Positions 1 through 64,000 of a DNA stretch of 64,000 nt are shown here, piece by piece. Every line of letters begins with the position of its first letter. The first letter of the stretch is position 1. The notes beneath the pieces are model-generated. The model did no database searches, was not told where the DNA came from, and was given only the letters and a program-made list of their open reading frames with translations. Source of the DNA: Chthonomonadaceae bacterium (GTDB lineage: Bacteria > Armatimonadota > Fimbriimonadia > Fimbriimonadales > Fimbriimonadaceae); NCBI GenBank assembly GCA_015709495.1, contig CP054189.1, positions 2,728,001 through 2,792,000 on the forward strand, in the 5' to 3' direction. The position numbers and the translations under genes are program-made.

Positions 1-1062
1 TCGCTCAAGGGGATGTGTTTCGAGCGCAACAAGCGGTATGCGGAAGCGCTCGAGTGCTTTGAGCAGGTCGTCCGGCAAAACCCCGATTCCGCTCTCGACC
101 GCATCAAAGTCACGCACCTTCGCAACACGATTTCCGCCAAGTTGGTGGAGGAGCCGCAAGCTCCCGACAAGCGACGGATTCTGCTGGCCTCGATCTCAGC
201 GACGGTCCTTGTCGTCGCAAGCGGAATCGCGATCGGCGGATTTGCCAATTGGGGCAATCCCGATGCAGGCAAGCGGACGGCAGAACTCAGTAAGCCCCAG
301 CCCAACCCATTCGACCTCGATTCGAGGCTTGCGGCAGGGGGCGGCGCTTCGACTTCCAATTCCGGCGAGAGCCCGGCGGCCCAACCCCAAGGCGGTTCAG
401 GTTCAGGGAGCGAAGCGACGGGAAGCGCGCTTCCGCCACCTTCGGGCAGGCAGGTTCCGGGGATCAGCGGCTCGCGGACTCCACCTTGGCAGCCCCCCGA
501 ACTGGGCGCGGGGGTCGTCGTTCGGCCGGAGGGCGCGATTCCCGGTGGATCGGATTCGGGCGCAGCGACAGGAGGCGGATCGGGGACTTTACCGAACGTC
601 GGAGGCAGCACAGGCGGCAACGCGGGATCGAACCGCGGACCCGACTCGCTCGATCCGGGTTTCGGCGCTCAAACGCCGCCAGATACGGGCATCATCGACA
701 TTCGGGTGAGCAAGCCGGACGTAACCGGGGGCGGGCAATCGGTCGACCCCCAGACGAGCCGGAATCAAGCGGAGGCGCTGCTACGGACCGCGCGCGATTT
801 GTTCCTTGCCGGCAAGTTCGCGGACGCCGCAAGAACCTACGAAGCGGCTCTTCGCGCTGGATCGGACCCCGCGTCGACGAACCAGCGACTTGCCCAATGT
901 TACGCGAAGCTGGGAAGGAAATCCGACGCCCTCAACGCCTACACAAAGGCGATCGCATCGTATGAAAGCCAGATTGCGAGCGGTACGGGCAACGCGTCGG
1001 TGTTGAAGGCCTCGTTGGATGCCTGCAAGCAGTCGTTGCTGGTGCTGCGTGGCGGAGGATAG
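1..1062 (+). CDS. TPR-repeat membrane protein, 5' end outside window
   Basis: The frame is open from the first base and the codons before the ATG at 13 (S-L-K-G) continue the TPR helix, so the true start probably lies upstream. Numbering from that ATG: a partial TPR (about 1-45), a basic stretch, one hydrophobic segment (about 54-78), a long Gly/Ser/Pro-rich linker (about 85-245), and two or three TPR-like helix pairs (about 250-345). This looks like a membrane-anchored scaffold with protein-binding repeats on either side of a flexible spacer. TPR domains bind other proteins; the partner is unknown. The stop is followed by another TPR gene whose GGAGG (1054-1058) lies inside this gene's last codons, so the two are probably co-transcribed. 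Any domain further upstream cannot be seen. Confidence 0.75.
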   Translation, partial: SLKGMCFERNKRYAEALECFEQVVRQNPDSALDRIKVTHLRNTISAKLVEEPQAPDKRRILLASISATVLVVASGIAIGGFANWGNPDAGKRTAELSKPQPNPFDLDSRLAAGGGASTSNSGESPAAQPQGGSGSGSEATGSALPPPSGRQVPGISGSRTPPWQPPELGAGVVVRPEGAIPGGSDSGAATGGGSGTLPNVGGSTGGNAGSNRGPDSLDPGFGAQTPPDTGIIDIRVSKPDVTGGGQSVDPQTSRNQAEALLRTARDLFLAGKFADAARTYEAALRAGSDPASTNQRLAQCYAKLGRKSDALNAYTKAIASYESQIASGTGNASVLKASLDACKQSLLVLRGGG

Positions 1063-1065
1063 CCT

Positions 1066-2556
1066 GTGACTTGGAGGCTCTCCAGCGTCTTTCTCCTTCT
1101 CTTCTCTTTCGCAGCCTTTTCGCTCGCCGTCCCCACGCTCTTCGTCGTCCAACTCGTCAGCCCCGAGTCTGCGGAAGCTCCTGTCGACGTACCTGCTGCG
1201 AGCGCACTATCGGCCCACATCGACGACGACGGCAGGGTCTTCCCCATCATTTGGAGCCTCACTGACCCGATTTTTCGCGCCGCGGTTGACAACGGAACGC
1301 TGAAGAACCTTCCCGAGCGCCCCGACCGGGACTCGGCTCTCCGCGCGGCGCAAACCCTGAAAGCTCAATACACCCTCATTTTCACCGCTCGGACGCGGGA
1401 AGGACATGTCGAGTTCGAGGCATGGTTGTTTGAGGGCCGCCGCCAGGTGTGGACGGACAAGCGGGAACTCATGTCGTCCGGGACGGGGAACGATCTCAGC
1501 AACGCGCTCGATACGGTCGGAAGAACTTACGCGATGCTCTTGGGGGCGGGCCCCTTCAAGAACCTCCCTCAGCAGCGAAAAATCGCGACTCCCGACCCTG
1601 GGAGCGGGCAGAGGCCCAACGTGAGCCTCGATCCTGGGTCGCTCGAAGACGACGCAGGCAAGGAGCTTGTGGCCGAGGCTGCCAAGCAGATCAAGGCCGG
1701 AAAGTTCGCCCTCGGAATCAACTTGCTCCGCGACTGCGTGGACCTTGCGCCCTTCGATATCACGCGGCGCAAAGCGCTCTGTGTCGCGCTCCTCGGGGCG
1801 CAACTCAACCTCGAAGCAGCGCGGGAAGCCCGATTGGCTTCGGAGATGTTTCCTCAGGATATTGAGCTTCGGGTGATCTCGGCCCGCGGATGGCTCGGGG
1901 CGGGCAACCAAACGGAAGCGCTGACCGACCTGAACGAAGCGATCGCGCGCAAGCCGGAAAGCCCTGAGACGCGCCTACTGCTCGGCGAGGTGCAGTTGCT
2001 TCGCGGCCGACCCGATTTCGCCCTAGAAAACTACAACGCGGCCCTCGCTGCTCAACCGACGGCGGAGGGGTACTTTCAGCGAGCGATCGCCCACCTCCTG
2101 CTCCGGGACTCGGAATCGGCCGAGAAGGACCTCTCGCGGCGCGCCGAGTTGGAGCCTGTGGCCGAGCCCGACGTTCAGAGCGCTCGCTACCTGTTTGTCA
2201 TCCGGCTTGCCGAACCTGGCGCTTCGAACCTGGGCGAGAGGATGAGGTCGCTCATTCAGGCCGCGAGGCTGGACCCTGGTTCTCAAGCCGTGCTCGCCGA
2301 ATTGCGGGCTCTGGCGGAGTTGAGCGGTCGCTGGAACCTCCTCATCGACCACGCATCGCCCCCCGCGCAACACCTGCGATCCCACGAGTTGCGCCGATTG
2401 GCATTGAAGTTGCTGGCAAAAGCTCTCAGCGAGATTCAACTCCACTTGAACGCTCCTTCCGGGGACGCTTTGGTGGAGGCGACGATCGACCTGGGTGAAT
2501 GCTTGAGCAGCTTCGAAGAAGCCCGCGCTTCGTTCGCCCGAGAGAACGCAAGTTAG
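1066..2556 (+). CDS. secreted or anchored TPR-repeat protein
   Basis: 496 residues from a GTG start; GGAGG at 1054-1058 is 7 bases ahead and fixes the start. The N-terminus is basic then strongly hydrophobic (about residues 5-30), a signal peptide or anchor. An alpha/beta region follows (about 45-160). From about 200 to 400 there are repeated helix pairs with TPR character (A-x-x-x-F/L-P-x-x-x-E spacing, clear around 270-345), and then a helical C-terminus. It sits between a TPR membrane protein and a PilZ protein, all on one strand with gaps of 3 and 10 bases, so it probably works with them. No enzymatic motif is seen. The family assignment rests on repeat pattern only, and the function is unknown. 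Confidence 0.8.
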   Translation: MTWRLSSVFLLLFSFAAFSLAVPTLFVVQLVSPESAEAPVDVPAASALSAHIDDDGRVFPIIWSLTDPIFRAAVDNGTLKNLPERPDRDSALRAAQTLKAQYTLIFTARTREGHVEFEAWLFEGRRQVWTDKRELMSSGTGNDLSNALDTVGRTYAMLLGAGPFKNLPQQRKIATPDPGSGQRPNVSLDPGSLEDDAGKELVAEAAKQIKAGKFALGINLLRDCVDLAPFDITRRKALCVALLGAQLNLEAAREARLASEMFPQDIELRVISARGWLGAGNQTEALTDLNEAIARKPESPETRLLLGEVQLLRGRPDFALENYNAALAAQPTAEGYFQRAIAHLLLRDSESAEKDLSRRAELEPVAEPDVQSARYLFVIRLAEPGASNLGERMRSLIQAARLDPGSQAVLAELRALAELSGRWNLLIDHASPPAQHLRSHELRRLALKLLAKALSEIQLHLNAPSGDALVEATIDLGECLSSFEEARASFARENAS

Positions 2557-2566
2557 GTTTCTTGAG

Positions 2567-3232
2567 ATGGGCGATTGGTTCCCTGCCCTTGTGGGCATGT
2601 TGTCCGTGTTTGGCGCGTCTGTGCTCGTCAGTTACGCCGTGATGAAGTACGCGCGACCTCGGCCGAAAGCTGCGATGCCTCCACGCGAGTCCGTCGTCAG
2701 GATCAAAACGCCCGACGGGATTTGGCGAACGCGCCTTGCCTCGGCGGGCGCGGAGACTTGGTGGATTCACGCCCCCTTGAACAGCGACTTCTACGTTCCC
2801 TTCTCGGTCGGCGAGACGCTGACTCTGGAAGTGTCGAGCCCCGAGGGAGTGATCCTTTTCAAGTCGCCGGTGTTGGCGAGGAGGTCGGAAGACCATACGT
2901 TTGAAGTGAGCGCTCCCAAAGATGCGCGCGGCCTCGAACGCAGGGAGCATCCCCGGCTGACCGGACTCGAACGCTCGTGCGTGCGCGTCGATCGGTGCCG
3001 CGGGCGGATCGTGGACATCTCTCGCAACGGCGCGAAGCTCCTTGCCGCGCTTGAGGCTCGACGCGGCCAACGCGTGATGGTCGAACTCCCCGAACAGGAC
3101 GGCCCCGTGGCTGCGTGGGTTTTGGAGACGCAGCAAGCGGTCGTAGAAGGATCGCTCGGGACGGAGATTCGGGTTCGATTCGAGGAGCCGATCTTTGTCA
3201 CCCCCCTCAAAAAGCACTCAACCTCCGCTTAG
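2567..3232 (+). CDS. membrane-anchored PilZ-domain protein
   Basis: 221 residues. An N-terminal hydrophobic helix (about 4-24) is followed by a YcgR-N-like beta domain (about 35-115) and a PilZ domain (about 120-210). The PilZ hallmarks are the basic R-R-E-H-P-R stretch near residue 125 and D-I-S-R-N-G near 145, the two elements that bind cyclic di-GMP in this family. The protein is therefore a likely c-di-GMP effector, probably acting on the two TPR proteins encoded just upstream. The ATG at 2567 is 10 bases past the previous stop and has only a weak ribosome site. The last codons run into a 12-bp hairpin (3217-3249). An HD-GYP protein elsewhere in the window (24653-25771) could feed the same signal network, but that link is inference. 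Confidence 0.85.
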   Translation: MGDWFPALVGMLSVFGASVLVSYAVMKYARPRPKAAMPPRESVVRIKTPDGIWRTRLASAGAETWWIHAPLNSDFYVPFSVGETLTLEVSSPEGVILFKSPVLARRSEDHTFEVSAPKDARGLERREHPRLTGLERSCVRVDRCRGRIVDISRNGAKLLAALEARRGQRVMVELPEQDGPVAAWVLETQQAVVEGSLGTEIRVRFEEPIFVTPLKKHSTSA

Positions 3233-3249
3233 GGAGCGCGGAGGTTGAG
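3209..3249 (-). terminator. hairpin terminator between convergent genes
   Basis: A perfect 12-bp inverted repeat: CTCAACCTCCGC at 3217-3228 and GCGGAGGTTGAG at 3238-3249, with a 9-base loop that contains the PilZ stop codon. Reading on the minus strand, the stem is followed after three bases by five T (3213-3209), as in an intrinsic terminator for the amidohydrolase transcript. It can also form in the plus-strand mRNA, but without a T run. Confidence 0.6.
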
Positions 3250-3282
3250 ATCGCGGTTTCGGTTGGGCGCCTCGACCGCGAT
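3250..3282. repeat. second inverted repeat next to the terminator
   Basis: ATCGCGGT at 3250-3257 and ACCGCGAT at 3275-3282 form an 8-bp stem with a 17-base loop directly abutting the preceding 12-bp hairpin. It may reinforce termination for the plus-strand TPR/PilZ transcript; there is no T run. The rest of the gap up to 3425 shows nothing recognisable. Confidence 0.35.
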
Positions 3283-3425
3283 TGAGGGAAGGAGGATATG
3301 CGTCACTTACTTAAACGCCCGAACCTGGTGGCAGGTTCCCCAATCGGCTTAGAATCGTCGGGGACGCCGGGACGGAGCGCCCCTGAACCCGATTCAGGCT
3401 CCAAGTCAGTAGGAACAAGGTCCCT

Positions 3426-4979
3426 CTATAGTGGGCCGGGAAGCGGTTCGCACCCCGGCGCGGGACGCTGATCGTACACCTGCATCTCGGCCCACTGGCC
3501 GGGAAGCAGACCCGCTCCCAGTTGCCCATCGTCTCCACACGCTTCGGCGCCCGCAGCGGTGTAAGCGGCGATCGATTCCTCCAGGGAGAGGTTCTCCGCG
3601 GGGTCGAAGCCCTCCGGCCGTTGGGAGGCGGCATAAACGCCGACCCACGGGTCTCCCGGGACGACGGGCCGGTCTGAATTGAGGCTAAGCCGCAGGCCGG
3701 CATCGACGACCGATCGACACCGCTTCAGGCGCGAGGTCCTTTCAGGCCCGAGCTGCCGTTGGTAGGCATGGCCGATCCGAACAAGGAACTCCGGCTGCAT
3801 CGTGACGCGGCAACCGATCCTCGCTAGACGCTCGATTTGCCGGTCCGAGAGCATCATGGCGTGTTCGATTCGGTGCGCTGAGGCATCGCCAAGCTGTTCG
3901 AAGGCGTCCATGACGAGATCGGTCGACCGATCTCCGATGGAGTGGATGGCGAGGGGCAGACCTGCCTCGTGCGCCTCGCGAATCATCGCGTGAAGCCGCT
4001 CAGGAGGATACATCAACACGCCTTCATTCGTAGGCTCGTTTTCTGCCGACGGGTCCGCCCCAAACCGGCCGTAGATGGCGGCCGTACCTGAACTGATTGC
4101 TCCATCGGCGAATATCTTCACGCCGGCGATTCTCAGCCGAGACGGATCGAGCGACCGATTGATCTCCTCGACCGCCCTTGCGCCGATTCCCTTGGGCCCG
4201 AACACCTTGGACCAGAGGACGTACAGCCTGATCCGAACGGGCGCGCCGAGTTCGATGGCTTTCTTGTAGGCCTCGAGTTCGAACTCCAATCCCCTCTCGC
4301 CGGTCATCATGTCCGCCGCCCTGCCGATCCCCCATCGGCCCATGCTCTCGGCCGCCGCGTAGATGGCTTCGGCAGCCTCATCGACCGATGGCTTGGGGAC
4401 GGCGGAAATGACGCGTTCGTGGGCGGCTTCGAGGAGCACGCCGGAAAGCCTTCCCGAGGCGTCCCGGACGTACGCTCCCCCCTGGGGGTCCTTTTCGTCT
4501 TCGGCGACTCCTGCTGCTTGGAGCGCGGCCGAGTTGGCGACGCTGGCATGGCCGCTCGAGTGCCTGAGGATGGCGGGTCGATCCCCCGCGATTTGGTCGA
4601 GCTCGGTTCGCGTGAGGTGAAGCCCGTCAGAGAAGCGGTTCTGATCGTAATGAACGCCGACCAGCCACTGCCCTTCCGGAAGGTCGCGGCCACATTCGCG
4701 CAGGTGTTCGAGGAGGTCGTTTCGGGACGTGAAGTCTTCGACCGGAATCCGCAAGAGGTCCAAGCCCGCAGGCAGTATGTGGCAGTGGGCGTCGACAAAC
4801 CTGGGCAAGACCCACTTCCCTTTCAGGCTAATCCGCTCGACCCCTTCGGGCGCTTGGACGTCGGGCCCTCGTTCAATCACCTTCCCTTCGCGGACCCATA
4901 GGTTTTGCCGTTCCCCCGTCGGGGTCCAGGTGATGTCGCAATAAAGTCGTTCCGGGTTCATTTCTAAGGAAGGGTTCAT
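3426..4979 (-). CDS. YtcJ-type amidohydrolase (Amidohydro_3)
   Basis: About 517 residues from the ATG at 4979, which overlaps the stop of the upstream gene as ATGA. A second ATG at 4961 is an alternative, and frame-open sequence further upstream lies inside the neighbour. The N-terminal beta-sandwich is followed by the metal-site motif D-A-H-C-H (HxH) about 60 residues in. A central TIM barrel carries H-S-S-G-H and A-I-H-S-I-G-D segments, with N-S-D-R-P near the C-terminus. This is the layout of the metal-dependent amidohydrolase_3 / YtcJ family, cytoplasmic hydrolases of N-acyl or cyclic amide substrates. The substrate cannot be told from sequence. Length is typical (500-550). It is the last gene of a minus-strand run that ends at the hairpin near 3217-3249. 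Confidence 0.88.
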   Translation of the reverse strand: MNPSLEMNPERLYCDITWTPTGERQNLWVREGKVIERGPDVQAPEGVERISLKGKWVLPRFVDAHCHILPAGLDLLRIPVEDFTSRNDLLEHLRECGRDLPEGQWLVGVHYDQNRFSDGLHLTRTELDQIAGDRPAILRHSSGHASVANSAALQAAGVAEDEKDPQGGAYVRDASGRLSGVLLEAAHERVISAVPKPSVDEAAEAIYAAAESMGRWGIGRAADMMTGERGLEFELEAYKKAIELGAPVRIRLYVLWSKVFGPKGIGARAVEEINRSLDPSRLRIAGVKIFADGAISSGTAAIYGRFGADPSAENEPTNEGVLMYPPERLHAMIREAHEAGLPLAIHSIGDRSTDLVMDAFEQLGDASAHRIEHAMMLSDRQIERLARIGCRVTMQPEFLVRIGHAYQRQLGPERTSRLKRCRSVVDAGLRLSLNSDRPVVPGDPWVGVYAASQRPEGFDPAENLSLEESIAAYTAAGAEACGDDGQLGAGLLPGQWAEMQVYDQRPAPGCEPLPGPL

Positions 4980-5242
4980 GGTTGGTCGGGCGGAAACTGC
5001 CTCGCCTTTTGCATTTGGCCGTAGAACCTGAGCATCACCGCCGCGCCCAGAGAAACCCACCACAATCGGTTTTGCAGCATGAAGAACATGTAGCTGCCCA
5101 CGACGAACATGAAGTAAGCCAGGGCGGTGGCCGTCTCGCCCTCCTTCCCCTCACGAGCGCGACGGCCGTGCAAGAACATCATCGCGAGGCAAATGACGGC
5201 GATGACGGCGAAAAAGGCGGTCGAGAGGGACTCCGCAGGCAT
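4976..5242 (-). CDS. small membrane protein of unknown function
   Basis: 88 residues from the ATG at 5242; a TTG at 5287 would add 15 residues and overlap the preceding gene's end. Hydrophobic segments at about 8-24, 40-56 and 60-75 suggest three short membrane helices, with a charged loop (R-R-A-R-E-G-K-E-G-E) between the first two. I do not recognise a family. It is tightly packed between the MBL hydrolase (stop at 5277) and the amidohydrolase (ATGA overlap), so it is expressed with them. The start is uncertain because no clear ribosome site precedes either candidate. Confidence 0.65.
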   Translation of the reverse strand: MPAESLSTAFFAVIAVICLAMMFLHGRRAREGKEGETATALAYFMFVVGSYMFFMLQNRLWWVSLGAAVMLRFYGQMQKARQFPPDQP

Positions 5243-5276
5243 AGGCGGGTAGTACCCGATTCTCGCAGCCGACCGC

Positions 5277-6659
5277 TCAAAGGTCAAACTGCTGCAGATG
5301 TTCGGGAATCACGACTTCCCAGCCCAACTTTTCGACGATCTTATCGCGCAGCGTTTCTTGAGACTCGGGTTCACCGTGAACGATGAAGGTCCTTCGGGGC
5401 GGGGCCTGAAAGCAGCCCAACCACTTGAGGATCTCAGCTTGGTCGGCATGGGCGGAGAGTGCGTTGAGCTTCTCGATCGTAGCCTTCACTTGGATCTCTT
5501 GCCCCAGAACCCGAACCACCGGGTTTCTTTCCAGAATCTGGCGTCCCAAAGTGCCTTCGGCCTGGTACCCGGTGAAGAGGACGGTCGTATCGGACCGACC
5601 CAGCCGGTTGGCCAGATGGTGGACGATTCGGCCCCCCGTACACATCCCGCTCCCTGCGATCACGACAAACGGCCCTTCCCGAGTGTTGAGCTTCTTGGAC
5701 TCCCGGTAATCGGCGACGTAATGTAGGTTGGCAGGCGCAATGGGGTTGTCGTTCTGGCCGATCGCGATCCGGGTCTCGATGTCGTGCTCTTCGGTGTGTT
5801 CGAGGTACCGGATGGTTGTGTCGCTGGCCATCGGACTGTCGAGGAAGATCGGCAGCCTGGAGAACCCCTCGGACGCTTGTACCCGCTTGATGTAGTAGAG
5901 CATTTCCTGGGTTCGGCCGATCGAGAAGCTCGGAACGAGCACGCATCGGCTCTCGCGGACCGCTTGCCCGAGCACACTCGCGAGCTTCTCCTCTACGTTT
6001 TCGTTCGAGTGGATGCGATTGCCGTAGGTACTTTCGAGCACAAGATACTCGGCGTGATCGACGCAGGCAGGGTCCTTGAGGATGGGGGTGTCGTACCTGC
6101 CCAGGTCCCCAGACATAAGGATCCGCTCCCCGTTGGGAAAGTACACCTCGGCAAAAGCGGAGCCCAAAATGTGCCCGGCAGGCAAGTAGCGCCAGATCGC
6201 CTTACCCGGAAGCTCGTGAAACTTGCCATAAGGGACGGCGACGAACTGCTTGAGGCAGGCGTAGGCGTCGGCTTCCGTATAGAGCGGGAGGGCCGGTTCG
6301 TGCCGGGTCAGGCCCTTCTTGTTGAGGAATCGGGCTTGTTCGAGTTGCAGACGCCCCGAGTCCGGCATACTGATCCGCGCGAGCGCGACCGTCGCGTGGG
6401 TTGCGTAGATCGGACCTGAGTAGCCTTCGCGTACCAACCGCGGCAGATATCCGATGTGGTCGAGGTGGGCGTGGGTCAGGACCACGGCGTCGATCTTGTC
6501 GGGCGGAACCGGAAACGGCTCCCAGTTCCTTCTTCGAATCTCCGAGCTGCCTTGAAACAGCCCACAGTCAACTAAAATTCGGCGCCTGCCCAGGGAAATC
6601 AGGTGCCGAGAACCAGTCACGGTTCGGGCCGCGCCGCAAAATCGGATGCTAACGGACAT
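5277..6659 (-). CDS. MBL-fold / beta-CASP RNA-processing-type hydrolase
   Basis: 460 residues. The zinc-binding H-A-H-L-D-H motif of metallo-beta-lactamases is near residue 62. It is followed by the beta-CASP module (S-M-P-D-S and D-S-P-M-A regions, about 200-330), then G-S-G-M-C-T-G-G-R-I near 335 and the C-terminal L-S-A-H-A-D-Q and V-H-G-E-P motifs. Together these are diagnostic of the CPSF73/YsgI-like family of RNA nucleases (MBL fold plus RMMBL domain), acting in the cytoplasm on RNA. Length matches the family. The ATG at 6659 has no strong ribosome site. It is the first of three closely spaced minus-strand genes. Whether it is an endonuclease, an exonuclease or both cannot be told here. 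Confidence 0.9.
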   Translation of the reverse strand: MSVSIRFCGAARTVTGSRHLISLGRRRILVDCGLFQGSSEIRRRNWEPFPVPPDKIDAVVLTHAHLDHIGYLPRLVREGYSGPIYATHATVALARISMPDSGRLQLEQARFLNKKGLTRHEPALPLYTEADAYACLKQFVAVPYGKFHELPGKAIWRYLPAGHILGSAFAEVYFPNGERILMSGDLGRYDTPILKDPACVDHAEYLVLESTYGNRIHSNENVEEKLASVLGQAVRESRCVLVPSFSIGRTQEMLYYIKRVQASEGFSRLPIFLDSPMASDTTIRYLEHTEEHDIETRIAIGQNDNPIAPANLHYVADYRESKKLNTREGPFVVIAGSGMCTGGRIVHHLANRLGRSDTTVLFTGYQAEGTLGRQILERNPVVRVLGQEIQVKATIEKLNALSAHADQAEILKWLGCFQAPPRRTFIVHGEPESQETLRDKIVEKLGWEVVIPEHLQQFDL

Positions 6660-6686
6660 ACCGAAAGAGCAGTATGCTCGAAGCGG

Positions 6687-7142
6687 TTACCAGAACGGGG
6701 GAAACACGATCCCGTCGACGTTCTGATTGTCCGAATACACCAGGTGTGAACTCGCGACAACCCATTCGCCTTCTTCCCGGACGAGCTTCGCGCGGACGAC
6801 GGGTCGGTCGATCCCGCCCCAGGTGTTGGGCTCTTCGCCTACGACGACCACGTCGGCCCACGAGCCTGTCGTGAAGAGAACCTTGTAGTACTTGAGGTCA
6901 CCCTGAATGTCGCTGTGGGCGATCACCTCTTCTGCGGCGTCCGCCATTTCTTTGCCGACGGTATGGGTTTGGACTTCGAAGGCGGCATAGGGGAGGATCA
7001 TTAAGACGACGCTCAGGCCCGCCCAAAGCCTCCACGACCGCATCTCGTCCCGAATGTGAATGGGGCGCGTGATGACGTAGAGGGCGCTCAAGACCCCTGA
7101 TGCGACCATGCAAATGCCCACGTACGAGATAACGCCAAACAT
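6687..7142 (-). CDS. two-helix membrane protein, unknown
   Basis: 151 residues; the start is supported by GGGAG six bases before the ATG. Two N-terminal membrane helices (about 4-24 and 40-58) are followed by a soluble domain of about 90 residues with alternating beta strands (W-A-D-V-V-V-V-G, P-V-V-R-A-K-L-V, E-W-V-V-A-S-S). No family is recognised. The soluble part is predicted to face the periplasm or the cytoplasm depending on topology. It stands 28 bases upstream of the MBL gene in the same direction and may be co-transcribed. A GATAACAGT stretch upstream of the ribosome site is a possible -10 region. Confidence 0.7.
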   Translation of the reverse strand: MFGVISYVGICMVASGVLSALYVITRPIHIRDEMRSWRLWAGLSVVLMILPYAAFEVQTHTVGKEMADAAEEVIAHSDIQGDLKYYKVLFTTGSWADVVVVGEEPNTWGGIDRPVVRAKLVREEGEWVVASSHLVYSDNQNVDGIVFPPFW

Positions 7143-7235
7143 CGGGTCTCCCGTACTGTTATCGGTCCGAACGGGCTAAGTCTCAAACAAGTCCGCCCGG
7201 TTTGCCCTCAAACCGAGAGAATTGCCAGCTTGAAG

Positions 7236-7739
7236 CTACCTTGCCTGCGTCTGAGGTCCCGACTGATCGAAGCCGTCGAACGTCCAGAGCGCCTGAGTCG
7301 AAGCGACGTCTTTGGCAACCTTGTCGACGTTGCGCCTGAGGATGGCGGGATGGATGTTTCGATTGTCGAGCGCGATGCCCATCATCAGCTTATCGGACTT
7401 CGTGATGTAGAACTGGCTGGGCTGAACCTCGAAGTTCGCTCGAAGCATTTTCAGGGGGCGATCGCCAAAATCGGTGGGGATTTGCCCAAAGTAAGCCGTG
7501 AGCCAGACGTAGTTCTTGCTGGCGCTGACCTCCGCCGCCAACGGGATGTCGAGCCCTTCCCGCGAGACCACAAACTCGAATTTGCCCTCAGCGAGGTCCT
7601 TGGGGACGTAACCCAAGTTGGTGATCATCTCCTTCAACTGCTTGGCGTCGAGTTGGGTGTCTTGCGCGGGCAAGAACACTCCTCCCGCAAGAGCAGCCGA
7701 ACCCACGAGCGGCAGAATCCAATGTGTCAATCGAGTCAT
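7236..7739 (-). CDS. secreted YbjN/CesT-like small protein
   Basis: 167 residues from the ATG at 7739, chosen because GGAGAA lies about 10 bases ahead and the product then begins with a clean signal peptide (hydrophobic to about residue 25). The mature part (about 35-155) alternates helix and strand: a K-E-M-I-x-N-L-G-Y helix, a strand near F-E-F-V-V-S-R, V-W-L-T-A-Y-F, F-Y-I-T-K-S-D-K-L and a final helix. This resembles the YbjN or type III chaperone-like fold, often found in secreted or periplasmic proteins of unknown role. The fold match is by eye and tentative. It is preceded by a 149-base gap after the HisD-like gene. Confidence 0.65.
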   Translation of the reverse strand: MTRLTHWILPLVGSAALAGGVFLPAQDTQLDAKQLKEMITNLGYVPKDLAEGKFEFVVSREGLDIPLAAEVSASKNYVWLTAYFGQIPTDFGDRPLKMLRANFEVQPSQFYITKSDKLMMGIALDNRNIHPAILRRNVDKVAKDVASTQALWTFDGFDQSGPQTQAR

Positions 7740-7888
7740 GTCTTGTCGTTCTCCGATAGCGATGGCCTGTTCCAAGAAAAAGACGAAGCAGACCCCGCGA
7801 TGTGTTGCGAAACGCGCCGGCGACCCATCGATCGGCGTGCCCCGTATTCGTATCGGGGATTCTGCCCGTTTGGGTTAGGGCTGTGCGG

Positions 7889-9049
7889 TTAGGGGCCTGC
7901 GAACTTGGTGACGGTTTGAACGCGTAGGAAGTCTGCGACCGTAGGACGCCCCACGACCCCGCTGTATGCTTTCGTCGGAAGTGTCGAGGGCCCGATCTGA
8001 ACCTGGGAAGCGGTCGTCAGCGAGAGCGCGGTCCTTTCAGGGTCCGTCGTGAAAACGATCACCTTCGACGGACTAAGAGACTGCACCAGATCGAGCGCAT
8101 GAGTCTCGCTCGGAAGCACCGCGACCCATCCTCGTTCGACAGCTGCGGCTCGAACGACTTCAGGATCACCCCATTCGCCGCTCGAAATCCCGCCTTCTGC
8201 GTGAGTTAGGAGAGCGTCCACTTCCTTTCGATCCGAAAGCACCAGCACAGCCCCACCTGTCGCGCGCCCTTCTGCCAATCCTCCGATCCATGCGCGGGCG
8301 GCGGCCTGTCGGTCGAACTCGCCCATCGCAAGGACGCAGGTCAATCCATCCGGACTCAAGTCAGCGAACGAACAGTTGGGAAACCTGCTCTGGAGCGTCC
8401 GCGCGCCCGGTGCAGAGCACGCTACGAGCGAGCACGGCCCGCGATCTTCGGTCCCCGTGGCCATCAGCGCCGCCGCCTTGAGGCCCCCCACCCGAAGGAG
8501 CGTTCGGGCTCCGACCTCTCTTGCAGCCACGCTGAGAACCGCCTGGGCAGACGCATCGCACGCGGGGTCCCAGGCCACGACGCACTCTTCGACCCCGGCA
8601 ACCCGCGCGGCGAGCGAGAAGTTGAGGAGCGACGGAACCTCTCGCAAGGTTCCCTCCAGGACGATTCCAACCCGTTCCAAAGGCAGCCACCTGCGGCCGA
8701 GCGAACTCGCCGTTTGGAACCCGGAGAGCGAGGTCCTCCACGACCAGCCGCTGGAAGTTCTGGTCAACCCCTTGGTGAGGGCCGCAAGTTCCTTTTCGTG
8801 GAAGGACCGGATTTGCTCGATGGCCGTCCGAAGTTCCAGGAACTCTTCGGGGGAAACCTCGGCGCGGCGAATCTCGTCGTCTGGAACGGTAGGGGCTGAG
8901 TTCTGAATCCCTTGGTCGTCTGCAAACGCTAAGGCCGATTCCAGTTCTTCGCTACCGACGGTCTGAGGATTCGCCAGCGAGGCGGCCCACTCAAGGAAGG
9001 TCCGGTAAGAGGGATCGCCCGAAAGAGCAAGCCTGCCCAGGCTCACCAC
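7889..9049 (-). CDS. HisD-like protein lacking catalytic residues
   Basis: 386 residues. The start codons are GTG at 9049 or 9046; the latter overlaps the gltX stop as GTGA, and AGGGAG lies 5-8 bases ahead, so translation is coupled to gltX. The sequence follows histidinol dehydrogenase along its length: A-I-E-Q-I-R-S-F-H-E, then P-L-E-R-V-G-I and A-A-R-V-A-G-V-E-E (nucleotide-fold part), V-G-G-L-K-A-A-A-L with G-T-E, and a C-terminal L-P-T...Y-S-G...V-A-D-F. Positions holding the zinc ligands and catalytic His/Glu in HisD (the QAEHG, GPEH and SAGDY motifs) read LAEGR, LSPSK and LTTAS here. It therefore cannot be a normal histidinol dehydrogenase. A regulatory or structural role tied to glutamyl-tRNA synthetase is only a guess. 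Confidence 0.75.
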   Translation of the reverse strand: MVSLGRLALSGDPSYRTFLEWAASLANPQTVGSEELESALAFADDQGIQNSAPTVPDDEIRRAEVSPEEFLELRTAIEQIRSFHEKELAALTKGLTRTSSGWSWRTSLSGFQTASSLGRRWLPLERVGIVLEGTLREVPSLLNFSLAARVAGVEECVVAWDPACDASAQAVLSVAAREVGARTLLRVGGLKAAALMATGTEDRGPCSLVACSAPGARTLQSRFPNCSFADLSPDGLTCVLAMGEFDRQAAARAWIGGLAEGRATGGAVLVLSDRKEVDALLTHAEGGISSGEWGDPEVVRAAAVERGWVAVLPSETHALDLVQSLSPSKVIVFTTDPERTALSLTTASQVQIGPSTLPTKAYSGVVGRPTVADFLRVQTVTKFAGP

Positions 9050-10584
9050 AAGAACTCCCTGGCTCGACGAGCCCGCTGGATCATTCTCGCAGGTCCGAGC
9101 ACGGCCATCAATTCAAACAGTCCCGGACCCACGGTCTTGCCTGTGAGCGCGACGCGTGTGGGATGAACGATGGGACCGAGCTTCTCGAAACCATGATCTT
9201 GCGCCCAGGCCCTGAGAAAGGCCTCGCACTCTTCGGCCGCCGGGCCGGAATTCGGGCTCTCGGCGAACGGGAACAACCAATCGACGAGGCTATTGAGAAG
9301 TTCAGGCACATGGGATTGCCCGAACCACTTCTGCACGGCGGCTTCGTCCATCGGCGGCTCCTCTTGAAAGAAGAACGCGCAGGCCTCGCCGAAATCGGCG
9401 AGAGTCACGACGCGAGGCTGTTCGAGCGCCAATGCCTGTTGGGCCAGTTCCGGTTGAGTCCGCAGGGTGTTGGATAGGAGCAACAGCGCCTCCCCAGTTG
9501 GTCTGCCGGCGTACTCCTCTTGGAGCCAGTAGTCGGCTGTGTCTGGCAACGAGAGGTAGGTCTGAACCGCCTCGGCCAGACGTTCTTCGGAAAGCTGGCG
9601 AATGTAATGGCCGTTCATCCAGTTGAGCTTCTCGGGGTCGAAGACTCCAGGCGAGGGCTGGAGGCCGTCGATATCGAACGCCGCGCACATCTCCTCCATC
9701 GACATGAGCTCCACGTCACCCCCCGGCGCCCAGCCGATGAGCGCCACGAAGTTCGCCAGCGCCTCAGGGCAATACCCCGCCGCGCGATAGTCGAGACATC
9801 GCGTGTCCCCGTGCCGTTTGCTGAGCTTCTTGCCGTCTTTGCCCAGAATGACGGGCACATGCACCCAAACCGGGGGTTCCCAGCCCAGAGCTTCGAAGAG
9901 CCACACGTGCTTGGCGACGCTCCCAATCCACTCCTCTCCCCGGAAGACGTGGGTGATCCCCATGAGATGATCGTCGATCATCGCCGCGCAGTGGTAAGTG
10001 GGCATCCCGTCGGCCTTGACCAGCACGGGATCGTCTACGGTGTTTGAATCGAATTCGATCCTTCCGCGAATCGCATCGTGGCAGACCAGGGTCTTGTCGC
10101 GGGGCATTCTCAGGCGGATCACGTAGGGCCTGCCCTCTTTCTTAGCGGCGGCGGCTTGGTCGGGCCCCGCCTCCCTCCAGAGGCCGCCAAAGTAACCGAT
10201 CGGTTGGCGGTTGAGTTGCTGCGAAAGGCGCATCTCCTCGAGTTCTTCGGGAGTGTCGAAGGCCGGGTAGGCGTGGCCGAGTTCGATGAGGCGTTCGACG
10301 TGTTGGCGGTAGATTCCGGCCTCGGAGCGCTCCGATTGGCGGTAGGGCGCGTGAGGCCCCCCTTTGTCCGGCCCCTCTTGCCACTCGATGCCCAGCCATT
10401 GGATGCTCTCGACGATCTCCTCTTCGCATCCCGGCACGAACCTCGCGCGGTCCGTGTCTTCAATGCGAAGGACGTGGGTTCCGCCGTGCCGCCGCGCGAA
10501 AAGATGGCAATAAAGCGCCGTCCGGACGTTTCCGACGTGGGGGCTTCCCGTGGGACTTGGAGCGTAGCGAACGCGTACCGACAT
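9043..10584 (-). CDS. gltX: glutamyl-tRNA synthetase
   Basis: 513 residues. It charges tRNA-Glu with glutamate in the cytoplasm. Class I signature HIGH appears as H-V-G-N at residues 16-19 inside A-P-S-P-T-G-S-P, and the KMSKS loop as K-L-S-K-R at 253-257. The Rossmann fold, connective domain and the helical anticodon-binding C-terminus are all present, and length is typical. No zinc-type Cys cluster is evident. ATG at 10584 is preceded, after nine bases, by TAACCT (10599-10594), a -10-like hexamer that would leave a leader of only a few bases. The next gene, a HisD-like protein, starts within its stop codon. Whether the enzyme is discriminating or also acts on tRNA-Gln cannot be decided from these data. 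Confidence 0.95.
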   Translation of the reverse strand: MSVRVRYAPSPTGSPHVGNVRTALYCHLFARRHGGTHVLRIEDTDRARFVPGCEEEIVESIQWLGIEWQEGPDKGGPHAPYRQSERSEAGIYRQHVERLIELGHAYPAFDTPEELEEMRLSQQLNRQPIGYFGGLWREAGPDQAAAAKKEGRPYVIRLRMPRDKTLVCHDAIRGRIEFDSNTVDDPVLVKADGMPTYHCAAMIDDHLMGITHVFRGEEWIGSVAKHVWLFEALGWEPPVWVHVPVILGKDGKKLSKRHGDTRCLDYRAAGYCPEALANFVALIGWAPGGDVELMSMEEMCAAFDIDGLQPSPGVFDPEKLNWMNGHYIRQLSEERLAEAVQTYLSLPDTADYWLQEEYAGRPTGEALLLLSNTLRTQPELAQQALALEQPRVVTLADFGEACAFFFQEEPPMDEAAVQKWFGQSHVPELLNSLVDWLFPFAESPNSGPAAEECEAFLRAWAQDHGFEKLGPIVHPTRVALTGKTVGPGLFELMAVLGPARMIQRARRAREFLW

Positions 10585-10593
10585 GGAGTGGAG

Positions 10594-10599
10594 AGGTTA
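10594..10599 (-). promoter_or_regulatory. -10-like hexamer close to gltX start
   Basis: GGTAACCT on the minus strand, with TAACCT at 10599-10594, ends nine bases before the gltX ATG. It matches TANNNT and shares the GG prefix seen ahead of several other genes here. If it is the -10 box, the mRNA leader is about 2-3 bases. Confidence 0.4.
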
Positions 10600-10715
10600 C
10601 CCTTGACGGGGTTCGTTAGGTCGTTCGCCCCGAAGCTTGAGAAGTTCTCCTCTGAATCGGCCTCTTTCCCGTAGGCTATGCATGTCGGACATAATCAGGG
10701 ACGGTTGAATGCGCC

Positions 10716-11276
10716 GTGGCAGAGTGGTACTACGTAGGACATTACGGGCAGTTGGGCCCACTCACTCGCGATCAGATCGATGAATTGATCGTGGCCGGCG
10801 TGATTTCGCGCGAAACCTACATGTGGCGCACGGGCATGACGGACTGGGTCCCGGCGTCGTCGATCCCCGAAATCCAATCGGTTTTCGATTCCTTTCAACC
10901 CGTTGTGGCTCCGCCCCCGCCGCCGACGAGTCCGCTCCACCGGGCGGAGACGGCTCCTGCGGCCCCCCCATCGGGTTCGACGTTCCACCAGCCCTACGGC
11001 ACGTTTTCACCTTCGGCGCATGCCTCCCTCACGCCCGCGGGGTACGGCTATCCCGCGATTCGGAGTGACCGAAGCCGGTTGGTCGCGGGCATCCTGCAGA
11101 TTCTGCTGCCGGGTGTGGGGCGGATGTACCTTGGGTATGTGGCGATTGGCGTCCTCCAACTCATCATATTGATTCCGACCTGCTTCATCGGTTGGCTCTG
11201 GTCGATCATCGACGGGGTGCTGATTCTTTCGGGCTTCACCAAACTCGACGGTTACGGTAGAGTGCTCGAAAGCTGA
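10716..11276 (+). CDS. GYF_2 and TM2 domain membrane protein
   Basis: 186 residues from a GTG start. Residues 1-50 form a GYF_2 (DUF4339) domain: W-Y-Y-V-G...Q-L-G-P-L-T, a helix D-Q-I-D-E-L, and W-R-T-G-M-T-D-W near 40. A Pro/Ala-rich linker (about 60-110) leads to a TM2 domain (about 120-180) with two hydrophobic helices, a G-R-M-Y-L-G turn and a W-S-I-I-D-G-V motif. GYF_2 domains are thought to bind proline-rich partners, and TM2 domains are found in small membrane proteins; the combination is common in bacteria with no known function. CATAAT at 10690-10695 upstream may be the -10 of its own promoter. Confidence 0.85.
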   Translation: MAEWYYVGHYGQLGPLTRDQIDELIVAGVISRETYMWRTGMTDWVPASSIPEIQSVFDSFQPVVAPPPPPTSPLHRAETAPAAPPSGSTFHQPYGTFSPSAHASLTPAGYGYPAIRSDRSRLVAGILQILLPGVGRMYLGYVAIGVLQLIILIPTCFIGWLWSIIDGVLILSGFTKLDGYGRVLES

Positions 11277-11316
11277 TGCGGCGAGGTGTCGTCGGCGGAG
11301 TTGGCTCGTCTAAAGG

Positions 11317-11883
11317 GTGATGGCGTTCGTTCGTTCGTTGTTAGGACTGATAGCTGCAATCGCGGCGCTCCTCGTCGCGTCGGGCAGCGGCGGGCTCGAC
11401 CCTCGCGGCCCCACGCTGTTGCGACTCGAAATCGAAGCGCGGGGCAATGTGGATATCCTGCTGCACACCGCCGAGGCGCCCAAGACGACCGCCCACATCG
11501 CCGCCTTGGTGGAGCGTGGCTTTTACAACGGTCAGCGCTTCTTCAAGGTCGTGACCTCGCCCAGGCCCTACCTGGTTCAAACAGGAGACCCCGCAAGCCG
11601 GGACGCCACCAAGCTCGACGACCCCACGATGGGAACGGGCGGAAGCGGAACCAAGGTTCCCTACGAGAGTTCCGGTTTTTCGAACGTGATGGGCGCGGTG
11701 GGGCTTTCAACGCCGCCCAACGATCGCAACGGGGGCGACAGCCAGTTCTACATTCTGCTCGACAACGCCAAGTTTCTCGACGGCAGCTATACGGTTTTCG
11801 GCAAGGTCCAGTCCGGGATGGACGTTGTGAAGTCGATTCGCAAGGGCGACAAGATCGTCGCGGCGCGCATCGTCCGAAGCTGA
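11317..11883 (+). CDS. exported cyclophilin-type peptidyl-prolyl isomerase
   Basis: 188 residues; GTG at 11317 or ATG at 11320. The N-terminal hydrophobic stretch (about 4-24) is a signal peptide or anchor, so the enzyme should act in the periplasm on proline bonds of secreted proteins. The cyclophilin core is recognisable: A-P-K-T-T, G-F-Y-N-G, V-Q-T-G-D-P, G-T-G-G-S-G, D-S-Q-F-Y-I and F-L-D-G-S-Y-T-V-F-G. The family motif F-H-R-V-I reads F-F-K-V-V here, so the catalytic Arg (Arg55 of human CypA) is Lys, and a loop before the Q-x-G-D motif differs from usual. Activity may be reduced. The permease genes follow 53 bases later on the same strand. Confidence 0.88.
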   Translation: MMAFVRSLLGLIAAIAALLVASGSGGLDPRGPTLLRLEIEARGNVDILLHTAEAPKTTAHIAALVERGFYNGQRFFKVVTSPRPYLVQTGDPASRDATKLDDPTMGTGGSGTKVPYESSGFSNVMGAVGLSTPPNDRNGGDSQFYILLDNAKFLDGSYTVFGKVQSGMDVVKSIRKGDKIVAARIVRS

Positions 11884-11923
11884 GACCGCTTCGTTTTCGA
11901 TTGCGGTAACGCGGCTCAGGGTG

Positions 11924-11929
11924 TATTCT
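11924..11929 (+). promoter_or_regulatory. -10-like TATTCT seven bases before permease start
   Basis: TATTCT ends seven bases before the GTG at 11937, and no ribosome site lies between. This spacing fits a -10 box whose transcript begins at or next to the start codon (leaderless). No convincing -35 hexamer was identified. Confidence 0.45.
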
Positions 11930-11936
11930 CTTCGCC

Positions 11937-12887
11937 GTGCGATTGGCGCGCGCCATCTTGCTGAGGCTGCTGTACGGGCTTTTGAGCCTGCTTTTTGTGT
12001 CGCTCGTGACCTTCGTCGCCGACGAGATCGCACCGGGCGACGCCGTCACGGTGATCGCCGGCGACAAGGCCAGCCCAGAAACCAAGGCGCGCATTCGAGA
12101 GAAATTTGGGCTCAATGATCCCCCGGTCGAGCGGTACTTTCGGTTTCTTGCGGGCGCGGTCCGGCTCGATTTTGGGGATAGCTACCACGGCGTTCAGGAG
12201 CCCGTCATCGACATTATCGAGCGCAACCTCCCGAACACGGTGCGAGTGGCTCTCATGGCCATCTTGCTCGCCGCCATCGTAGGCATCACGTTGGGAACGC
12301 TCGCAGCGGTGTATGAGAACCGCGCGGCAGATCGAGCAGTTCTCACCCTCAGTACGCTAGGGGTGACCCTACCCAACTTCGTTCTCGCGCCCATTCTCGT
12401 GTACGTGTTCGCGATTCAGTTGGACGTATTGCCTCAGAACTGGAGCGTGAACCGGGTCGCCGACGACATCTACTACCTGATTCTCCCCGTGGTGATCCTC
12501 TCCGCCCGGCCGATGGCGACTCTCACAAGGCTGACGCGGGCCTCGATGGTCGAGACCCTCAAGCAGGAGTTCATCAAGCTCGCGATCGCGAAGGGAGTAT
12601 CGCCGACCCGTCTCGTACTTCAGCACGCGCTTCGGAACGCGATCCTGCCCGTCATCACGGCCATTGGAACGAGCTTCGGGTTTCTCCTCACGGGCTCCTT
12701 CGTCGTCGAGCGGTACTTTACGATGCCGGGGATCGGCCGCGAAGCGATCGAAGCGATTCAACAGAGCAACACCCCGGTGATCCAGGCCTGCATCCTGATC
12801 ACGGGGGTCATGTTCATTGGCGTGAACCTACTCGTCGACCTCTTGTTGCCGCTCTTGGACCCCCGCATTCGGGAGAGCCAAGTTTGA
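11937..12887 (+). CDS. dipeptide/oligopeptide-type ABC permease (DppB family)
   Basis: 316 residues from GTG. Six membrane helices are apparent: one at about 10-30, then five from about 95 to the C-terminus. The N-terminal region contains A-P-G-D-A and the helix-loop typical of DppB/OppB. The cytoplasmic EAA loop near residue 220 (A-x-A-K-G-V-S...A-L-R-N-A-I-L-P) contacts the ATPase. In this family the protein forms a heterodimeric channel with a DppC-type subunit, encoded next with a 4-base TTGA overlap, for uptake of peptides, nickel or similar substrates. No binding protein or ATPase gene is adjacent, so substrate specificity cannot be inferred. A -10-like hexamer seven bases before the start suggests a leaderless message. 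Confidence 0.9.
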   Translation: MRLARAILLRLLYGLLSLLFVSLVTFVADEIAPGDAVTVIAGDKASPETKARIREKFGLNDPPVERYFRFLAGAVRLDFGDSYHGVQEPVIDIIERNLPNTVRVALMAILLAAIVGITLGTLAAVYENRAADRAVLTLSTLGVTLPNFVLAPILVYVFAIQLDVLPQNWSVNRVADDIYYLILPVVILSARPMATLTRLTRASMVETLKQEFIKLAIAKGVSPTRLVLQHALRNAILPVITAIGTSFGFLLTGSFVVERYFTMPGIGREAIEAIQQSNTPVIQACILITGVMFIGVNLLVDLLLPLLDPRIRESQV

Positions 12888-13690
12888 AGCGGTTCGACCC
12901 GATGTTCTGGTTCGGCGTGAGCTTCCTCACGCTGCTGGTGCTCGTCGCCGTGTTTGGACCGATGGGGTCTGCGGGCCACAACGCCATTGTGGCCGACCCG
13001 TACCTTGGCCCTTCGGCGCAGCACTGGATGGGCACGGACGAGCTCGGACGGGACATTTTCAAACGGATCGCCTACGGCGCCCGGCTTTCGCTGATGATCG
13101 GGCTTTCGGTTCAGGCCCTGAGCCTCTTGATCGGGATCACGGCAGGGATGATCGGGTCGTTCGGCCCGAAATGGCTCCGCGTCATGGTGTTGCGATTCAC
13201 CGATGGGATGTTCGCCTTTCCCGACATTCTGCTGGCGATCCTCATCATCGGAGTTTGGAAGACTGGTGTGGAGCCGGTCATCGTCGCGCTTGCAGTGACC
13301 TCATGGCCGGGGATCACGCGCTTGGTCGTGACGCAGGTCGCCTCTCTGCGCGACCGCGAATACGTCGTCGCCTCCAACGCGATGGGCGCTTCAACTCCCT
13401 ACGTTGTGATCCGGCACATCCTCCCGCAAATGTGGGGCGTGCTGCTCGCCGTCGCCATGGTCGATCTTGCCGGAACGATCCTCGCCGAGAGCACGCTTAG
13501 CTTCCTCGGCATCGGCGTTCAGGCGCCCGACCCAAGTTGGGGGAGCATGATCGAGAAGGGCCGGTTTGAGATGACCTCGAACCCGATGCTGCTGCTGTGG
13601 CCCTGTCTCGTGCTGAGCACCACGATCTTCGCTCTCAACTTCGTGGGCGACGGTATTCGGGCCGCGCTCGACCCGCGCCGGAAGTCGTAG
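12884..13690 (+). CDS. dipeptide/oligopeptide-type ABC permease (DppC family)
   Basis: 268 residues from a TTG start that overlaps the DppB stop (TTGA), with GGGAGAG about 7 bases ahead. It has an N-terminal helix (about 8-28), the H-W-M-G-T-D-E-L-G-R-D motif characteristic of DppC/OppC near residue 48, five further helices, and an EAA loop (A-S-N-A-M-G-A-S...I-L-P) near 170. It pairs with the preceding permease to form the membrane channel of a peptide-type ABC importer. It is somewhat short for the family (usually 280-300) because the cytoplasmic N-terminus is reduced. No ATPase or solute-binding gene follows: the next gene is convergent. Confidence 0.9.
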   Translation: MKRFDPMFWFGVSFLTLLVLVAVFGPMGSAGHNAIVADPYLGPSAQHWMGTDELGRDIFKRIAYGARLSLMIGLSVQALSLLIGITAGMIGSFGPKWLRVMVLRFTDGMFAFPDILLAILIIGVWKTGVEPVIVALAVTSWPGITRLVVTQVASLRDREYVVASNAMGASTPYVVIRHILPQMWGVLLAVAMVDLAGTILAESTLSFLGIGVQAPDPSWGSMIEKGRFEMTSNPMLLLWPCLVLSTTIFALNFVGDGIRAALDPRRKS

Positions 13691-13708
13691 GATCGGGGAA
13701 TCCCCGGC

Positions 13709-15040
13709 TCAGGCCACCCAGAACCGCTCGGAAGAGGCCGGACGAATCGAATTTCGAAGCCAAGGCTCGAACACCAACGTCGGGCTGTCGATCTTGGATT
13801 GGAGGACCTCGATCGCCTTGCGGAGTTGGTTGTCCGACTCGGGTTTGCCAAACGGGTTGGTCCCTCCGTTGGGTTCGAACTCCACGACGACGTCCGGTTC
13901 GAGTCCGCCGGAGACGTACTGGCCGTCCTCATCCACTTTTCGGCTGATGTCGAGGCCGCTGGGCAGGTAGTACCGCGCGATCGTGATCTTGGCGAGAGCC
14001 CCATCGACAAGGGGTACCGGCGCTTGAACGGAGGCCTTTCCGTAGGTGTGCTCACCCACGAGCGTGGCGAGGCGGTAGTCCTTGAGAACGCCCGCGAAAA
14101 TCTCAGCGGCGCTGGCAGATTCCCCGTCGATCAGCACCACCACGGGCTTCTCAACCTTGATACCGCGCCCCTTCCCTGTCCGAGCGACCTCCTCGGTGCC
14201 GTCCCTCATCTTCATCTTGACGACCACCTTGTTGTTCACGAAGTGTTCGAGCATCACGACGGCGACTTCGAGCAGCCCGCCCGGATTGCCGCGGAGGTCG
14301 ATGACGAAGCCCTTGGCCTGTTGCGCGCTGAGCTTGGACAAGGCGTTCGCGAACTGTTCGGTCGTCGGTTCGGAGAAGCTGATGACCGAGACGTAGCCGA
14401 TAAGCGCTCCCTCGATCATCTTGAACTCGACGCTCGGTGTGACAACCGGCTCGCGCTTCAAGCGCACCTTGAACGGCTTTTCGACCCCTTTGCGGATGAG
14501 TTCTAAGCTGACGAAGGTCCCCGCTTCGCCCCGAATCAACTTGACGATCTCCGTCGTGGGCAAGCCCCCGACCGACTTCCCATCGACTCCGACGATCGTG
14601 TCCCCCGCCCTGACTCCGCCTCGGCGGGCCGGGCCCTCTTCGAACACAGTATCGACCCGCGCGCCGAGGGGATCCCCTTGCAACCTCGCCCCAATGCCCA
14701 CGAATTTGCCTCGGGTCTCGAGGTCGAACTCCTTGGCGATTTGGGGTTCGAGGTACTGCGTATGGGGGTCGCCCAGCGAGTTCATTAGCCCACCCAAACC
14801 GGCGTACTTGAGTTCCTTGGAATCGACCTTCTTGTAATAGCCCGTTCGGATGTGGTCGAACGCTTGTACGAACATCGTCCTTGCCGTCACGAGCGTCTTC
14901 TGCGGCTTGCCGGTGAGGAGCGTTTGAACGGCTTCGACCGAAGGCGGGCGGCCCTGTTGAAGGTCGCGCCAAGTGAACCCGAACGCAAAAAGGGCAACGA
15001 GGCCCAAGAGAACGCCTAGCGTCTTGGTTAGGGCTCTCAT
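13709..15040 (-). CDS. ctpA: C-terminal processing peptidase (S41, CtpA type)
   Basis: 443 residues from the ATG at 15040, whose ATGA overlaps the stop of the upstream paralogue; an in-frame extension upstream lies inside that gene. N-terminal signal anchor (about 6-22), helical region, PDZ domain (about 100-195), then the protease core. The catalytic dyad is intact: Ser310 in S-A-S-A-A-E and Lys335 in T-Y-G-K, 25 residues apart as in E. coli Tsp. D-L-R-G-N-P-G-G precedes them. The enzyme cleaves near the C-terminus of periplasmic proteins. It is translated together with a related protein that lacks the dyad, which suggests the two act as a pair. C-terminal region after the dyad is typical in length. 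Confidence 0.93.
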   Translation of the reverse strand: MRALTKTLGVLLGLVALFAFGFTWRDLQQGRPPSVEAVQTLLTGKPQKTLVTARTMFVQAFDHIRTGYYKKVDSKELKYAGLGGLMNSLGDPHTQYLEPQIAKEFDLETRGKFVGIGARLQGDPLGARVDTVFEEGPARRGGVRAGDTIVGVDGKSVGGLPTTEIVKLIRGEAGTFVSLELIRKGVEKPFKVRLKREPVVTPSVEFKMIEGALIGYVSVISFSEPTTEQFANALSKLSAQQAKGFVIDLRGNPGGLLEVAVVMLEHFVNNKVVVKMKMRDGTEEVARTGKGRGIKVEKPVVVLIDGESASAAEIFAGVLKDYRLATLVGEHTYGKASVQAPVPLVDGALAKITIARYYLPSGLDISRKVDEDGQYVSGGLEPDVVVEFEPNGGTNPFGKPESDNQLRKAIEVLQSKIDSPTLVFEPWLRNSIRPASSERFWVA

Positions 15041-16326
15041 TGCCCGACCTCGCTGCTTGCGCGCGCTCGCGCTTTCCATTTGCCGATCCCTAACGTGTAC
15101 CCAGAACCGTTCGGAAGGGTCTTCCATTCCACAGCGATCGGCTCTTGGGGGAGCGAACCCGAGATCAGAGTTGCGCCGGCCCTTTCGACCAGCAGGCTCG
15201 CCAGCACGCCCGGAGCGCCTCGCGTATAGGCGTCGACTTGGACCCCAAGCTTGTAGGGGGCCGAAGCGCCTTTTGCCACCGTCACGGGGATTGGGGGCTT
15301 TCCGTCTTCGCGAATGAGTTCACCGTAACTGCCGGCAGGAACCAGAACTTCGAGGATGCCCTTGGCGATTTCCCACGAGCCGACGCTTGCCCCACGAAAG
15401 TCGAGCGTGACTTCCTTGCGGTCTTTCAGGGTCTCTGCGAGCATTTGGGGGACGCCGGGCGCAAGCCGAACGCGCAAAGAACCACCCTCGGATTGGGTGA
15501 CCGGCGCAACCCGGCTGGGTCCTGCGACGATCTGGGTGGGCAGCACCCTCTCCCCTCGATGCCAGCTCACCGACATCGCGCCGCTTCCGGTCGAAAGGCG
15601 CTGCATGGCTCTCGCTGGCGTAATGCTCTTTCTTGTCCTCTCGCGCAGGTCCTTACGGAGTTCATCCAGCTTCGAAACCGGCCACTCGCCCGACTGGACC
15701 TTTTGCTGGGTCATTCGCAACAGGTCCACGGTTTCCGCATCGACGACCCAGTGTCCGTCGACCGCCTCGACCCAATCTCCGGGTTCGACTCCCGCCTTAT
15801 CGGCGGGCCCGTTGGGAACGACATAGGTCACGAGAACTCTCGGAACGCGGGAGCCGCTAGCCACGAGGTCTCCGGGTTCCGCGGGCGGAGCGTCGGCCCC
15901 GTGAATCGGCTGAGGTCCCGCCGTGGGCGGCATTTCGAACACGAGTTCCGCGCCGATTCCCTCGAATTGGCCGCTTAATGCCTTCCGGTAGACAGGGAGG
16001 TCCTTGGCGTCCATGTAGATCGTCGTGGGGTCTTGTAGGCTCAGCACCATCCCTCGAATGGCGCCCGAAGCGAGCATCAGGTCGTCGTCGATGGGATCGA
16101 CGAACTCCCTTTTGAGCAAGCCCGCCAGTTGATCGAAATACTCCCCTTCAGGGATCTCCGTCTGGACGGCGCGAGAGGCGAGAAGCTGTTTGGAAGCTAC
16201 GGTGTCCGCGCCCGACCTCGTCAACCCCAAGTCGACGGCGTCGCGCACGCCTACGCCTAACACCACGGACGCTGCAGAAGCGCACACGATCCCGGTCATC
16301 AAGAACGTTTTCTGGGTTTCAGTCAT
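15037..16326 (-). CDS. catalytically inactive CtpA/S41 paralogue with PDZ domain
   Basis: 429 residues from the ATG at 16326. N-terminal hydrophobic anchor (about 7-27), a CtpA-like helical region (E-Y-F-D-Q-L...F-V-D-P-I-D-D-D-L-M-L), the D-P-T-T-I-Y-M motif before the PDZ, and a PDZ-like domain (about 105-195, P-N-G-P-A-D-K-A-G-V-E-P-G-D). A basic insert follows, then an S41-like core in which V-T-L-D-F-R-G-A stands for the usual D-L-R-G-N-P-G. Hand alignment to the coupled CtpA puts Gly at the nucleophile position and Glu at the general-base Lys. It should therefore bind but not cut substrates, as an adaptor or regulator of the downstream protease. This function is inferred. Confidence 0.75.
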   Translation of the reverse strand: MTETQKTFLMTGIVCASAASVVLGVGVRDAVDLGLTRSGADTVASKQLLASRAVQTEIPEGEYFDQLAGLLKREFVDPIDDDLMLASGAIRGMVLSLQDPTTIYMDAKDLPVYRKALSGQFEGIGAELVFEMPPTAGPQPIHGADAPPAEPGDLVASGSRVPRVLVTYVVPNGPADKAGVEPGDWVEAVDGHWVVDAETVDLLRMTQQKVQSGEWPVSKLDELRKDLRERTRKSITPARAMQRLSTGSGAMSVSWHRGERVLPTQIVAGPSRVAPVTQSEGGSLRVRLAPGVPQMLAETLKDRKEVTLDFRGASVGSWEIAKGILEVLVPAGSYGELIREDGKPPIPVTVAKGASAPYKLGVQVDAYTRGAPGVLASLLVERAGATLISGSLPQEPIAVEWKTLPNGSGYTLGIGKWKARARASSEVGQ

Positions 16327-16459
16327 TCGGAAAGAGCCGTCCCACTTGATTGCTATTGTGCCCTTTGAAAGAAATCCTGCATGGCAAGGTTGCCAGGCTT
16401 TGCCGAACAGCGAGCGAGTTGCGGCGCGCCCGAGCACGAGTATATCAAAAGACGATGCT

Positions 16460-19372
16460 TCATGGGGCGTGGGTTCCGTCTGGGTCGATTGGCGGGGGAA
16501 GACCCTTGATTCGGGCCAGTTCGAGATAGGCCGCTCTCACCCGAGGATCCGCGTCGCGTCGAGCGTTTTCAACCTCTTCGACGGTGACGGGTCCCAATTG
16601 TTGAGCAAAGGCCCTAAGCGCCGCAGCCCGGATTTCCGGCGAGCGATCGACCACCGCGATCTGCAGTCCAGGCCGAAACCTTCCATCGAACTTCGTAGCC
16701 AAGAACTCGAGCATCTGCCTTCGGACCTCGATGCTGTCGTCGCGCACACCCTTGAGCCCCTCGGCGACCAGTTCTTCACGGGTGGACTCCAGCAACCTAA
16801 GGTAACTCGCGAGCCGAACCGCATCACTTGGATCGTTGACCGCGCTCCAGAGCAGACGCCTTCCCCCAAGCGGGTGGTCTGGGTCGATGTTGCGCGTCGC
16901 AGCGTACCGGACAGAAGGGTCGATCTCGTGAAGAAACACGAGGATGACGGTCTTGGATTCTTGCGTGTCGAGGGCGCCAATGGCCAAGGGGCCTGCCTGT
17001 CGGGCCCGCCAACCTCGACCAGTGAGCAACCCGCTCAGGGAACCCAGCATTTTGGGATCGGGGTGGGCTCGGAAGGCGGAGGCGGCGAACTCACGGCACC
17101 AATCGAACGGCCCCACTTCTACGGCTCTCTTGAGGGCGGCGAACGCCTCGGGAGTCTCTTGAAACGTTAGGGCGGCGGCGGCGGCCTCGGAGACCCGTGG
17201 CGCAAGTCCTGCAAGCTCGCGGGCAAGGAGCGGGATCGAATCGGGGCTTCGCAATCGCGTTAGGGTCCAGCACAGATTCAGGCGAACGACCTCGCTCGGG
17301 TCTTGGAACAGCTTCAGCGCGGTCTCCCACTGTTCGGGGGTGGGCTCTTCAGGCAGTTGCGCCGCCCAGAGAGCGCGATCGAGCGGGAACTTGGAGGTCG
17401 CGTCGGGAGAGGCCAGCGGGATCGCGGAAATCGCTCGGCTCAACCCGTCGGGAGCTTGCGAGGAGACGATCAGGTCGTCGATTCGCACTTTCGGCAGTGC
17501 GCCGGGCTGCTTGGGAAACCAGAATCGCGCCGCAGGTTGGCTTTCGAGGATCACCGCACGAACCGGCATTGAAGACTCCGCGCCGGGCAACGAGGCAAGG
17601 TCGAGCATGACCTGTTGCCACGCCTCGGTGTCGAGCGTCGCGACCTCAAAACCTCGCGCAGGAGCGGTCGCCTCTTCGGGGTCGGGGAACTGCCCGAAGA
17701 TCGAGAAGGCGAGTCCCCCCCATGAGGGGTCCGCGGTTTCAAGCCGGATCACCAGCGGCTCGGGTTTCTCCGCCTTCACCCAAAACGTCAGGTAACGCGA
17801 CTTGGCCGCATCGAACAGAGTCGCGCCGCCCGGGCTCCCGGCAAGGTAGCTTCGATGGCCCCGAACCGCGCCGCGCAATTCGAGATTCAGAACCTCGCCC
17901 CTCTGAGCGTCGGAGACAGGCGAAAGCCCCCCCGATCCGAGCGAAGGAATTGCCTGCACCTGCCGCAAATCGAACTCCAGCTTAAGGGCGACATCGCCAG
18001 CTTGGGGGCTTATCAAAGGGGTTTCAAGGCCGAGAAGGTCGGCTTCGCGGGTTCCCCTTGGGATCTCCCTCACCCGGACGACGGCAAGGTGCCCTCCCTC
18101 GAAGGCCAGCCAACCGATCCATCTGCCTGCGAAATCCGCTTCCAGCTTGGGGATGAAGCGCTGAATCGCGCCGGGATCGACGCCGATCCAAGTTGGGTCG
18201 CCCGATCGTAGCAGGACTAGGGACTCCGTCCCCAACTCCATTCTGCCGTCGATCCCCCGTTCGGCCCGGGGAACTCCTTCCACCTGGAGCGCTTCGCGCC
18301 CTTGGGAGATCGAAAGGTTCGCGCCGATTCGCTCGCCGAGGGACGCCTTATCGAACCAGGGGAGCCGCGCGAACGGGTCTTCCGCGACTTCAGCGTAGGA
18401 GTATCCCTCCGCTCGGTCGAGGGCGCCCCTGCGGGCGGCGAAGTCGATTCCGGAAGCCTCCGACCTGAGGGTGAGGCTTCCAAAACCCGCCTGGGGGAAG
18501 CCCGCAGTTGGGTCGCAAAGAGGGGGGAGCGATTGGGCGAGGGCTTCGCCGTGCCAATAGGCGGTCTGCGGCCCGACCGATGCGGGAATCCGGTAGCCGT
18601 GACGAGATGCGGCGAAGCGCAGGTGCCCTGCCCAGGCGTTGTACATCGAAGCCGCAAGGCCATAAGGACCTTGGCCCTCGCCGTCGTTGTAGAAGGACAG
18701 GCTCGTGACGGGCGTTCGGTTGACGAGCGTGGTTCCCCCTCCCAAAGCTGGGGCCGAATGGACGAGAAACACCGAGTCGTACGGGCCGCGGTAAACGCGA
18801 TCTTCGGCCTCATAAGCGCCGCCATTGAATCGAGGGGTGAGATAGTCCTGAAGGAACGCCTCGCCGTAAGGCTGAGTGCGGGGCAGGGCTCGCGTGTGGG
18901 CCCATTCGGTGTCGATGGTCCAATCGATCGTGGCCCTCAGGTTCCCGCCCGCCGTAGCTTCGACCATCGACGCAAACAGGGCGGCGGCAGCCTTAATCTC
19001 TTCGAGTTCGCGGGTCACCAGGTTGCCTTGCCGAACCTGATACATCCCCAATTCGTTGCGGTCGAGCACGGTGCAGCGCGGCAGCACAAACAGCTTGACC
19101 TTCCACTCAGGGGTGGTTGGGGTGATCGACCCTCTTGCGATCTCATACGCCGCTCGCATCCGTGCCCAAGAGCCGAGCTTCGGGATCGGAACGACAGTTC
19201 CGTTTGTGGTCACTCTGAGCCCTTGGCCTTCTGCGAACGGGTCGGGCAGATTGGGGACCTTAGCCACGACCGAAGCGCCGCCGATCTCGTACGTTCCCAG
19301 CGGGACGAGGTCGTCTTGAGGCGACGGGCTTGCAATGGGCAACGCGAGGGCAAGCAAGGCGACAACGTTCAT
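16460..19372 (-). CDS. large secreted protein with jelly-roll-like and HEAT repeats
   Basis: 970 residues from the ATG at 19372, four bases past the mtnP stop. Signal peptide (about 1-20). The N-terminal half (about 25-420) has no recognised family; it contains a stretch with H-S-A-P-A-L-G-G-G-T and G-E-A-L-A-Q-S. A beta-rich stretch at about 480-690 resembles carbohydrate-binding jelly-roll modules (R-Y-L-T-F-W-V-K-A-E, W-Q-Q-V-M-L-D-L, I-D-D-L-I-V). From about 700 to the end are HEAT/PBS-type helical repeats (D-P-S-V-R-Y-A-A-T, D-S-I-E-V-R-R-Q-M, D-P-R-V-R-A-A-Y). The likely role is extracellular or periplasmic binding; no catalytic motif is visible. Co-directional with mtnP, and probably in its operon, although the functions appear unrelated. 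Confidence 0.7.
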   Translation of the reverse strand: MNVVALLALALPIASPSPQDDLVPLGTYEIGGASVVAKVPNLPDPFAEGQGLRVTTNGTVVPIPKLGSWARMRAAYEIARGSITPTTPEWKVKLFVLPRCTVLDRNELGMYQVRQGNLVTRELEEIKAAAALFASMVEATAGGNLRATIDWTIDTEWAHTRALPRTQPYGEAFLQDYLTPRFNGGAYEAEDRVYRGPYDSVFLVHSAPALGGGTTLVNRTPVTSLSFYNDGEGQGPYGLAASMYNAWAGHLRFAASRHGYRIPASVGPQTAYWHGEALAQSLPPLCDPTAGFPQAGFGSLTLRSEASGIDFAARRGALDRAEGYSYAEVAEDPFARLPWFDKASLGERIGANLSISQGREALQVEGVPRAERGIDGRMELGTESLVLLRSGDPTWIGVDPGAIQRFIPKLEADFAGRWIGWLAFEGGHLAVVRVREIPRGTREADLLGLETPLISPQAGDVALKLEFDLRQVQAIPSLGSGGLSPVSDAQRGEVLNLELRGAVRGHRSYLAGSPGGATLFDAAKSRYLTFWVKAEKPEPLVIRLETADPSWGGLAFSIFGQFPDPEEATAPARGFEVATLDTEAWQQVMLDLASLPGAESSMPVRAVILESQPAARFWFPKQPGALPKVRIDDLIVSSQAPDGLSRAISAIPLASPDATSKFPLDRALWAAQLPEEPTPEQWETALKLFQDPSEVVRLNLCWTLTRLRSPDSIPLLARELAGLAPRVSEAAAAALTFQETPEAFAALKRAVEVGPFDWCREFAASAFRAHPDPKMLGSLSGLLTGRGWRARQAGPLAIGALDTQESKTVILVFLHEIDPSVRYAATRNIDPDHPLGGRRLLWSAVNDPSDAVRLASYLRLLESTREELVAEGLKGVRDDSIEVRRQMLEFLATKFDGRFRPGLQIAVVDRSPEIRAAALRAFAQQLGPVTVEEVENARRDADPRVRAAYLELARIKGLPPPIDPDGTHAP

Positions 19373-19376
19373 GACT

Positions 19377-20225
19377 CTATTCGGGTAGGAGTTCGAACAG
19401 TCGGACGTCTCGCGGGCTCGCCGCGTGTCCATCGCCTCGGCTAAAAGTCAGCGCCGCACGGGGTTGGAGGGTCGAAAGGTCCTTTGGCATACGCTCGATC
19501 AGGCTAAGGACGACCTTGCGGGCGTTTTCGGCGTTCGACTTGAAGACCTCGAGCACATCGTGGGCGGTGACGGCTTCCGCTCCCGCGAACACCCCGCTGT
19601 CGTAGTCGGTGATGAGGGAGATGTTGACGACCGCCATACCCAGTTCCCGGCACAGATACGCCTCAGGGTACTGCGTCATGTTGATGACTTCCCAGCCCGC
19701 GCTGTGGAACCACTGGCTTTCGGCCTTGGTGCTGAACCTTGGGCCCTGGATCACCACCACGGTTCCCTTCTCGTGGCAGGGAATCCCGTGTTCGCGGATC
19801 GTTTCGACGGCGAGCCTCCGAAGTTCGGGATCGTAGGTTTCAGCGGGAGAGACGTGCGTCGTTACGGGTCCATCGTAGAATGTGTCCTTTCGCCCGGAGG
19901 TCCGGTCGACGAACTGATCGCATACGACGAAGCTGCCCGGCTCTACGTGCTTTTGGAGCGAGCCGGCAGCGCACGGACTGATGACCGCCCGGACTCCCAA
20001 CGAACGAAAAGCCCACACGTTGGCGCGGTAGTTGATCGCGTGAGGGGGAAGGGTGTGGGCACGGCCGTGGCGAGGAAGAAACGCGACGGCCCGACCTGCC
20101 ACTGAGGCGAGCGTGATCGAGTCGCTGGGGGGGCCGTAGGGCGTGTCCACCTTGATCTCCTCGACGTTTTCGAGAAGGCTGTAGAATCCCGATCCGCCGA
20201 AAACCCCGATCTCCGCTTGGCTCAC
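19377..20225 (-). CDS. mtnP: S-methyl-5'-thioadenosine phosphorylase
   Basis: 282 residues from a GTG that overlaps the upstream stop (GTGA). It splits methylthioadenosine with phosphate into adenine and methylthioribose-1-phosphate, the first step of methionine salvage, in the cytoplasm. Family-2 nucleoside phosphorylase features: G-G-S-G-F-Y at about 10-15, phosphate-binding R-H-G-R-A-H near 53, N-Y-R-A-N, S-P-C-A-A-G-S, G-P-R-F-S-T-K-A-E-S, and N-M-T-Q-Y-P-E-A for the base. I-T-D-Y-D follows, as in MTA-specific rather than guanosine/inosine enzymes. The upstream partner is a BtuF-like lipoprotein and the downstream one a large secreted protein, an unusual setting. Other salvage genes (mtnA, mtnK) are not in the window. 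Confidence 0.93.
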   Translation of the reverse strand: MSQAEIGVFGGSGFYSLLENVEEIKVDTPYGPPSDSITLASVAGRAVAFLPRHGRAHTLPPHAINYRANVWAFRSLGVRAVISPCAAGSLQKHVEPGSFVVCDQFVDRTSGRKDTFYDGPVTTHVSPAETYDPELRRLAVETIREHGIPCHEKGTVVVIQGPRFSTKAESQWFHSAGWEVINMTQYPEAYLCRELGMAVVNISLITDYDSGVFAGAEAVTAHDVLEVFKSNAENARKVVLSLIERMPKDLSTLQPRAALTFSRGDGHAASPRDVRLFELLPE

Positions 20226-21100
20226 TCCGGCCCCTCCTTGGGCGGGTTCGTTCGACCCAGAAAACCGTACACCTCTCGAATCAGAACGTCCACTCGAACG
20301 CCTCGCCGAAGCATCACGTCAGGGACGATCTCGGCGGTGCGGCCGGATTTGAGCGCCTTCAGCGAACCCAGGCGGGGATCGTCGGCGATCGCCCGCACGG
20401 AGCCAGCAACGAGGATCGCGTCGGGATTCCATTGCAGGAGCATCTCGGCGTTGACGGGAACGAACATCTTGGCATCGGGGCCGATGGGTTCTCCGCCCGA
20501 CTTTCTCACGATGTCTGCTTGGAAGCTCGCCAGACCGGCGATCATGTGCTCCGAACCTTCGCCAGGGATGAGCACCGCGACGGTGGGCTTGGGTTCGAGC
20601 GGCGCGCCTACGGCCTGTTGCGAGGCGGCGTGAATCTTATCGACGTATTCCGACATTTCCGGTTCGGCTTTGGTGAGCGAGGCAAACCTGATGAGCCGGT
20701 CTACAAACTCCTCGACAGTCGATCCCCCAATCGCGAATGTATCGATTCCGAGTTCCTTGAACTTCTCCAAGTCTTGTTCGTTGAACAGGTCGGGGTCATA
20801 GACGACCACATCGGGCTTAGCGGCGGCGATCGCTTCGTAGTTCGGCTTGACTCCGTTCATCACGACAGGAACTTGTTCGAGCCCAGCGGGGTAGTTGCAG
20901 GCTGCCGTTCGACCCTTGATTTCGAGCCATTGGCACCGCCCGCGGATGATCTCGGTGGCGCTTGGACTCAAGCTGACCGAGGTCTTGTAGAGGTCATCGG
21001 TCAATACGCCGCCGACGTTGGTCGGCTGATAGCCGCAGCCCCAAAGCGCCAGCGACAAGAGGAGACAGACGATCCATTTCGAAGGGCGCATGGCGTTCAT
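20222..21100 (-). CDS. BtuF-like ABC substrate-binding lipoprotein
   Basis: 292 residues from the ATG at 21100 (GGGAGCG about 11 bases ahead); an ATG at 21091 is possible. A lipoprotein signal is present: hydrophobic segment then L-W-G-C near residue 20. The mature part is a type III periplasmic binding protein: S-L-S-P-S-A-T-E-I near 45, A-A-A-K-P-D-V-V-V-Y-D near 90, and G-S-T-V-E-E-F in the linker helix. BtuF-type proteins deliver vitamin B12 or iron chelates to an ABC importer. No BtuC/BtuD is beside it, and the residue pattern does not settle the ligand. Its stop overlaps mtnP, so the two are co-translated. Confidence 0.85.
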   Translation of the reverse strand: MNAMRPSKWIVCLLLSLALWGCGYQPTNVGGVLTDDLYKTSVSLSPSATEIIRGRCQWLEIKGRTAACNYPAGLEQVPVVMNGVKPNYEAIAAAKPDVVVYDPDLFNEQDLEKFKELGIDTFAIGGSTVEEFVDRLIRFASLTKAEPEMSEYVDKIHAASQQAVGAPLEPKPTVAVLIPGEGSEHMIAGLASFQADIVRKSGGEPIGPDAKMFVPVNAEMLLQWNPDAILVAGSVRAIADDPRLGSLKALKSGRTAEIVPDVMLRRGVRVDVLIREVYGFLGRTNPPKEGPE

Positions 21101-21154
21101 TCTGACTGAACGCTCCCACCGCTCGCCACGTGCCCGAAGCGCCAACCGAGACCG

Positions 21155-22207
21155 CTACCCGAGTTGGAGGCGCATGGGCTTGTAACGGCGGGTGACTTCG
21201 AATCCTTGCGCTCCATAGAACCTATCGAGGGTGGTCCAATCGATGATCGTCTGACGGCAACCCCGCCGCTGAAGCTCCAGCAGCGAAGCCGAAAGCAGCG
21301 CGGTTCCCAGGCCCGTGCCCCTGCGCGACTTCGCCACTCCGATCGGTCCAAGGCTACCCCAGTGGCTGCCGAGCGCCCCTCGCCAAACTGCACCACCGAC
21401 AGGCAGCTTGTGAGTCGAGTCCTGGATCAGGGCAAACCCGCACAGCTCAGAGCCCTCGAAAAGCCCGCAGACCGTTTCCGGGCCCTCGATTCCAACTTTC
21501 TGCAACACGTCGTACTGCCACCTTCCGGGGAACTCCGCTTGAAGGTGCGAGGCCAGCGCGGCCACATCGTTGTCGGTAAGGGTCCGAACGGACGCTTTGC
21601 CTTGCCCGCCTCCTCCGGGCCAGGCGGCCAAGGCCGTCTCCAAAGCAGGGGAGGGATGGTAGTTCTCAATATCGCGCTCGAGGTCGAACACTTCGGGTTG
21701 TTCTTCAAACCCTTCGACCGTAAGGAAGTTGCAGAGTACGGGGAGATCGCAGGGACATCCAGGAAAGAAGTGGCGCGTATCCTGCCCGAAAAGAAGCGCG
21801 AAGGCGCCGCGCTGCGCGATCACGCGCTTGGAGTACGACAGCAAATCGACCCCGAGCGCAGGTTCGAGGAAAGCGATCGCGGAAAGGTGATACGTGTCCT
21901 GGTCCGGGCCGGAGTAAAGTCCGGGGGCTGGGGAGCGTTTGACGGCCACGAACCCCGTTGGGACCCCGTTATCCCAGTGGATGCAGGAGGCCCCCCAATC
22001 GAACACGGGGCTCCCCACGGTGTTCGCCTGGAGGAGTTCAGCATCGACCCGGAATCGCGGAGAGTGGAACTTGTCCCACAACTCAACGAGCTTCGCGAAG
22101 TCCGCTCGTTCGAAACTGGTGCGGCCCGCAATCAACGCGCAGGCTCCGAAGCTACCCCGCGGCAGCGGTTCGGCGTCATGCGTTGGCCTCCTTGCCGATG
22201 CCCACAA
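21155..22207 (-). CDS. GNAT-family acetyltransferase, two-domain
   Basis: Up to 350 residues. The C-terminal GNAT domain carries the acetyl-CoA loop R-R-G-T-G-L-G-T-A at about 300 followed by the L-L-E-L-Q-R-R-G helix and a D-W-T-T-L-D-R-F-Y-G-A-Q-G-F segment. The N-terminal half appears to be a second, degenerate GNAT-like domain. It transfers an acetyl group in the cytoplasm; the acceptor is unknown. Start is uncertain: the longest frame begins at a TTG (22207) overlapping the DUF1844 gene by 32 bases, and no ATG or GTG with a ribosome site is seen near the expected N-terminus. Co-directional with the BtuF-like gene 54 bases downstream. Confidence 0.8.
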   Translation of the reverse strand: MWASARRPTHDAEPLPRGSFGACALIAGRTSFERADFAKLVELWDKFHSPRFRVDAELLQANTVGSPVFDWGASCIHWDNGVPTGFVAVKRSPAPGLYSGPDQDTYHLSAIAFLEPALGVDLLSYSKRVIAQRGAFALLFGQDTRHFFPGCPCDLPVLCNFLTVEGFEEQPEVFDLERDIENYHPSPALETALAAWPGGGGQGKASVRTLTDNDVAALASHLQAEFPGRWQYDVLQKVGIEGPETVCGLFEGSELCGFALIQDSTHKLPVGGAVWRGALGSHWGSLGPIGVAKSRRGTGLGTALLSASLLELQRRGCRQTIIDWTTLDRFYGAQGFEVTRRYKPMRLQLG

Positions 22208-22472
22208 AGTTCACTCGGAGGTCGCGGATCAGGTTGCCGAGCCTTCGCTTGTCGTCTTCGTCGAGGTGGGGCTCAAGGAACGTCGCGAGGTGGGTCGTGA
22301 CGTCGATCGCCACCTTGGCTTCGGAAAGGTCGACCGCGACGTTCCCGGTGAACATATCCGGCTGGAGACCCATTTTCTGCCAAGCGATGGCCGACATCTG
22401 GTCCACCATCGCCATGATCACGGTGTAGACGCTTACGTGTTCCTTTTCCCCTTGGGTGCTTTCCTCCGACAT
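22176..22472 (-). CDS. DUF1844 small protein
   Basis: 98 residues. The whole protein fits DUF1844: Y-T-V-I-M-A-M-V-D-Q-M near 20, A-W-Q-K-M-G-L near 32, V-D-L-S-E-A-K-V-A-I-D and the C-terminal L-R-D-L-R-V-N-F-V. Members are small cytoplasmic helical proteins of unknown function. ATG at 22472 is preceded after nine bases by TAAACT (22487-22482), a possible -10 hexamer, giving a very short leader. It is the first gene of a minus-strand run (DUF1844, GNAT, BtuF-like, mtnP, HEAT protein) and is divergent from trxB. Confidence 0.88.
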   Translation of the reverse strand: MSEESTQGEKEHVSVYTVIMAMVDQMSAIAWQKMGLQPDMFTGNVAVDLSEAKVAIDVTTHLATFLEPHLDEDDKRRLGNLIRDLRVNFVGIGKEANA

Positions 22473-22534
22473 CGTGCTTTCAGTTTACAACGAGTCTGGG
22501 CGCTCAAGGACATTCTTCGACTCCGACTCGTAGG

Positions 22535-22540
22535 TATTCT
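22535..22540 (+). promoter_or_regulatory. candidate -10 box for trxB
   Basis: GGTATTCT with TATTCT at 22535-22540 lies 56 bases before the trxB ATG in the divergent gap with the DUF1844 gene. It matches the GGTANNNT pattern seen at other starts. The -35 region is weak. Confidence 0.35.
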
Positions 22541-22596
22541 TGGCAACGCGCTCGGTACGCGGGTTGAGTTGCCGGACGCGACCTCCTGAGGAACCC

Positions 22597-23547
22597 ATGT
22601 CAGATTCGCCTACCCTCCATAACGTGCTCATCATCGGCTCTGGCCCCGCAGGCTACACAGCCGCCCTTTACGCCTCACGCGCAGGCCTCGACCCCATCGT
22701 TTTCGCCGGACTCCAGCCTGGCGGCCAGTTGATGATTACGACCGACGTGGAGAACTACCCCGGCTTCCCCCAAGGCTTACTCGGCCCCGAACTGATGGAC
22801 CTCTTCCAAAAGCAAGCCGAACGGTTTGGAACCCAGGTCGAGTACAAGGTGGTGACGCGAGTGGACCTCTCCGAGCGGCCGTTCAAGGTGTGGTGCGACG
22901 ACGAGCTTTATCTCGGTAAGTCGATCATCATCTCGACGGGCGCCGAGGCCAAGTGGATAGGGTTGGAAGGCGAAAAGACGTTTGGCGGCTTCGGAGTGAG
23001 CGCTTGCGCCACCTGCGACGGGGCTTTCTTCAAGCAGATGAAGGTCGCGGTCGTCGGGGGCGGCGATACGGCTATGGAGGAGGCGAACTACCTGACGCGC
23101 CATTGCAGCAAGGTGTACGTGATCCACCGACGCGACAGCCTACGCGCCAGCAAGATCATGCAGGAGCGGGCCTTGGCGAACCCCAAGATCGAGTTCATCT
23201 GGAACGCTCAGGTCGTCGACATTCACGGGGACACAGAACCTCTTCGCAAGGTGACCGGAATCACGCTCGAAGACACGGTTACGGGGGAGAGGCGTCAGAT
23301 GGAAGTGCAAGGACTGTTCGTTGCGATCGGGCACAAACCCAATAGCGAACTGTTTCAGGGCGCGCTGGACATGGACGACCTTGGCTACCTCATCACCGAA
23401 CCTCACTCGACGCGAACGAAGGTCCCCGGCGTGTTTGCCTGCGGCGACGTGATGGACCGAGTCTACAGGCAGGCCGTAACGGCGGCGGGTACCGGCTGCA
23501 TGGCGGCCATCGACGCCGAGCGGTGGCTTGAATCGGAAGGGCATTAG
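22597..23547 (+). CDS. trxB: thioredoxin reductase
   Basis: 316 residues from the ATG at 22597, supported by TGAGGAA 4-10 bases ahead. FAD enzyme that reduces thioredoxin with NADPH in the cytoplasm. Motifs: FAD-binding G-S-G-P-A-G-Y at 14-20, redox pair C137-A-T-C140-D, NADPH-binding G-G-G-D-T-A near 154-159, H-R-R near 180, and the C-terminal G-V-F-A-C-G-D. Length and domain order are those of low-molecular-weight TrxB. The next gene begins two bases after the stop, so the two are probably co-transcribed. Confidence 0.96.
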
Positions 23548-23548
23548 G

Positions 23549-24652
23549 ATGATGGTTGCGGCTTTAGCGGGACTTCTTCTCTTGAGCGGGCTGGGGGGCC
23601 AGGACCCCGCCGCGATGCAGCAGGAGTTCCCCGGACCCGAAGGCGGCCCGAACCGGCTGATGGTGATCACCAGCTTCGAGCGAATGGACCCCCCAAAGAC
23701 CTCTCCCAAGCACGGTTGGGTTTTCGAATGGGCGGTAGGAGCGCTGGGGCGGCAAGACCCTGCGCTGCCGTTCAACGCCCGTTTTCGGGTCTTTTCGCAG
23801 CTTCGGAGGCAAGAGAACGACGTGGCGCCCAAGATCGGCCGGATGTTGCTGCGAATGTGGGACATGAACATCCGAAAGCTGAAGACCGACCACGCGTCCA
23901 TGTACAACGGCGGGATTATCGATTTCTACCTCTGCTTTGGGGGACGGCCGGGGGGCGAACAGCTCTTCGACGAAGACGAGGAGCGGGGAGTCCGTAAGAA
24001 GGTCAACACGGTCTACATCTATGGGATTCAGACCTTTACGAAGCCGCCCGAACAGGCCCGCGAGGTGGCGCACGAGTACGGGCATGCGACTCTGCCCCCG
24101 GTGGGCGGGTTTGAGACGCCCGAAGATTGGGGCAACGGGTATCTCGGCGAGAAGCTGTATCTGAAGTGGTTTCACGACGAGGTGGCCGCTGGCCGACTCC
24201 GCCCGGACGACGTCATGGGCACGACGGCCGAGGAGTTGGCGCGCTATGTGAAGAGCGAGGTCGATCCGTTTGTGGCGAGGGCCGCGACGACGGAACCTGC
24301 CAAGTCGTCGATCGGGGGCAAGGGGCCGGCCGCGATGGATGCCTATGTGGGCCTCGTTCTCTACGCTGAGGCGATCTTTCCGCCCGACCGCTTTGCACGG
24401 AGTCTGAGGCTCATCGGCTCGACCTTCGCCGGGGACTACCCCAAGGCCATGGTGGCCGCTTCCGAAGAAATCGAGACGTACGTGTTGCGGCTTCCGCCCC
24501 AGGTCAAAGGCAGGCAGATTTGGATTCCCCTTGGCAAAGGCAAGATCAGCGGGACGGTGGGAATCGTTCGGAGGTCCGGCGACTGGGCGTTGATCGAGGG
24601 AGAGGCGGAGTCGATCGTCATACGCAACCCGGCGCAGCCGCCCCTCCGCTGA
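23549..24652 (+). CDS. secreted protein with HExxH zinc-protease motif
   Basis: About 368 residues from the ATG at 23549 (or 23552), right after the trxB stop. N-terminal signal peptide (hydrophobic to about residue 18). H175-E-Y-G-H179 lies in a helix (E-V-A-H-E-Y-G-H-A) and is followed by L-P-P-V-G-G-F and D-W-G-N-G-Y-L-G-E, consistent with a zinc metallopeptidase active site. A third ligand could be the Glu of G-Y-L-G-E-K-L-Y, as in gluzincins. The C-terminal part (about 290-368) is a small beta-rich domain. No named family is recognised. Probable location is the periplasm or outside. Protease activity is inferred from the motif only. Confidence 0.72.
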   Translation: MMVAALAGLLLLSGLGGQDPAAMQQEFPGPEGGPNRLMVITSFERMDPPKTSPKHGWVFEWAVGALGRQDPALPFNARFRVFSQLRRQENDVAPKIGRMLLRMWDMNIRKLKTDHASMYNGGIIDFYLCFGGRPGGEQLFDEDEERGVRKKVNTVYIYGIQTFTKPPEQAREVAHEYGHATLPPVGGFETPEDWGNGYLGEKLYLKWFHDEVAAGRLRPDDVMGTTAEELARYVKSEVDPFVARAATTEPAKSSIGGKGPAAMDAYVGLVLYAEAIFPPDRFARSLRLIGSTFAGDYPKAMVAASEEIETYVLRLPPQVKGRQIWIPLGKGKISGTVGIVRRSGDWALIEGEAESIVIRNPAQPPLR

Positions 24653-25771
24653 TCAGCTAAGGAACGTCGGGTCGAGGGGCAATACCATTTGCGGGTGGAC
24701 CCTGGCGACGGTGCGTTCCACCTGCATTTCCCAAGCTTCATCGCCCTTTTCGACCACCCTGCCGAAGGCGGCCACGACTTCGGGGTCGAAGTGCTTGCAA
24801 CAGAGCGAGAACACCTCTTGCAGGGCGCGCTCTCGCTCCCACGCAGGTTTATAGGGCCTTTCGTGCGTGAGTGCGTCCCACACGTTCGCGATCGCGGTAA
24901 TTCTGCCTTCGACGGGGATGTCCTTCCCGGCGAGCCCTTGCGGATAGCCTCTTCCGTCCCACCTTTCATGGTGGGTCCAAGCGATCGACTCGGCGAGCTG
25001 CAGGACCTCGGACCGGCTGCCCGAAAGGAGCCTGCCTCCAATGGCCGCGTGAGTTTGGACGGTGGCCATTTCCTCGGCGGTGAGCCTTCCGGGCTTGAGG
25101 AGGACCGAGTCCGGAATCGCGATCTTGCCTATGTCGTGAAGCCTTGCCGCCATTCCAATCAGCTCGGCCCGCTCCCTCGGGAAGCCCAGTTCGGCGGCCA
25201 CGAATTCGGCCATCAGGCCGACGCGGTAGATGTGCCGCCCGGTTTGGTCGTCCCGGTACTCGGCTGCGAGAGTCAGCCGATTGCACATCTCTTCATAGGT
25301 CGAATCGAGTTGGAGCGACTGCCGGTGGACCGCCCTTTCGAGGTAGCGCTCCCTTCGGAGTTGTTCGAGAAAGAGCTTTCGGAGCATCAAGTGGTTCTTG
25401 ATTCGCTGGACGGTTTCGAGCGAGTCGAAGCCCTTGATGACGAAGTCGGTCGCGCCCGCCATCAGAGCCGCTCGCCTGACCTCCTTACTGGAGTCGAAGG
25501 TCATCATGATGATCGGCACTCCATAGCAAAGGCTGAGGTCACCCTTCAAGTCCTGGAGGATCTCCAATCCGGACCTTCGGGGCATGTGGAGGTCGAGCAA
25601 GATGAGGTCCGGGTTCAACTGCCGGGCAGTTTCGAGGACGTACTCGGGCTCGAACACGTGCGAAACTTGAGTGATTCCCTCACGCGTGAGCGCATCGTGA
25701 ATCCAACGGTAGTCGGAGACCTCATCGTCCGCGATAAGAATCTTAGCGTCGAAAAAATCGAAAACGAGCAT
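24653..25771 (-). CDS. response regulator with HD-GYP c-di-GMP phosphodiesterase domain
   Basis: 372 residues from the ATG at 25771, chosen because GGGGAGG sits about 7 bases ahead. Receiver domain (about 10-130) with phosphoacceptor Asp60 in L-L-D-L-H-M-P, Thr91 and Lys113. A helical linker follows. The HD-GYP domain (about 160-350) has H212-D213-I-G-K, H-H-E-R-W-D-G near 267 and the full G275-Y276-P277 triad, so it should hydrolyse cyclic di-GMP. It is a two-component output controlled by an unlinked kinase; no kinase gene is nearby. The window also encodes a PilZ c-di-GMP receptor. The upstream gap with the divergent metalloprotease holds a TACAAT (25835-25830) and an inverted repeat. Confidence 0.93.
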   Translation of the reverse strand: MLVFDFFDAKILIADDEVSDYRWIHDALTREGITQVSHVFEPEYVLETARQLNPDLILLDLHMPRRSGLEILQDLKGDLSLCYGVPIIMMTFDSSKEVRRAALMAGATDFVIKGFDSLETVQRIKNHLMLRKLFLEQLRRERYLERAVHRQSLQLDSTYEEMCNRLTLAAEYRDDQTGRHIYRVGLMAEFVAAELGFPRERAELIGMAARLHDIGKIAIPDSVLLKPGRLTAEEMATVQTHAAIGGRLLSGSRSEVLQLAESIAWTHHERWDGRGYPQGLAGKDIPVEGRITAIANVWDALTHERPYKPAWERERALQEVFSLCCKHFDPEVVAAFGRVVEKGDEAWEMQVERTVARVHPQMVLPLDPTFLS

Positions 25772-25875
25772 GAGCCGCCTCCCCAAACCAAAGGTGGCGT
25801 CATGCCCCAAACCGCTTCCCTGCCTGAGAATTGTATACCAAATTGTCCAGCACCTTAAAGAATCGCGGCTCACCC

Positions 25876-25889
25876 TGGCAAAATTGCCA
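25876..25889. repeat. inverted repeat TGGCAA-AA-TTGCCA in a divergent promoter region
   Basis: A 14-base symmetrical element (arms of six, spacer AA) lies between the divergently transcribed HD-GYP regulator and the large metalloprotease. Its size suits a dimeric regulator. The same 248-base gap (25772-26019) has TGGTATACAAT on the minus strand and CATAAT (25976-25981) on the plus strand as possible -10 boxes. Confidence 0.35.
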
Positions 25890-25970
25890 CTAGACCCGCA
25901 AGAGTTCCGTTCTATTATTTGGACCTTTCCCGCCGGTCCGTGGTCTGGCAAACAGCCTCAGCCAGGAAAC

Positions 25971-25990
25971 TAGGCTCATAATAGGCTCAT
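25971..25990 (+). repeat. short direct repeat upstream of the metalloprotease
   Basis: TAGGCTCATA is followed by A and then TAGGCTCAT(A), so a 9-10 base unit occurs twice with an 11-base period, one helical turn. It lies 30-49 bases before the ATG at 26020 and may be a binding site; the first copy includes CATAAT, a possible -10 box. Confidence 0.35.
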
Positions 25991-26019
25991 ATCGATTCGA
26001 ACCTGTCGAGATCAAACCC

Positions 26020-28788
26020 ATGAAGTCACTCCATCGCTTCGCATTCCTCGCCGTTCTGTCCGCCAGTTTCCTGGCCGCCGACCTGCCAGCTCACGCCTTT
26101 TGGCAAGGGGGAGGCCCCGCCCAGGGCCAAGAAGAGAAAAAACAGGACGAGAAGAAAGAAGAAAAGCAAGAGCCGAAACAGGACCCGAAAGTCGAGCAGT
26201 ACGAGAAGGCGATCAAAGACCTGACTCGCGTCGACGGGCCTTTTCCGCTCTACCAACGCAAGAGGGAGTTGCTGCTCGAACTCTCGGAAGAGCGCCTCGA
26301 CAAGCCGCTTTGCATTCAGGCGACGTTTCATACCGGGGTGATGGCCGACGGGGTTCAGGCTGGGTTCCCCGTGGGTGATTTCGCGGTACAAATCCTGCGG
26401 TTCGAAAGGCACGAAGACAACGTTTGGATCGTGCAGCCCCACCTCGGCCACCGGTGGACGCCCGACGACCCGCTCGGAGTTGCGGCTTCGCGTAGTTTTC
26501 CGGAGGCGATCCTGGGGTCGTTTCGCATCGAGCAGCAGCACCCCGAGAAGAAGCTGTTGCTGGTCAATGTGACCAACCTCTTTACGGGCGACGTTTTCCG
26601 GCTTTCGGAGATGGTGGCGGCGATTCTGGGCGGGCCCTACATGCTCGACCGCGAGAAGACGGCCCCTGATTCGATTCGGGCATCCGGCGACAGCACCATC
26701 GTCCGCATGGGCCTTCACTATGCCTCGCAGCGCGGCAACGAGCCCAATCCCCTCCTGGCGGCGCTTGGGCTTTCGTTGGGCGATCACCTTGCGGACAGTC
26801 GCAGCGCGCCGATCAAGGTGAGCTACAACCTTTGGTACCGCGCCGACTCCGACTACATGCCGCGCCTTGGCGACCCAAGGGTAGGGTACTTCACGCTGGA
26901 CTACTACGATCTGGCCCGGTTCGCCAACGATGACCGGACGCAGAGGTTCATCTTCAGATTCGGGCTCAAGAAGAAGGACCCTTCGGCAGCGATGTCCGAG
27001 CCTGTGAAACCGATCGTCTGGTATGTGGACCCCTCGGTGCCGAAGGAGTATCGGGAGGCTTGCCGCGAGGGCATCCTCTTTTGGAACCGGGCGTTCGAAG
27101 GGATCGGGTTCAAGAACGCGATCGTGGTCAAGGAACCGGAATCGCTCGAAGAGTGGGATCATGCGGACGGCGTCCACAACGTCTTGCGTTTTGCGATGAG
27201 CGAGGATGCAACCTACGCGATCGCTCTGCCGCGGATCGACCCGATTACAGGCGAGATCATCAGCGCCGGCGTCAATATGGACGCCAACCTGATTTGGGCC
27301 GCCTTTCGGGAGCAGGACAGGTTTTCGATTCCCGGCTCAAAGGCGGTTCAGCGGGGCCTCGATGTGCTCCTGCGTGACGATGAGCGCGACCTGAAGGAAA
27401 GTTGCGAGACGTACCTTTTTGAAGGGCCTGAAGTTGCTGCGGCGCGGGCACGGTATGAATCCGCCGCCCAACGGCTCGGTTGGCATACGACCTCGTGTAC
27501 CTACGGCAAGCAAAAGGCTCTCTCGGCGGCGTTCGGATGGAACGCTCTGATGAGTTCGGGTGTGAATATGAGCCGGGAGGAGTACGCCAAGGCGTTCCTT
27601 CGCGACATCGTATCGCACGAGGTCGGCCACACGCTCGGGCTGCGGCACAACTTCATCGCCTCGACGCGACTCTCGGTCGCCGAACTGGCGAACGACGCGA
27701 TCACCTCGGAACGGGGCGTCACCGCGAGCGTGATGGACTACACGCCGGTCAACGTGCCCGCGATCTTGAAAGGCGCGAAGAACCTCTATGCGCCGCGAAT
27801 CGGCGACTACGACATGTGGGCGATCAAGTTCGGATACATGGAGATTCCGGGCGCCCACTCGCCGTTGGGCGAGAGGCACGCGCTCAGCCAGATCGCCGCG
27901 CAATCGGGTATGCCGGGGCATCGATTCATGACCGACGAAAACGCGGATTCTTTCGACCCGTTCGTGGTGCGGATGGACAACTCCAGCAATCCCCTGGAAT
28001 TCAGCGAGCTCGTGCTGCGCGCGGCGTCGAACGTCGTGAACTTCGCCGTGACTCAGTTGCCGAAGCCGGGCGAAAGCTATGCCAAGCGCACGGAGATGAT
28101 CCTGAGCGCGCTCAACCGCACGTTCCGAGAGTGCCAGAACTCCGCTCGGTTTGTGGGGGGCGTTGCGGCAAACCGGAACTTCAAGGGCGATGCGAACCAG
28201 AAACCGACGCTGGCCCCGGTATTGGCGACTCATCAGCGCGACGCGATGCGGCTGATCGCTCGTTATGGGTTCAAGAACGACGTTCTCGACCTTCCGGCGG
28301 ACGTATTGATCAACCTCAGCCAGGACTTTCAGCAAGACACCAGTTCGGCATGGGTGGCCCCGCTTCGGGATTTCGTGGGCTCCCGCCAGACGCTGCTGTA
28401 CTCGATGCTGATGAGTTCGGCGACCACTCGAAGGATCGCTGAGAACGAGATCAAGGCGGGAACGTCGGCCTACCGCCTCGACGAGCACTTCAGCTTGCTG
28501 CTGGGCGCGGTATTCACCGAGGTCGGCTCCGGCAAGGGAGTATCGGCAACTCGGCGCGACCTTCAGAAGTTCGCGATCAACGCGCTGATGGTTCAGTCGG
28601 GCGCTGCGCCGGGCGGGGTGAACGAAGACGTTAGGGCGTTGTCGTCCGACGCCTTGACCCGGTTGAGCGCGCGTTTCGGCAACGCCATTCGCACGGGCTC
28701 GAACCTGGATGGGCTCACCATGGCGCATTACCGCGATTCCAAAGCCACTATCGATCGCCACATCGCGAGAATCGCTACGGGTAGGTGA
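26020..28788 (+). CDS. large secreted zinc metalloprotease (DUF5117/DUF4953 type)
   Basis: 922 residues. Signal peptide (about 1-27) then a very charged Lys/Glu/Gln stretch (about 35-65). The body follows the DUF5117/DUF4953 family: A-D-S-D-Y-M-P near 275, W-Y-V-D-P-S-V-P near 335, and H533-E-V-G-H537-T-L-G-L-R-H543, the extended metzincin zinc site with three His. S-V-M-D-Y-T-P-V, with Met572, gives the Met-turn. A C-terminal helical region of about 300 residues completes it. This is a periplasmic or extracellular endopeptidase of unknown target, of a type common in Bacteroidota, Armatimonadota and Planctomycetota. The ATG has only a weak ribosome site. A HEAT-type protein gene follows 35 bases later. 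Confidence 0.9.
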   Translation: MKSLHRFAFLAVLSASFLAADLPAHAFWQGGGPAQGQEEKKQDEKKEEKQEPKQDPKVEQYEKAIKDLTRVDGPFPLYQRKRELLLELSEERLDKPLCIQATFHTGVMADGVQAGFPVGDFAVQILRFERHEDNVWIVQPHLGHRWTPDDPLGVAASRSFPEAILGSFRIEQQHPEKKLLLVNVTNLFTGDVFRLSEMVAAILGGPYMLDREKTAPDSIRASGDSTIVRMGLHYASQRGNEPNPLLAALGLSLGDHLADSRSAPIKVSYNLWYRADSDYMPRLGDPRVGYFTLDYYDLARFANDDRTQRFIFRFGLKKKDPSAAMSEPVKPIVWYVDPSVPKEYREACREGILFWNRAFEGIGFKNAIVVKEPESLEEWDHADGVHNVLRFAMSEDATYAIALPRIDPITGEIISAGVNMDANLIWAAFREQDRFSIPGSKAVQRGLDVLLRDDERDLKESCETYLFEGPEVAAARARYESAAQRLGWHTTSCTYGKQKALSAAFGWNALMSSGVNMSREEYAKAFLRDIVSHEVGHTLGLRHNFIASTRLSVAELANDAITSERGVTASVMDYTPVNVPAILKGAKNLYAPRIGDYDMWAIKFGYMEIPGAHSPLGERHALSQIAAQSGMPGHRFMTDENADSFDPFVVRMDNSSNPLEFSELVLRAASNVVNFAVTQLPKPGESYAKRTEMILSALNRTFRECQNSARFVGGVAANRNFKGDANQKPTLAPVLATHQRDAMRLIARYGFKNDVLDLPADVLINLSQDFQQDTSSAWVAPLRDFVGSRQTLLYSMLMSSATTRRIAENEIKAGTSAYRLDEHFSLLLGAVFTEVGSGKGVSATRRDLQKFAINALMVQSGAAPGGVNEDVRALSSDALTRLSARFGNAIRTGSNLDGLTMAHYRDSKATIDRHIARIATGR

Positions 28789-28823
28789 CCAAGGCTTAGG
28801 GGCGCACGGGAAGCCCGCTGAAA

Positions 28824-29828
28824 ATGGAGACCGAACGAACCGACGAAGCAACGGCAGAGCAAGCGGCCCAGGAGATCCGCGCGCTGATCGATGCTGCCGT
28901 AGCTCGAAGGGGGGGAGACACTGCGGCGGTCAAACCGGGACACCGAGTGCCGTTCGCTTGGCCGCCGGAGGCCGTAAGTCACAGGTATCCGTTGCATTCG
29001 AGCGACTGGCGCGGCACGGCAGAGTTTCGCGCTCACGGCGAGACCTTTCCTGTGCAGACCGCCACCACGCCCTATGGCGTTTTCGGAAGGTGCGAACCCC
29101 TCTGGCTCGAAGCCAAGGGCGACACTTTGGAAGCGATGCTCAAGCGGATGAAGGAAAGCGCAGAACCGCTCTTTCGTCGGCAGAGGGCCATCTCGGAAGC
29201 CTTGGGGGCTGAAGGTAGGTTCACGGGGTCGATCCGCTCGTTGGACAACCTTTCGCTGCTGAAGTTGCTTTATTGTACGGACCGCGACGTTTCGCACGAA
29301 GCCAGCAAGGAGATCGAGCTGCGGGCGAGCCAGTTCCGGTTCTTGCCTGCCCTGCTCGAAGTGCTTGCCGACCGACGCCATCCGCATCGGCGGGCGGCGC
29401 AATGGTGCGTGCTGGACCTGTTTGAGGACTTCCCCAGTTTCTGCAGGACATCCGAGGACGAAGCCCAGGTCGTCGCGACGATCCGCGACCTGATCTGGAG
29501 CGCGGAGGACGACTATGCGAGGACGATCTATAAAGCGGGAGTGGTCCTCGGCGGACACCTGCCGGGAGAGATCGGTGGGCCAGCACTGATCGAGTGCCTT
29601 CGGTGCGTGAGCAAGGTCGGCCGTCGCTCCGCGATCCATGGGCTTTTTCACGTCGTCGAATGGGACCCCGAGTTGCGAGGGGCAGTTGTGCGAGCGCTCG
29701 AAGAATGCGCCGATGTGGAATCGGATCCGCAACTGAAGGAGTACGCGCAGCTAATGGCTTCCGACATCGCGCAAGGCGCCTACGACCACATCCCCGAACC
29801 GGTGTTTCCCGAGGAACTCTCCCCGTAG
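28824..29828 (+). CDS. HEAT-like helical repeat protein, unknown
   Basis: 334 residues, no signal peptide or membrane helix, so probably cytoplasmic. The N-terminal third (about 1-110) contains a Pro-rich region with P-F-A-W-P-P. From about 130 onwards helical repeats with HEAT character are visible (S-H-E-A-S-K-E-I-E-L-R-A, R-H-P-H-R-R-A-A-Q-W-C-V, D-P-E-L-R-G-A-V-V-R-A-L). No enzyme motif is seen. It lies between the large metalloprotease and dacB in the same orientation. The repeat call is by pattern, and the function is unknown. Confidence 0.6.
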   Translation: METERTDEATAEQAAQEIRALIDAAVARRGGDTAAVKPGHRVPFAWPPEAVSHRYPLHSSDWRGTAEFRAHGETFPVQTATTPYGVFGRCEPLWLEAKGDTLEAMLKRMKESAEPLFRRQRAISEALGAEGRFTGSIRSLDNLSLLKLLYCTDRDVSHEASKEIELRASQFRFLPALLEVLADRRHPHRRAAQWCVLDLFEDFPSFCRTSEDEAQVVATIRDLIWSAEDDYARTIYKAGVVLGGHLPGEIGGPALIECLRCVSKVGRRSAIHGLFHVVEWDPELRGAVVRALEECADVESDPQLKEYAQLMASDIAQGAYDHIPEPVFPEELSP

Positions 29829-29870
29829 GGCAGGCAGGATTCAGAGCCTTCGGGGGCGAACCGAGACTCT

Positions 29871-31304
29871 ATGTGGTCCTTATTGTTGGCTGCGGCCCTC
29901 CAGACTCCTCTCGACCGGATTCTTACCCATGACGATCTCCGAGGAGCGTCTGTCGGCGCGATCGTGACGACGCTGGACGGGACAGTGCTCTACGAAAGGG
30001 ATTCCGACCTTCGGCTGATGCCTGCGAGCAACCAGAAGCTGCTGTCGGTGTCCTATGCGCTGCACGCGCTGGGACCCGACTTTCGTCCCCAGACTCGGAT
30101 TTGGAGGCTCGCCGATCGAATCGCTATCGACGCGCCCGGCGATCCGAGTCTGAGCCTGGCGGACCTCCAAGCCGCCGCCGCCAAGGTGCGGTTCTCGGAC
30201 GTGACGCCGATTGCCGTCCGGCAGGCGTACCGAGTGGGCGTTCCCTCCACGTGGGAGCACGACGACCTGCCCAACCGTTACGCTCCCCAAATCATGTCGT
30301 TTTCCTTCGATCGAGGCGCGTTTCAACTCTATGCGGAAAACGGCAAACCGGTGCTCGTTCCCGAGTCGTTTGGAGTGACGGTACGGCATTTTCCCGGCGG
30401 GGTCTCTGAAAGGGAGTACGACCCTTTCAAGAAGCTGATGATCGTGCGCGGTGACCTGCCGAAAGCGAGGACCTTTGTCGAGAACTTTGCGCTTCCTGAG
30501 CCTGACAAGTTGGCTGCGGGAGTCTTCGGGGGCGTGCTCGTGCCGCTCGCCGAACTCCCCGCTTCGCCTCCGACCCTGACGATCACGGGCAAGTCGGTGG
30601 GCGAGATGGCGAAGGAGTGCCTCGTTCCCAGCGATAACTATGTCGCCGAGCACCTGCTCCTCATGGCTGCGGGACTGAATGAAGCGCTCCCCAACAACGT
30701 GTACGCCGAGGCCACGAAGCGGTGGAGGGGGTTCCTTGTTGGAACTGCCGGGCTCGACGAAAGGACGCTCACCCTCTACGATGGGAGCGGGATGAGTCGG
30801 CACAACCTTGTGACGGCGGCCTCGATCGCCAAGCTCTTGCGGTGGGCGCAGAGACAGCCGTGGAGCAACCTCTGGATGGATGCCCTTGTGTCTCCCGGCA
30901 ACGGAACGCTCAGTTCGAGGCTGCAGGGAAGCTCATTTCGAGGCAAGACAGGTTCGCTCGACATGGTTTCGTCGCTTTCGGGCTACGTCCGCACGCCCTC
31001 GGGGCAGACCCTCGTCGTAAGCCTCCTGATGAACCACTTTTCGTGTCCGACCGCTCAGGCTAGAAAGATTCAGGACGAGTTCATTCGAGAACTGGAAAAA
31101 ATGTCGTCCATTGGCACGGTGATTGATACGTCATGGAAGTATGAAGGCGCTCTTTCCAAGCCGGACCATCGCGCTCTTGATGGGAGTGAGTCTGCTCGAT
31201 CTGGTCTTGACCGCCGTTCTGCACTCCAAGGGTCTCATCGTCGAGTTGAATCCCCTCATGCGCCCCTTACTCGAAAGAAGCGAGTGGCTGTTCGCCGTCG
31301 TTAA
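29871..31304 (+). CDS. dacB: D-alanyl-D-alanine carboxypeptidase/endopeptidase (PBP4, S13), probable 3' frameshift
   Basis: 477 residues as read. Signal peptide (about 1-12), then all three penicillin-binding motifs: S53-N-Q-K56, S254-D-N256 and K359-T-G361, plus Y-D-G-S-G-M-S near 303. It trims or cross-cuts peptidoglycan peptides in the periplasm. At about 410-480 residues PBP4 homologues should end soon after the K-I-Q-D-E-F helix, at about residue 410. Beyond that, the reading passes a run of six A (31096-31101) and continues for 67 Arg/Ser-rich residues that overlap the next gene by 164 bases. Either other frame stops at 31120-31122 or 31124-31126. A one-base indel (mutation or sequencing error) is likely, and the true end is then near 31125. 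Confidence 0.88.
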   Translation: MWSLLLAAALQTPLDRILTHDDLRGASVGAIVTTLDGTVLYERDSDLRLMPASNQKLLSVSYALHALGPDFRPQTRIWRLADRIAIDAPGDPSLSLADLQAAAAKVRFSDVTPIAVRQAYRVGVPSTWEHDDLPNRYAPQIMSFSFDRGAFQLYAENGKPVLVPESFGVTVRHFPGGVSEREYDPFKKLMIVRGDLPKARTFVENFALPEPDKLAAGVFGGVLVPLAELPASPPTLTITGKSVGEMAKECLVPSDNYVAEHLLLMAAGLNEALPNNVYAEATKRWRGFLVGTAGLDERTLTLYDGSGMSRHNLVTAASIAKLLRWAQRQPWSNLWMDALVSPGNGTLSSRLQGSSFRGKTGSLDMVSSLSGYVRTPSGQTLVVSLLMNHFSCPTAQARKIQDEFIRELEKMSSIGTVIDTSWKYEGALSKPDHRALDGSESARSGLDRRSALQGSHRRVESPHAPLTRKKRVAVRRR

Positions 31305-31443
31305 GTCGCTGACGATTCTGGTCACCTATGCCGTTTTGGTGTGGTACAGCCGAAGGAACTTGGCCTTCGTGCGGCAGGCGAGCGCGGTCGGCGCCGTGGC
31401 GTACGTCCTGATTTGGAGCGTCTGGTTCGTGTCGGTTCCGTAG
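31141..31443 (+). CDS. DUF5658-like small membrane protein
   Basis: 100 residues from the ATG at 31141. Three membrane helices (about 10-28, 52-68 and 78-97). The first is followed by I-V-E-L-N-P-L-M-R-P, and the second begins at V-V-K-S-L; an N-P-x-M-R motif followed by a Lys-headed helix is the DUF5658 pattern. Function is unknown. It overlaps the apparent tail of dacB; if that tail is a frameshift artefact, the gene starts cleanly about 15 bases after the corrected dacB stop. No ribosome site better than GGAAG, about 4 bases before, is seen. Confidence 0.72.
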   Translation: MKALFPSRTIALLMGVSLLDLVLTAVLHSKGLIVELNPLMRPLLERSEWLFAVVKSLTILVTYAVLVWYSRRNLAFVRQASAVGAVAYVLIWSVWFVSVP

Positions 31444-31457
31444 GCCCGCGTCTGGGT

Positions 31458-32480
31458 CTAGCCCGCGGCGGCTGCGGCAAGTCCTGAACCCGAGTCCGGC
31501 CCCGATTCTGCCTGGGCGTCCGCTTCGACGACCGCGCGAAGCGCCGCCAGCGCGACTTCGATCATCGAGTCGTCGGGGACCCGTGTCGTGAGGTACTGAC
31601 TCATGAGCCCTGGCCACAGCAGCAGATTGATCAGCTTGCTCGAACGCATTTTGCCGGCGAACCGGATGACTTCGAAGCTGATTCCGGCGATGAGGGGCAG
31701 CAACGGCAACTCCACGAGAAACCGCGCGATCGAAGTAAGAATGCGGGAGCTCTCGATTTCGGGCTTGGGCATGAAGGTGAACAGTATCATGCTGACGATC
31801 AGGACCACGATGGCGAAACTGGTGCCGCACCTAGGGTGCAGGCGCGTTTGCTTGCGGCAGTTTTCTAAGGTGAGCTCCTGCCCAGCTTCGAGCGTGTTGA
31901 TCGCCTTGTGCTCGGCCCCGTGGTACTGAAACAGCCTCTTGATGTCGGGCATCAAACTGATCAGATAGATGTATCCCAAGAAGAAGATCACCTTCAGCAC
32001 TTCCGTGATGAAGTTGATCTGGATGGGGTTTTCGACGCCTGCGGATTTTGCCTGGATCGCGAGGAAGTTCGGGAGGTAATTGAAGAGAAACAAGCCCATG
32101 AGAAGGCCCACGACCAGAGCCATTCCCACTTGAATCGCTCCGATAGTCTCGTTGTGCTTGGGCGGGATCGGTGTGTTGTCGAGTTCGCCCTTGGATTCGC
32201 CCTCATTCAGTTGATATTCGGGTGCCAGTTGGATATTGCCTGCGAAGCGAAGCGCCTTATACCCGAGGGTCAGTGCGTCGAGGAGCGCCCAAGTTCCCCT
32301 GAGAAACGGCAGCTTGAGCCACCTCTGCCTGCCGATCCAGGTTTTTTCGAGCGGCTCGCACTGCAAGACGAGTTCCCCGTTCGGCGCGCGGACTCCCACA
32401 GAGAAATGCTTCGGGGAGCGCATCATGACACCTTCGATGATGGCTTGACCGCCTATCTGAAGGTACTCGGAGTTAGGCAC
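31458..32480 (-). CDS. DUF1385 (YqhQ-like) membrane protein
   Basis: 340 residues from the GTG at 32480; an upstream TTG (32561) would add 27 hydrophilic residues. DUF1385 hallmarks: G-G-Q-A-I-I-E-G-V-M-M-R near residue 10, F-Q-Y-H-G-A-E-H-K near 190, and H-P-R-C-G-T-S-F near 220. Several membrane helices lie between about 110 and 300, and the C-terminus is Ala-rich. Family function is unknown. The GTG is chosen because TATAAT (32492-32487) ends six bases before it with no ribosome site, the pattern of a leaderless start. That places the longer version outside the transcript. Confidence 0.85.
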   Translation of the reverse strand: MPNSEYLQIGGQAIIEGVMMRSPKHFSVGVRAPNGELVLQCEPLEKTWIGRQRWLKLPFLRGTWALLDALTLGYKALRFAGNIQLAPEYQLNEGESKGELDNTPIPPKHNETIGAIQVGMALVVGLLMGLFLFNYLPNFLAIQAKSAGVENPIQINFITEVLKVIFFLGYIYLISLMPDIKRLFQYHGAEHKAINTLEAGQELTLENCRKQTRLHPRCGTSFAIVVLIVSMILFTFMPKPEIESSRILTSIARFLVELPLLPLIAGISFEVIRFAGKMRSSKLINLLLWPGLMSQYLTTRVPDDSMIEVALAALRAVVEADAQAESGPDSGSGLAAAAAG

Positions 32481-32486
32481 CGACGG

Positions 32487-32492
32487 ATTATA
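32487..32492 (-). promoter_or_regulatory. -10 box TATAAT six bases before the DUF1385 start
   Basis: GGTATAAT on the minus strand; its last T is separated from the GTG at 32480 by CCGTCG. It is a perfect sigma-70-type -10 placed so that transcription would begin at the start codon. A short CCGAG...CTCGG inverted repeat lies just upstream. Confidence 0.55.
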
Positions 32493-32622
32493 CCGAGGGT
32501 CCTCGGAGCGCTCGGACGAATTGCGGGGATTCGAGGCTTGTTCAGGAGAAAGCTGCGGCAACAGGAACTTTCTCGGCTGAATTCCGTCTAAACTTCAGGT
32601 AGTCCATCTGAGGAGGGCGCAA

Positions 32623-32844
32623 ATGGTTGACGGCAAGTTGCCGGAAGGTTTGCAGCTCACAGAGGACGAAGCGTTCGCTCTTTTGGCCATGTGTCTCATG
32701 AGCCCGCAGAGCATCGATCGGACGGTCGAAAGCGCGCTTCGAAAACTTGCCGAGTATTGTATCGTTACGAGCAATCATAAGGAATCTATAACAAATCCGA
32801 AGAGTCGGCAAGAACTCCGGGAGTTGAAATCGACAGGAGCCTAA
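32623..32844 (+). CDS. small hypothetical protein with strong ribosome site
   Basis: 73 residues. TGAGGAGGG ends six bases before the ATG, the best ribosome site in this neighbourhood, and a 9-bp hairpin overlaps the stop codon, so this is probably a real gene. The product is helical with the segment L-T-E-D-E-A-F-A-L-L-A-M-C-L-M-S and a basic, hydrophilic C-terminus. No signal peptide and no known family. It could be a small cytoplasmic regulator, but nothing in the sequence says so. Confidence 0.6.
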   Translation: MVDGKLPEGLQLTEDEAFALLAMCLMSPQSIDRTVESALRKLAEYCIVTSNHKESITNPKSRQELRELKSTGA

Positions 32845-32854
32845 GGGCTCCTGT
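32833..32854 (+). terminator. hairpin at the stop codon of the 73-aa gene
   Basis: ACAGGAGCC (32833-32841) pairs with GGCTCCTGT (32846-32854) around a 4-base loop that contains the end of the TAA stop. There is no long T run after it, so termination may be inefficient. Confidence 0.45.
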
Positions 32855-32891
32855 TCCGGCTTATGGGCTACCCGAATGCCGTCGTTTCGCT

Positions 32892-32897
32892 CACAAT
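32892..32897 (+). promoter_or_regulatory. -10-like CACAAT six bases before the Nif3 start
   Basis: CACAAT is followed by ACGGGC and then the ATG at 32904; no ribosome site is present. It is a weaker match (C for T at the first position) but has the same spacing as the other leaderless-type starts. Confidence 0.3.
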
Positions 32898-32903
32898 ACG
32901 GGC

Positions 32904-34007
32904 ATGATTCGCGTTGCTGACGTGCTTGAGGCCCTTGAGCGCATCGCCCCTTGCCGGTGGGCCTTCGAATACGACAACGTCGGCCTTCTCGTCGGGGCTC
33001 CGGACGATGTGGTGACCCAAGGGGTCGTCGCCCTCGATCCCTCACCGGGCGCGATGAGCTTTGCTTCGGGTTGTGGAGCGGAGCTGTTGATTTGCCACCA
33101 CCCCGTGATTTGGGACCCGATTCGGAAGCTGGATGGGTCGAGCTTTGGGTCGCGGATGGCCTTGAGGATCGCCCGCGCCGACCTTTCGATGATCGCCTGC
33201 CACACGAACTGGGACTCCGCTCCGGGAGGCATCAACGACACGCTCTGCGAGCGATTGGGCTTGAAAAACGTAAGCGAGTTTGGCGAGGAAGGGCCAGGGA
33301 CGGCGTTCGTCAAGCTGGTCGTTTTCGTTCCCCCTACCCGAGCAGATTCCCTTGTCGACGCCTTGTCGGCGGCAGGCGCAGGTTCAATCGGGGACTATGA
33401 GCGCTGCGCGTTCCTTTCGTCGGGGACAGGCACGTTCTTTGGCAGGGAGGGCACGAACCCTGCGGTGGGGTCTTCGGGCCAAGTCGAGAACGTGGAGGAA
33501 TCGCGGCTGGAAATGAGACTTCCTGCGTCCCGGCTGAAGTCCGTTCGAGAAGCGCTGTTGGCCGCCCACCCCTACGAGGAGCCCGCGTACGACTTCTACC
33601 CCCTCGTGAGCGCGCCCGAACAGCCCTCCGGCCGAATCGGCGAGCTTCGAACGCCACTGACCGTCGCGGAGTTTCGGGAGTTGTGCGATCTACGCCTCGA
33701 AACCCGGACGTGGGCCTGGGGCGACCCTGCCCGCAAGCTCACGAAGATCGCGGTCGTGGGCGGCGCAGCGGATCGCACCTGGAGGGCTGCGAGAGAGTCC
33801 GGCGCGGACGCGCTGCTAACGGGAGAGGTGCGGCAGGACGTTGCGGTCGATGCGATGGAGAGCCGGTTCGCCCTCTTCGCCGCTGGGCATTACGCCACGG
33901 AAAACCCTGGGATGGCCGCATTGGCCGTGCGGTTGCGCAAAGAGTTACCAGCGATCGAGTGGGTGGAATTCGAACCAGAGCCGGGCTTCGACGGACGGCC
34001 CTTGTGA
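32904..34007 (+). CDS. Nif3/YbgI-type dinuclear metal-centre protein
   Basis: 367 residues. Metal-site motifs of the Nif3 family: I-C-H-H-P-V near 68 (His pair), H-T-N-W-D near 105 and, near the C-terminus, A-G-H-Y-A-T-E with the last ligands. A central inserted domain (about 130-235) with A-A-H-P-Y-E-E-P-A-Y-D-F-Y is the PII-like or YqfO insert seen in the longer members of this family. These proteins, often annotated as GTP cyclohydrolase I type 2 homologues, bind two metal ions and have an unsettled enzymatic role. Length (about 370) matches the YqfO subgroup. Convergent with atpG, with a 9-base gap. Confidence 0.9.
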   Translation: MIRVADVLEALERIAPCRWAFEYDNVGLLVGAPDDVVTQGVVALDPSPGAMSFASGCGAELLICHHPVIWDPIRKLDGSSFGSRMALRIARADLSMIACHTNWDSAPGGINDTLCERLGLKNVSEFGEEGPGTAFVKLVVFVPPTRADSLVDALSAAGAGSIGDYERCAFLSSGTGTFFGREGTNPAVGSSGQVENVEESRLEMRLPASRLKSVREALLAAHPYEEPAYDFYPLVSAPEQPSGRIGELRTPLTVAEFRELCDLRLETRTWAWGDPARKLTKIAVVGGAADRTWRAARESGADALLTGEVRQDVAVDAMESRFALFAAGHYATENPGMAALAVRLRKELPAIEWVEFEPEPGFDGRPL

Positions 34008-34015
34008 GGGAGATT

Positions 34016-34876
34016 CTACGACTTGAGAGCTTCGGCGCCTGAGACGACCTCGAGGATTTCCTTGGTGATCGTAGCCTGCCGCTCGCGGTTCGCCTTGAGA
34101 GTCAGGTTCTGGATCATCTTGCCCGCGTTTTCGGTGGCGTTCGTCATGGCCGTCATCCGCGCGGCAAACTCGCTCGCCGTCGCCTCCAGCAGGGCCTGCC
34201 AAAGGAGCGTGAGGAAGTATCGGGGCAGAAGCGTCCCGACGAGGGTGTCGGCGGTGGGTTCGAAGATGTAGCCCAGGTTCGCGCCGGACTTCTCTTCGGT
34301 CTCCGGGGGCTCTATCGGTAGGAGTTGCACGACCTGAGGCACCTGTCGGATCGCCGAGTAGAACTTGGCGTAGCAGAGGTAGACCTTCGAGACCTCGCCC
34401 GACTCAAACAACTCCTGGGTTACCTTAGCGATCGCTTTCGCGTCGTCGAACGAAGCTCCCGCCGAGGGCAAAGTGTGCTGGCACACCACCTCGTACCCTC
34501 GCTTGCCGAAGAAAAGCGCGCCCTTCTTGCCGACTCCGATGACCTTCGCCACCCCTGGCGTTTCCCGGAGGAACTGCGCCGCTCTACGGATGAGGTTCGT
34601 GTTATAAGAACCACAAAGCCCGCGCTCGGCCGTGACGAGGATCAGCGCGTAGTTGTCGGAGTCGTTTCTTTCGAGAAGAGGGTGTGCGGGGAGTTCGCCC
34701 GCGCCTGAGAGCGAACTCACGACATCCTTGAGCTTCTCGCTGTAGGGCCGGGCGGCGAGGGCGCGTTCGGTGGCCCTCTTGAAGCGCGCGGCAGCCACGA
34801 GTTTCATGGCCCTCGTGATCTGCTGGATGCTCTTGGCCGCTTTGATTCGGCCCCGGATTTGCTTCAGTGTCGCCAT
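34016..34876 (-). CDS. atpG: ATP synthase F1 gamma subunit
   Basis: 286 residues. The N-terminal coiled-coil helix (A-T-L-K-Q-I-R-G-R-I-K-A-A-K...A-M-K-L-V-A-A) and C-terminal helix (Q-A-T-I-T-K-E-I-L-E-V-V-S-G-A-E-A-L) form the central shaft, with the conserved E-R-G-L-C-G-S-Y-N loop near 88. It rotates inside the alpha/beta hexamer and couples proton flow to ATP synthesis at the membrane. It is 15 bases downstream of atpA and is the last gene of this operon. The usual atpD (beta) and atpC (epsilon) do not follow; the next gene is convergent. Confidence 0.95.
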   Translation of the reverse strand: MATLKQIRGRIKAAKSIQQITRAMKLVAAARFKRATERALAARPYSEKLKDVVSSLSGAGELPAHPLLERNDSDNYALILVTAERGLCGSYNTNLIRRAAQFLRETPGVAKVIGVGKKGALFFGKRGYEVVCQHTLPSAGASFDDAKAIAKVTQELFESGEVSKVYLCYAKFYSAIRQVPQVVQLLPIEPPETEEKSGANLGYIFEPTADTLVGTLLPRYFLTLLWQALLEATASEFAARMTAMTNATENAGKMIQNLTLKANRERQATITKEILEVVSGAEALKS

Positions 34877-34890
34877 AAGTCGCCGATCGA

Positions 34891-36423
34891 TTACTTCTTG
34901 CTGCCGAACGACTCCGCGAACTCAGCGCAAGCCTTCTTGAGGGTTTCTTCGATCTCCTTCGAGACCTCCTTCGTGGTCCTGATCGACTCGAGCGCTTCGG
35001 GATACTTGTCCTTGACAAAACTCAGGAGACCTTCTTCAAAGCTCGTGACTTTGTCGTTCGGGATGCCGTCGAGGAATCCGGAAGTGCCTGCGAAGATCGC
35101 CACGACCTGCTCATCGACCGGATAGCTGACGTGGAGGCCCTGTTTGAGAAGCTCCGTAAGACGCTGGCCGCGGATGAGCTGCATCTGCGTCGCCTTGTCG
35201 AGGTCACTCGCAAACTGGCTGAAGGCTTGGACCTCGCGGAAGTTCGCCATTTCCAGCTTGAGCCTGCCCGCGACCTGCTTCATCGCTTTGATCTGCGCGT
35301 TTCCTCCGACTCGTGAGACGGAGATTCCGACGTTGATCGCAGGCCGCACGCCCGCAAAGAACAGGTCGGGTTCGAGGTAGATCTGCCCGTCGGTGATCGA
35401 AATCACGTTCGTAGGGATATAGGCCGATACGTCGCCTTGCTGAGTTTCGATGATCGGCAGGGCGGTCAGCGACCCTCCGCCAAGATCGTCGTTGAGTTTG
35501 GCCGCGCGTTCGAGGAGGCGGCTGTGCAGGTAGAACACGTCGCCGGGATAGGCTTCACGGCCGGGGGGTCGTCGCAGGAGCAACGAGACCGCGCGATACG
35601 CTTGCGCGTGCTTCGAGAGGTCGTCGTAGATCGCGAGGGCGTGCATGCCGTTGTCGCGGAAGTACTCGCCGATTGCGGCGCCAGCGAACGGCGCGAGGTA
35701 CTGCATCGCGTTCGGGTCCGAGGCGCTCGCGACGACGATGGTGGTGTACTCCATCGCTCCGTGTTCTTCGAGCGTGGCGATGACCCGGGCGACGGACGAC
35801 ATCTTCTGTCCGATGGCAACGTAGATGCAGTGCATTGGGCTGCCGCCAGGCTCGTGAGTCGACTTCTGATTGATGATCGTGTCGATGCAGATGGCGGTTT
35901 TGCCGGTTTGGCGGTCGCCAATGATCAGTTCGCGCTGCCCGCGGCCGATCGGAATCATCGCGTCGATGGCCTTGATGCCCGTCTGAAGGGGCTCTTGCAC
36001 CGGCTGCCTTTGGACGACGCCGGGGGCGAGGACTTCGAGCCTTCGGAACTCGTTGCTGGCGATCGGCCCTTTGCCGTCGATCGGTTGTCCGAGAGCGTTG
36101 ACGACGCGGCCGAGCATTCCCTTTCCGACAGGCAGCTCGATAATGCGGCCGGTTTCTTTGACCGGATCGCCTTCTTTGATCTCGGTGTCGTCGCCGATCA
36201 AGACCGCGCCGATGCTGTCCTCTTCAAGGTTCAACGCAAGGCCCATGACGCCGCCGGGGAACTCGAGCAGTTCGCCCACTTGGCAGTCGGGAAGGCCATA
36301 CACGCGGGCGATGCTGTCGCCCACTTGCAGGACGGTTCCGACGTGCTCGACGTCGACCTTTCGTTGGAACTTACTGAGTTCCTGTTCAAGGATGGTGGTG
36401 ATTTCTTCGGGTCGGATTGCCAT
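34891..36423 (-). CDS. atpA: ATP synthase F1 alpha subunit
   Basis: 510 residues. Walker A G-D-R-Q-T-G-K-T at 169-176, the [10 protein letters not shown] region, [15 protein letters not shown] signature with the catalytic-site arginine (Arg finger), and the C-terminal helical domain. It is the non-catalytic nucleotide-binding subunit of the F1 hexamer at the cytoplasmic face. Typical length. It starts four bases after the atpH stop and is followed by atpG. The D-E-L-S-E-E-D-type acidic regulatory changes are not visible. Confidence 0.96.
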
Positions 36424-36427
36424 GTTC

Positions 36428-36982
36428 TTATGCCTGCTTCAGCAGTTCGTATTTGAGTGTGTCGCGCATTCGGCGAAGGCTCCCGCGGACGGAACCGTCG
36501 AGGACGAAGTTGCCATACGCCACTCGAATTCCTCCGAGGAGGTTGGAGTCGACGGAGAACTCCGCTTCTACCTTTTTGCCGCTTCCCTTCTCGAGTTTCG
36601 TGAGGAGTGCGGACCGTTGTTTTTCCGTCAGTTCGATCGACGAGGCGATGTGGGCGTATAGCACAGCCCCATGCTCGCGCCGAATGGCCACGAAGGCTTT
36701 GTACACGTCGGGGACGAGGTCTTCCCTCCGCTTTTGGAGCATGAGCCGGAGCGCATGCATCGTGAGGGCGGTCACGCGGTCGGAAAACGCCCTTTCGAGG
36801 ACGGGCAGCTTGTGCTCGCGGGCGATTCTCGGGCTGACGAGAAACTCCCCGAAGCCCGGATCGCGCTCGATGATCCCCACGACCCCAGCGAGGTCAGCTT
36901 CGACGCTCTCGACGATCCCTTGCGACTTCGCCGCGCGATAGAGGGCTTTGGCATACCGCCGAGCCACTCGGGTGTCGCCCAT
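36428..36982 (-). CDS. atpH: ATP synthase F1 delta subunit
   Basis: 184 residues. N-terminal helical domain with A-R-R-Y-A-K-A-L-Y and the C-terminal signature [16 protein letters not shown] near 150, both typical of delta/OSCP. It joins the b-subunit stalk to the top of the alpha/beta head. Its ATG abuts the atpF stop, and atpA starts four bases downstream, so expression is tightly coupled. Confidence 0.94.
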
Positions 36983-37591
36983 TTAACCCGCCACCTCGAC
37001 TTGCTCAATGAACTCGTCGATGAGCTTTCGGCTGCGCTCGCTGTCGACGGATTCCCCGACGAGCTTCTCTGTGGCTTGGAGGGTCAAGTTGACCACGTGG
37101 ACTCGCAGATCGTTCAGGATGCGTTGCTTTTCCTGCTCGATGTCGGCGATCGCCTTCGCCTTGAACTGCTCGGCCTGTTGGACGGCCTCGGCACGCAGTT
37201 GGTCGCGAAGCGCCTGGGCTTCCCGAATCTGAGCTTGGATTTGCTCCCGCGCGGCGGCCTCCGCTGCAGAAAGCCTCTGCTCGTATTCGCCCCGCATCTC
37301 GTCCATGCGCTGCCGCAACTCTTCGGCCTCGGTGAAGGTCTCTTCGAGTTGAGAGTTGCGTTCGTTGATGGCGTTTTTGAGCGGATCGGTGTAGAACATC
37401 CGAATCAGCGGGAAGAGCAAGATCGTGATGCCCGCCATCGCCGCAGACTTGCCGAGGTTGAGGTCGAGTCCGGGGATCGGAACCTGGAGGTCCTTGAAGA
37501 CCGTCGACCCCAGCAACACGAGGACGACGCCTACAATCAGTCCGAGCCACTTGTTGCCCGATCCGGTTGGTTCAGTTGCTTGTTCAGCCAT
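36983..37591 (-). CDS. atpF: ATP synthase Fo subunit b
   Basis: 202 residues. N-terminal hydrophobic segment at about 13-28 and a second at about 47-62, then a long charged coiled coil (about 70-180, rich in E/Q/R/A) that makes the peripheral stalk. Usual b subunits are 155-175 residues with one membrane helix, so the extra N-terminal hydrophobic segment is unusual and may be a signal-anchor or a second helix. It lies between atpE and atpH in operon order. Only one b gene is seen, so the stalk is probably a b homodimer. Confidence 0.9.
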   Translation of the reverse strand: MAEQATEPTGSGNKWLGLIVGVVLVLLGSTVFKDLQVPIPGLDLNLGKSAAMAGITILLFPLIRMFYTDPLKNAINERNSQLEETFTEAEELRQRMDEMRGEYEQRLSAAEAAAREQIQAQIREAQALRDQLRAEAVQQAEQFKAKAIADIEQEKQRILNDLRVHVVNLTLQATEKLVGESVDSERSRKLIDEFIEQVEVAG

Positions 37592-37650
37592 ATTGGTTCA
37601 TAGGGACGCGAAGCGGCGACGCCAGCCCACGCCCCTATCGGTTTCGAGGT

Positions 37651-37872
37651 CTAGCCTGTGACCTTGCCCTGCAGAATGAGGGTGATAACGAACGTCAGAA
37701 GGAACACGAGTTCCATGAACGCGAGACCGATAAGCATACCGGTCTGGATTTTTCCCGAGGCTTCGGGTTGTCGGGACATGCCGTGCATCGCGCCGTTCGT
37801 CGCGATGCCCTGTCCGACCCCTACGCCAAGCGCGGCCAGTCCGACCGCAAATCCAAGTCCTAGTCCGAGCAT
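37651..37872 (-). CDS. atpE: ATP synthase Fo subunit c
   Basis: 73 residues, two hydrophobic helices joined by the polar loop with R-Q-P-E near 34-37. The ion-binding carboxylate is Glu54 (A-F-M-E-L-V-F). Gln21 is present in helix 1 but Glu54 is followed by Leu rather than Ser/Thr, so the set of residues used for sodium binding is incomplete, and proton coupling is more likely. Subunits form the membrane rotor ring. GGAGG lies about 13 bases before the ATG, as expected for a highly expressed subunit. Confidence 0.95.
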   Translation of the reverse strand: MLGLGLGFAVGLAALGVGVGQGIATNGAMHGMSRQPEASGKIQTGMLIGLAFMELVFLLTFVITLILQGKVTG

Positions 37873-37954
37873 TTTGTTGTTTTATCCTCCGTTGATGTTC
37901 CCTAGCTTGTCTTAGGAAATCTTGTCGTTGCGCGGATGGGGCGCCGCGCCGCCC

Positions 37955-38719
37955 TCAAGCGTGTGCGTGGGCAGGTCCGTGATCCTCCTCGTGGTGAGTG
38001 ACGAGTCCCAAGTACACGCAAAACAGCAAAGTGAAAACCAGCGCCTGAACGATGCAGGTTAGCAGTTTGATCGGGATGAGCAACGCACCAATGGGCACCG
38101 CGAACTCGATTCCCAACGCATCGAAGTGCCCTAGATTGTTCAGGTTGAGCACGACCTCGTGGCCCCCGTGAATGTTCCCATAGAGCCTTAGCGACAACGA
38201 GATCATCTTCATCGCTTCTGAGATGAGCTCGATGATGAAGATGAGGCCCGATACGGCGACGAGCGCACCGACCATCTTGGGTCCAGCGAAGTGCTTGAGG
38301 TGCCCGAACGCCCCGTTCGCCTTGATGCCCTCATGCTGAACATAAAGCACCGCGACGATCGCGAGCCCCAAGTTCAGACTCCAGTCCGCCGTAGGGGTGT
38401 GGTCGGCGAACAAGCCGAGGATGTTCGAGACGAAGATGAAAACCCAGAAGGTCGCCATCATCGGCAGGTACTTCCTTCCGTGTGGCCCGATCACGCTGAC
38501 GGCGAGGTTCTCAAGGAAATAGTAGAGGTGCTCGCCGGCGAGGGCAATGGGATTTCGGAAGACTCGCTTGGAGAGGCCCGCCTGAATCCGGGTCAGCAGA
38601 AAGGCGATCAGGGCCAAGACGATACCGACCCAAACGAAAATCTGCCAGGGGGATCCATGTCCGCCTTCAGATGCCGCCAGGAGTGTCGATTGAACCAATC
38701 CTTGTCCGCCCATGTCCAT
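37955..38719 (-). CDS. atpB: ATP synthase Fo subunit a
   Basis: 254 residues with five or six membrane helices. The essential arginine is in S-L-S-L-R-L-Y-G-N-I-H-G-G-H near residue 180, with acidic partners in helices around 160 and 245. The subunit forms the ion half-channels beside the c ring. ATG at 38719 directly follows the atpI stop (TAA then ATG); an ATG at 38713 is possible. The His/Glu-rich C-terminal tail (H-H-E-E-D-H-G-P-A-H-A-H-A) is notable but its role is unknown. Confidence 0.95.
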   Translation of the reverse strand: MDMGGQGLVQSTLLAASEGGHGSPWQIFVWVGIVLALIAFLLTRIQAGLSKRVFRNPIALAGEHLYYFLENLAVSVIGPHGRKYLPMMATFWVFIFVSNILGLFADHTPTADWSLNLGLAIVAVLYVQHEGIKANGAFGHLKHFAGPKMVGALVAVSGLIFIIELISEAMKMISLSLRLYGNIHGGHEVVLNLNNLGHFDALGIEFAVPIGALLIPIKLLTCIVQALVFTLLFCVYLGLVTHHEEDHGPAHAHA

Positions 38720-39076
38720 TTAGCGCGAATAAAGGTCTGAACGGGTGGCCCGCCAGACCAGCGAAGAGTATACCATCGCGACAGCGATTGTAAACGCCGT
38801 CAACGCCTCCATGCTGAGCGAATACGCCGCAAAACCTGCGATTCCGATTAGTGGGAACTTCACGAAGAACGCAGCGACGGTCGCAAGGATGCGGCGATTC
38901 GGGGGCAGGTCGGAGAACCGCACCAATTCGACGGTCCGGTACAGCACGTATGCGCCGAATGCGCCGCTCAGAAGTCCCAGCAGCAGCCCCACGCCGAACC
39001 TCCAGTCGAGGATTAGAGCGGAGATCGCGACCACGAGGCCGATGCCGAAGATTCCGAGCGCGCGTTGCTTGTTCAT
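38720..39076 (-). CDS. atpI: ATP synthase subunit I-like membrane protein
   Basis: 118 residues with four membrane helices (about 7-24, 27-46, 67-86 and 90-108) and an R-F-S-D-L-P-P-N-R loop. Position between the AtpZ-like gene and atpB, and the helix pattern, fit the ATP synthase I family (UncI), which assists c-ring assembly or magnesium uptake. The sequence is divergent, so the assignment leans on context. It is stop-to-start contiguous with atpB. Confidence 0.75.
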   Translation of the reverse strand: MNKQRALGIFGIGLVVAISALILDWRFGVGLLLGLLSGAFGAYVLYRTVELVRFSDLPPNRRILATVAAFFVKFPLIGIAGFAAYSLSMEALTAFTIAVAMVYSSLVWRATRSDLYSR

Positions 39077-39082
39077 CAGAGG

Positions 39083-39481
39083 TCAGCGGGGTTTGTTTTG
39101 GGCTCGAATGAGGGTGAAGAGCGCTCCCCCAAGGCCCACGATCGCTCCGATCATCGTCCCGATCGCTTGCCCCAGCGTCGAGCCAGTGTTGAGGTCGATG
39201 AGCTTACCGATGCCCCAGCCCACCCCTATGCACCCGACGAGGGTATAGGCGACGCTCAGCCCGACCCCAAGGCCCAAGTACTCGATGTTTTCCGTCTTCT
39301 TGGGAGCGCGCTTCCTCTGGTATTCCCATTCAGGCACCTCGGGCAGCGCGGACTTTTTTCGCGATTCGGCAATCCTCTCGTCGATGCGCTGAAGCTCCTC
39401 GAGTTCGGCTTTCAACTTCTTCTCGACTTCCGCCAACGGGTCGGTGTCTTCTTGCGGTGAGCCGTTTTCGTCATCCGCCAT
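39083..39481 (-). CDS. atpZ: AtpZ/AtpI-family protein heading the ATP synthase operon
   Basis: 132 residues from the ATG at 39481. The N-terminal half is a charged coiled coil (D-P-L-A-E-V-E-K-K-L-K-A-E-L-E-E-L). The C-terminal half is two membrane helices with G-x-G-x-G-x patterns (Y-L-G-L-G-V-G-L, G-W-G-I-G-K-L-I-D, G-T-M-I-G-A-I-V-G-L-G-G-A), the AtpZ (F0F1-ATPase subunit) signature. AtpZ pairs with AtpI in magnesium or calcium transport or assembly. It is the first gene of the operon: TAACGT ends seven bases before the ATG and no ribosome site is seen, so the transcript is probably leaderless. Divergent from recG, whose ATG is 25 bases away. Confidence 0.82.
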   Translation of the reverse strand: MADDENGSPQEDTDPLAEVEKKLKAELEELQRIDERIAESRKKSALPEVPEWEYQRKRAPKKTENIEYLGLGVGLSVAYTLVGCIGVGWGIGKLIDLNTGSTLGQAIGTMIGAIVGLGGALFTLIRAQNKPR

Positions 39482-39488
39482 ACTGAGA

Positions 39489-39494
39489 ACGTTA
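39489..39494 (-). promoter_or_regulatory. -10-like TAACGT seven bases before atpZ
   Basis: GGTAACGT on the minus strand; TAACGT (39494-39489) is separated from the ATG at 39481 by ACTGAGA read on the plus strand (seven bases). This is the likely promoter of the ATP synthase operon and lies between the divergent starts of atpZ and recG. Confidence 0.5.
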
Positions 39495-39505
39495 CCGCAA
39501 CAGGC

Positions 39506-41671
39506 ATGGGCGACTCTGGCTTCTCGCATGGCGCGTCGGCTCTCGACCGCGAGGCACAATATCTGAAAGGGGTTGGGCCCCGAAACGCAACCCTGCTGGC
39601 CAAAGCAGGAATCCGCACCCTCCGCGACCTCCTCTTTTACCTTCCTCGGAGGTACGAGGACCGCACGAACCTTCCGTCGATCGGGAGCATCCGTCCTGGT
39701 CAGAACGTGACGGTTCGAGGCCGGCTGATTCGGGTCGAAGGTCGGCCTCTTCGAAGGGGCATGGTGAGGATCTCGGCCACTCTTGTGGATTCGAGCAGCT
39801 CGGTCAACCTCGTTTGGTTCAATCAGCCCTGGATTCAGCGGAAGTTGAGCGCGATCAAGGGCGAGATCATCGCTTTTGGGACGGTCAAGGAGTCGGGGTT
39901 CGCGTACGAGATTCAGAATCCGGAGTTCGAAGTCATCGACGCGGACGACGATGGCAGCGCGTTCGCTCGGATCACGCCTGTGTACCCGCTGGTCGAGGGT
40001 CTCAACCAGAGCGTCGTGCGTCGGGCCGTGAAATCGGCGCTCGCCTTCCCCATCGAACTCGATGACCCTCTTCCGGAGGGAATCCGCAAGCGCTTCAAGC
40101 TACCGGGTCTCGGGTGGAGTCTCCGGCAATCCCACGTGCCGGATTCGTTGGGTTCGTCGGAGCAAGCGCGGCGGAGGCTCGTTTTTGAGGAGTTCTTGGG
40201 CCTTCAGCTCACCCTCGCGCTCAAGCGGTCAGAAAGCCATGCGGAATCGGGGATCAGCTATCCGATCTCCGAACTGGGAAAGGTCGCATCGTCTCACGAA
40301 CCCCTCACCCTGTTTGATCCCCTGCCGGGGCAGGCGCCCACAGAGCCTCTTTGGACGGAGATCGGGCGGATGCTCCCGTTCGAACTGACCGGCGCGCAGC
40401 GGAGGGCCATCGAGGAAATTTTTGCGGACATGGAGTCGCCTCACCCCATGAACAGGTTGCTCCAAGGTGATGTGGGCTCAGGAAAGACCGCCGTCGGAGC
40501 CTGCGCGATGCTCGCCGCCGTTCGTTGCGGATACCAAGCTGCGATCATGGCTCCCACAGAGATCCTCGCCGAGCAGCACTTTTCGAGCCTCAGCGCGATG
40601 TTCGCTCCGTTGGGAATCGAGGTCGCGCTGCTTGTCGGCAAGCTCACCGCCGGCCCAAAGAAGCGGGCGCGGTCTCATGCGGCGTCGGGACACGCGGGAA
40701 TCGTGGTGGGTACGCACGCTTTGATTCAGGAAGGGGTGGAGTTCAAGCGGTTGGGGCTGGTCGTGATCGACGAGCAACACAGGTTTGGGGTCCTGCAACG
40801 AGCTGCGCTTCGCGGAAAGGGGCTCGGCAATCCCGACGTGCTCGTTATGACCGCTACGCCGATCCCAAGAACGCTGACCATGACCCTTTATGGCGACATG
40901 GATCTGACGATCATCGACGAATTGCCCCCAGGAAGACGCCCGGTGAAGACACACCGGAAGTTCCTCGAACAGCGCGAGTCTGTGTACCAGGCCGTTCGCA
41001 AGCTGATCGAGGAGGGACGCCAGGCGTACTTCGTTTGTCCGCTCGTATCGGAGAGCGAGAAGGTCCAGGCGCACGCAGCCGAGGAGCTTCACTTCAAGCT
41101 GGCCAATGAGGTGTATCCCGACCTCAAAGTCGGACTCGTGCATGGGCAGATGAAGCCAGCCGAAAAGGACCGGGTCATGCAGGAGTTCCGAGATCGAGAT
41201 CTCGACATCTTGGTAAGCACAACGGTCATCGAGGTCGGCGTGGACGTTCCGAACGCGTCGGTGATGGTGATCCAGGACGCGGATCGATTCGGCCTCAGCC
41301 AGCTTCATCAACTCCGAGGAAGGGTGGGGCGCGGGGCGGAGCAAAGCTACTGCGTGCTGCTTGCCGACCGAGGCTCGCGCGAGGCGGAGGAGAGATTGGA
41401 AATCATGGCCGGGACGACGGACGGGTTCAAGATTGCGGAGGCCGACCTCAGGATTCGGGGCCCAGGCGAGCTTCTGGGGACCCGGCAAACTGGGGCGCTG
41501 GAGGTTCAGATCGGCGACCTCGTGAGGGACCAGGGGATTATGGAGGAGGCGCGGCGCGCGGCTCAAGAGGTCATCAAGGGCGACCCGGAACTGGCTTCCC
41601 CGCAAAATCGCGGGCTTGCAGAGTTGGTTCGAAGGCGAAGAGCCGTCGAGGCAAGCTTAACCGTTTCGTAA
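39506..41671 (+). CDS. recG: ATP-dependent DNA helicase RecG
   Basis: 721 residues. The N-terminal wedge domain (OB fold, about 60-150) is followed by the helicase core: Walker A G321-D-V-G-S-G-K-T328, motif II D422-E-Q-H425, motif III T-A-T-P-I-P-R-T, and C-terminal motifs V-S-T-T-V-I-E-V-G-V-D and Q-L-H-Q-L-R-G-R-V-G-R. It reverses stalled replication forks and processes Holliday junctions in the cytoplasm. Length is typical (about 690-750). The ATG at 39506 faces the atpZ gene with only 24 bases between the starts, so both promoters overlap. Confidence 0.95.
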   Translation: MGDSGFSHGASALDREAQYLKGVGPRNATLLAKAGIRTLRDLLFYLPRRYEDRTNLPSIGSIRPGQNVTVRGRLIRVEGRPLRRGMVRISATLVDSSSSVNLVWFNQPWIQRKLSAIKGEIIAFGTVKESGFAYEIQNPEFEVIDADDDGSAFARITPVYPLVEGLNQSVVRRAVKSALAFPIELDDPLPEGIRKRFKLPGLGWSLRQSHVPDSLGSSEQARRRLVFEEFLGLQLTLALKRSESHAESGISYPISELGKVASSHEPLTLFDPLPGQAPTEPLWTEIGRMLPFELTGAQRRAIEEIFADMESPHPMNRLLQGDVGSGKTAVGACAMLAAVRCGYQAAIMAPTEILAEQHFSSLSAMFAPLGIEVALLVGKLTAGPKKRARSHAASGHAGIVVGTHALIQEGVEFKRLGLVVIDEQHRFGVLQRAALRGKGLGNPDVLVMTATPIPRTLTMTLYGDMDLTIIDELPPGRRPVKTHRKFLEQRESVYQAVRKLIEEGRQAYFVCPLVSESEKVQAHAAEELHFKLANEVYPDLKVGLVHGQMKPAEKDRVMQEFRDRDLDILVSTTVIEVGVDVPNASVMVIQDADRFGLSQLHQLRGRVGRGAEQSYCVLLADRGSREAEERLEIMAGTTDGFKIAEADLRIRGPGELLGTRQTGALEVQIGDLVRDQGIMEEARRAAQEVIKGDPELASPQNRGLAELVRRRRAVEASLTVS

Positions 41672-41721
41672 CGACGGGTACTTATGCAACAATCCGTTTC
41701 GAGTTTGGGTTTGCACTTGCC

Positions 41722-42057
41722 ATGGACTTGGAGATCGGTGTCGGCGAAATCAGTTCGCTCGAACTAAAGGATGAATTGGAAAGCCCTAACCCGCCCGTGC
41801 TCGTCGATGTACGGGAGGAGTCAGAACTTGGCATCAGTCGCATCGACCCTCACGTTCACATCCCTCTCGGCTCGCTGCCCCTTCGACTGAAGGACCTGGA
41901 CTTCGAAGCGAACATCGTCGTGATGTGCCGGTCGGGCAATCGGAGCCTTACCGCTGCGAACTACTTGGTTCGGCGCGGCTTCAAGCGAGTTCGCAATCTG
42001 TCCGACGGCATCAACGGCTGGGCGACCCTTGTCGACCCGCGGATGCAAAAGTATTGA
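41722..42057 (+). CDS. rhodanese-domain sulfurtransferase
   Basis: 111 residues, a single rhodanese domain: L-V-D-V-R-E-E-S-E near 32 and the active loop C-R-S-G-N-R-S near 70 with the catalytic Cys, followed by L-S-D-G-I-N-G-W. It carries a persulfide sulfur in the cytoplasm; donor and acceptor are unknown. Size and loop match the small thiosulfate sulfurtransferase / PspE-GlpE group. It follows recG after 50 bases and is convergent with the glutathione peroxidase gene, 6 bases away. Confidence 0.9.
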   Translation: MDLEIGVGEISSLELKDELESPNPPVLVDVREESELGISRIDPHVHIPLGSLPLRLKDLDFEANIVVMCRSGNRSLTAANYLVRRGFKRVRNLSDGINGWATLVDPRMQKY

Positions 42058-42063
42058 TCGTCC

Positions 42064-42615
42064 CTACCCCAGCTGTTGCTCGATGACCTTGAGGACCTCG
42101 GGGGCATCGGGCTTCGTTCGAGAAGGGAATCGCCAAGCTTTGGTTCCGTCTCGCGAAACGATGAACTTGGCGAAGTTCCATTCAATGTCCTTTCGGTCCG
42201 TTTTTCCGATCAGCCACTGGTAGAGCGGGTGGATTCCTTCGCCCTTGACCACGATCTTAGAGAACATCGGGAACGACACGCCGTATTTCTGGGTACAGAA
42301 CTCCTTGATCTCTTCGTTGCTCCCCGGCTCTTGGTTGTTGAATTGGTTGGCCGGAAAGCCTAGCACGATCAGCCCACGGTCCTTGAACTTCTCATGAATC
42401 GCCTGCAGGGATTCGTATTGGGGAGTCAGTCCGCAATAAGACGCCACGTTTACGACCATCAAGACCTTGCCTTTGTACGTCAGCAACGGCAGGGACTGCT
42501 CTTCGATCGTGTTCATCGTGAACTGGTAGATGGGCTTGTCGAGATCGACCTCGCCCGCGGACGAACCAAGGCCGGCCAGTAGCGACGCGGCAAAAACCAA
42601 GCAACTCATGCTCAT
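42064..42615 (-). CDS. glutathione peroxidase-family thiol peroxidase, exported
   Basis: 183 residues from the ATG at 42615 (GGAGG about 11 bases ahead; a TTG at 42633 lies in front of that site and is less likely). Signal peptide (about 1-20). Core motifs: N-V-A-S-Y-C61-G-L-T with Cys rather than selenocysteine, G-F-P-A-N-Q-F-N-N-Q-E-P and W-N-F-A-K-F near the end, with Gln and Trp of the catalytic tetrad. Reduces peroxides, probably with thioredoxin, in the periplasm. It begins 24 bases after the dipeptidase stop in the same direction. Confidence 0.9.
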   Translation of the reverse strand: MSMSCLVFAASLLAGLGSSAGEVDLDKPIYQFTMNTIEEQSLPLLTYKGKVLMVVNVASYCGLTPQYESLQAIHEKFKDRGLIVLGFPANQFNNQEPGSNEEIKEFCTQKYGVSFPMFSKIVVKGEGIHPLYQWLIGKTDRKDIEWNFAKFIVSRDGTKAWRFPSRTKPDAPEVLKVIEQQLG

Positions 42616-42639
42616 CAGGAATGCAACCTCCAACGAAGG

Positions 42640-44034
42640 CTACGGAAGTTGGGCCAGGCGAATCAGCAAATGGGCGTAGATTCGGCTCATGCGAAAGAGG
42701 TGTTCAACCTTGAGGCGCTCATCGGTCTCGTGGGCGTTACCGTCGCCAGTCCAGCCCGTTCCGATGCTCACGGTGTTTGGGACCATCCTCGCGTACGTTC
42801 CTCCGCCCATCACCTTGGGAATCGCCGGTTCGCCCGTCTCTTCGGAGTACACGCTGCAAATCGTCGCCACAAGAGGGTGATCGAGGGGGAAATGCAGCGG
42901 CGGCGCGTCGTCGAAATCGGCCACTCGAAAGCCGGGCAGGCACTCGGCGAGACGCTTTTCGCACCGCTCCCGCACCTCCTCGCCTTGCCACTCTACCGGG
43001 TATCTCACATTGAATAGCAGCACGAGCTTGCCGAGGTGAGATCTGACGATGCCGAGGTTGGATGTCAGGTCCTCTGAAACCTCGTCGCGGCCATGAATCC
43101 CCAAACCGACCCCGGAGATGTGGCACAGATCGAGAAGCGATTCGAGATTGGCGCGCTCTTCTACGGGAGCGATTTCGACGAGAGCTCGAAGCAGTCGCGT
43201 CGCTGCGGAATCGCCCCGATGAGGAGCAGCCCCGTGCGCGGCCTTGCCCTTCGCCAATAGGTGCAGGTCATCTTCGTTCCAATGCCAGCGCAGGTTAGCA
43301 TCCCAGTAGTCGCCCAGGGCAGATTCGACGCTGGCCCGGTGCGCGCTATCGACCCCGACCACAGCCTCGCAGCGGTCGATCACGATATTGGGCCGCTGTC
43401 CTCCTGACATCGATTTCAGCTCAACGGCCCCCTGAGGCAAAGGCCCCTCGACGGTGAGGTTGGCGATCCCTTTTTCGGCGTGATAGAGCGGCCAGCCTGA
43501 GTCTGGTGCGAGCCCGAAATCGGGCGGCGCCTGACTGAGGTTGTAGTGAGCAAGGCACCGCATCCCGGACTCCTCATTGCAGCCGAACACCATCCGAAAT
43601 CGCGCCTTGAGTTCGGGGCACGCAACTTGAACCGCCCGCATGGCATACAGCATCGCCATCGTCGGACCCTTGTCGTCGGTCGATCCCCTCGCATAGAGGT
43701 AACCGTCTTCGACGGCCGCTCCGAACGGCTCGTACTTCCAGCCGGGGCCGGTCGGAACTACGTCGAGGTGTCCGAATGCGGCAATGGACCTGTCTCCCTC
43801 TCCGAATTCGCCATAACCCGCAAAGCCTTCAAGGTCCTCGGTCTCCATGTTCCAATTGCGGCAGAGTTCGAGGGCAAGGTCGAGGGCGTCTCGGACCGGG
43901 CCTCCAAACGGCGCCCCAGGTTGGGGTTCCCCTTCGATCGAGGGGATGCGGAGCATTCGTTGGGTATCGGCCAGCAGGTCAGCCTCGTTTTCGCGCAGCC
44001 ACTTCTGCGCTCGTTCCACTTCCGGCGACAGCAT
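42640..44034 (-). CDS. PepV-like M20 dipeptidase
   Basis: 464 residues. Zinc-site motifs of the M20 family: F-G-H-L-D-V-V-P near 87, A-R-G-S-T-D-D-K-G-P near 115 with the bridging Asp, E-E-S-G near 155 and the final His region M-G-G-G-T-Y near 425. The inserted lid domain between about 190 and 350 is as in PepV, which hydrolyses dipeptides and unusual N-terminal residues in the cytoplasm. ATG at 44034 has TAACCT six bases upstream and no ribosome site, so it is probably leaderless; it is divergent from galK. With the peptide permeases elsewhere it may serve peptide use, but no linkage is shown. Confidence 0.88.
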   Translation of the reverse strand: MLSPEVERAQKWLRENEADLLADTQRMLRIPSIEGEPQPGAPFGGPVRDALDLALELCRNWNMETEDLEGFAGYGEFGEGDRSIAAFGHLDVVPTGPGWKYEPFGAAVEDGYLYARGSTDDKGPTMAMLYAMRAVQVACPELKARFRMVFGCNEESGMRCLAHYNLSQAPPDFGLAPDSGWPLYHAEKGIANLTVEGPLPQGAVELKSMSGGQRPNIVIDRCEAVVGVDSAHRASVESALGDYWDANLRWHWNEDDLHLLAKGKAAHGAAPHRGDSAATRLLRALVEIAPVEERANLESLLDLCHISGVGLGIHGRDEVSEDLTSNLGIVRSHLGKLVLLFNVRYPVEWQGEEVRERCEKRLAECLPGFRVADFDDAPPLHFPLDHPLVATICSVYSEETGEPAIPKVMGGGTYARMVPNTVSIGTGWTGDGNAHETDERLKVEHLFRMSRIYAHLLIRLAQLP

Positions 44035-44040
44035 CCGTCG

Positions 44041-44046
44041 AGGTTA
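44041..44046 (-). promoter_or_regulatory. -10-like TAACCT six bases before the dipeptidase
   Basis: GGTAACCT on the minus strand with TAACCT at 44046-44041; the six bases CGACGG lead to the ATG at 44034. It fits a leaderless start in the 61-base divergent gap with galK. Confidence 0.5.
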
Positions 44047-44095
44047 CCTGGCTCGCTTCCCCCTGAGCAGGGGTTCCATGAGGTATCCCTTGCCC

Positions 44096-45226
44096 ATGCT
44101 TCAAGAACGAGCTGCCCGGCTTTTCGCCGAGCGCTTCGGCCGCGCGCCGGAAGGCGTGGCCTATGCGCCAGGAAGGGTCAACCTGATCGGGGAACACACG
44201 GACTACAACGAGGGATTCGTCCTCCCGACCGCGATCGACCGGGGGATTGCGGTGGCGTTCAGTCGCAGCGAGGGGCCGAGCGTGTTTGTGTCGAGCCGAT
44301 ATGGAGAGGCGGAACCGTTCTATGCCCTAGAGGCAGAGCGCGGCGCGCGGGGTTGGGCCAGATACGCGGCGGGAATGGCGTGGGCGCTTCATCAGGAGTT
44401 TGATGCCCCGATTGCGGACGTTCTGGCATTCACCGACGCGGACCTTCCGGCAGGATCGGGACTCAGCAGCAGCGCCGCCTTGGAGGTGGCGGTAGGGCTC
44501 GCGCTTTGCCGGGCCTCCGAACTAGAGATCGCGCCGAAGAAGCTCGCTTTGCTGGCTCACCAAGCCGAATCCGAGTTTGTGGGCGTTCGGTGCGGCGTGA
44601 TGGATATGTTCGCGATCGCCCTTTCGCAGAAGGGGAGCGCGCTGTTTCTGGACACGAGGAGCTTGGAGTTCGAGCACGTACCGTTGCCGCAAGGAGTCTC
44701 GATTGCGATTCTCGACACGGGTGTGCGGCGGGAGCTCGCGGGGTCTGCCTACAATCAGCGGCGCGAAGAGTGCGCGCAGGCCGCGGCGGCGATTGGGGTG
44801 GAATCGCTCCGGGACGCTGACGAGGGGATGCTTGGATCAGGCCCTCCTCTGAGCGACCTCTTGCTCCGGCGAGTGCGTCATGTGATCCGTGAGAACCGCA
44901 GGTGCGAGGACTTTGCGGCGGCGCTTCGGGCCCACTCGACGGAGCCATTGGGGCGTTTGCTCAGGGAGAGTCATGCGAGCCTGAGGGACGATTTTGAGGT
45001 AAGCTCGCCTGAGCTGGATGCGATGGTTGAGTGCGCCGTAGGGGCCAGTGGGTGTCTCGGCGCACGGATGACAGGCGCAGGCTTCGGTGGGTCGTGCCTT
45101 GCGCTCGTGGAGAGCGAGCGGGCGGGTGGATTCCTCGAAGAAGTACGCGCCGCATATTTCCAACGGACTGGAATCGAAGGGGAGATATGGGTGTGTCAAA
45201 GCGGGACCTCCGCAACCGTAACTTGA
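44096..45226 (+). CDS. galK: galactokinase
   Basis: 376 residues from the ATG at 44096; an in-frame ATG at 44078 would add six residues. Galactokinase signature P-G-R-V-N-L-I-G-E-H-T-D-Y near 24, ATP loop L-P-A-G-S-G-L-S-S-S-A-A near 120, and the C-terminal G-A-R-M-T-G-A-G-F-G-G-S. It phosphorylates galactose to galactose-1-phosphate, the first Leloir step. No galT or galE is adjacent. GGTATCCC sits six bases before the chosen ATG, similar to other starts in the window but weaker. A stem (45230-45259) follows the stop. Confidence 0.94.
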   Translation: MLQERAARLFAERFGRAPEGVAYAPGRVNLIGEHTDYNEGFVLPTAIDRGIAVAFSRSEGPSVFVSSRYGEAEPFYALEAERGARGWARYAAGMAWALHQEFDAPIADVLAFTDADLPAGSGLSSSAALEVAVGLALCRASELEIAPKKLALLAHQAESEFVGVRCGVMDMFAIALSQKGSALFLDTRSLEFEHVPLPQGVSIAILDTGVRRELAGSAYNQRREECAQAAAAIGVESLRDADEGMLGSGPPLSDLLLRRVRHVIRENRRCEDFAAALRAHSTEPLGRLLRESHASLRDDFEVSSPELDAMVECAVGASGCLGARMTGAGFGGSCLALVESERAGGFLEEVRAAYFQRTGIEGEIWVCQSGTSATVT

Positions 45227-45523
45227 TGGCTCGGCCGCACCGGATGGGCCCGGGCCGAGTTCGCCGGGAACTTCGGCAGGGTTTTGCTCTTCCATCTGTT
45301 GGGAACCATCTTTCGGCAACAGGTCTGCCAACAACGCCGGAGATCGGACCGTTGAGTACATTGGAGCCGAGCGTGGAGTTGACCCGTACCGTTGCCGAAG
45401 TCCGCACGATTGCCGGGGTTAGACGATTTTTCCGGAGTTTTGCCGAATCCATCTCAAATCACGCCTCCTTCTATGGAAAGAAGGGTGTAGGCGGTCAGTT
45501 GAAGATTAGTGAGGGGTGGGTTA
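45227..45523 (+). other. non-coding gap between galK and the LuxR gene
   Basis: 297 bases. Just after galK, CTCGGCC (45230-45236) can pair with GGCCGAG (45253-45259) across a 16-base loop, a weak terminator-like stem with no T run. The rest should hold the LuxR promoter; several TTGNNN hexamers are present but no -35/-10 pair is convincing. The ribosome site GAGGGG at 45511-45516 belongs to the next gene. No gene of its own is seen here. Confidence 0.4.
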
Positions 45524-45796
45524 ATGGCAATGCCTAGCGCATCGAGATCGGACAACGGCAAACGAGGAGTACGCTTGACCAAGCGGGAGATCGAGGTTTT
45601 GAGCCTGATCGCCCAGGGTCACAGCAGCAAGGAAGCGGCTGACGTGCTTTTCGTTTCCAAGCGGACCGTCGATTTTCATCTTGCGAATATCTACGATAAG
45701 CTGCAAGTGAACAATCGCGTCCAAGCGTTCAGGGCGGCCACGCGACTCGGCTTGATTCCTTTCGAGCCGGTGTTTGGCGTGGGACCCCGCGACTGA
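45524..45796 (+). CDS. single-domain LuxR-type DNA-binding regulator
   Basis: 90 residues from the ATG at 45524 (GAGGGG about 8 bases ahead). Almost the whole protein is a LuxR/FixJ helix-turn-helix: L-T-K-R-E-I-E-V-L-S-L-I-A-Q-G near 18, S-S-K-E-A-A-D-V-L-F-V-S-K-R-T-V-D-F-H (recognition helix) and I-Y-D-K-L-Q-V-N-N-R. There is no receiver or sensor domain, so activity must be controlled by expression or by a partner. Targets are unknown. A strong intrinsic terminator follows. Confidence 0.88.
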   Translation: MAMPSASRSDNGKRGVRLTKREIEVLSLIAQGHSSKEAADVLFVSKRTVDFHLANIYDKLQVNNRVQAFRAATRLGLIPFEPVFGVGPRD

Positions 45797-45821
45797 ACCA
45801 CCGACACAATCGAATACTGGC

Positions 45822-45861
45822 AAGACGGCGCTCCGAGGTAACTCGGGCGCTTGTCTTTTTT
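45822..45861 (+). terminator. intrinsic terminator after the LuxR gene
   Basis: AAGAC-G-GCGC-T-CCGAG pairs imperfectly with CTCGG-GCGC-TT-GTCTT around GTAA, and is followed by six T (45856-45861). This is the most convincing rho-independent terminator in the window. Confidence 0.75.
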
Positions 45862-45878
45862 GGGGATCGGGGCGAGTC

Positions 45879-45884
45879 CATAAT
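45879..45884 (+). promoter_or_regulatory. -10-like CATAAT six bases before the DUF1854 gene
   Basis: CATAAT is followed by CTACGC and then the ATG at 45891; no ribosome site fits between the preceding terminator and the ATG. It fits a leaderless promoter placed just after the LuxR terminator. Confidence 0.45.
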
Positions 45885-45890
45885 CTACGC

Positions 45891-46391
45891 ATGTCGCAGG
45901 AGTCGCTCGGATACGTTTGCGCGGACGACGTGCGTGCCGCAAGGGTCGAGGGATCGACGACGCTGAGGGTCGAAGTGCGGGATCAGCTCTGCGTCCTTTC
46001 GGCGTCGATCAAGCGGGCGTTTCCGGGGTCGAACCCGAACGAATACTTCTCTGTGGTCGATGGGTCGGGCAAAGAGGTGTTCTTGCTGCACCGCTTGGAG
46101 GGGTTGGATAGTGCCAGTCGGGAGCTATTCGCCGAATCGCTCGACCGAAGGTACTTCACGCCCAAGATTCTGCGAATCGCCTCATTGAAGCAAGATGGGG
46201 GGATGTGGCTGTTCGAGGTCGAGACCCAACGTGGCCCGACGCACTTCTATGTTCGGAACTGGCGCGAGAGCGCCCATGAGATCGCCCACGACAAGCTCTT
46301 GATCCTCAGCATCGACGGGCAGCGGTACGTGATTCCAAAGGTGAGCGAAATCGATGCGCGAAGCCAAGCCTACTTGGACGAGGTGTATTAG
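45891..46391 (+). CDS. DUF1854 protein
   Basis: 166 residues. Matches the DUF1854 pattern: F-P-G-S-N-P-N-E-Y-F-S near 46, the G-K-E-V-F-L-L segment, R-R-Y-F-T-P-K-I near 85, F-E-V-E-T-Q-R-G-P-T-H-F near 107, and D-G-Q-R-Y-V-I-P-K near 143. Cytoplasmic, function unknown; in other bacteria DUF1854 genes occur near cyanophycin synthetase or an ABC transporter, neither of which is present here. The probable start is leaderless (CATAAT six bases ahead). It overlaps comF by 38 bases. Confidence 0.82.
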   Translation: MSQESLGYVCADDVRAARVEGSTTLRVEVRDQLCVLSASIKRAFPGSNPNEYFSVVDGSGKEVFLLHRLEGLDSASRELFAESLDRRYFTPKILRIASLKQDGGMWLFEVETQRGPTHFYVRNWRESAHEIAHDKLLILSIDGQRYVIPKVSEIDARSQAYLDEVY

Positions 46392-47016
46392 GCGTTTCCT
46401 CGACACCGCCTATGCGCCGAGATGCGGCCTTTGCGCGGTGCTCGGCGAGGGCGGGATTTGCTCGGTGTGCTTTTCCGACTTCGAGCCGTTTCCTGCTGGG
46501 GATGAAGAAGAGGGCCGGGGAGAGATGTCTCCCCATGTCCGGTCCACCGCGATCGCGTTCCGGTACGAGGGCCGCGCGTCGCAAGCCGTCCAGCGGCTCA
46601 AGTACAGCCGAGTCACGAGCCTTGCTGAGGAGATGGCGCGACTGCTCGCGGAGGCGTTCGACACGAGCGGCATTCCCCAACCCGACGCGTTTGTGCCCGT
46701 GCCGATTCACTGGACTCGCTGGTGCGCGAGGGGGTTCAACCAGTCCGAACTCCTCTGCGCGCAGTTGAAATGCGCGGAAGTGCGGTCCGATCTTCTCCGG
46801 AGGGTCCGCGCGACGAGGTCACAGGCGGGACTTACCCTCGAGGAACGGCGCACCAACCTTCGGGGAGCGTTTCGGGCTTCGGCTGAAGTTAAGGGCGCAT
46901 CGCTGGTCCTCGTCGACGACGTTCGCACTTCGGGCGCAACGGCGATCGAGTGCGCGAGGACGCTTCTGGAGGCGGGCGCGATCGACGTGTCCCTGCTCGC
47001 GTTTTCGGGCGCTTAG
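46354..47016 (+). CDS. comF: ComF-family phosphoribosyltransferase-like protein
   Basis: 220 residues from the ATG at 46354 (AGGTGAG about 9 bases ahead), overlapping the DUF1854 gene end. N-terminal zinc ribbon with C-G-L-C and C-S-V-C near 24-40, and a C-terminal PRTase domain with the PRPP-binding motif V-L-V-D-D-V-R-T-S-G-A-T near 185. V-P-I-H-W-T-R-W-C-A-R-G-F-N-Q-S near 120 is the ComF signature. ComF acts in the cytoplasm in DNA uptake during natural transformation in other bacteria, with an unclear biochemical role. No other competence genes are nearby. Confidence 0.92.
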   Translation: MREAKPTWTRCIRRFLDTAYAPRCGLCAVLGEGGICSVCFSDFEPFPAGDEEEGRGEMSPHVRSTAIAFRYEGRASQAVQRLKYSRVTSLAEEMARLLAEAFDTSGIPQPDAFVPVPIHWTRWCARGFNQSELLCAQLKCAEVRSDLLRRVRATRSQAGLTLEERRTNLRGAFRASAEVKGASLVLVDDVRTSGATAIECARTLLEAGAIDVSLLAFSGA

Positions 47017-47017
47017 C

Positions 47018-47566
47018 TCATTCAGGCTTCAGCAACCCGTACTTGCCGTCCTTCCTGCGGTAAAGAACCTCGATCTGGTTTGAGTCCTCGTTGCGGAAAA
47101 CGAAGAAGCTATGGTCGATCATTTCGAGTTGCAGCGCGGCCTCTTCGATCGAAATCGGCTTCGTCAGAAAGGCCTTTCGTTCGGCGATGGTGGGCGTGTG
47201 GTCGTGGGCTTCGTCCTCGTGAACCTCTTCGAACGCCGGTGGGATGACCTGGCCGCGCTTTCGATGCCGGTCGACCAACCTCTTTTTGAACTGACGAAGC
47301 TTCCGCTCAATTCTTTCGGCGGCCTTATCGATGGCAGCTCGAACGTTGGCGTCGCGTTCTTCGCTACGGAAGAAGATTCCGTCCGCGTGGACGGTAAGTT
47401 CGATTCGGTGCTGAGGGAGGCTGCCTTTGCCCTCCTCCCGATGGACGAGTTCGACCTTGGAGGCCGAGTGAAAATAGCGGCCCAGCTTGGCGAGCTTCTT
47501 GGCTGCGTACTCGCGATCCTTTTCAGAAACATTGCCGTCTGCGTTTCGAACCAACACTTCCAACAT
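47018..47566 (-). CDS. hpf: long-form ribosome hibernation promoting factor
   Basis: 182 residues from the ATG at 47566, with AAGGAG eight bases ahead. N-terminal S30AE domain (about 1-100) and the C-terminal domain (about 125-182) with K-P-I-S-I-E-E-A-A-L-Q-L-E-M-I-D-H-S-F-F-V-F near 130 identify the long HPF that dimerises 70S ribosomes into inactive 100S particles during stationary phase. It is 4 bases downstream of ispDF on the same strand. Confidence 0.94.
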   Translation of the reverse strand: MLEVLVRNADGNVSEKDREYAAKKLAKLGRYFHSASKVELVHREEGKGSLPQHRIELTVHADGIFFRSEERDANVRAAIDKAAERIERKLRQFKKRLVDRHRKRGQVIPPAFEEVHEDEAHDHTPTIAERKAFLTKPISIEEAALQLEMIDHSFFVFRNEDSNQIEVLYRRKDGKYGLLKPE

Positions 47567-47570
47567 GGGG

Positions 47571-48704
47571 TTACTCCTTATGCGTCCTGACCAGTGTTGC
47601 GACTGCATGGGCCGCGATGCCCTCGCGCCTGCCCAAAGCTCCGAGACCTTCCGCCGTGGTCGCTTTCACGCTCAACCGGCAAGCTTCGATCCCGAGCGCG
47701 GTTGCGAGATTCTCTCGCATCTCATTTCTACGCTCTCCCAGGCGAGGAGATTCTGCGATCACCGTCGCATCGATGTTCGAGATTGCCCACCCCAAGTCCT
47801 TCACCGTTCGCGATGCGAAGGCGAGGAAGTCTCGGGACGGGGCGTTTCTCCATTCAGGGTCGGAGTTGGGAAAGTGCGTCCCGATATCTCCACACCCGAC
47901 CGCTCCGAGGAGGGCGTCGACGATTGCGTGCGCGAGCACGTCTGCGTCGGAATGGCCTTCAAGCCCACGCTCCCCTTCAAAGCGGGAGCACCCGAGCCAT
48001 AGCGGGCGGCTGGGGTCGGGGGAAAAGGCGTGGATGTCGTATCCGAATCCCGTTCGGGTCTCGGAACGCTCGGCGAGCCTCTGGGCCAGCGAGAGGTCCT
48101 CGGGGCGAGTGACTTTAAGATTCACGGCTTCGCCTTGCACCACTTGAGGTTCTACCCCGGCGGCCAGGAGCAGCGCCACCTCGTCTTGCGCGTCGGCCAC
48201 GGAACCGTCGAAGGCGCGCTTCATCCATTCGCGGGTCGCACCTTGGGGGGTCTGCATGAGCCTAAGGCCGTTGCGATCAAGCAGGCGCAACCCTCCCGAC
48301 TCTTCCCGAACGGCGTCCGAGGGCGTCACGCCCGGCGCGGCAGCCCCCGAGAGACCTATCCCTTCGATCACCCGCGAAATCAAGCCGTGGGATACGAACG
48401 GACGGGCGGCGTCGTGAATGAGGAGTACGTCGGCGTCGGCGCTGAGAGACTCGAAGGCGATGCGGGAGCTTTCCGCGCGCGTCTCCCCGCCGGCCACGAC
48501 GAAAGCCGCCTCCTGGGCAAGGGCCGCGATCGCGGCGAGGTTGGTTGCGGACGCCACGATGCCAACCTCAGCGACCTCGGGGTGCGAAAGAAACGTGTCG
48601 AACGACCAACGCCAAAGGGGCTTGCCCCCAAGGGTCGTGAGCACCTTATCCCCGCCGAACCGGCTTCCGGAACCGGCGGCTAAGAGGGCGCATGCGACTT
48701 TCAT
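47571..48704 (-). CDS. ispDF: bifunctional IspD/IspF of the MEP pathway
   Basis: 377 residues. IspD half (about 1-215) with L-L-A-A-G-S-G-S-R-F-G-G near 8 and D-A-A-R-P near 95 makes CDP-methylerythritol. The IspF half (about 218-377) has the metal-site G-Y-D-I-H, H-S-D-A-D-V-L-A-H-A and T-T-A-E-G-L-G motifs, and makes methylerythritol cyclodiphosphate. The fusion skips IspE, which is common in several phyla. Cytoplasmic isoprenoid synthesis. The hpf gene follows after four bases. Confidence 0.95.
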   Translation of the reverse strand: MKVACALLAAGSGSRFGGDKVLTTLGGKPLWRWSFDTFLSHPEVAEVGIVASATNLAAIAALAQEAAFVVAGGETRAESSRIAFESLSADADVLLIHDAARPFVSHGLISRVIEGIGLSGAAAPGVTPSDAVREESGGLRLLDRNGLRLMQTPQGATREWMKRAFDGSVADAQDEVALLLAAGVEPQVVQGEAVNLKVTRPEDLSLAQRLAERSETRTGFGYDIHAFSPDPSRPLWLGCSRFEGERGLEGHSDADVLAHAIVDALLGAVGCGDIGTHFPNSDPEWRNAPSRDFLAFASRTVKDLGWAISNIDATVIAESPRLGERRNEMRENLATALGIEACRLSVKATTAEGLGALGRREGIAAHAVATLVRTHKE

Positions 48705-48745
48705 GGCGGTTCGTCGGCGGGTTTACCCCGGAACCGACCGGAAAG

Positions 48746-49936
48746 TCAGAACCCCTTGCCGTAGGATTGCGTCCGCTTGCGGGTGTCTCCGCGTTTGCGA
48801 GCGAGTTCGGGGTCGTCGTTCTTCCGGTTGTCAGGCTCACCGTCATGTGCGGCCTGGAAGTCGATCTCGGCAAAGATCATCTTGCCGCGCTCGGTCTGGA
48901 TGACTTGAGTTACGGTAACGTCCACGTCGGTACCGAGGAACTCCTTGCCCCCATCGACGACGACCATCGTCCCGTCTTCGAGGTAGCCGATCCCTTGACC
49001 CGGCTGGTTTCCTTCGCGGACGATGTGGAGGTAAAGACCTTCCTTGGGCATCACGTTGGCGCGCATCGCCATCGCGAGGTCGTTGATGCTCAGGACTCGT
49101 ACCGCCTGAATGCTCGCGACGCGGTTGAGGTTGAAATCGTTCGTGATGATGTCTGCGCCGAGCGCCTTGGCGAGTCGCACCAACCTCGAATCGACCCCGT
49201 CGTTGAGATCAGGCGCGAGCCGGTCGTGGATTCGGACTTCGAGCGGGAAGTCCGCTTCGAGATGCCGGAGAATATCGAGCCCCCGCCGACCTCGCTGGCG
49301 TCGGAGAGGATCGTGGCTGTCGGCGATGTACTGCAGTTCATCGAGTACGAATCCGGGGACGTACAACTGCCCTTCGAGGAACCCTGTACGGGCGAGGTCG
49401 TAAATCCGGCCGTCGATGAGGACGTTCGTATCGAGGATGCGAAGACCCCTTCGACCGCGGCGGGTGCTGCCCTTATACCAGGGGAGGATTTCGGCCATGG
49501 AGTTCAGGGCATAAACCGAGAGCGCGGAGAACCCAAGCGTGAGGCCGATCACGGCGAGCGGGATGTAGATTCCGAGGTTGAGCGAATTGAGGAGCAGCAG
49601 GAACGGCATCGAGGTGATGATCCCTGCAAAGGTCCCAAGGAACAGGGTGACTCGTTCGCCGGTGTCCATCGTGACCCACCACTCGGCCACTTTGTCGCCG
49701 ACCAGTACGAACGTCCGCGCCAGTCCCGCTCCCGCGACAAGCCCAAGCACGCCGAAGGCAAGTTGGGTGATCGGTGAGTTCGCCCCTGAATAGCCGAGGT
49801 TGTCCTGCTCGCCTGGATTGATGAGCATCGCGACCCAGCGGTAGATGGCATCGAGCGCCATCGGGGACGCAACCGCAAAGGCGACGCCTCCCGCGACCGT
49901 CAGGATCACGATGAATACTTTCTGTCTGCGTGACAA
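48746..49936 (-). CDS. membrane PIN/TRAM-domain protein (YacL-like)
   Basis: 396 residues from a TTG at 49936; AAGGA about 9 bases upstream supports it. Four N-terminal membrane helices (about 5-145) are followed by a PIN domain with the acidic residues of L-D-T-N-V-L-I-D near 172, R-G-L-D-I-L, and I-T-N-D-F-N-L-N. The C-terminal TRAM-type RNA-binding domain (D-G-T-M-V-V-V-D-G-G) runs to about 370, then a basic tail. PilT-N/PIN proteins of this type (YacL) are putative membrane-associated ribonucleases. It is 41 bases upstream of ispDF, a neighbourhood seen in many bacteria. Confidence 0.9.
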   Translation of the reverse strand: MSRRQKVFIVILTVAGGVAFAVASPMALDAIYRWVAMLINPGEQDNLGYSGANSPITQLAFGVLGLVAGAGLARTFVLVGDKVAEWWVTMDTGERVTLFLGTFAGIITSMPFLLLLNSLNLGIYIPLAVIGLTLGFSALSVYALNSMAEILPWYKGSTRRGRRGLRILDTNVLIDGRIYDLARTGFLEGQLYVPGFVLDELQYIADSHDPLRRQRGRRGLDILRHLEADFPLEVRIHDRLAPDLNDGVDSRLVRLAKALGADIITNDFNLNRVASIQAVRVLSINDLAMAMRANVMPKEGLYLHIVREGNQPGQGIGYLEDGTMVVVDGGKEFLGTDVDVTVTQVIQTERGKMIFAEIDFQAAHDGEPDNRKNDDPELARKRGDTRKRTQSYGKGF

Positions 49937-49965
49937 CCGCTTGATTCCTTAGTTGTAAATCTTCC

Positions 49966-51396
49966 TTACATTGTAGGCCGCTTTTTCAAAGACTCAAGGA
50001 CTTCAATTTTCGCACCGTCCAAAAACGTGAACAAGTAGGCATCTTCGACAGAGCCCTGGCTCAACTTGATATGTCCCGGCGAGACTAGGAGTGTGGGCCT
50101 CGTGGCATCGACTCCGAACCACCGCTTGCCGTCGAAGACCTCGCACCATGCGTGGTAATAGAATGCACCGTCTTGGTACACGAGCCCGCTGACCAACCGT
50201 GTCGGAATCCCGGTTGCCCGCAGGAGCGCGGCTGTGAGGATGGCGTAGTCGCGGCAGACTCCCTCCTTCGTCGCAAGGACTTCCCTTGCGTCTCGCAAAA
50301 CCCCGATCCCGGCGTTGGGGCTCATTTCCCGGTTGACCCACCTGACCACGGACAGGGTCGCAGAAGAAAGACGCGAATCTTGGCCGATGATGCCGCTCGC
50401 CAACTTGCCCAGGTTGGGGTCGTCCGAAGGGATCAGCATCGAGGGTCGCACCCACTTCTGGGCAAACTGCGCAGCGGACGAAATCGTGGCTTCGCTTTCG
50501 AGCGGGAACGGCCACGGATGCGTTTCGACGGTCCACGACGAGTCCTCTTCCTTGAGGCTCTGGTGGTCGTCTCCCGGCGCCCGTGAGAGATCGACGCCGG
50601 AGATTCTCAGACGCAATCGCCGCAACTCGGACGGGTTGGGTATGGGCTTGTCAGGGACGATGCGGCTGAGGCTCGCGAGGTCGCGGAACTCGCCCCCTTC
50701 GCTTGCGGCGAGGGCCTCCTCTCGGGTCGCGGGGATCATCAACATCCCCATCGGGCCTTCGATCTTGATGAGGTCGCCCTTCGCGCTGAGATAAACCTTC
50801 GAGACCGCGCGAGGTTCGCTGACTTCAATGAGGGTCGCTTGAACCTCTACGCCGTTCACCTGAGCCTGCACCGGCCCGACGAGCTTGGCGGTGGTCTTGA
50901 CGAGGGTCACGGTCATGGGGTCGAAAACGTAGTAGGACTGGGATGATCCCTGGCTGAGACCGGAGGTCAGGAGGGCTTGAACTGCGTCGTCGGTGACGGG
51001 AGCGTCTTCCGGGAGGTCGAGGGTCTTGGTGGTGAGATTGCCCGAATTGTCCACGGCAACGCGGATTTCTTTGCCGAGGAAGGTGGCTTCTATTGTCTGG
51101 GATCGGCCGCCGCTCTCCACTTGAAAGCGCATCGACCGCGTTGCGCCTTTGGCGTCGTTCCAGGTGGAGCCTTCGATCTGAAGTCCTAGGGCCGCGCCGA
51201 GCATTTTCGCGTCGAATCGGGTCGTCGAGTCGGTACGGCGAAACACCTCGCCCCCCACGTTCTCTTCGTGAACCGCCGTCCGGACATACCCGACCTTCAT
51301 CCCCTGGAGGTGGATTGTCAGGAAGGTCTCGTCCGCCCACGTTAGGGAGACCAGAGCCAGGAGAAGGAGGACCCAACGAAGCTTCATTCCGTTCAT
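49966..51396 (-). CDS. exported transglutaminase-like protein
   Basis: 476 residues from the ATG at 51396 (or 51387), with signal peptide to about residue 20. A beta-rich N-terminal half (about 25-330) precedes the transglutaminase core (about 365-450), with catalytic Cys in G-V-C-R-D-Y, His in Y-Y-H-A-W and Asp in G-V-D-A-T-R-P. Acts in the periplasm as a protease or cross-linking enzyme of unknown substrate. GGTACGGT lies 11 bases before the ATG. Gene ends 29 bases before the TTG start of the PIN/TRAM gene, so they may be co-transcribed. Confidence 0.85.
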   Translation of the reverse strand: MNGMKLRWVLLLLALVSLTWADETFLTIHLQGMKVGYVRTAVHEENVGGEVFRRTDSTTRFDAKMLGAALGLQIEGSTWNDAKGATRSMRFQVESGGRSQTIEATFLGKEIRVAVDNSGNLTTKTLDLPEDAPVTDDAVQALLTSGLSQGSSQSYYVFDPMTVTLVKTTAKLVGPVQAQVNGVEVQATLIEVSEPRAVSKVYLSAKGDLIKIEGPMGMLMIPATREEALAASEGGEFRDLASLSRIVPDKPIPNPSELRRLRLRISGVDLSRAPGDDHQSLKEEDSSWTVETHPWPFPLESEATISSAAQFAQKWVRPSMLIPSDDPNLGKLASGIIGQDSRLSSATLSVVRWVNREMSPNAGIGVLRDAREVLATKEGVCRDYAILTAALLRATGIPTRLVSGLVYQDGAFYYHAWCEVFDGKRWFGVDATRPTLLVSPGHIKLSQGSVEDAYLFTFLDGAKIEVLESLKKRPTM

Positions 51397-51679
51397 TGTG
51401 ATGGCGAACCGTACCCTAGAGACGAACAATGAGGCCCAGGTTCTTCGTTCCCTGCCGCAAAGGGAGTCCCAATGACCCGGCAAAAAAAGCTCTCGAGGAA
51501 ACCCTTTGAGGGTTTGGGGCGTCCAAACGGCTCGGAACCGGTTGACCGGGCATTGACACAGCGGACCTATGGACCGGTAGCATCGCAAGCGCTCGGCTGA
51601 CCGGGTCCGCCTAGAGAAAACGGGCGATCAGCCGATTTGCTGGATGAAGCCAAGTCCCCAACCTTCAAAAACCTGAACC
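51397..51679. other. divergent gap between the transglutaminase and topA
   Basis: 283 bases. AAACCC (51499-51504) and GGGTTT (51510-51515) form a small stem, and a seven-base A run (51482-51488) lies beside it; on the minus strand this could act as an attenuator before the transglutaminase gene, but the stem and the T run are 10 bases apart. The plus strand holds the topA promoter candidate described separately. No coding sequence is seen. Confidence 0.35.
51553..51583 (+). promoter_or_regulatory. candidate topA promoter
   Basis: TTGACA (51553-51558) and TAGCAT (51578-51583, preceded by GG) are 19 bases apart. The transcript would start near 51590, leaving a leader of about 90 bases before the topA ATG at 51680. 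Confidence 0.4.
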
Positions 51680-54379
51680 ATGCCGAAAAAGCTTGTCATT
51701 GTCGAATCCCCTGCAAAGGCGATCACGCTTCGGCGGATCCTGGGCGCGGCGTACCGCGTCGAGGCGAGCGTCGGGCATATCCGCGACCTGCCTGAGAACC
51801 GTAAAGGGCTTCCCAAGGACCTGCAAAGCAAGTGGTGGGCCGACTATGCGGTGGACGTGGATAACGGTTTCGAGCCTTACTACCAGGTTTCGAGCGGCAA
51901 GGAGAAGGCCGTCCGCACGCTCAAAGAAGCTTTGAAGGATGCCCACGAGCTGATCCTCGCAACGGACGAGGACCGGGAGGGCGAGAGCATTTCTTGGCAC
52001 CTCCTGGAGGTTCTAAAACCTCGGAAGGGAGTTCCGGTCATGCGAATCGCCTTTCACGAAATTACGAAGGATGCGATCTTGCAGGCGCTTCGGACCCCCC
52101 GCCCGATCGACGAGCAACTCGTCAAAGCTCAGGAGACTCGGAGGATTCTCGACCGGCTGTACGGATACACGCTTTCGCCCGTTCTGTGGCGCAAAGTGGC
52201 GCGCGACCTCAGCGCGGGGCGGGTCCAAACCCCTGCGGTGAAGCTCGTCGTGGATCGTGAAAAGCAGCGACGGGCGTTTCAGACAGGGGAGTATTGGGAC
52301 CTGCGGGCGCGGTTGGAGTCCCAAGGAATCAAGTTCGAAGCCGACCTTCGCTTCGTCGACGGTTCCCCGGTGGTTTCGGGCACGGACTTCGACGACTCCA
52401 CGGGGACCGTTCGAACGGAGGGCGCCGTGCTCCTGGACGAGCGCAGGTGCGAAGAGCTTCGCGCGGCGGCGGACCGAGCCGATGGGTGGAAGGTCGCGCG
52501 AGTCGAAACGAAGGACGTCAAGGACCGCGCTCCTGCGCCGTTTCGAACCACAACGCTCCAGCAGGAGGCCAACCGGAAGTTCGGATGGACGGCGGACCGA
52601 ACGATGAGGGTCGCCCAAGACCTATATGAGGGCGTCGATATCGGCGGGGGCGAGCGGGTTGGCCTGATCACCTACATGCGAACCGACAGCCTGAACCTCG
52701 CCAAGGAGGCCGTCGAGTCGATTCGGAAGGAGATATCCAGGAAATTCGGAGACGATTACCTTCCTGCCAAACCGAATCGCTATTCCTCGAAGGTCGCAAA
52801 CGCGCAGGAAGCGCACGAAGCGATTCGCCCGTCGTCCATCGAGCGAAGCCCGGAGAGCTTGAAAGCGGCCCTTCAGGGACTCAGTAAGCAGCACTACGAC
52901 CTTTATGAATTGATTTATCGCCGCACTCTCGCTTGTCAAATGCTCCCCGCTGACGCGGCCCGAACGACCGTCGAGATCGAGGTCGCCACCGACGCCGGAG
53001 AGCTTCGCTTCGCCGCTTCGGGAAAGAGGATTCTGTTTCCTGGGTTCCTCTTGGCTTATGTGGAGGGTTCGGATTCGCAGCAGGAGGAGTTAGAAAAGAA
53101 GGAGTCTCCGCTTCCGGAGCTTGCCGCAGGCGACTTGGTGGCAAAACTCGGTGTCGAGTCGAAGCGCCACGAAACGCAGCCGCCTCCTCGGTACACCGAC
53201 GCGACGCTCATCAAGGCGCTGGAGGACCTTGGGATCGGCCGCCCGAGCACCTACGCGACGATCCTTTCGGTGATCGTTGACCGGGGTTATGTTCGCAATC
53301 GAGGCCGCACGCTGATTCCTACCTGGCTCGCGTTCCTGACAATGGAGGTTCTCGAAGGGAGCTTCCATGAGTTTGTCGATCTGAAGTTCACCGCTAAGAT
53401 GGATGAGGCGCTTGACGAGGTAGCGAACGGGAAGCAGGACCCCAAGAAGTACCTGGAGACGTTCTTCTTGCGGGGCAACGGCGCTCCGGGCTTGCGGCCT
53501 GCGGTGGAATCGCGTAAGGACGACATCCCCTTCCCCGTGATGGAGCTCGGAACGGACCCCGAATCAGGCGAGAGAGTCATCGTTCGGCTCGGTAAGGACG
53601 GCCACGCGTTCTTGCAGAAGGGCCCCGTCGAAACCAAGCAGTTTGCGAACGTCCCCGACGACTTGGAGCCCGACCAGTTGACCCTATCTAAGGCGTTGGA
53701 GCTATTGAGCCAGGGCAGGCAGCAGGAGGCCGAAGGTCTTGGGGTTCATCCCGAATCCGGGCGACGGCTTCTGCTCCGCAAGAAGAACGGTTACTACCTT
53801 GAAGTCGAGCGTACGGACGACGAGATCGAAGGCAAGGTGAAGCCTCAGTGGATCAGCCTTCCGAGCGAAGTCGATCCTCGCGAGCTTTCCCAGGATGACC
53901 TCGACTATCTTTGCGGGCTGCCTTCGACTCTCGGCCAGCATCCCGCGACCCACGAGCCCATCACGTTTCGCATCGGCCGGTATGGGCCCTATGTGCAAAG
54001 CGGGCAGGAAATGAGGAGCGTGGAGGATTGGCGCGCCGGCAAATCGATGAGCGTGGAGGAGGCTGTGGAGCTTCTTTCGAAGCCCAAGCAAGGGCGGAAG
54101 TCAGGCGGAAACAGCCGCGCTCCAATCCAGGAGTTTCCGCCGAACGCGTCGGGGGCGTCGCCGATTCGGGTGATGAGCGGGTTTTACGGCCCTTATGTAA
54201 CCGACGGGAAGGTCAACGCGACCGTTCCCAAGGGTACCGACCCTTCTAAGCTGACTTTGGAGGAAGCACTCGAACTCCTCCGCAAGAAGGCGGCTCAAGG
54301 TCCCTCAAGGCGCGGAAAGGGGCGGCAGACTAAGCGGGGCAAGGCGAAGCCCGCAACGCGGCGCTCGAAAAAGGGATAG
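51680..54379 (+). CDS. topA: DNA topoisomerase I
   Basis: 899 residues. TOPRIM domain (about 1-115) with V-E-S-P-A-K near 7 and T-D-E-D-R-E-G-E near 94, and the catalytic Tyr332 in L-I-T-Y-M-R-T-D-S. The C-terminal part carries repeated topoisomerase C-terminal domains (R-I-G-R-Y-G-P-Y-V near 770, F-Y-G-P-Y-V-T-D-G near 830) and a basic Lys/Arg tail in place of Cys4 zinc fingers. It relaxes negative supercoils in the cytoplasm. No ribosome site is obvious before the ATG. Convergent with ppa, with a gap of 6 bases. Confidence 0.95.
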   Translation: MPKKLVIVESPAKAITLRRILGAAYRVEASVGHIRDLPENRKGLPKDLQSKWWADYAVDVDNGFEPYYQVSSGKEKAVRTLKEALKDAHELILATDEDREGESISWHLLEVLKPRKGVPVMRIAFHEITKDAILQALRTPRPIDEQLVKAQETRRILDRLYGYTLSPVLWRKVARDLSAGRVQTPAVKLVVDREKQRRAFQTGEYWDLRARLESQGIKFEADLRFVDGSPVVSGTDFDDSTGTVRTEGAVLLDERRCEELRAAADRADGWKVARVETKDVKDRAPAPFRTTTLQQEANRKFGWTADRTMRVAQDLYEGVDIGGGERVGLITYMRTDSLNLAKEAVESIRKEISRKFGDDYLPAKPNRYSSKVANAQEAHEAIRPSSIERSPESLKAALQGLSKQHYDLYELIYRRTLACQMLPADAARTTVEIEVATDAGELRFAASGKRILFPGFLLAYVEGSDSQQEELEKKESPLPELAAGDLVAKLGVESKRHETQPPPRYTDATLIKALEDLGIGRPSTYATILSVIVDRGYVRNRGRTLIPTWLAFLTMEVLEGSFHEFVDLKFTAKMDEALDEVANGKQDPKKYLETFFLRGNGAPGLRPAVESRKDDIPFPVMELGTDPESGERVIVRLGKDGHAFLQKGPVETKQFANVPDDLEPDQLTLSKALELLSQGRQQEAEGLGVHPESGRRLLLRKKNGYYLEVERTDDEIEGKVKPQWISLPSEVDPRELSQDDLDYLCGLPSTLGQHPATHEPITFRIGRYGPYVQSGQEMRSVEDWRAGKSMSVEEAVELLSKPKQGRKSGGNSRAPIQEFPPNASGASPIRVMSGFYGPYVTDGKVNATVPKGTDPSKLTLEEALELLRKKAAQGPSRRGKGRQTKRGKAKPATRRSKKG

Positions 54380-54385
54380 GGCCGC

Positions 54386-54895
54386 CTACCGATCCGTGCG
54401 GTACTTTTCGATGATCTCGACGGCCGTGGCGACGTCCTCCCAGCCGAGGACTTCCACCGACTTCTCTTCGAGGGTCTTGTAGACCTCAAAGAAGTGGACG
54501 AGTTCTTTTCGGGTGTGCTCTTGGAGGTCGTTCAGCGACTTCCTCATTGCGTACCTGGGGTCTTTCGTCGCCACGCAGATGATCTTCTCGTCAGAGCCCT
54601 TTTCGTCTCTCATTTTCAGGACCCCAATGGCTTTCGCTTCGACCACGCACCCTGGAAACGTCGGGTGAGATACGAGTACGAGCACGTCGATGGGGTCGCC
54701 GTCGACGTAGTGAGTCTGGGGAATGAAGCCGTAGTCGAACGGATAGAAGAGCGGGGAAAACAGGACACGATCGAGTCGGAACGTCCCCAACTCCGTGTCG
54801 AATTCGTACTTGTTGGTGCTTCCTTTCGGTATTTCGATGATCGTATTGAAGACGCCCGGGGCGTTCGGGCCGATGGGAACGTTCAGGAGGGACAT
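54386..54895 (-). CDS. ppa: inorganic pyrophosphatase, family I
   Basis: 169 residues. The active-site set is clear: E-I-P-K-G-S near 22, D-Y-G-F-I-P near 54, D-G-D-P-I-D-V-L near 66, and K-D-P-R-Y near 108. It hydrolyses pyrophosphate in the cytoplasm with magnesium. The ATG at 54895 has TACCAT six bases ahead and no ribosome site, indicating a leaderless message. The gene is divergent from a secreted protein gene whose own promoter lies in the same gap. Confidence 0.95.
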   Translation of the reverse strand: MSLLNVPIGPNAPGVFNTIIEIPKGSTNKYEFDTELGTFRLDRVLFSPLFYPFDYGFIPQTHYVDGDPIDVLVLVSHPTFPGCVVEAKAIGVLKMRDEKGSDEKIICVATKDPRYAMRKSLNDLQEHTRKELVHFFEVYKTLEEKSVEVLGWEDVATAVEIIEKYRTDR

Positions 54896-54901
54896 GCTCG
54901 G

Positions 54902-54907
54902 ATGGTA
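54902..54907 (-). promoter_or_regulatory. -10-like TACCAT six bases before ppa
   Basis: GGTACCAT on the minus strand; TACCAT (54907-54902) is followed by CCGAGC and the ppa ATG at 54895. Confidence 0.5.
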
Positions 54908-54923
54908 CCGAACGCCGGTGGGT

Positions 54924-54952
54924 TTGCACTCGCGGGGGATTTATTGTAGACT
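54924..54952 (+). promoter_or_regulatory. promoter of the secreted-protein gene at 54984
   Basis: TTGCAC (54924-54929), a 17-base spacer and TAGACT (54947-54952). The transcript would begin near 54959, about 11 bases before the GGAGG at 54970-54974. This is the best-spaced -35/-10 pair found in the window. Confidence 0.5.
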
Positions 54953-54983
54953 TGGTCGGAAACCATCGTGGAGGATTGGACTA

Positions 54984-55577
54984 TTGAACTCAAGAATGAA
55001 GACTCTCGTCGTAGTTGGGCTGCTTTGCGCCGCGCTCCCCGCCTTGGCCTCTGACCCCAAAGCTGTCGCGCCCTTGAACCTTGATCTGCCTATTCCCAAG
55101 GTCAACATCGAGGTGAAGTTGTACGCCCCAACGAGCAACGACCTCAAGGACATCGGCATCGACTGGGGATTCGGTCTAGGGGTTTCGGCTCGAACTGGCA
55201 TGCCGGGCGCTAGCGGGGTTCAGGCCATTTATGGCTTGGAATGGACGCAAAGCCTGGGAGGCGGAGATCGCTTCCAGACTTATGGCGGAGCGGTGGGATT
55301 GGCTATCGACCTGATTAACCGCCGTTCGGTGACCACAACGGTCGTCACTCCGCCCAAACTGATCTTGATGGGCGGACTCTACGAGTCTCGGCTTTCCGGA
55401 GGCGGCAACGTATGGAAGGAGTCGGGATTCGGGTTCGATGCGGGGCTCGAGTTCTCGGTTCCGGGTTTCTCGAGCGTGCCAGTGATTCAGGCACTCTTTA
55501 GCAAGCGACCTTCCGCCGGTGGCATCAAGCACGAGAGAGTCTTGATCGTCATGGTGATTCCGACGATCATCCGTTAG
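54984..55577 (+). CDS. secreted beta-rich protein of unknown function
   Basis: 197 residues from a TTG at 54984. GGAGG (54970-54974) is nine bases before this TTG but 21 before the first ATG (54996), so the TTG is preferred. Signal peptide ends near residue 24 (L-P-A-L-A-S-D). The mature part alternates strands and Gly-rich turns (I-G-I-D-W-G-F-G-L-G-V, I-Y-G-L-E-W, G-F-G-F-D-A-G-L-E-F), suggesting a small beta-barrel in the outer membrane or a beta-sandwich. The conserved-looking C-terminal V-M-V-I-P-T-I-I-R has no known meaning. No family is recognised. Confidence 0.65.
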   Translation: MNSRMKTLVVVGLLCAALPALASDPKAVAPLNLDLPIPKVNIEVKLYAPTSNDLKDIGIDWGFGLGVSARTGMPGASGVQAIYGLEWTQSLGGGDRFQTYGGAVGLAIDLINRRSVTTTVVTPPKLILMGGLYESRLSGGGNVWKESGFGFDAGLEFSVPGFSSVPVIQALFSKRPSAGGIKHERVLIVMVIPTIIR

Positions 55578-55583
55578 CCTAAC

Positions 55584-55967
55584 TCAGCCTTGCTTGCCGA
55601 TCAATAGGCTGGCCACATAAATCACGGCGCAGATCACCGCAAGAGCCAGGAACTGCCGAGTGGCGGTCATGGCGACCTCGACGGTCTGCGCCTTCTTACC
55701 TTCGACTTTGTTGAGGACCTTGATGAGTTCCGAGATCCTCTGGCTTTCGGGATATTGCAGGGCTTCAGGACACAATTCGAACGCCTTCCGCAACTGCTGG
55801 TCAGTGGGGTTGCCCTGTACGGCGATCTTGAGTTTGCGGAACTCTTCGCGGTTGTTGAAGAGGCTCCGGGACAAGAGGAACGTCGCAAAGGAAGCGACGA
55901 CGCCCACAATTCCGAGGATCAACGCGATCGGTCCGGCAACCTGAAGAATCGATTTCAGAGTCTCCAT
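55584..55967 (-). CDS. two-helix membrane protein of unknown function
   Basis: 127 residues. Membrane helices at about 12-33 and 104-122 flank a soluble middle (about 40-100) with R-K-L-K-I-A-V-Q-G-N, Q-L-R-K-A-F-E-L-C-P-E-A and a helical Leu-rich segment (I-S-E-L-I-K-V-L-N-K-V). No family recognised. It stands apart, convergent with the secreted-protein gene (6-base gap) and 60 bases downstream of the SRAP gene, in the same direction. Confidence 0.65.
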   Translation of the reverse strand: METLKSILQVAGPIALILGIVGVVASFATFLLSRSLFNNREEFRKLKIAVQGNPTDQQLRKAFELCPEALQYPESQRISELIKVLNKVEGKKAQTVEVAMTATRQFLALAVICAVIYVASLLIGKQG

Positions 55968-56027
55968 CGTTGGAAGGACGAAACTGCGACCCCTTTCGTG
56001 CGAAGGATCGAAGGGAGTTGGGGCAGC

Positions 56028-56750
56028 TCAAACCAAGGGGGCGACGCAGACGGGATCGTCGAACCTGGGGTTGCTCATGAGCCGAGTCACGGGGACCATC
56101 TCCATTGGATCAGCCGGGTACGGCGCAAGGAGGGGCAGAAGCGGGTCGGGTGATTGCGCCTCGTCGTCGAGCCAAAGCCCGTAGTCTTCTCGCGCGAGGA
56201 TGGCGGGCATTCGGTTGTGGACCTTACTGAGCAGTTCGTTGGGTTCGGTGGTGATAATCGCGCACGTTTCGAGGGGACCCGCTTCGGGAGTTTCCCATAC
56301 TTCGAACAGGCCCGCAAACGCAAACGGCTCTCCCGAGCGCAACCTTATGTGAAAGGGCTGCTTGTAGGGCTTAGCGCTTGGGAGCGACCGTCCGGCCAAA
56401 CCCAGATTCGGGTCCGGTTGGGCGGGATCGACCTCAGTCCACTCGAAAAACCCGTCCGCGGGCAAAAGACACCTCCGCCGCTTGAACGCGCTCCGAAACG
56501 AGGGCTTTTCGGCCAAAGTTTCGGCGCGGGCGTTGATGAGCTTCTGTCCGATCGACATGTCCTTCGCCCACGAGGGAATCAGGCCCCAACGGAACATGCT
56601 TAGCTCCCTTCGCCCGCCGCGCCCGACGACTCCGGGCACCGACTGGGTGGGGGCGATGTTGTACCGAGGAGCGAGGTCCGGGACCTCATCGAGATCGAAC
56701 AGCTCTGCGAGAACGGTCGCCGAGGTTTTGAGCGTGTATCTCGCGCACAT
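56028..56750 (-). CDS. SRAP-domain abasic-site processing protein (HMCES/YedK)
   Basis: 240 residues. The catalytic Cys2 directly follows the initiator Met (M-C-A-R-Y), and N-I-A-P-T-Q near 30, C-L-L-P-A-D-G-F-F-E-W near 95 and H-N-R-M-P-A-I near 185 complete the SRAP active site. It crosslinks to abasic sites in single-stranded DNA and shields them. Because Cys2 must be exposed, the ATG at 56750 is certain. It begins three bases after the serpin stop, so the two genes are co-transcribed, an unusual pairing. Confidence 0.95.
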   Translation of the reverse strand: MCARYTLKTSATVLAELFDLDEVPDLAPRYNIAPTQSVPGVVGRGGRRELSMFRWGLIPSWAKDMSIGQKLINARAETLAEKPSFRSAFKRRRCLLPADGFFEWTEVDPAQPDPNLGLAGRSLPSAKPYKQPFHIRLRSGEPFAFAGLFEVWETPEAGPLETCAIITTEPNELLSKVHNRMPAILAREDYGLWLDDEAQSPDPLLPLLAPYPADPMEMVPVTRLMSNPRFDDPVCVAPLV

Positions 56751-56753
56751 CAG

Positions 56754-58055
56754 CTAAGGAACTTGGGGTTCTTGCGGCCAAGCTGGGTCGGCCATCGAAC
56801 CCAGGAACAAGACGATCCCCGTACTTCGATCTTGGATGGCGAAGTAGAAGGGACGGTCGGCGACGAACTGAAACTCTTTCATCGGAGGCGGGGCGGCCGT
56901 CCCTCCCACCGCTAAGCCCGTCACCGCCGCGGCTTCCGCCCCTTGCTCGTCGATCTGCACGACGGTCTTGTGGATCACGGACTGGAGGAACAGGTCCTTC
57001 TGGGACCGCATTGCAGAGAAGTCGGCCTTTTCTGGGTCGAATGCGAGGGCCATTCCCATCGACTTCAGGGTCTCCGTAAGGTCCGTTTCGTATTCGAGCT
57101 TGAACTTGGGCAGAACGACGGTCCCCGTCGTTTGGAGCATCTTGGCGGTCCAATCGGCCCACTTCTTCGCCGTAAGTTTCTTTTCGAACTCGGCTCGCGA
57201 GGTGTTTTCGTCCGGAAGCAGGAAGATCATCCCCAGGCGGCCCTTTCCGAACGGAAGCCTCACGATCCTCATTCCCTCGCCGGCATAGAAATCGTAGTCT
57301 CCGCGGCGGGTCATAAAGGGGTGGGACTTGGTTTTGGCTTCCGACAAGTGGAAGTCGCGGTTCTCCGTCAAGTCCTTCTTGAAAGGGTCCATCCAGTCGC
57401 CCTTGAAGTAGACAGCATTGATCAGAAACATCACCGTGTCAGCGTCGATCCTGTCGATGATCGTGGGGATGCGCTCGTGGGTGGCCAGTTGGACCCAATC
57501 GTTGATGGTCTTGACGCTCTCAGGCCCGCTGAAATCGAGCGATTGCGCCGTCGCGCCGTAGAAGTCCTTGAGTCTGCCAAGGAACGCAGATTCGAAGTCG
57601 CCGCCTTGGTGCGCCCAAACCGAGTTCGCGATCTCAAGGAGAACTCCGGCGTCCCCACCGGCCAAGCTGGTCGAGACGTCTTTGTTGGCGGGGTTGAGGT
57701 CTTGCGGGGCGACGCCCTCGATCCCCAAGCTCTTGGCCATAGCTTTTTGCGTCTCGCCACCTGCGCCGTTGTAGGCCATCCCCATCGCCAGGTAAAGGCT
57801 CGCCGGCGAAACCGTCACGTTGTTCGCGGGTTCGGACTTCAGGACCCTGCCGAAGAGGGCAAAGCCGAAGTCGTTGAGGGCCGTCCGCACTTTGGCGGGC
57901 GTTCCTTCGGAGAGTGCTTTCGTGGCGCGTTCCACAGCGGCGGGGTCCTTACGAAGTCGGGAGATTCCCGAACCGGAAGGATCGACGGTTCCCGAACCTC
58001 CGCAGCCGATCAGAAGGAATTCACAGGCGATCAATAACAAGGTCGGACATCTCAT
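56754..58055 (-). CDS. serpin, predicted lipoprotein
   Basis: 433 residues from the ATG at 58055 (GAGGGG six bases ahead). Lipobox L-L-I-G-C18 predicts a lipid anchor. The serpin fold is complete, from N-V-T-V-S-P-A-S near 70 to the C-terminal D-R-P-F-Y-F-A-I. The hinge E370-Q-G-A-E-A-A-A-V-T is the inhibitory type with small residues. The reactive loop continues L-A-V-G-G-T-A-A, suggesting Thr or a nearby small residue as P1, so elastase- or subtilisin-like targets are plausible. Acts at the cell envelope against serine or cysteine proteases. Divergent from trpA. Confidence 0.92.
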   Translation of the reverse strand: MRCPTLLLIACEFLLIGCGGSGTVDPSGSGISRLRKDPAAVERATKALSEGTPAKVRTALNDFGFALFGRVLKSEPANNVTVSPASLYLAMGMAYNGAGGETQKAMAKSLGIEGVAPQDLNPANKDVSTSLAGGDAGVLLEIANSVWAHQGGDFESAFLGRLKDFYGATAQSLDFSGPESVKTINDWVQLATHERIPTIIDRIDADTVMFLINAVYFKGDWMDPFKKDLTENRDFHLSEAKTKSHPFMTRRGDYDFYAGEGMRIVRLPFGKGRLGMIFLLPDENTSRAEFEKKLTAKKWADWTAKMLQTTGTVVLPKFKLEYETDLTETLKSMGMALAFDPEKADFSAMRSQKDLFLQSVIHKTVVQIDEQGAEAAAVTGLAVGGTAAPPPMKEFQFVADRPFYFAIQDRSTGIVLFLGSMADPAWPQEPQVP

Positions 58056-58166
58056 TTTCGTCCCCTCAACTCGGGCTATTCCCACTCCACTCAACGCGTA
58101 GCGTACTCGATTCGTTCGACGGGTAACCTTGGCGAGCGTTCCAAAGCCGCCTGCGAAAAACCGCCC

Positions 58167-58967
58167 ATGACGCCAGCCACACCGCTCACCTTGCGATTTG
58201 ATCAACTCCGCGGGAGAAACGAGGCGGCGTTGATTCTCTACGTCACGGCCGGGGACCCCGAGATCTCGCAGTTACCCGATGTGATCGACGCGCTGTGCGA
58301 AGGGGGCGCGGACGTGATCGAGGTCGGGATTCCGTTCAGCGATCCGATCGCGGATGGGCCGACGATTCAGGCCAGTACGTTTCGAGCGCTCCGACGGGGG
58401 GTGACTCTGACCGGCGTGTTTTCGGCTCTTCAGGGGGCGCGCCCAAGCATTCCGATTGTTCTTATGGGGTACTGCAACCCGGCGCTCAAACTCGGTTGGC
58501 AGCATTTCGCTTCGGAAGCCGTTGCCGTGGGGGCTTCGGGCGTGATCCTCTCGGACCTCATTGCCGACGAAGCCGCTGAGTGGCGGGAGAGCGCGAAGAG
58601 GGCGAGCCTTGACACAATCTTCCTCGCAGCTCCGACGAGTACTGCCGAGCGGCTAGCGAAGGTGTGCGAAAGCTCCTCGGGGTTCGTGTATGCGGTCTCA
58701 CGAACGGGGGTCACCGGCTCGGAGAACCCCGTTCCCCCGGATGCGGCGGAGTTGGTCGCCCGCCTCAAGCGGTTCACTTCCCTTCCGATCTGCGTCGGAT
58801 TCGGTGTCAGCACCCCCTCGCAAGTGGGGGCGATCGCCCGACTTGCAGACGGGGTCATCGTCGGTTCGGCGTTGGTGGAAAGGCTCGCAACCGACTGGAA
58901 CGATGGGGCGGGGCGTCAGGCGATTGTTGATTGGGTAAGGACGCTGAAGGATGCGACTCGGAGATAG
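58167..58967 (+). CDS. trpA: tryptophan synthase alpha subunit
   Basis: 266 residues. Catalytic Glu in V-I-E-V-G-I-P-F-S-D-P near 51 and Asp in the same stretch, A-D-G-P-T-I-Q-A, G-Y-C-N-P near 105, and G-F-G-V-S-T-P near 215. It cleaves indole-3-glycerol phosphate to indole and glyceraldehyde-3-phosphate and channels indole to TrpB. No trpB or other trp gene is adjacent. No ribosome site is seen before the ATG; GGTAACCT at 58122-58129 could be its -10. It overlaps the next gene by 17 bases. Confidence 0.95.
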   Translation: MTPATPLTLRFDQLRGRNEAALILYVTAGDPEISQLPDVIDALCEGGADVIEVGIPFSDPIADGPTIQASTFRALRRGVTLTGVFSALQGARPSIPIVLMGYCNPALKLGWQHFASEAVAVGASGVILSDLIADEAAEWRESAKRASLDTIFLAAPTSTAERLAKVCESSSGFVYAVSRTGVTGSENPVPPDAAELVARLKRFTSLPICVGFGVSTPSQVGAIARLADGVIVGSALVERLATDWNDGAGRQAIVDWVRTLKDATRR

Positions 58968-59493
58968 GGTCCGCCCGATCCGAGCTTTCTCCCGCCTGCT
59001 GGCAATCGCAGGGCTCTTCCCTGCGGTCTCCCATGGGTTCGCAGAGGCAAGCGCCTGGTGCTTGCCAGTGGTTCGCGCGTATCCGCTTCAGGTTGCCCAA
59101 GTGTTCTCGCTCAGCAACGCCGAGAGGGCCAAAGCAGGGGTCCCGAAACTGCGCTGGAACCCGGTTTTGGCAGAGAGCGCCCGACTCAAGGCGGCCGAGA
59201 TGGCTCGGCTTCAGTACGTCGCCCATGCGGACGCTCAAGGCGGGTTTTTCGATACGCGAACCCTCCGGCTCGGGTACCAATTCCGGCATATCGGCGAAAA
59301 CATCGCGGGGGGCTTCGAGTCCGCTCCCGAGGTCATCGAGGCTTGGATGCGGAGCGTGGAGCACCAACGGACCTTGCTCTCGCCGAAGTTCACCGAGATC
59401 GGCATCGCCCTCGTGTACGCACCGCACACCCGCCACGGGTACTACTGGGTCCAGGTTCTGGGGCGGCAACTCTCGGAGGCGGAGCCGCCTTAG
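58951..59493 (+). CDS. secreted CAP/SCP-domain protein
   Basis: 180 residues. N-terminal signal peptide (about 10-32). The CAP domain (about 50-175) has the helix N-A-E-R-A-K-A-G-V-P-K-L-R-W-N, L-A-E-S-A-R-L-K-A-A-E-M-A, H-A-D-A-Q near 95, G-E-N-I-A-G-G near 115, and P-E-V-I-E-A-W-M-R-S near 126. CAP proteins are extracytoplasmic and bind sterols, lipids or metals; bacterial roles are poorly known. It begins inside the 3' end of trpA, so translation may be coupled despite unrelated function. Confidence 0.9.
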   Translation: MRLGDRVRPIRAFSRLLAIAGLFPAVSHGFAEASAWCLPVVRAYPLQVAQVFSLSNAERAKAGVPKLRWNPVLAESARLKAAEMARLQYVAHADAQGGFFDTRTLRLGYQFRHIGENIAGGFESAPEVIEAWMRSVEHQRTLLSPKFTEIGIALVYAPHTRHGYYWVQVLGRQLSEAEPP

Positions 59494-59521
59494 GGCCACA
59501 GGGCCACGTTCCCCCCAACAG

Positions 59522-59560
59522 GAAAACGCCCCTTCCCCACGCGAGTTGGGAAAGGGGCGT
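59522..59560 (-). terminator. intrinsic terminator of the thioredoxin-like gene
   Basis: A 13-bp stem with one mismatch (arms 59526-59538 and 59548-59560, loop of nine) is followed on the minus strand by four T. It lies just after the stop at 59574 and between convergent genes, so it can also halt the CAP-gene transcript. Confidence 0.7.
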
Positions 59561-59573
59561 CGGAAGTTAGGGG

Positions 59574-60809
59574 CTAAGGTCCTTCGGCGAGGAGCTTCTC
59601 GATCTCGCTTCGGAACGCGCCGAATGAGTCCGGGCTGTAGCCGACTTTGATCTTGTGGACGTTGCCCTTGCGGTCGACCACGGTGACGTGCGGGATCCCC
59701 GTCACGCCGTGGGCGTCGAAGTTCGTTCGATCGCCGTATACGACCGGCCAACTGAGCCCGTGCTCTTTGATGAACTCGGCCATCTTGGCGTACTCGACGT
59801 CTTTGGGCATGTCGCGCTTTTGGACGTTCTCGCCCTTGTAGTAGCCGTAATACGTCGTAAATCCGACGATCTCGAGTCCTTTGGGTTTGAGGTCCTCGTA
59901 GAGCTTCTTCATGTCGGGGAACGACCGGATGCAGGGGCCGCACCAGTGAGCGAAGAAGTCGATCAGGACCACTTTGCCCTTCAGGGACTCGAGTCCGGCG
60001 AACTCGCCGTATCCCTTTTCGAAGGTGAGGGCCGGCGCGACCGAACCGACGAGAGCGATGCGCGTCTTGAGCCCCGTCAAGGTGCGGACGCTCGCGTTAT
60101 CGGGCTTCATCAGGGCGAGAGTCTTGTCGATGGAAGCGAGCGCCTCCTGCTTCTTACCTGCGGTCAACAGGAGTTCGGCGCGCGAATTTGTAAGGCCTAC
60201 TCGGGCCGAGTCCGCCAGGCGCTGGTCGTTCTCGCTGGTCATCGTGGCGAAGGGGATCAGCTTTTCAACGTCGTCGAGCGCCTTGAGAGCCGCTGCGATG
60301 CCCAGCTTTTCATGGATCGTGTCGGCAAACATATAGGCGGTGGAACTCGCCAAGCTCGCGGCTGCGGAAGCATTGGGCGGCGTCATCTGCGTGAGGAGTT
60401 CCGCGACCATGTGGGCTTCGCCGAGCGAGTTGCAGCTATTGATCATCAAGAACTGCGCGGAGTACCTCTGGGTGGAGCTTGGGTTGGTCGTCAGGTACTT
60501 CGCCGCCGCGTCGCAGGCCATTTTGGGCATTTCCGCCAGTTGGAATAGCTGCGCCCACGCATAGCCTTCGGCGGCGTCGATCGACTCGATCTTGACTCCC
60601 TCGACCGCGGTCTTCGCCCTCGAAAGAACTTCGGCGTTCATGGCGGCGAGATCGAGTTGCGTTCCTGACTCTCGCGCCTTCGCAATGGTCGAAGCGCGGT
60701 ACTCATTGATCGCCTTCAAGACTTCGGCAGGGTTCGTCTTTTGAACGAAACCGAACGACAAGAAACTGGCAATCGCAACCAACACGACTGCGAGATGGAT
60801 TCGTAGCAT
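59574..60809 (-). CDS. periplasmic thioredoxin-like protein with helical N-domain
   Basis: 411 residues; GGAGG nine bases before the ATG. Signal peptide (to about residue 22), a helical, TPR-like region (about 30-255) and a C-terminal TlpA/ResA-type thioredoxin domain (about 265-405) with C290-G-P-C293 in F-A-H-W-C-G-P-C, and a cis-Pro region near G-I-P-H-V. It should reduce or shuffle disulfides in the periplasm, for example in cytochrome c maturation. The helical domain probably selects partners. Monocistronic with its own terminator. Confidence 0.88.
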   Translation of the reverse strand: MLRIHLAVVLVAIASFLSFGFVQKTNPAEVLKAINEYRASTIAKARESGTQLDLAAMNAEVLSRAKTAVEGVKIESIDAAEGYAWAQLFQLAEMPKMACDAAAKYLTTNPSSTQRYSAQFLMINSCNSLGEAHMVAELLTQMTPPNASAAASLASSTAYMFADTIHEKLGIAAALKALDDVEKLIPFATMTSENDQRLADSARVGLTNSRAELLLTAGKKQEALASIDKTLALMKPDNASVRTLTGLKTRIALVGSVAPALTFEKGYGEFAGLESLKGKVVLIDFFAHWCGPCIRSFPDMKKLYEDLKPKGLEIVGFTTYYGYYKGENVQKRDMPKDVEYAKMAEFIKEHGLSWPVVYGDRTNFDAHGVTGIPHVTVVDRKGNVHKIKVGYSPDSFGAFRSEIEKLLAEGP

Positions 60810-60910
60810 CGTGAATTCCCTCCGGTTCTAGTGGAGTTTACGCCAAGAAACCGGCGATTCGCTCCCGAAACTGGGCGCAAACCGCGAAATGGGGCTCCTG
60901 GGGACGCTTG

Positions 60911-61519
60911 TTACCGGGCGTAGAACTCGATAACCTGCTGCTCTTGAAAGAACTTGGGGAAGTCCTCGCGTTCGGGCAAGGCGATGACCTTCCCGGAGAA
61001 GTTGGGGATGTCGGGCTCCAGGTAAGCCGGGACGGGCGCGCCTTCATAAGCGTTGGCCCTCGCGATGGAGCGGCTCGATTCTCTGTCTCGAACGGAAACG
61101 ACATCTCCGACCCTCAATCGGCAGCTAGGTACATCGACGACCTTGCCGTTGACGCAAATGTGGCGGTGGCTCACCATTTGGCGGGCTTGGAAGATGGTCC
61201 TCGCGTATCCGAGCCTCCAGACGAGCGTCTGCAACCGGAGATCGAGGAGCCTGAGGAAGTTGAGGCTCGAGTCGCCGTGCATTCGGCTGGCTTCGACGAA
61301 CGTGCGGTGAAACTGCTTCTCGAGCATTCCGTAGTAGCGCCGAATCACCTGCTTGGCAAGAAGCTGCTCGCCGTATTCCGATTGGCGGCGGTCCTTGAGG
61401 TTCGGGCCGTGCTGCCCGGTCGGGTAGGGCCTTCGCGTGCTGGGGCACTTGGCGGCTCCCCAAATGTTGTAGCCGACTTTTCGGCAGATGTCGTTCTTTC
61501 TTCCTCGATACGTTGCCAT
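60911..61519 (-). CDS. rpsD: 30S ribosomal protein S4
   Basis: 202 residues from the ATG at 61519 (AAGGACC about 5 bases ahead). N-terminal R-G-R-K-N-D-I-C-R-K-V-G near 5 and K-C-P-S-T-R-R-P-Y-P-T-G-Q-H-G, then the S4 RNA-binding domain (about 95-160, R-L-Q-T-L-V-W-R-L-G-Y-A-R-T). It nucleates 30S assembly and in other bacteria regulates its own operon. It stands alone here, away from the rpsM-rpsK-rpoA group, and has its own promoter. Two Cys (12 and 25) are kept, without a full zinc site. Confidence 0.96.
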   Translation of the reverse strand: MATYRGRKNDICRKVGYNIWGAAKCPSTRRPYPTGQHGPNLKDRRQSEYGEQLLAKQVIRRYYGMLEKQFHRTFVEASRMHGDSSLNFLRLLDLRLQTLVWRLGYARTIFQARQMVSHRHICVNGKVVDVPSCRLRVGDVVSVRDRESSRSIARANAYEGAPVPAYLEPDIPNFSGKVIALPEREDFPKFFQEQQVIEFYAR

Positions 61520-61590
61520 GCTGGTCCTTCGTATGGTTGACGCGCCAAGGCCGGGCGGCAAAACGCACGGCGCCCATAGCGCAGGGGCAG

Positions 61591-61618
61591 ATTATACCCA
61601 GGGATTCACGGAGCGCAA
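61591..61618 (-). promoter_or_regulatory. rpsD promoter
   Basis: On the minus strand, TTGCGC (61618-61613), a 16-base spacer and TATAAT (61596-61591, preceded by GG). The transcript would start near 61584, giving a leader of about 65 bases before the rpsD ATG, long enough for autoregulation by S4. Confidence 0.5.
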
Positions 61619-61697
61619 CTCCCTTGTCCTTGAGTCTATCGGCCCAGAACGTCAACGCACCCCTTCCGGCGTCGGCATACTACTTCGGGGAAAGATT

Positions 61698-63329
61698 ATG
61701 CGAAAGATCGCTATCGTCGTGTTGATCGTGATCGTTGCGGTTTGCGGGATCGGAGGGTACGTCTATAAGCTGCGCCTCGACCAAGCCGCATTGGCCCAAA
61801 AAGCTGCACCCGTCGTTAAGGTCGAAAAAGGAACGATCGAATCGAAGGTCGTGGAGTCGGGGTCGATCGACGCCATCAAGTCGGTCGATGTTCGGAGCCG
61901 GGCTTCGGGCAGGCTCAAGCAGCTCTTCGTCGACGAAGGCGACTTCGTGAAGCAGGGCGAACTCATTGCGATCATCGACCCGCTTGAGATTCAATTGCAG
62001 GTCGATCAGAACCGCGCGCAGCTCTCGGGCGCGAAGAGCGGCGTAGCGCGGACCGCGCTGGAGATCGAGAAGACGCGGATCAACGCCCAGGCGAACTTGG
62101 CTCAGGCTGAAAGGCGACTTGCCGTGCTGAAGGCCGAGCTCGATATCCAGCCCACGCTCACCGACGCTTCCATCCGCTCGGCGCGGGCCAACCTCAATAC
62201 CTCAGAGCAGCAACTCCGGCAACTCGTTGAAACGACGCAGCCCAACGAAAGGGTGGCGACGGATTCGGAGCTTCGGGAAGCGCGAGCGGGAGCGGAGACG
62301 GCGAGCCGCGAATTGGAGCGCATCCGCGACCTCGAGGCCAAGGGCTATGTCGCGACGCGGCAACTTGACGCAACGCTACTGGACTTCGAGCGGGCGAGGT
62401 CGAGGCTGGAAAGGGCGCAAGAGGACGCCAAACGGCTGGAGCAGCGCCAGCGCTTAGCCCGTGAACAGGCCGAACAAGCGGTCCTGAGGGCGCAAGCGGA
62501 ACTCGATCGGGTTCTCGCCAACCGCATTCAGGACGCGAACAAGAGACGCGAGTACGAGAACGCGATTGCGGACGTTCGAAAATCGGAGGCTGCGCTCGCG
62601 GATGTGCAGATTCTCCAAAAGTCCCGCGAGCAGAGCCAGGCGTCGGTCGCTCAATTGCAGAGCCAGTTGAGCGACACTGAGCGGCAACTGCGTGAGACCG
62701 AGATTCGCGCGCCGATGGATGGAGTGATCGCGGCGCGGTTCCTCGAGGTCGGCGACTTGGTTTCGGGCCTCAGCGCGTTCGCTCAGGGCACCACCATCGT
62801 GCGGATCGAGGATCGCAACGCCTTGCAGGTCGAGCTTCAAATCAACGAGATCGACGTCGCGCGGCTTCGGCTCGATATGCCCGCCGACATTACCGTAGAC
62901 GCCTTTCCGAACGACACCTTCAAGGGCCACGTCAAGAAGATCGCGCCCAGCAGCGTCTCGAGCAACCTGCAGCAGGCCGCGTCCGATGCAGTCGTCAAGT
63001 ACAAGGTAGAAATCTGGATCGACGAGGCGAGCGAGGGCCTCCGAAGCGGGATGACCGCGAAGTGTACGCTCGTTACCCTCAGCCTGAAGAACGTCTTGCG
63101 CGTCCCTCGTGAGTACTTGGGGCAAGACGAGGAGGGCTACTTCGTCATGCTTGCCCCGGAGAAGGCGGCGCCTGGCGCCAAGGCGAAGAAACAGGCCGTC
63201 AAGGTCGGGGATCTCACCGGCGCGTTCGCGCAAATCGTCTCGGGCGTTAAGGAAGGCGCGATCCTCGCGAGGCCGGAGTACAAGGGTCCGAAACGGCAAG
63301 GCTTCATGGAAGCCGGAGTCGAAGAGTGA
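61698..63329 (+). CDS. HlyD/MacA-type membrane fusion adaptor
   Basis: 543 residues from the ATG at 61698 (GGGGAAAG about 4 bases ahead). N-terminal membrane anchor (about 5-24), lipoyl-type half near residue 65-90 (V-D-V-R-S-R-A-S-G-R-L), a long coiled-coil hairpin (about 95-310, E/R/Q/A-rich), the second lipoyl half (R-A-P-M-D-G-V-I near 335), and beta-barrel and membrane-proximal domains. This is the periplasmic adaptor of an efflux or export system. The hairpin is longer than in MacA. Translationally coupled (GTGA) to the MacB-like permease that follows. Confidence 0.92.
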   Translation: MRKIAIVVLIVIVAVCGIGGYVYKLRLDQAALAQKAAPVVKVEKGTIESKVVESGSIDAIKSVDVRSRASGRLKQLFVDEGDFVKQGELIAIIDPLEIQLQVDQNRAQLSGAKSGVARTALEIEKTRINAQANLAQAERRLAVLKAELDIQPTLTDASIRSARANLNTSEQQLRQLVETTQPNERVATDSELREARAGAETASRELERIRDLEAKGYVATRQLDATLLDFERARSRLERAQEDAKRLEQRQRLAREQAEQAVLRAQAELDRVLANRIQDANKRREYENAIADVRKSEAALADVQILQKSREQSQASVAQLQSQLSDTERQLRETEIRAPMDGVIAARFLEVGDLVSGLSAFAQGTTIVRIEDRNALQVELQINEIDVARLRLDMPADITVDAFPNDTFKGHVKKIAPSSVSSNLQQAASDAVVKYKVEIWIDEASEGLRSGMTAKCTLVTLSLKNVLRVPREYLGQDEEGYFVMLAPEKAAPGAKAKKQAVKVGDLTGAFAQIVSGVKEGAILARPEYKGPKRQGFMEAGVEE

Positions 63330-64000
63330 GCCTTTGGCAATCGTTCCTTATCGCCTTGGGCATGCTCCGGCTGCACAAGCTGCGGGCGTTCCTTACGATG
63401 CTGGGGGTGATCATCGGCGTGATGAGCGTCTCGATCATCGTCATGGTGTCGTATGGCTTCCAAAGCTACATGACCGGCGAATTCCAGCGTCTGGGGTCCG
63501 ATACGATCCTGATCTTCTATGACCCGGGGCGTCGGGAACGTGGGGCAACGGTGGGCGGGATCGAAGGGCTGACAATGGGGGATGTCGACTACCTAATGGA
63601 GCGCGTTCAGAGCCTCGACATCGCTTCGGCGATCTTGCAGCTTCCCCAGATGCCGGTCACCTACCTCGATCGGGAGATCACGAATCCCCGGCTCTTTGCG
63701 ACGGACGAGAACTTTCCTGAACTGAACCGACTGAGCGTCATCGAGGGTCGGCATCTGACGCGGCAAGACCTGGACGGAAAGGCCAACGTCGCAGTGGTGG
63801 GCGAGGAAGTTCGGGACAGGTTGTTTCCCGACAAGCGGGCGCTAGGAAAGTACATTTCCCTCAAAGGGATCACTCTTGAGATCGTTGGAGTGCTGGAGCG
63901 CCTCGACATCATGGGCGAGACGAACGCTCGCGATGTGTTGATGCCGATCTCGACGGCGCACAGCAAGTACATCGGCGGTGACCGGGTGATGTTCATCACT
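63326..64000 (+). CDS. MacB-like ABC transporter permease, 3' end outside window
   Basis: 225 residues visible, no stop before the window ends. GTG at 63326 overlaps the adaptor stop (GTGA). It begins with a short amphipathic stretch and L-R-A-F-L-T-M-L-G-V-I-I-G-V-M-S-V, the first membrane helix of MacB/FtsX-type permeases (about 22-45), followed by the periplasmic MacB_PCD domain with R-H-L-T-R-Q-D, V-A-V-V-G-E-E-V and L-F-P...L-G-K-Y-I. There is no ATPase domain in front, so a separate ATPase gene is expected downstream. With the adaptor it would form a MacAB-like exporter of peptides, antibiotics or lipoproteins. Confidence 0.9.
   Translation, partial: MSLWQSFLIALGMLRLHKLRAFLTMLGVIIGVMSVSIIVMVSYGFQSYMTGEFQRLGSDTILIFYDPGRRERGATVGGIEGLTMGDVDYLMERVQSLDIASAILQLPQMPVTYLDREITNPRLFATDENFPELNRLSVIEGRHLTRQDLDGKANVAVVGEEVRDRLFPDKRALGKYISLKGITLEIVGVLERLDIMGETNARDVLMPISTAHSKYIGGDRVMFIT

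Follow-up and report, generated by a model that had tools for sequence, protein, structure and literature searches.

A gene for a catalytically dead relative of the carboxyl-terminal processing proteases (CTPs) lies directly upstream of the gene for an active one, CtpA, and this dead/active pair is kept by selection across much of the phylum Armatimonadota. The dead member (gene A) can be taken, with moderate confidence, as a conserved pseudoprotease of the CTP family, i.e. a dedicated inactive subunit that works with CtpA (gene B) in a hetero-oligomer. The pair was read in a window of 64,000 nucleotides (the whole stretch of DNA analysed) belonging to a genome of 2.9 Mb, assembled as a single contig and assigned to the Fimbriimonadaceae within that phylum; four more places in the same genome have a Peptidase_S41 domain, all of them away from the pair. 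An earlier note on the window had described the two as a CtpA protease and a catalytically dead paralogue that are translated jointly, a description that was right and, given that the pair is found again in a large part of one phylum, understated. The features of the locus are collected in Table 1.

Table 1. Features of the A/B locus (positions are those of the window)
Feature	Position	Strand	Basis
Gene A, catalytically dead CTP/S41 paralogue, 429 aa (P0001)	15037..16326	(-)	
Gene B, CtpA-type carboxyl-terminal processing protease, 443 aa (P0002), intact Ser-Lys-Gln	13709..15040	(-)	
ATGA overlap of A stop and B start	15037..15040	(-)	from sequence
A Gly370 codon, position of the catalytic Ser	15217..15219	(-)	
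A Glu395 codon, position of the catalytic Lys	15142..15144	(-)	
B Ser310 codon, nucleophile	14111..14113	(-)	
B Lys335 codon, general base	14036..14038	(-)	
A residues 58-99, helices of the N-terminal dimerisation region (NDR)	16030..16155	(-)	
A residues 163-215, PDZ domain with the A-specific Trp193	15682..15840	(-)	
HEAT-repeat gene upstream of A, co-directional, signal-like N terminus (by eye)	16460..19432	(-)	

Both reading frames were found where the earlier note had placed them, and the ATGA said to join them is present. Such -4 overlaps are frequent in bacterial operons. Among 121 A/B pairs from as many genomes (see below), 75 had the -4 overlap, 36 further pairs had the B start codon between -3 and +25 from the A stop, and 10 were arranged otherwise. 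The overlap was seen in 72 of the 82 pairs from the window's order versus 3 of the 39 outside that order, so tight coupling is mainly a trait of this order.

The downstream protein had been credited with a Ser310/Lys335 dyad at a spacing of 25 residues, and this was found in B, along with the third catalytic residue, Gln339, in the aligned columns. B matched PF03572 (Peptidase_S41) at 2.6e-49, with 167 bits against a cut-off of 24, and TIGR00225 (the prc family) with 286 bits against a cut-off of 218.6. The best solved structural matches of its predicted model were CTPs (Z 34-38), and the solved protein closest to it in sequence was CtpB of B. subtilis (8.5e-54). Also among the structural matches was IRBP/RBP3, a eukaryotic retinoid binder that has the S41 fold and is not a protease; to our knowledge it is not paired with an active CTP. 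With its Ser-Lys-Gln residues, its PDZ domain and scores above the curated cut-offs, gene B is an ordinary CtpA.

Gene A is a homologue of the S41 fold and has the core fold and domain order of a CTP: an N-terminal hydrophobic anchor, CtpB_N-like helices, a PDZ domain and a degenerate S41 core, without a C-terminal dimerisation tail. Taken alone, the A protein of the window matched PF22694 (CtpB_N-like; 3.6e-8) and PDZ_6 (2.3e-9) above cut-off; the anchor and the PDZ domain that it was said to keep are both there. It gave no Pfam Peptidase_S41 match up to an E value of 1, which meant that more evidence was needed before an S41 core could be claimed. An AlphaFold2 model made with an alignment of 80 sequences reached a mean pLDDT of 87 and a pTM of 0.81, and the solved structures nearest to it were all CTPs, namely the D1 protease, H. 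pylori CtpA, P. aeruginosa CtpA and B. subtilis CtpB; the prediction that the upstream protein would model as an S41 fold was thus borne out. For the best 17 structural matches listed, Z ranged from 16.3 to 18.5 with 283-298 residues aligned at an rmsd of 4.5-6.6 (1fc7: Z 18.5, rmsd 4.5 over 286 residues). Five A orthologues from four other families matched PF03572 at 3e-34 to 7e-42, whereas an A protein from the window's own genus reached only 0.0018, below cut-off. The S41 core is therefore ancestral and has degenerated in the window's lineage, and the profile match claimed for that core fails for the window's A alone and holds for these five orthologues. By a simple threshold, a hydrophobic N-terminal segment was present in 83 of the 121 A and 109 of the 121 B proteins, the window's pair included. 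The median number of residues after the last core strand was 9 in A proteins of the window's family and a related family (f5), whereas the remaining A proteins had 46 and the B proteins 65; the C-terminal tail has since been lost from A in those two families. No TPR match was found in A, which with its PDZ domain and S41-like core is not a helical TPR adaptor of the LbcA/NlpI kind.

The alignment with S41 proteins and the conservation survey that the earlier note had called for gave a dead/active tandem in 121 Armatimonadota genomes. The set comprises aligned A/B pairs in which both genes were readable, and is not to be taken as a rate. One hundred stretches (L031-L130) yielded 88 of the pairs, A reading frames of 240 aa or less and partnerless loci being excluded; those left out were single-gene loci (L054, L065, L068 and L128) or cut or weak ones (L036, L062, L103, L121, L122, L123, L129 and L130). 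In all 121 genomes A immediately precedes B, both genes being on one strand, and a tandem read in so many genomes is far beyond chance. The window's A has Gly370 and Glu395 at the dyad columns, the Gly and Glu that had been noticed there, and not one of the 121 A proteins has both Ser and Lys. In the Ser column, 69 have Gly, 27 Asn, 12 Arg, eight Ser, three Asp, one Lys and one Ala; in the Lys column, 63 have Asp, 17 Glu and eight Leu, with the rest scattered. Lys occurs in its own column in a single A (L127), and there the Ser column holds Gly; the eight A proteins with Ser have Asp (seven) or Glu (one) in the Lys column. Gene A does not possess the Ser/Lys dyad of an S41 peptidase. Ser, Lys and Gln were all present in 119 of the 119 B rows that cover the catalytic columns, two further rows (L076 and L101) stopping short of them. 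In other families, several A sequences resemble GERTFGDGLVQT, with GETTFGKGLVQT-like sequences in the neighbouring B. This suggests, short of proof, that Lys was the first to go, in most cases replaced by Asp, and that the loss of Ser followed on several occasions.

In a tree of 97 rows with Chloroflexota as the outgroup, A formed one clade (SH-aLRT 100) and B another (91), and an arrangement in which A and B are held together as a group was not rejected (p-AU 0.44; 46 of the 97 rows, LG+G4); the duplication may accordingly fall inside the paired lineage or precede it. An origin of the pairs by chance or local duplication was rejected, A being one clade across families. Median pairwise identity over 1500 sampled pairs was 26% for A versus 36% for B; A evolves faster than B, yet it is strongly constrained. 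When the window was compared with another strain of its species, A showed 10 synonymous and one non-synonymous difference (dN/dS 0.034), B 12 and three (0.08), and the HEAT-repeat gene 29 and 15 (0.18). The figures for A indicate that it is not decaying; pseudogene decay was ruled out by this ten-to-one synonymous excess together with the conserved columns across 80 proteins. One A gene (L103, the same as L186, in genome G023) is interrupted by an in-frame TAA stop, possibly through an assembly error. Two genomes of 1.5 Mb (G047 and G029, loci L069 and L127) retain the pair with a very divergent A, the end branch of L069_A measuring 3.47 in the 97-row tree. In sharing ancestry with its active partner, having lost the catalytic residues and being inherited together with that partner, A resembles a prozyme.

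A search with an A profile returned, by hand count, ∼190 of 291 Armatimonadota genomes at E ≤ 1e-40, representing 21 of 45 family codes. The cut at ∼1e-40 missed one genome of family f12 (G142) and the whole of family f6, which also has the pair and whose dead A scored only 4.5e-33 to 9.8e-40. Scanning genome contigs with a single pattern gave 32 Armatimonadota loci, each holding both genes (in three cases cut or interrupted), and 24 other loci with one CtpA-like reading frame, in 23 of which Ser and Lys were present, L203 having Thr in place of Lys. In 17 genomes from 14 other Armatimonadota families, no second S41 reading frame lay within ∼1.5 kb on either side of the best CtpA locus, and the best CtpA kept Ser, Lys and Gln. 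Ten genomes picked for a weak A match, G141 among them, were checked for the co-presence of B. Two nearly complete ones (G129, 94%; G136, 97%) had neither A nor a CtpA-level match to B, so that both genes are apparently missing together, and a third (G053, 88% complete) likewise lacked both. In four (G184, G127, G022 and G110), B lies close to the start of a contig, where A would be cut off, and G142 and G146 have a further S41 match immediately upstream of B. Outside the phylum, at the sensitivity used, no A was found among 301 Chloroflexota genomes or among 119 Actinomycetota genomes (best E 4.3e-35). The best Chloroflexota value, 3.5e-48, came from two genomes that both have Ser, Lys and Gln, and the remaining genomes gave 1.6e-34 or weaker. 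A divergent A could score this low, as the dead A of f6 itself does, and these scores are compatible with its presence elsewhere.

P. aeruginosa CtpA dimerises through helices H1 and H2, with Leu69, Ala73 and Met77 at their crossing, and B. subtilis CtpB dimerises N-terminally in the same way, according to the accessible part of PMC8764530. The counterparts of these residues in A are Leu85, Ala89 and Met93. Across the 121 A proteins the three positions hold Leu/Met in 115, Ala/Ser/Gly in 112 and Met/Leu in 116, and in B the same residue classes occur in 117, 120 and 106 of 121, respectively. Since the crossing residues are kept in both proteins, both retain the dimerisation element. Covariation between A and B in the NDR (116 of the 121 pairs) was in the expected direction and not significant, since scores as high were reached by 6.5% of the random blocks and by 9% of the re-pairings; the top covarying pairs came mostly from few columns, which were taken as clade markers.

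For a dead subunit working with CtpA, the following course can be proposed. A and B would be produced in near-equal amounts, each with its anchor holding it to the outer side of the inner membrane, and A would pair with B through the NDR helices. As a permanently inactive half, A may keep B's dimer asymmetric and may position or license B's PDZ domain and cap, while its own PDZ domain would give the C termini of proteins another place to bind. The complex would then process or degrade envelope proteins of peptidoglycan remodelling, and in the Fimbriimonadaceae and one related family the upstream HEAT-repeat protein may deliver substrates, as LbcA and NlpI do. In the P. aeruginosa CtpA-LbcA complex only one CtpA per dimer is active, as the available text of PMC11021448 has it, and we infer by analogy that an A-B dimer would be this one-active-one-inactive asymmetry fixed in the genome. 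A role in substrate selection or gating, which the earlier note had raised, agrees with the dimerisation helices and PDZ domain still present in A and with the joint inheritance of the two genes, and for the effect of A on B we lean towards activation or licensing rather than restraint. A stronger version is offered tentatively, and we would hesitate to rely on it: an obligate hetero-oligomeric CTP in which the dead, PDZ-bearing subunit is needed for activity, in which Lys was lost before the nucleophile, and to which the HEAT-repeat protein delivers in the Fimbriimonadaceae. Against the pairing of A with B, A could also form homodimers through the same helices.

Restraint would mean that A is a dedicated inhibitor, pairing through the NDR and holding B at rest until a substrate or adaptor displaces it. 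The anatomy and conservation described above suit this as they suit a dead subunit, and CTPs are known in resting states from the accessible parts of PMC8764530 and PMC11021448. The column of His84, one of the key residues of the activated site in P. aeruginosa CtpA (PMC11021448, in the portion available), holds His, Tyr or Phe in 120 of the 121 B, but no more than 17 of the 121 A have His or an aromatic residue there. We nevertheless consider an inhibitor unlikely: near-equal translation would, in our judgement, be a costly way to restrain B, and B clearly on its own was seen in no genome of the paired lineage, the four B without A being those near contig starts. Less likely still is that A acts independently in the periplasm, as a PDZ scaffold or adaptor that has the S41 fold, makes no contact with the NDR of B and has only expression and substrates in common with it. 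In favour of this, A has a conserved PDZ feature of its own, a tryptophan (Trp193) found in 100 of the 121 A and in none of the 121 B, and other CTPs are served by adaptors of other folds, LbcA and NlpI (PMC8764530 and PMC11021448, as far as accessible); the retention in A of CTP architecture including the NDR, and the co-inheritance of A and B, speak against it. That A is a peptidase with another mechanism, for example with Asp replacing Lys, is highly improbable, for despite the frequent Asp in the Lys column and the constant company of Asp or Glu where Ser persists, neither column is conserved across A, and the window's A has Gly and Glu.

Of 64 loci from the window's family and f5, 50 have a co-directional gene for a HEAT-repeat protein upstream of the pair, at a median distance of 464 bases; an RpiB-like gene (named by eye) often lies between it and the pair and is absent from that gap in the window. 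By analogy with the TPR proteins LbcA and NlpI, the HEAT-repeat protein is a possible third component and candidate adaptor. A Pfam scan of ten neighbour genes from loci of other families showed that in L066, L236, L058 and L242 the gene next upstream of the pair encodes an M23 peptidase with a PcsB coiled coil; L236 also has FtsX further upstream and, on the downstream side, a polysaccharide deacetylase. MotA and MotB lie beside the pair in L228; unrelated neighbours were an adenylosuccinate synthetase in L244 and, in a locus of the window's order (L060), a DUF1559 protein. CtpA-LbcA and Prc-NlpI degrade cell-wall hydrolases (PMC8764530, in its accessible part), and neighbours of the M23, PcsB and FtsX type, which are in line with this, favour a role in peptidoglycan remodelling without making it general, since they occur in just a few loci, which belong to other orders than the window's, and not in the window. 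The proposed A/B complex would probably act in peptidoglycan remodelling.

Among proteases, ClpP/ClpR and the proteasome rings mix active and inactive paralogous subunits; these are large cytosolic rings and not envelope S41 CTPs. No published account of a dead S41 or CTP partner was found in a weak search, preprints and most subscription papers lying outside its scope. Dead enzyme partners as such are already known, as the trypanosome prozyme attests in the accessible part of PMC5201418. In trypanosome AdoMetDC-prozyme and DHS the active enzyme is switched on by binding to its own dead paralogue in a complex; these are unrelated eukaryotic enzymes with biochemical proof, whereas the A-B partnership is inferred (PMC5201418 and PMC3663545, each in part). 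P. aeruginosa CtpA-LbcA is similar in being a CTP with NDR-mediated dimers that degrades cell-wall hydrolases (PMC8764530, PMC11021448; sections available), and differs in that both its subunits are one gene product and its adaptor is a TPR lipoprotein, while in the Armatimonadota pair a catalytically dead gene of its own would supply the silent half. B. subtilis CtpB has the same domain order, N-terminal dimerisation and PDZ gating (PMC8764530, in excerpt), but is a homodimer with both subunits activated (PMC11021448, likewise). Why just one of the two subunits in a CTP dimer fires, and what keeps envelope CTPs from cutting at random, is still unsettled. With the silent half as a gene of its own, kept by selection in more than 100 genomes, evolution has already separated the subunits, and the role of the inactive one (activator, brake or substrate reader) is separable by omitting one gene, which is impossible in homomeric CTPs. 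If the proposed partnership is true, S41 joins the protease families with dedicated dead partners.

Other variants of S41 proteins were seen along the way. In the 20 weaker-scoring Chloroflexota genomes inspected, Ser was kept and Thr replaced Lys in seven of 21 rows. Those seven rows and L203 from the contig scan make up a set of loci (L203, L289, L292, L298, L299, L300, L302 and L304) that keep the Ser motif and have Thr at the Lys column (FGTGTVL-type), and this CtpA-like group may be an independent variant of S41 catalysis or a second group of pseudoproteases. Another Chloroflexota locus (L301) has two S41 reading frames within one 3 kb stretch, both with intact dyads, an active-active pair for comparison. 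In Armatimonadota genome G214, another dead S41 protein (L279) has Gly and Gln at the dyad and lies on a different contig from the active CtpA; no tandem was seen in its family, and on a long branch it groups with the single CtpAs, not with A.
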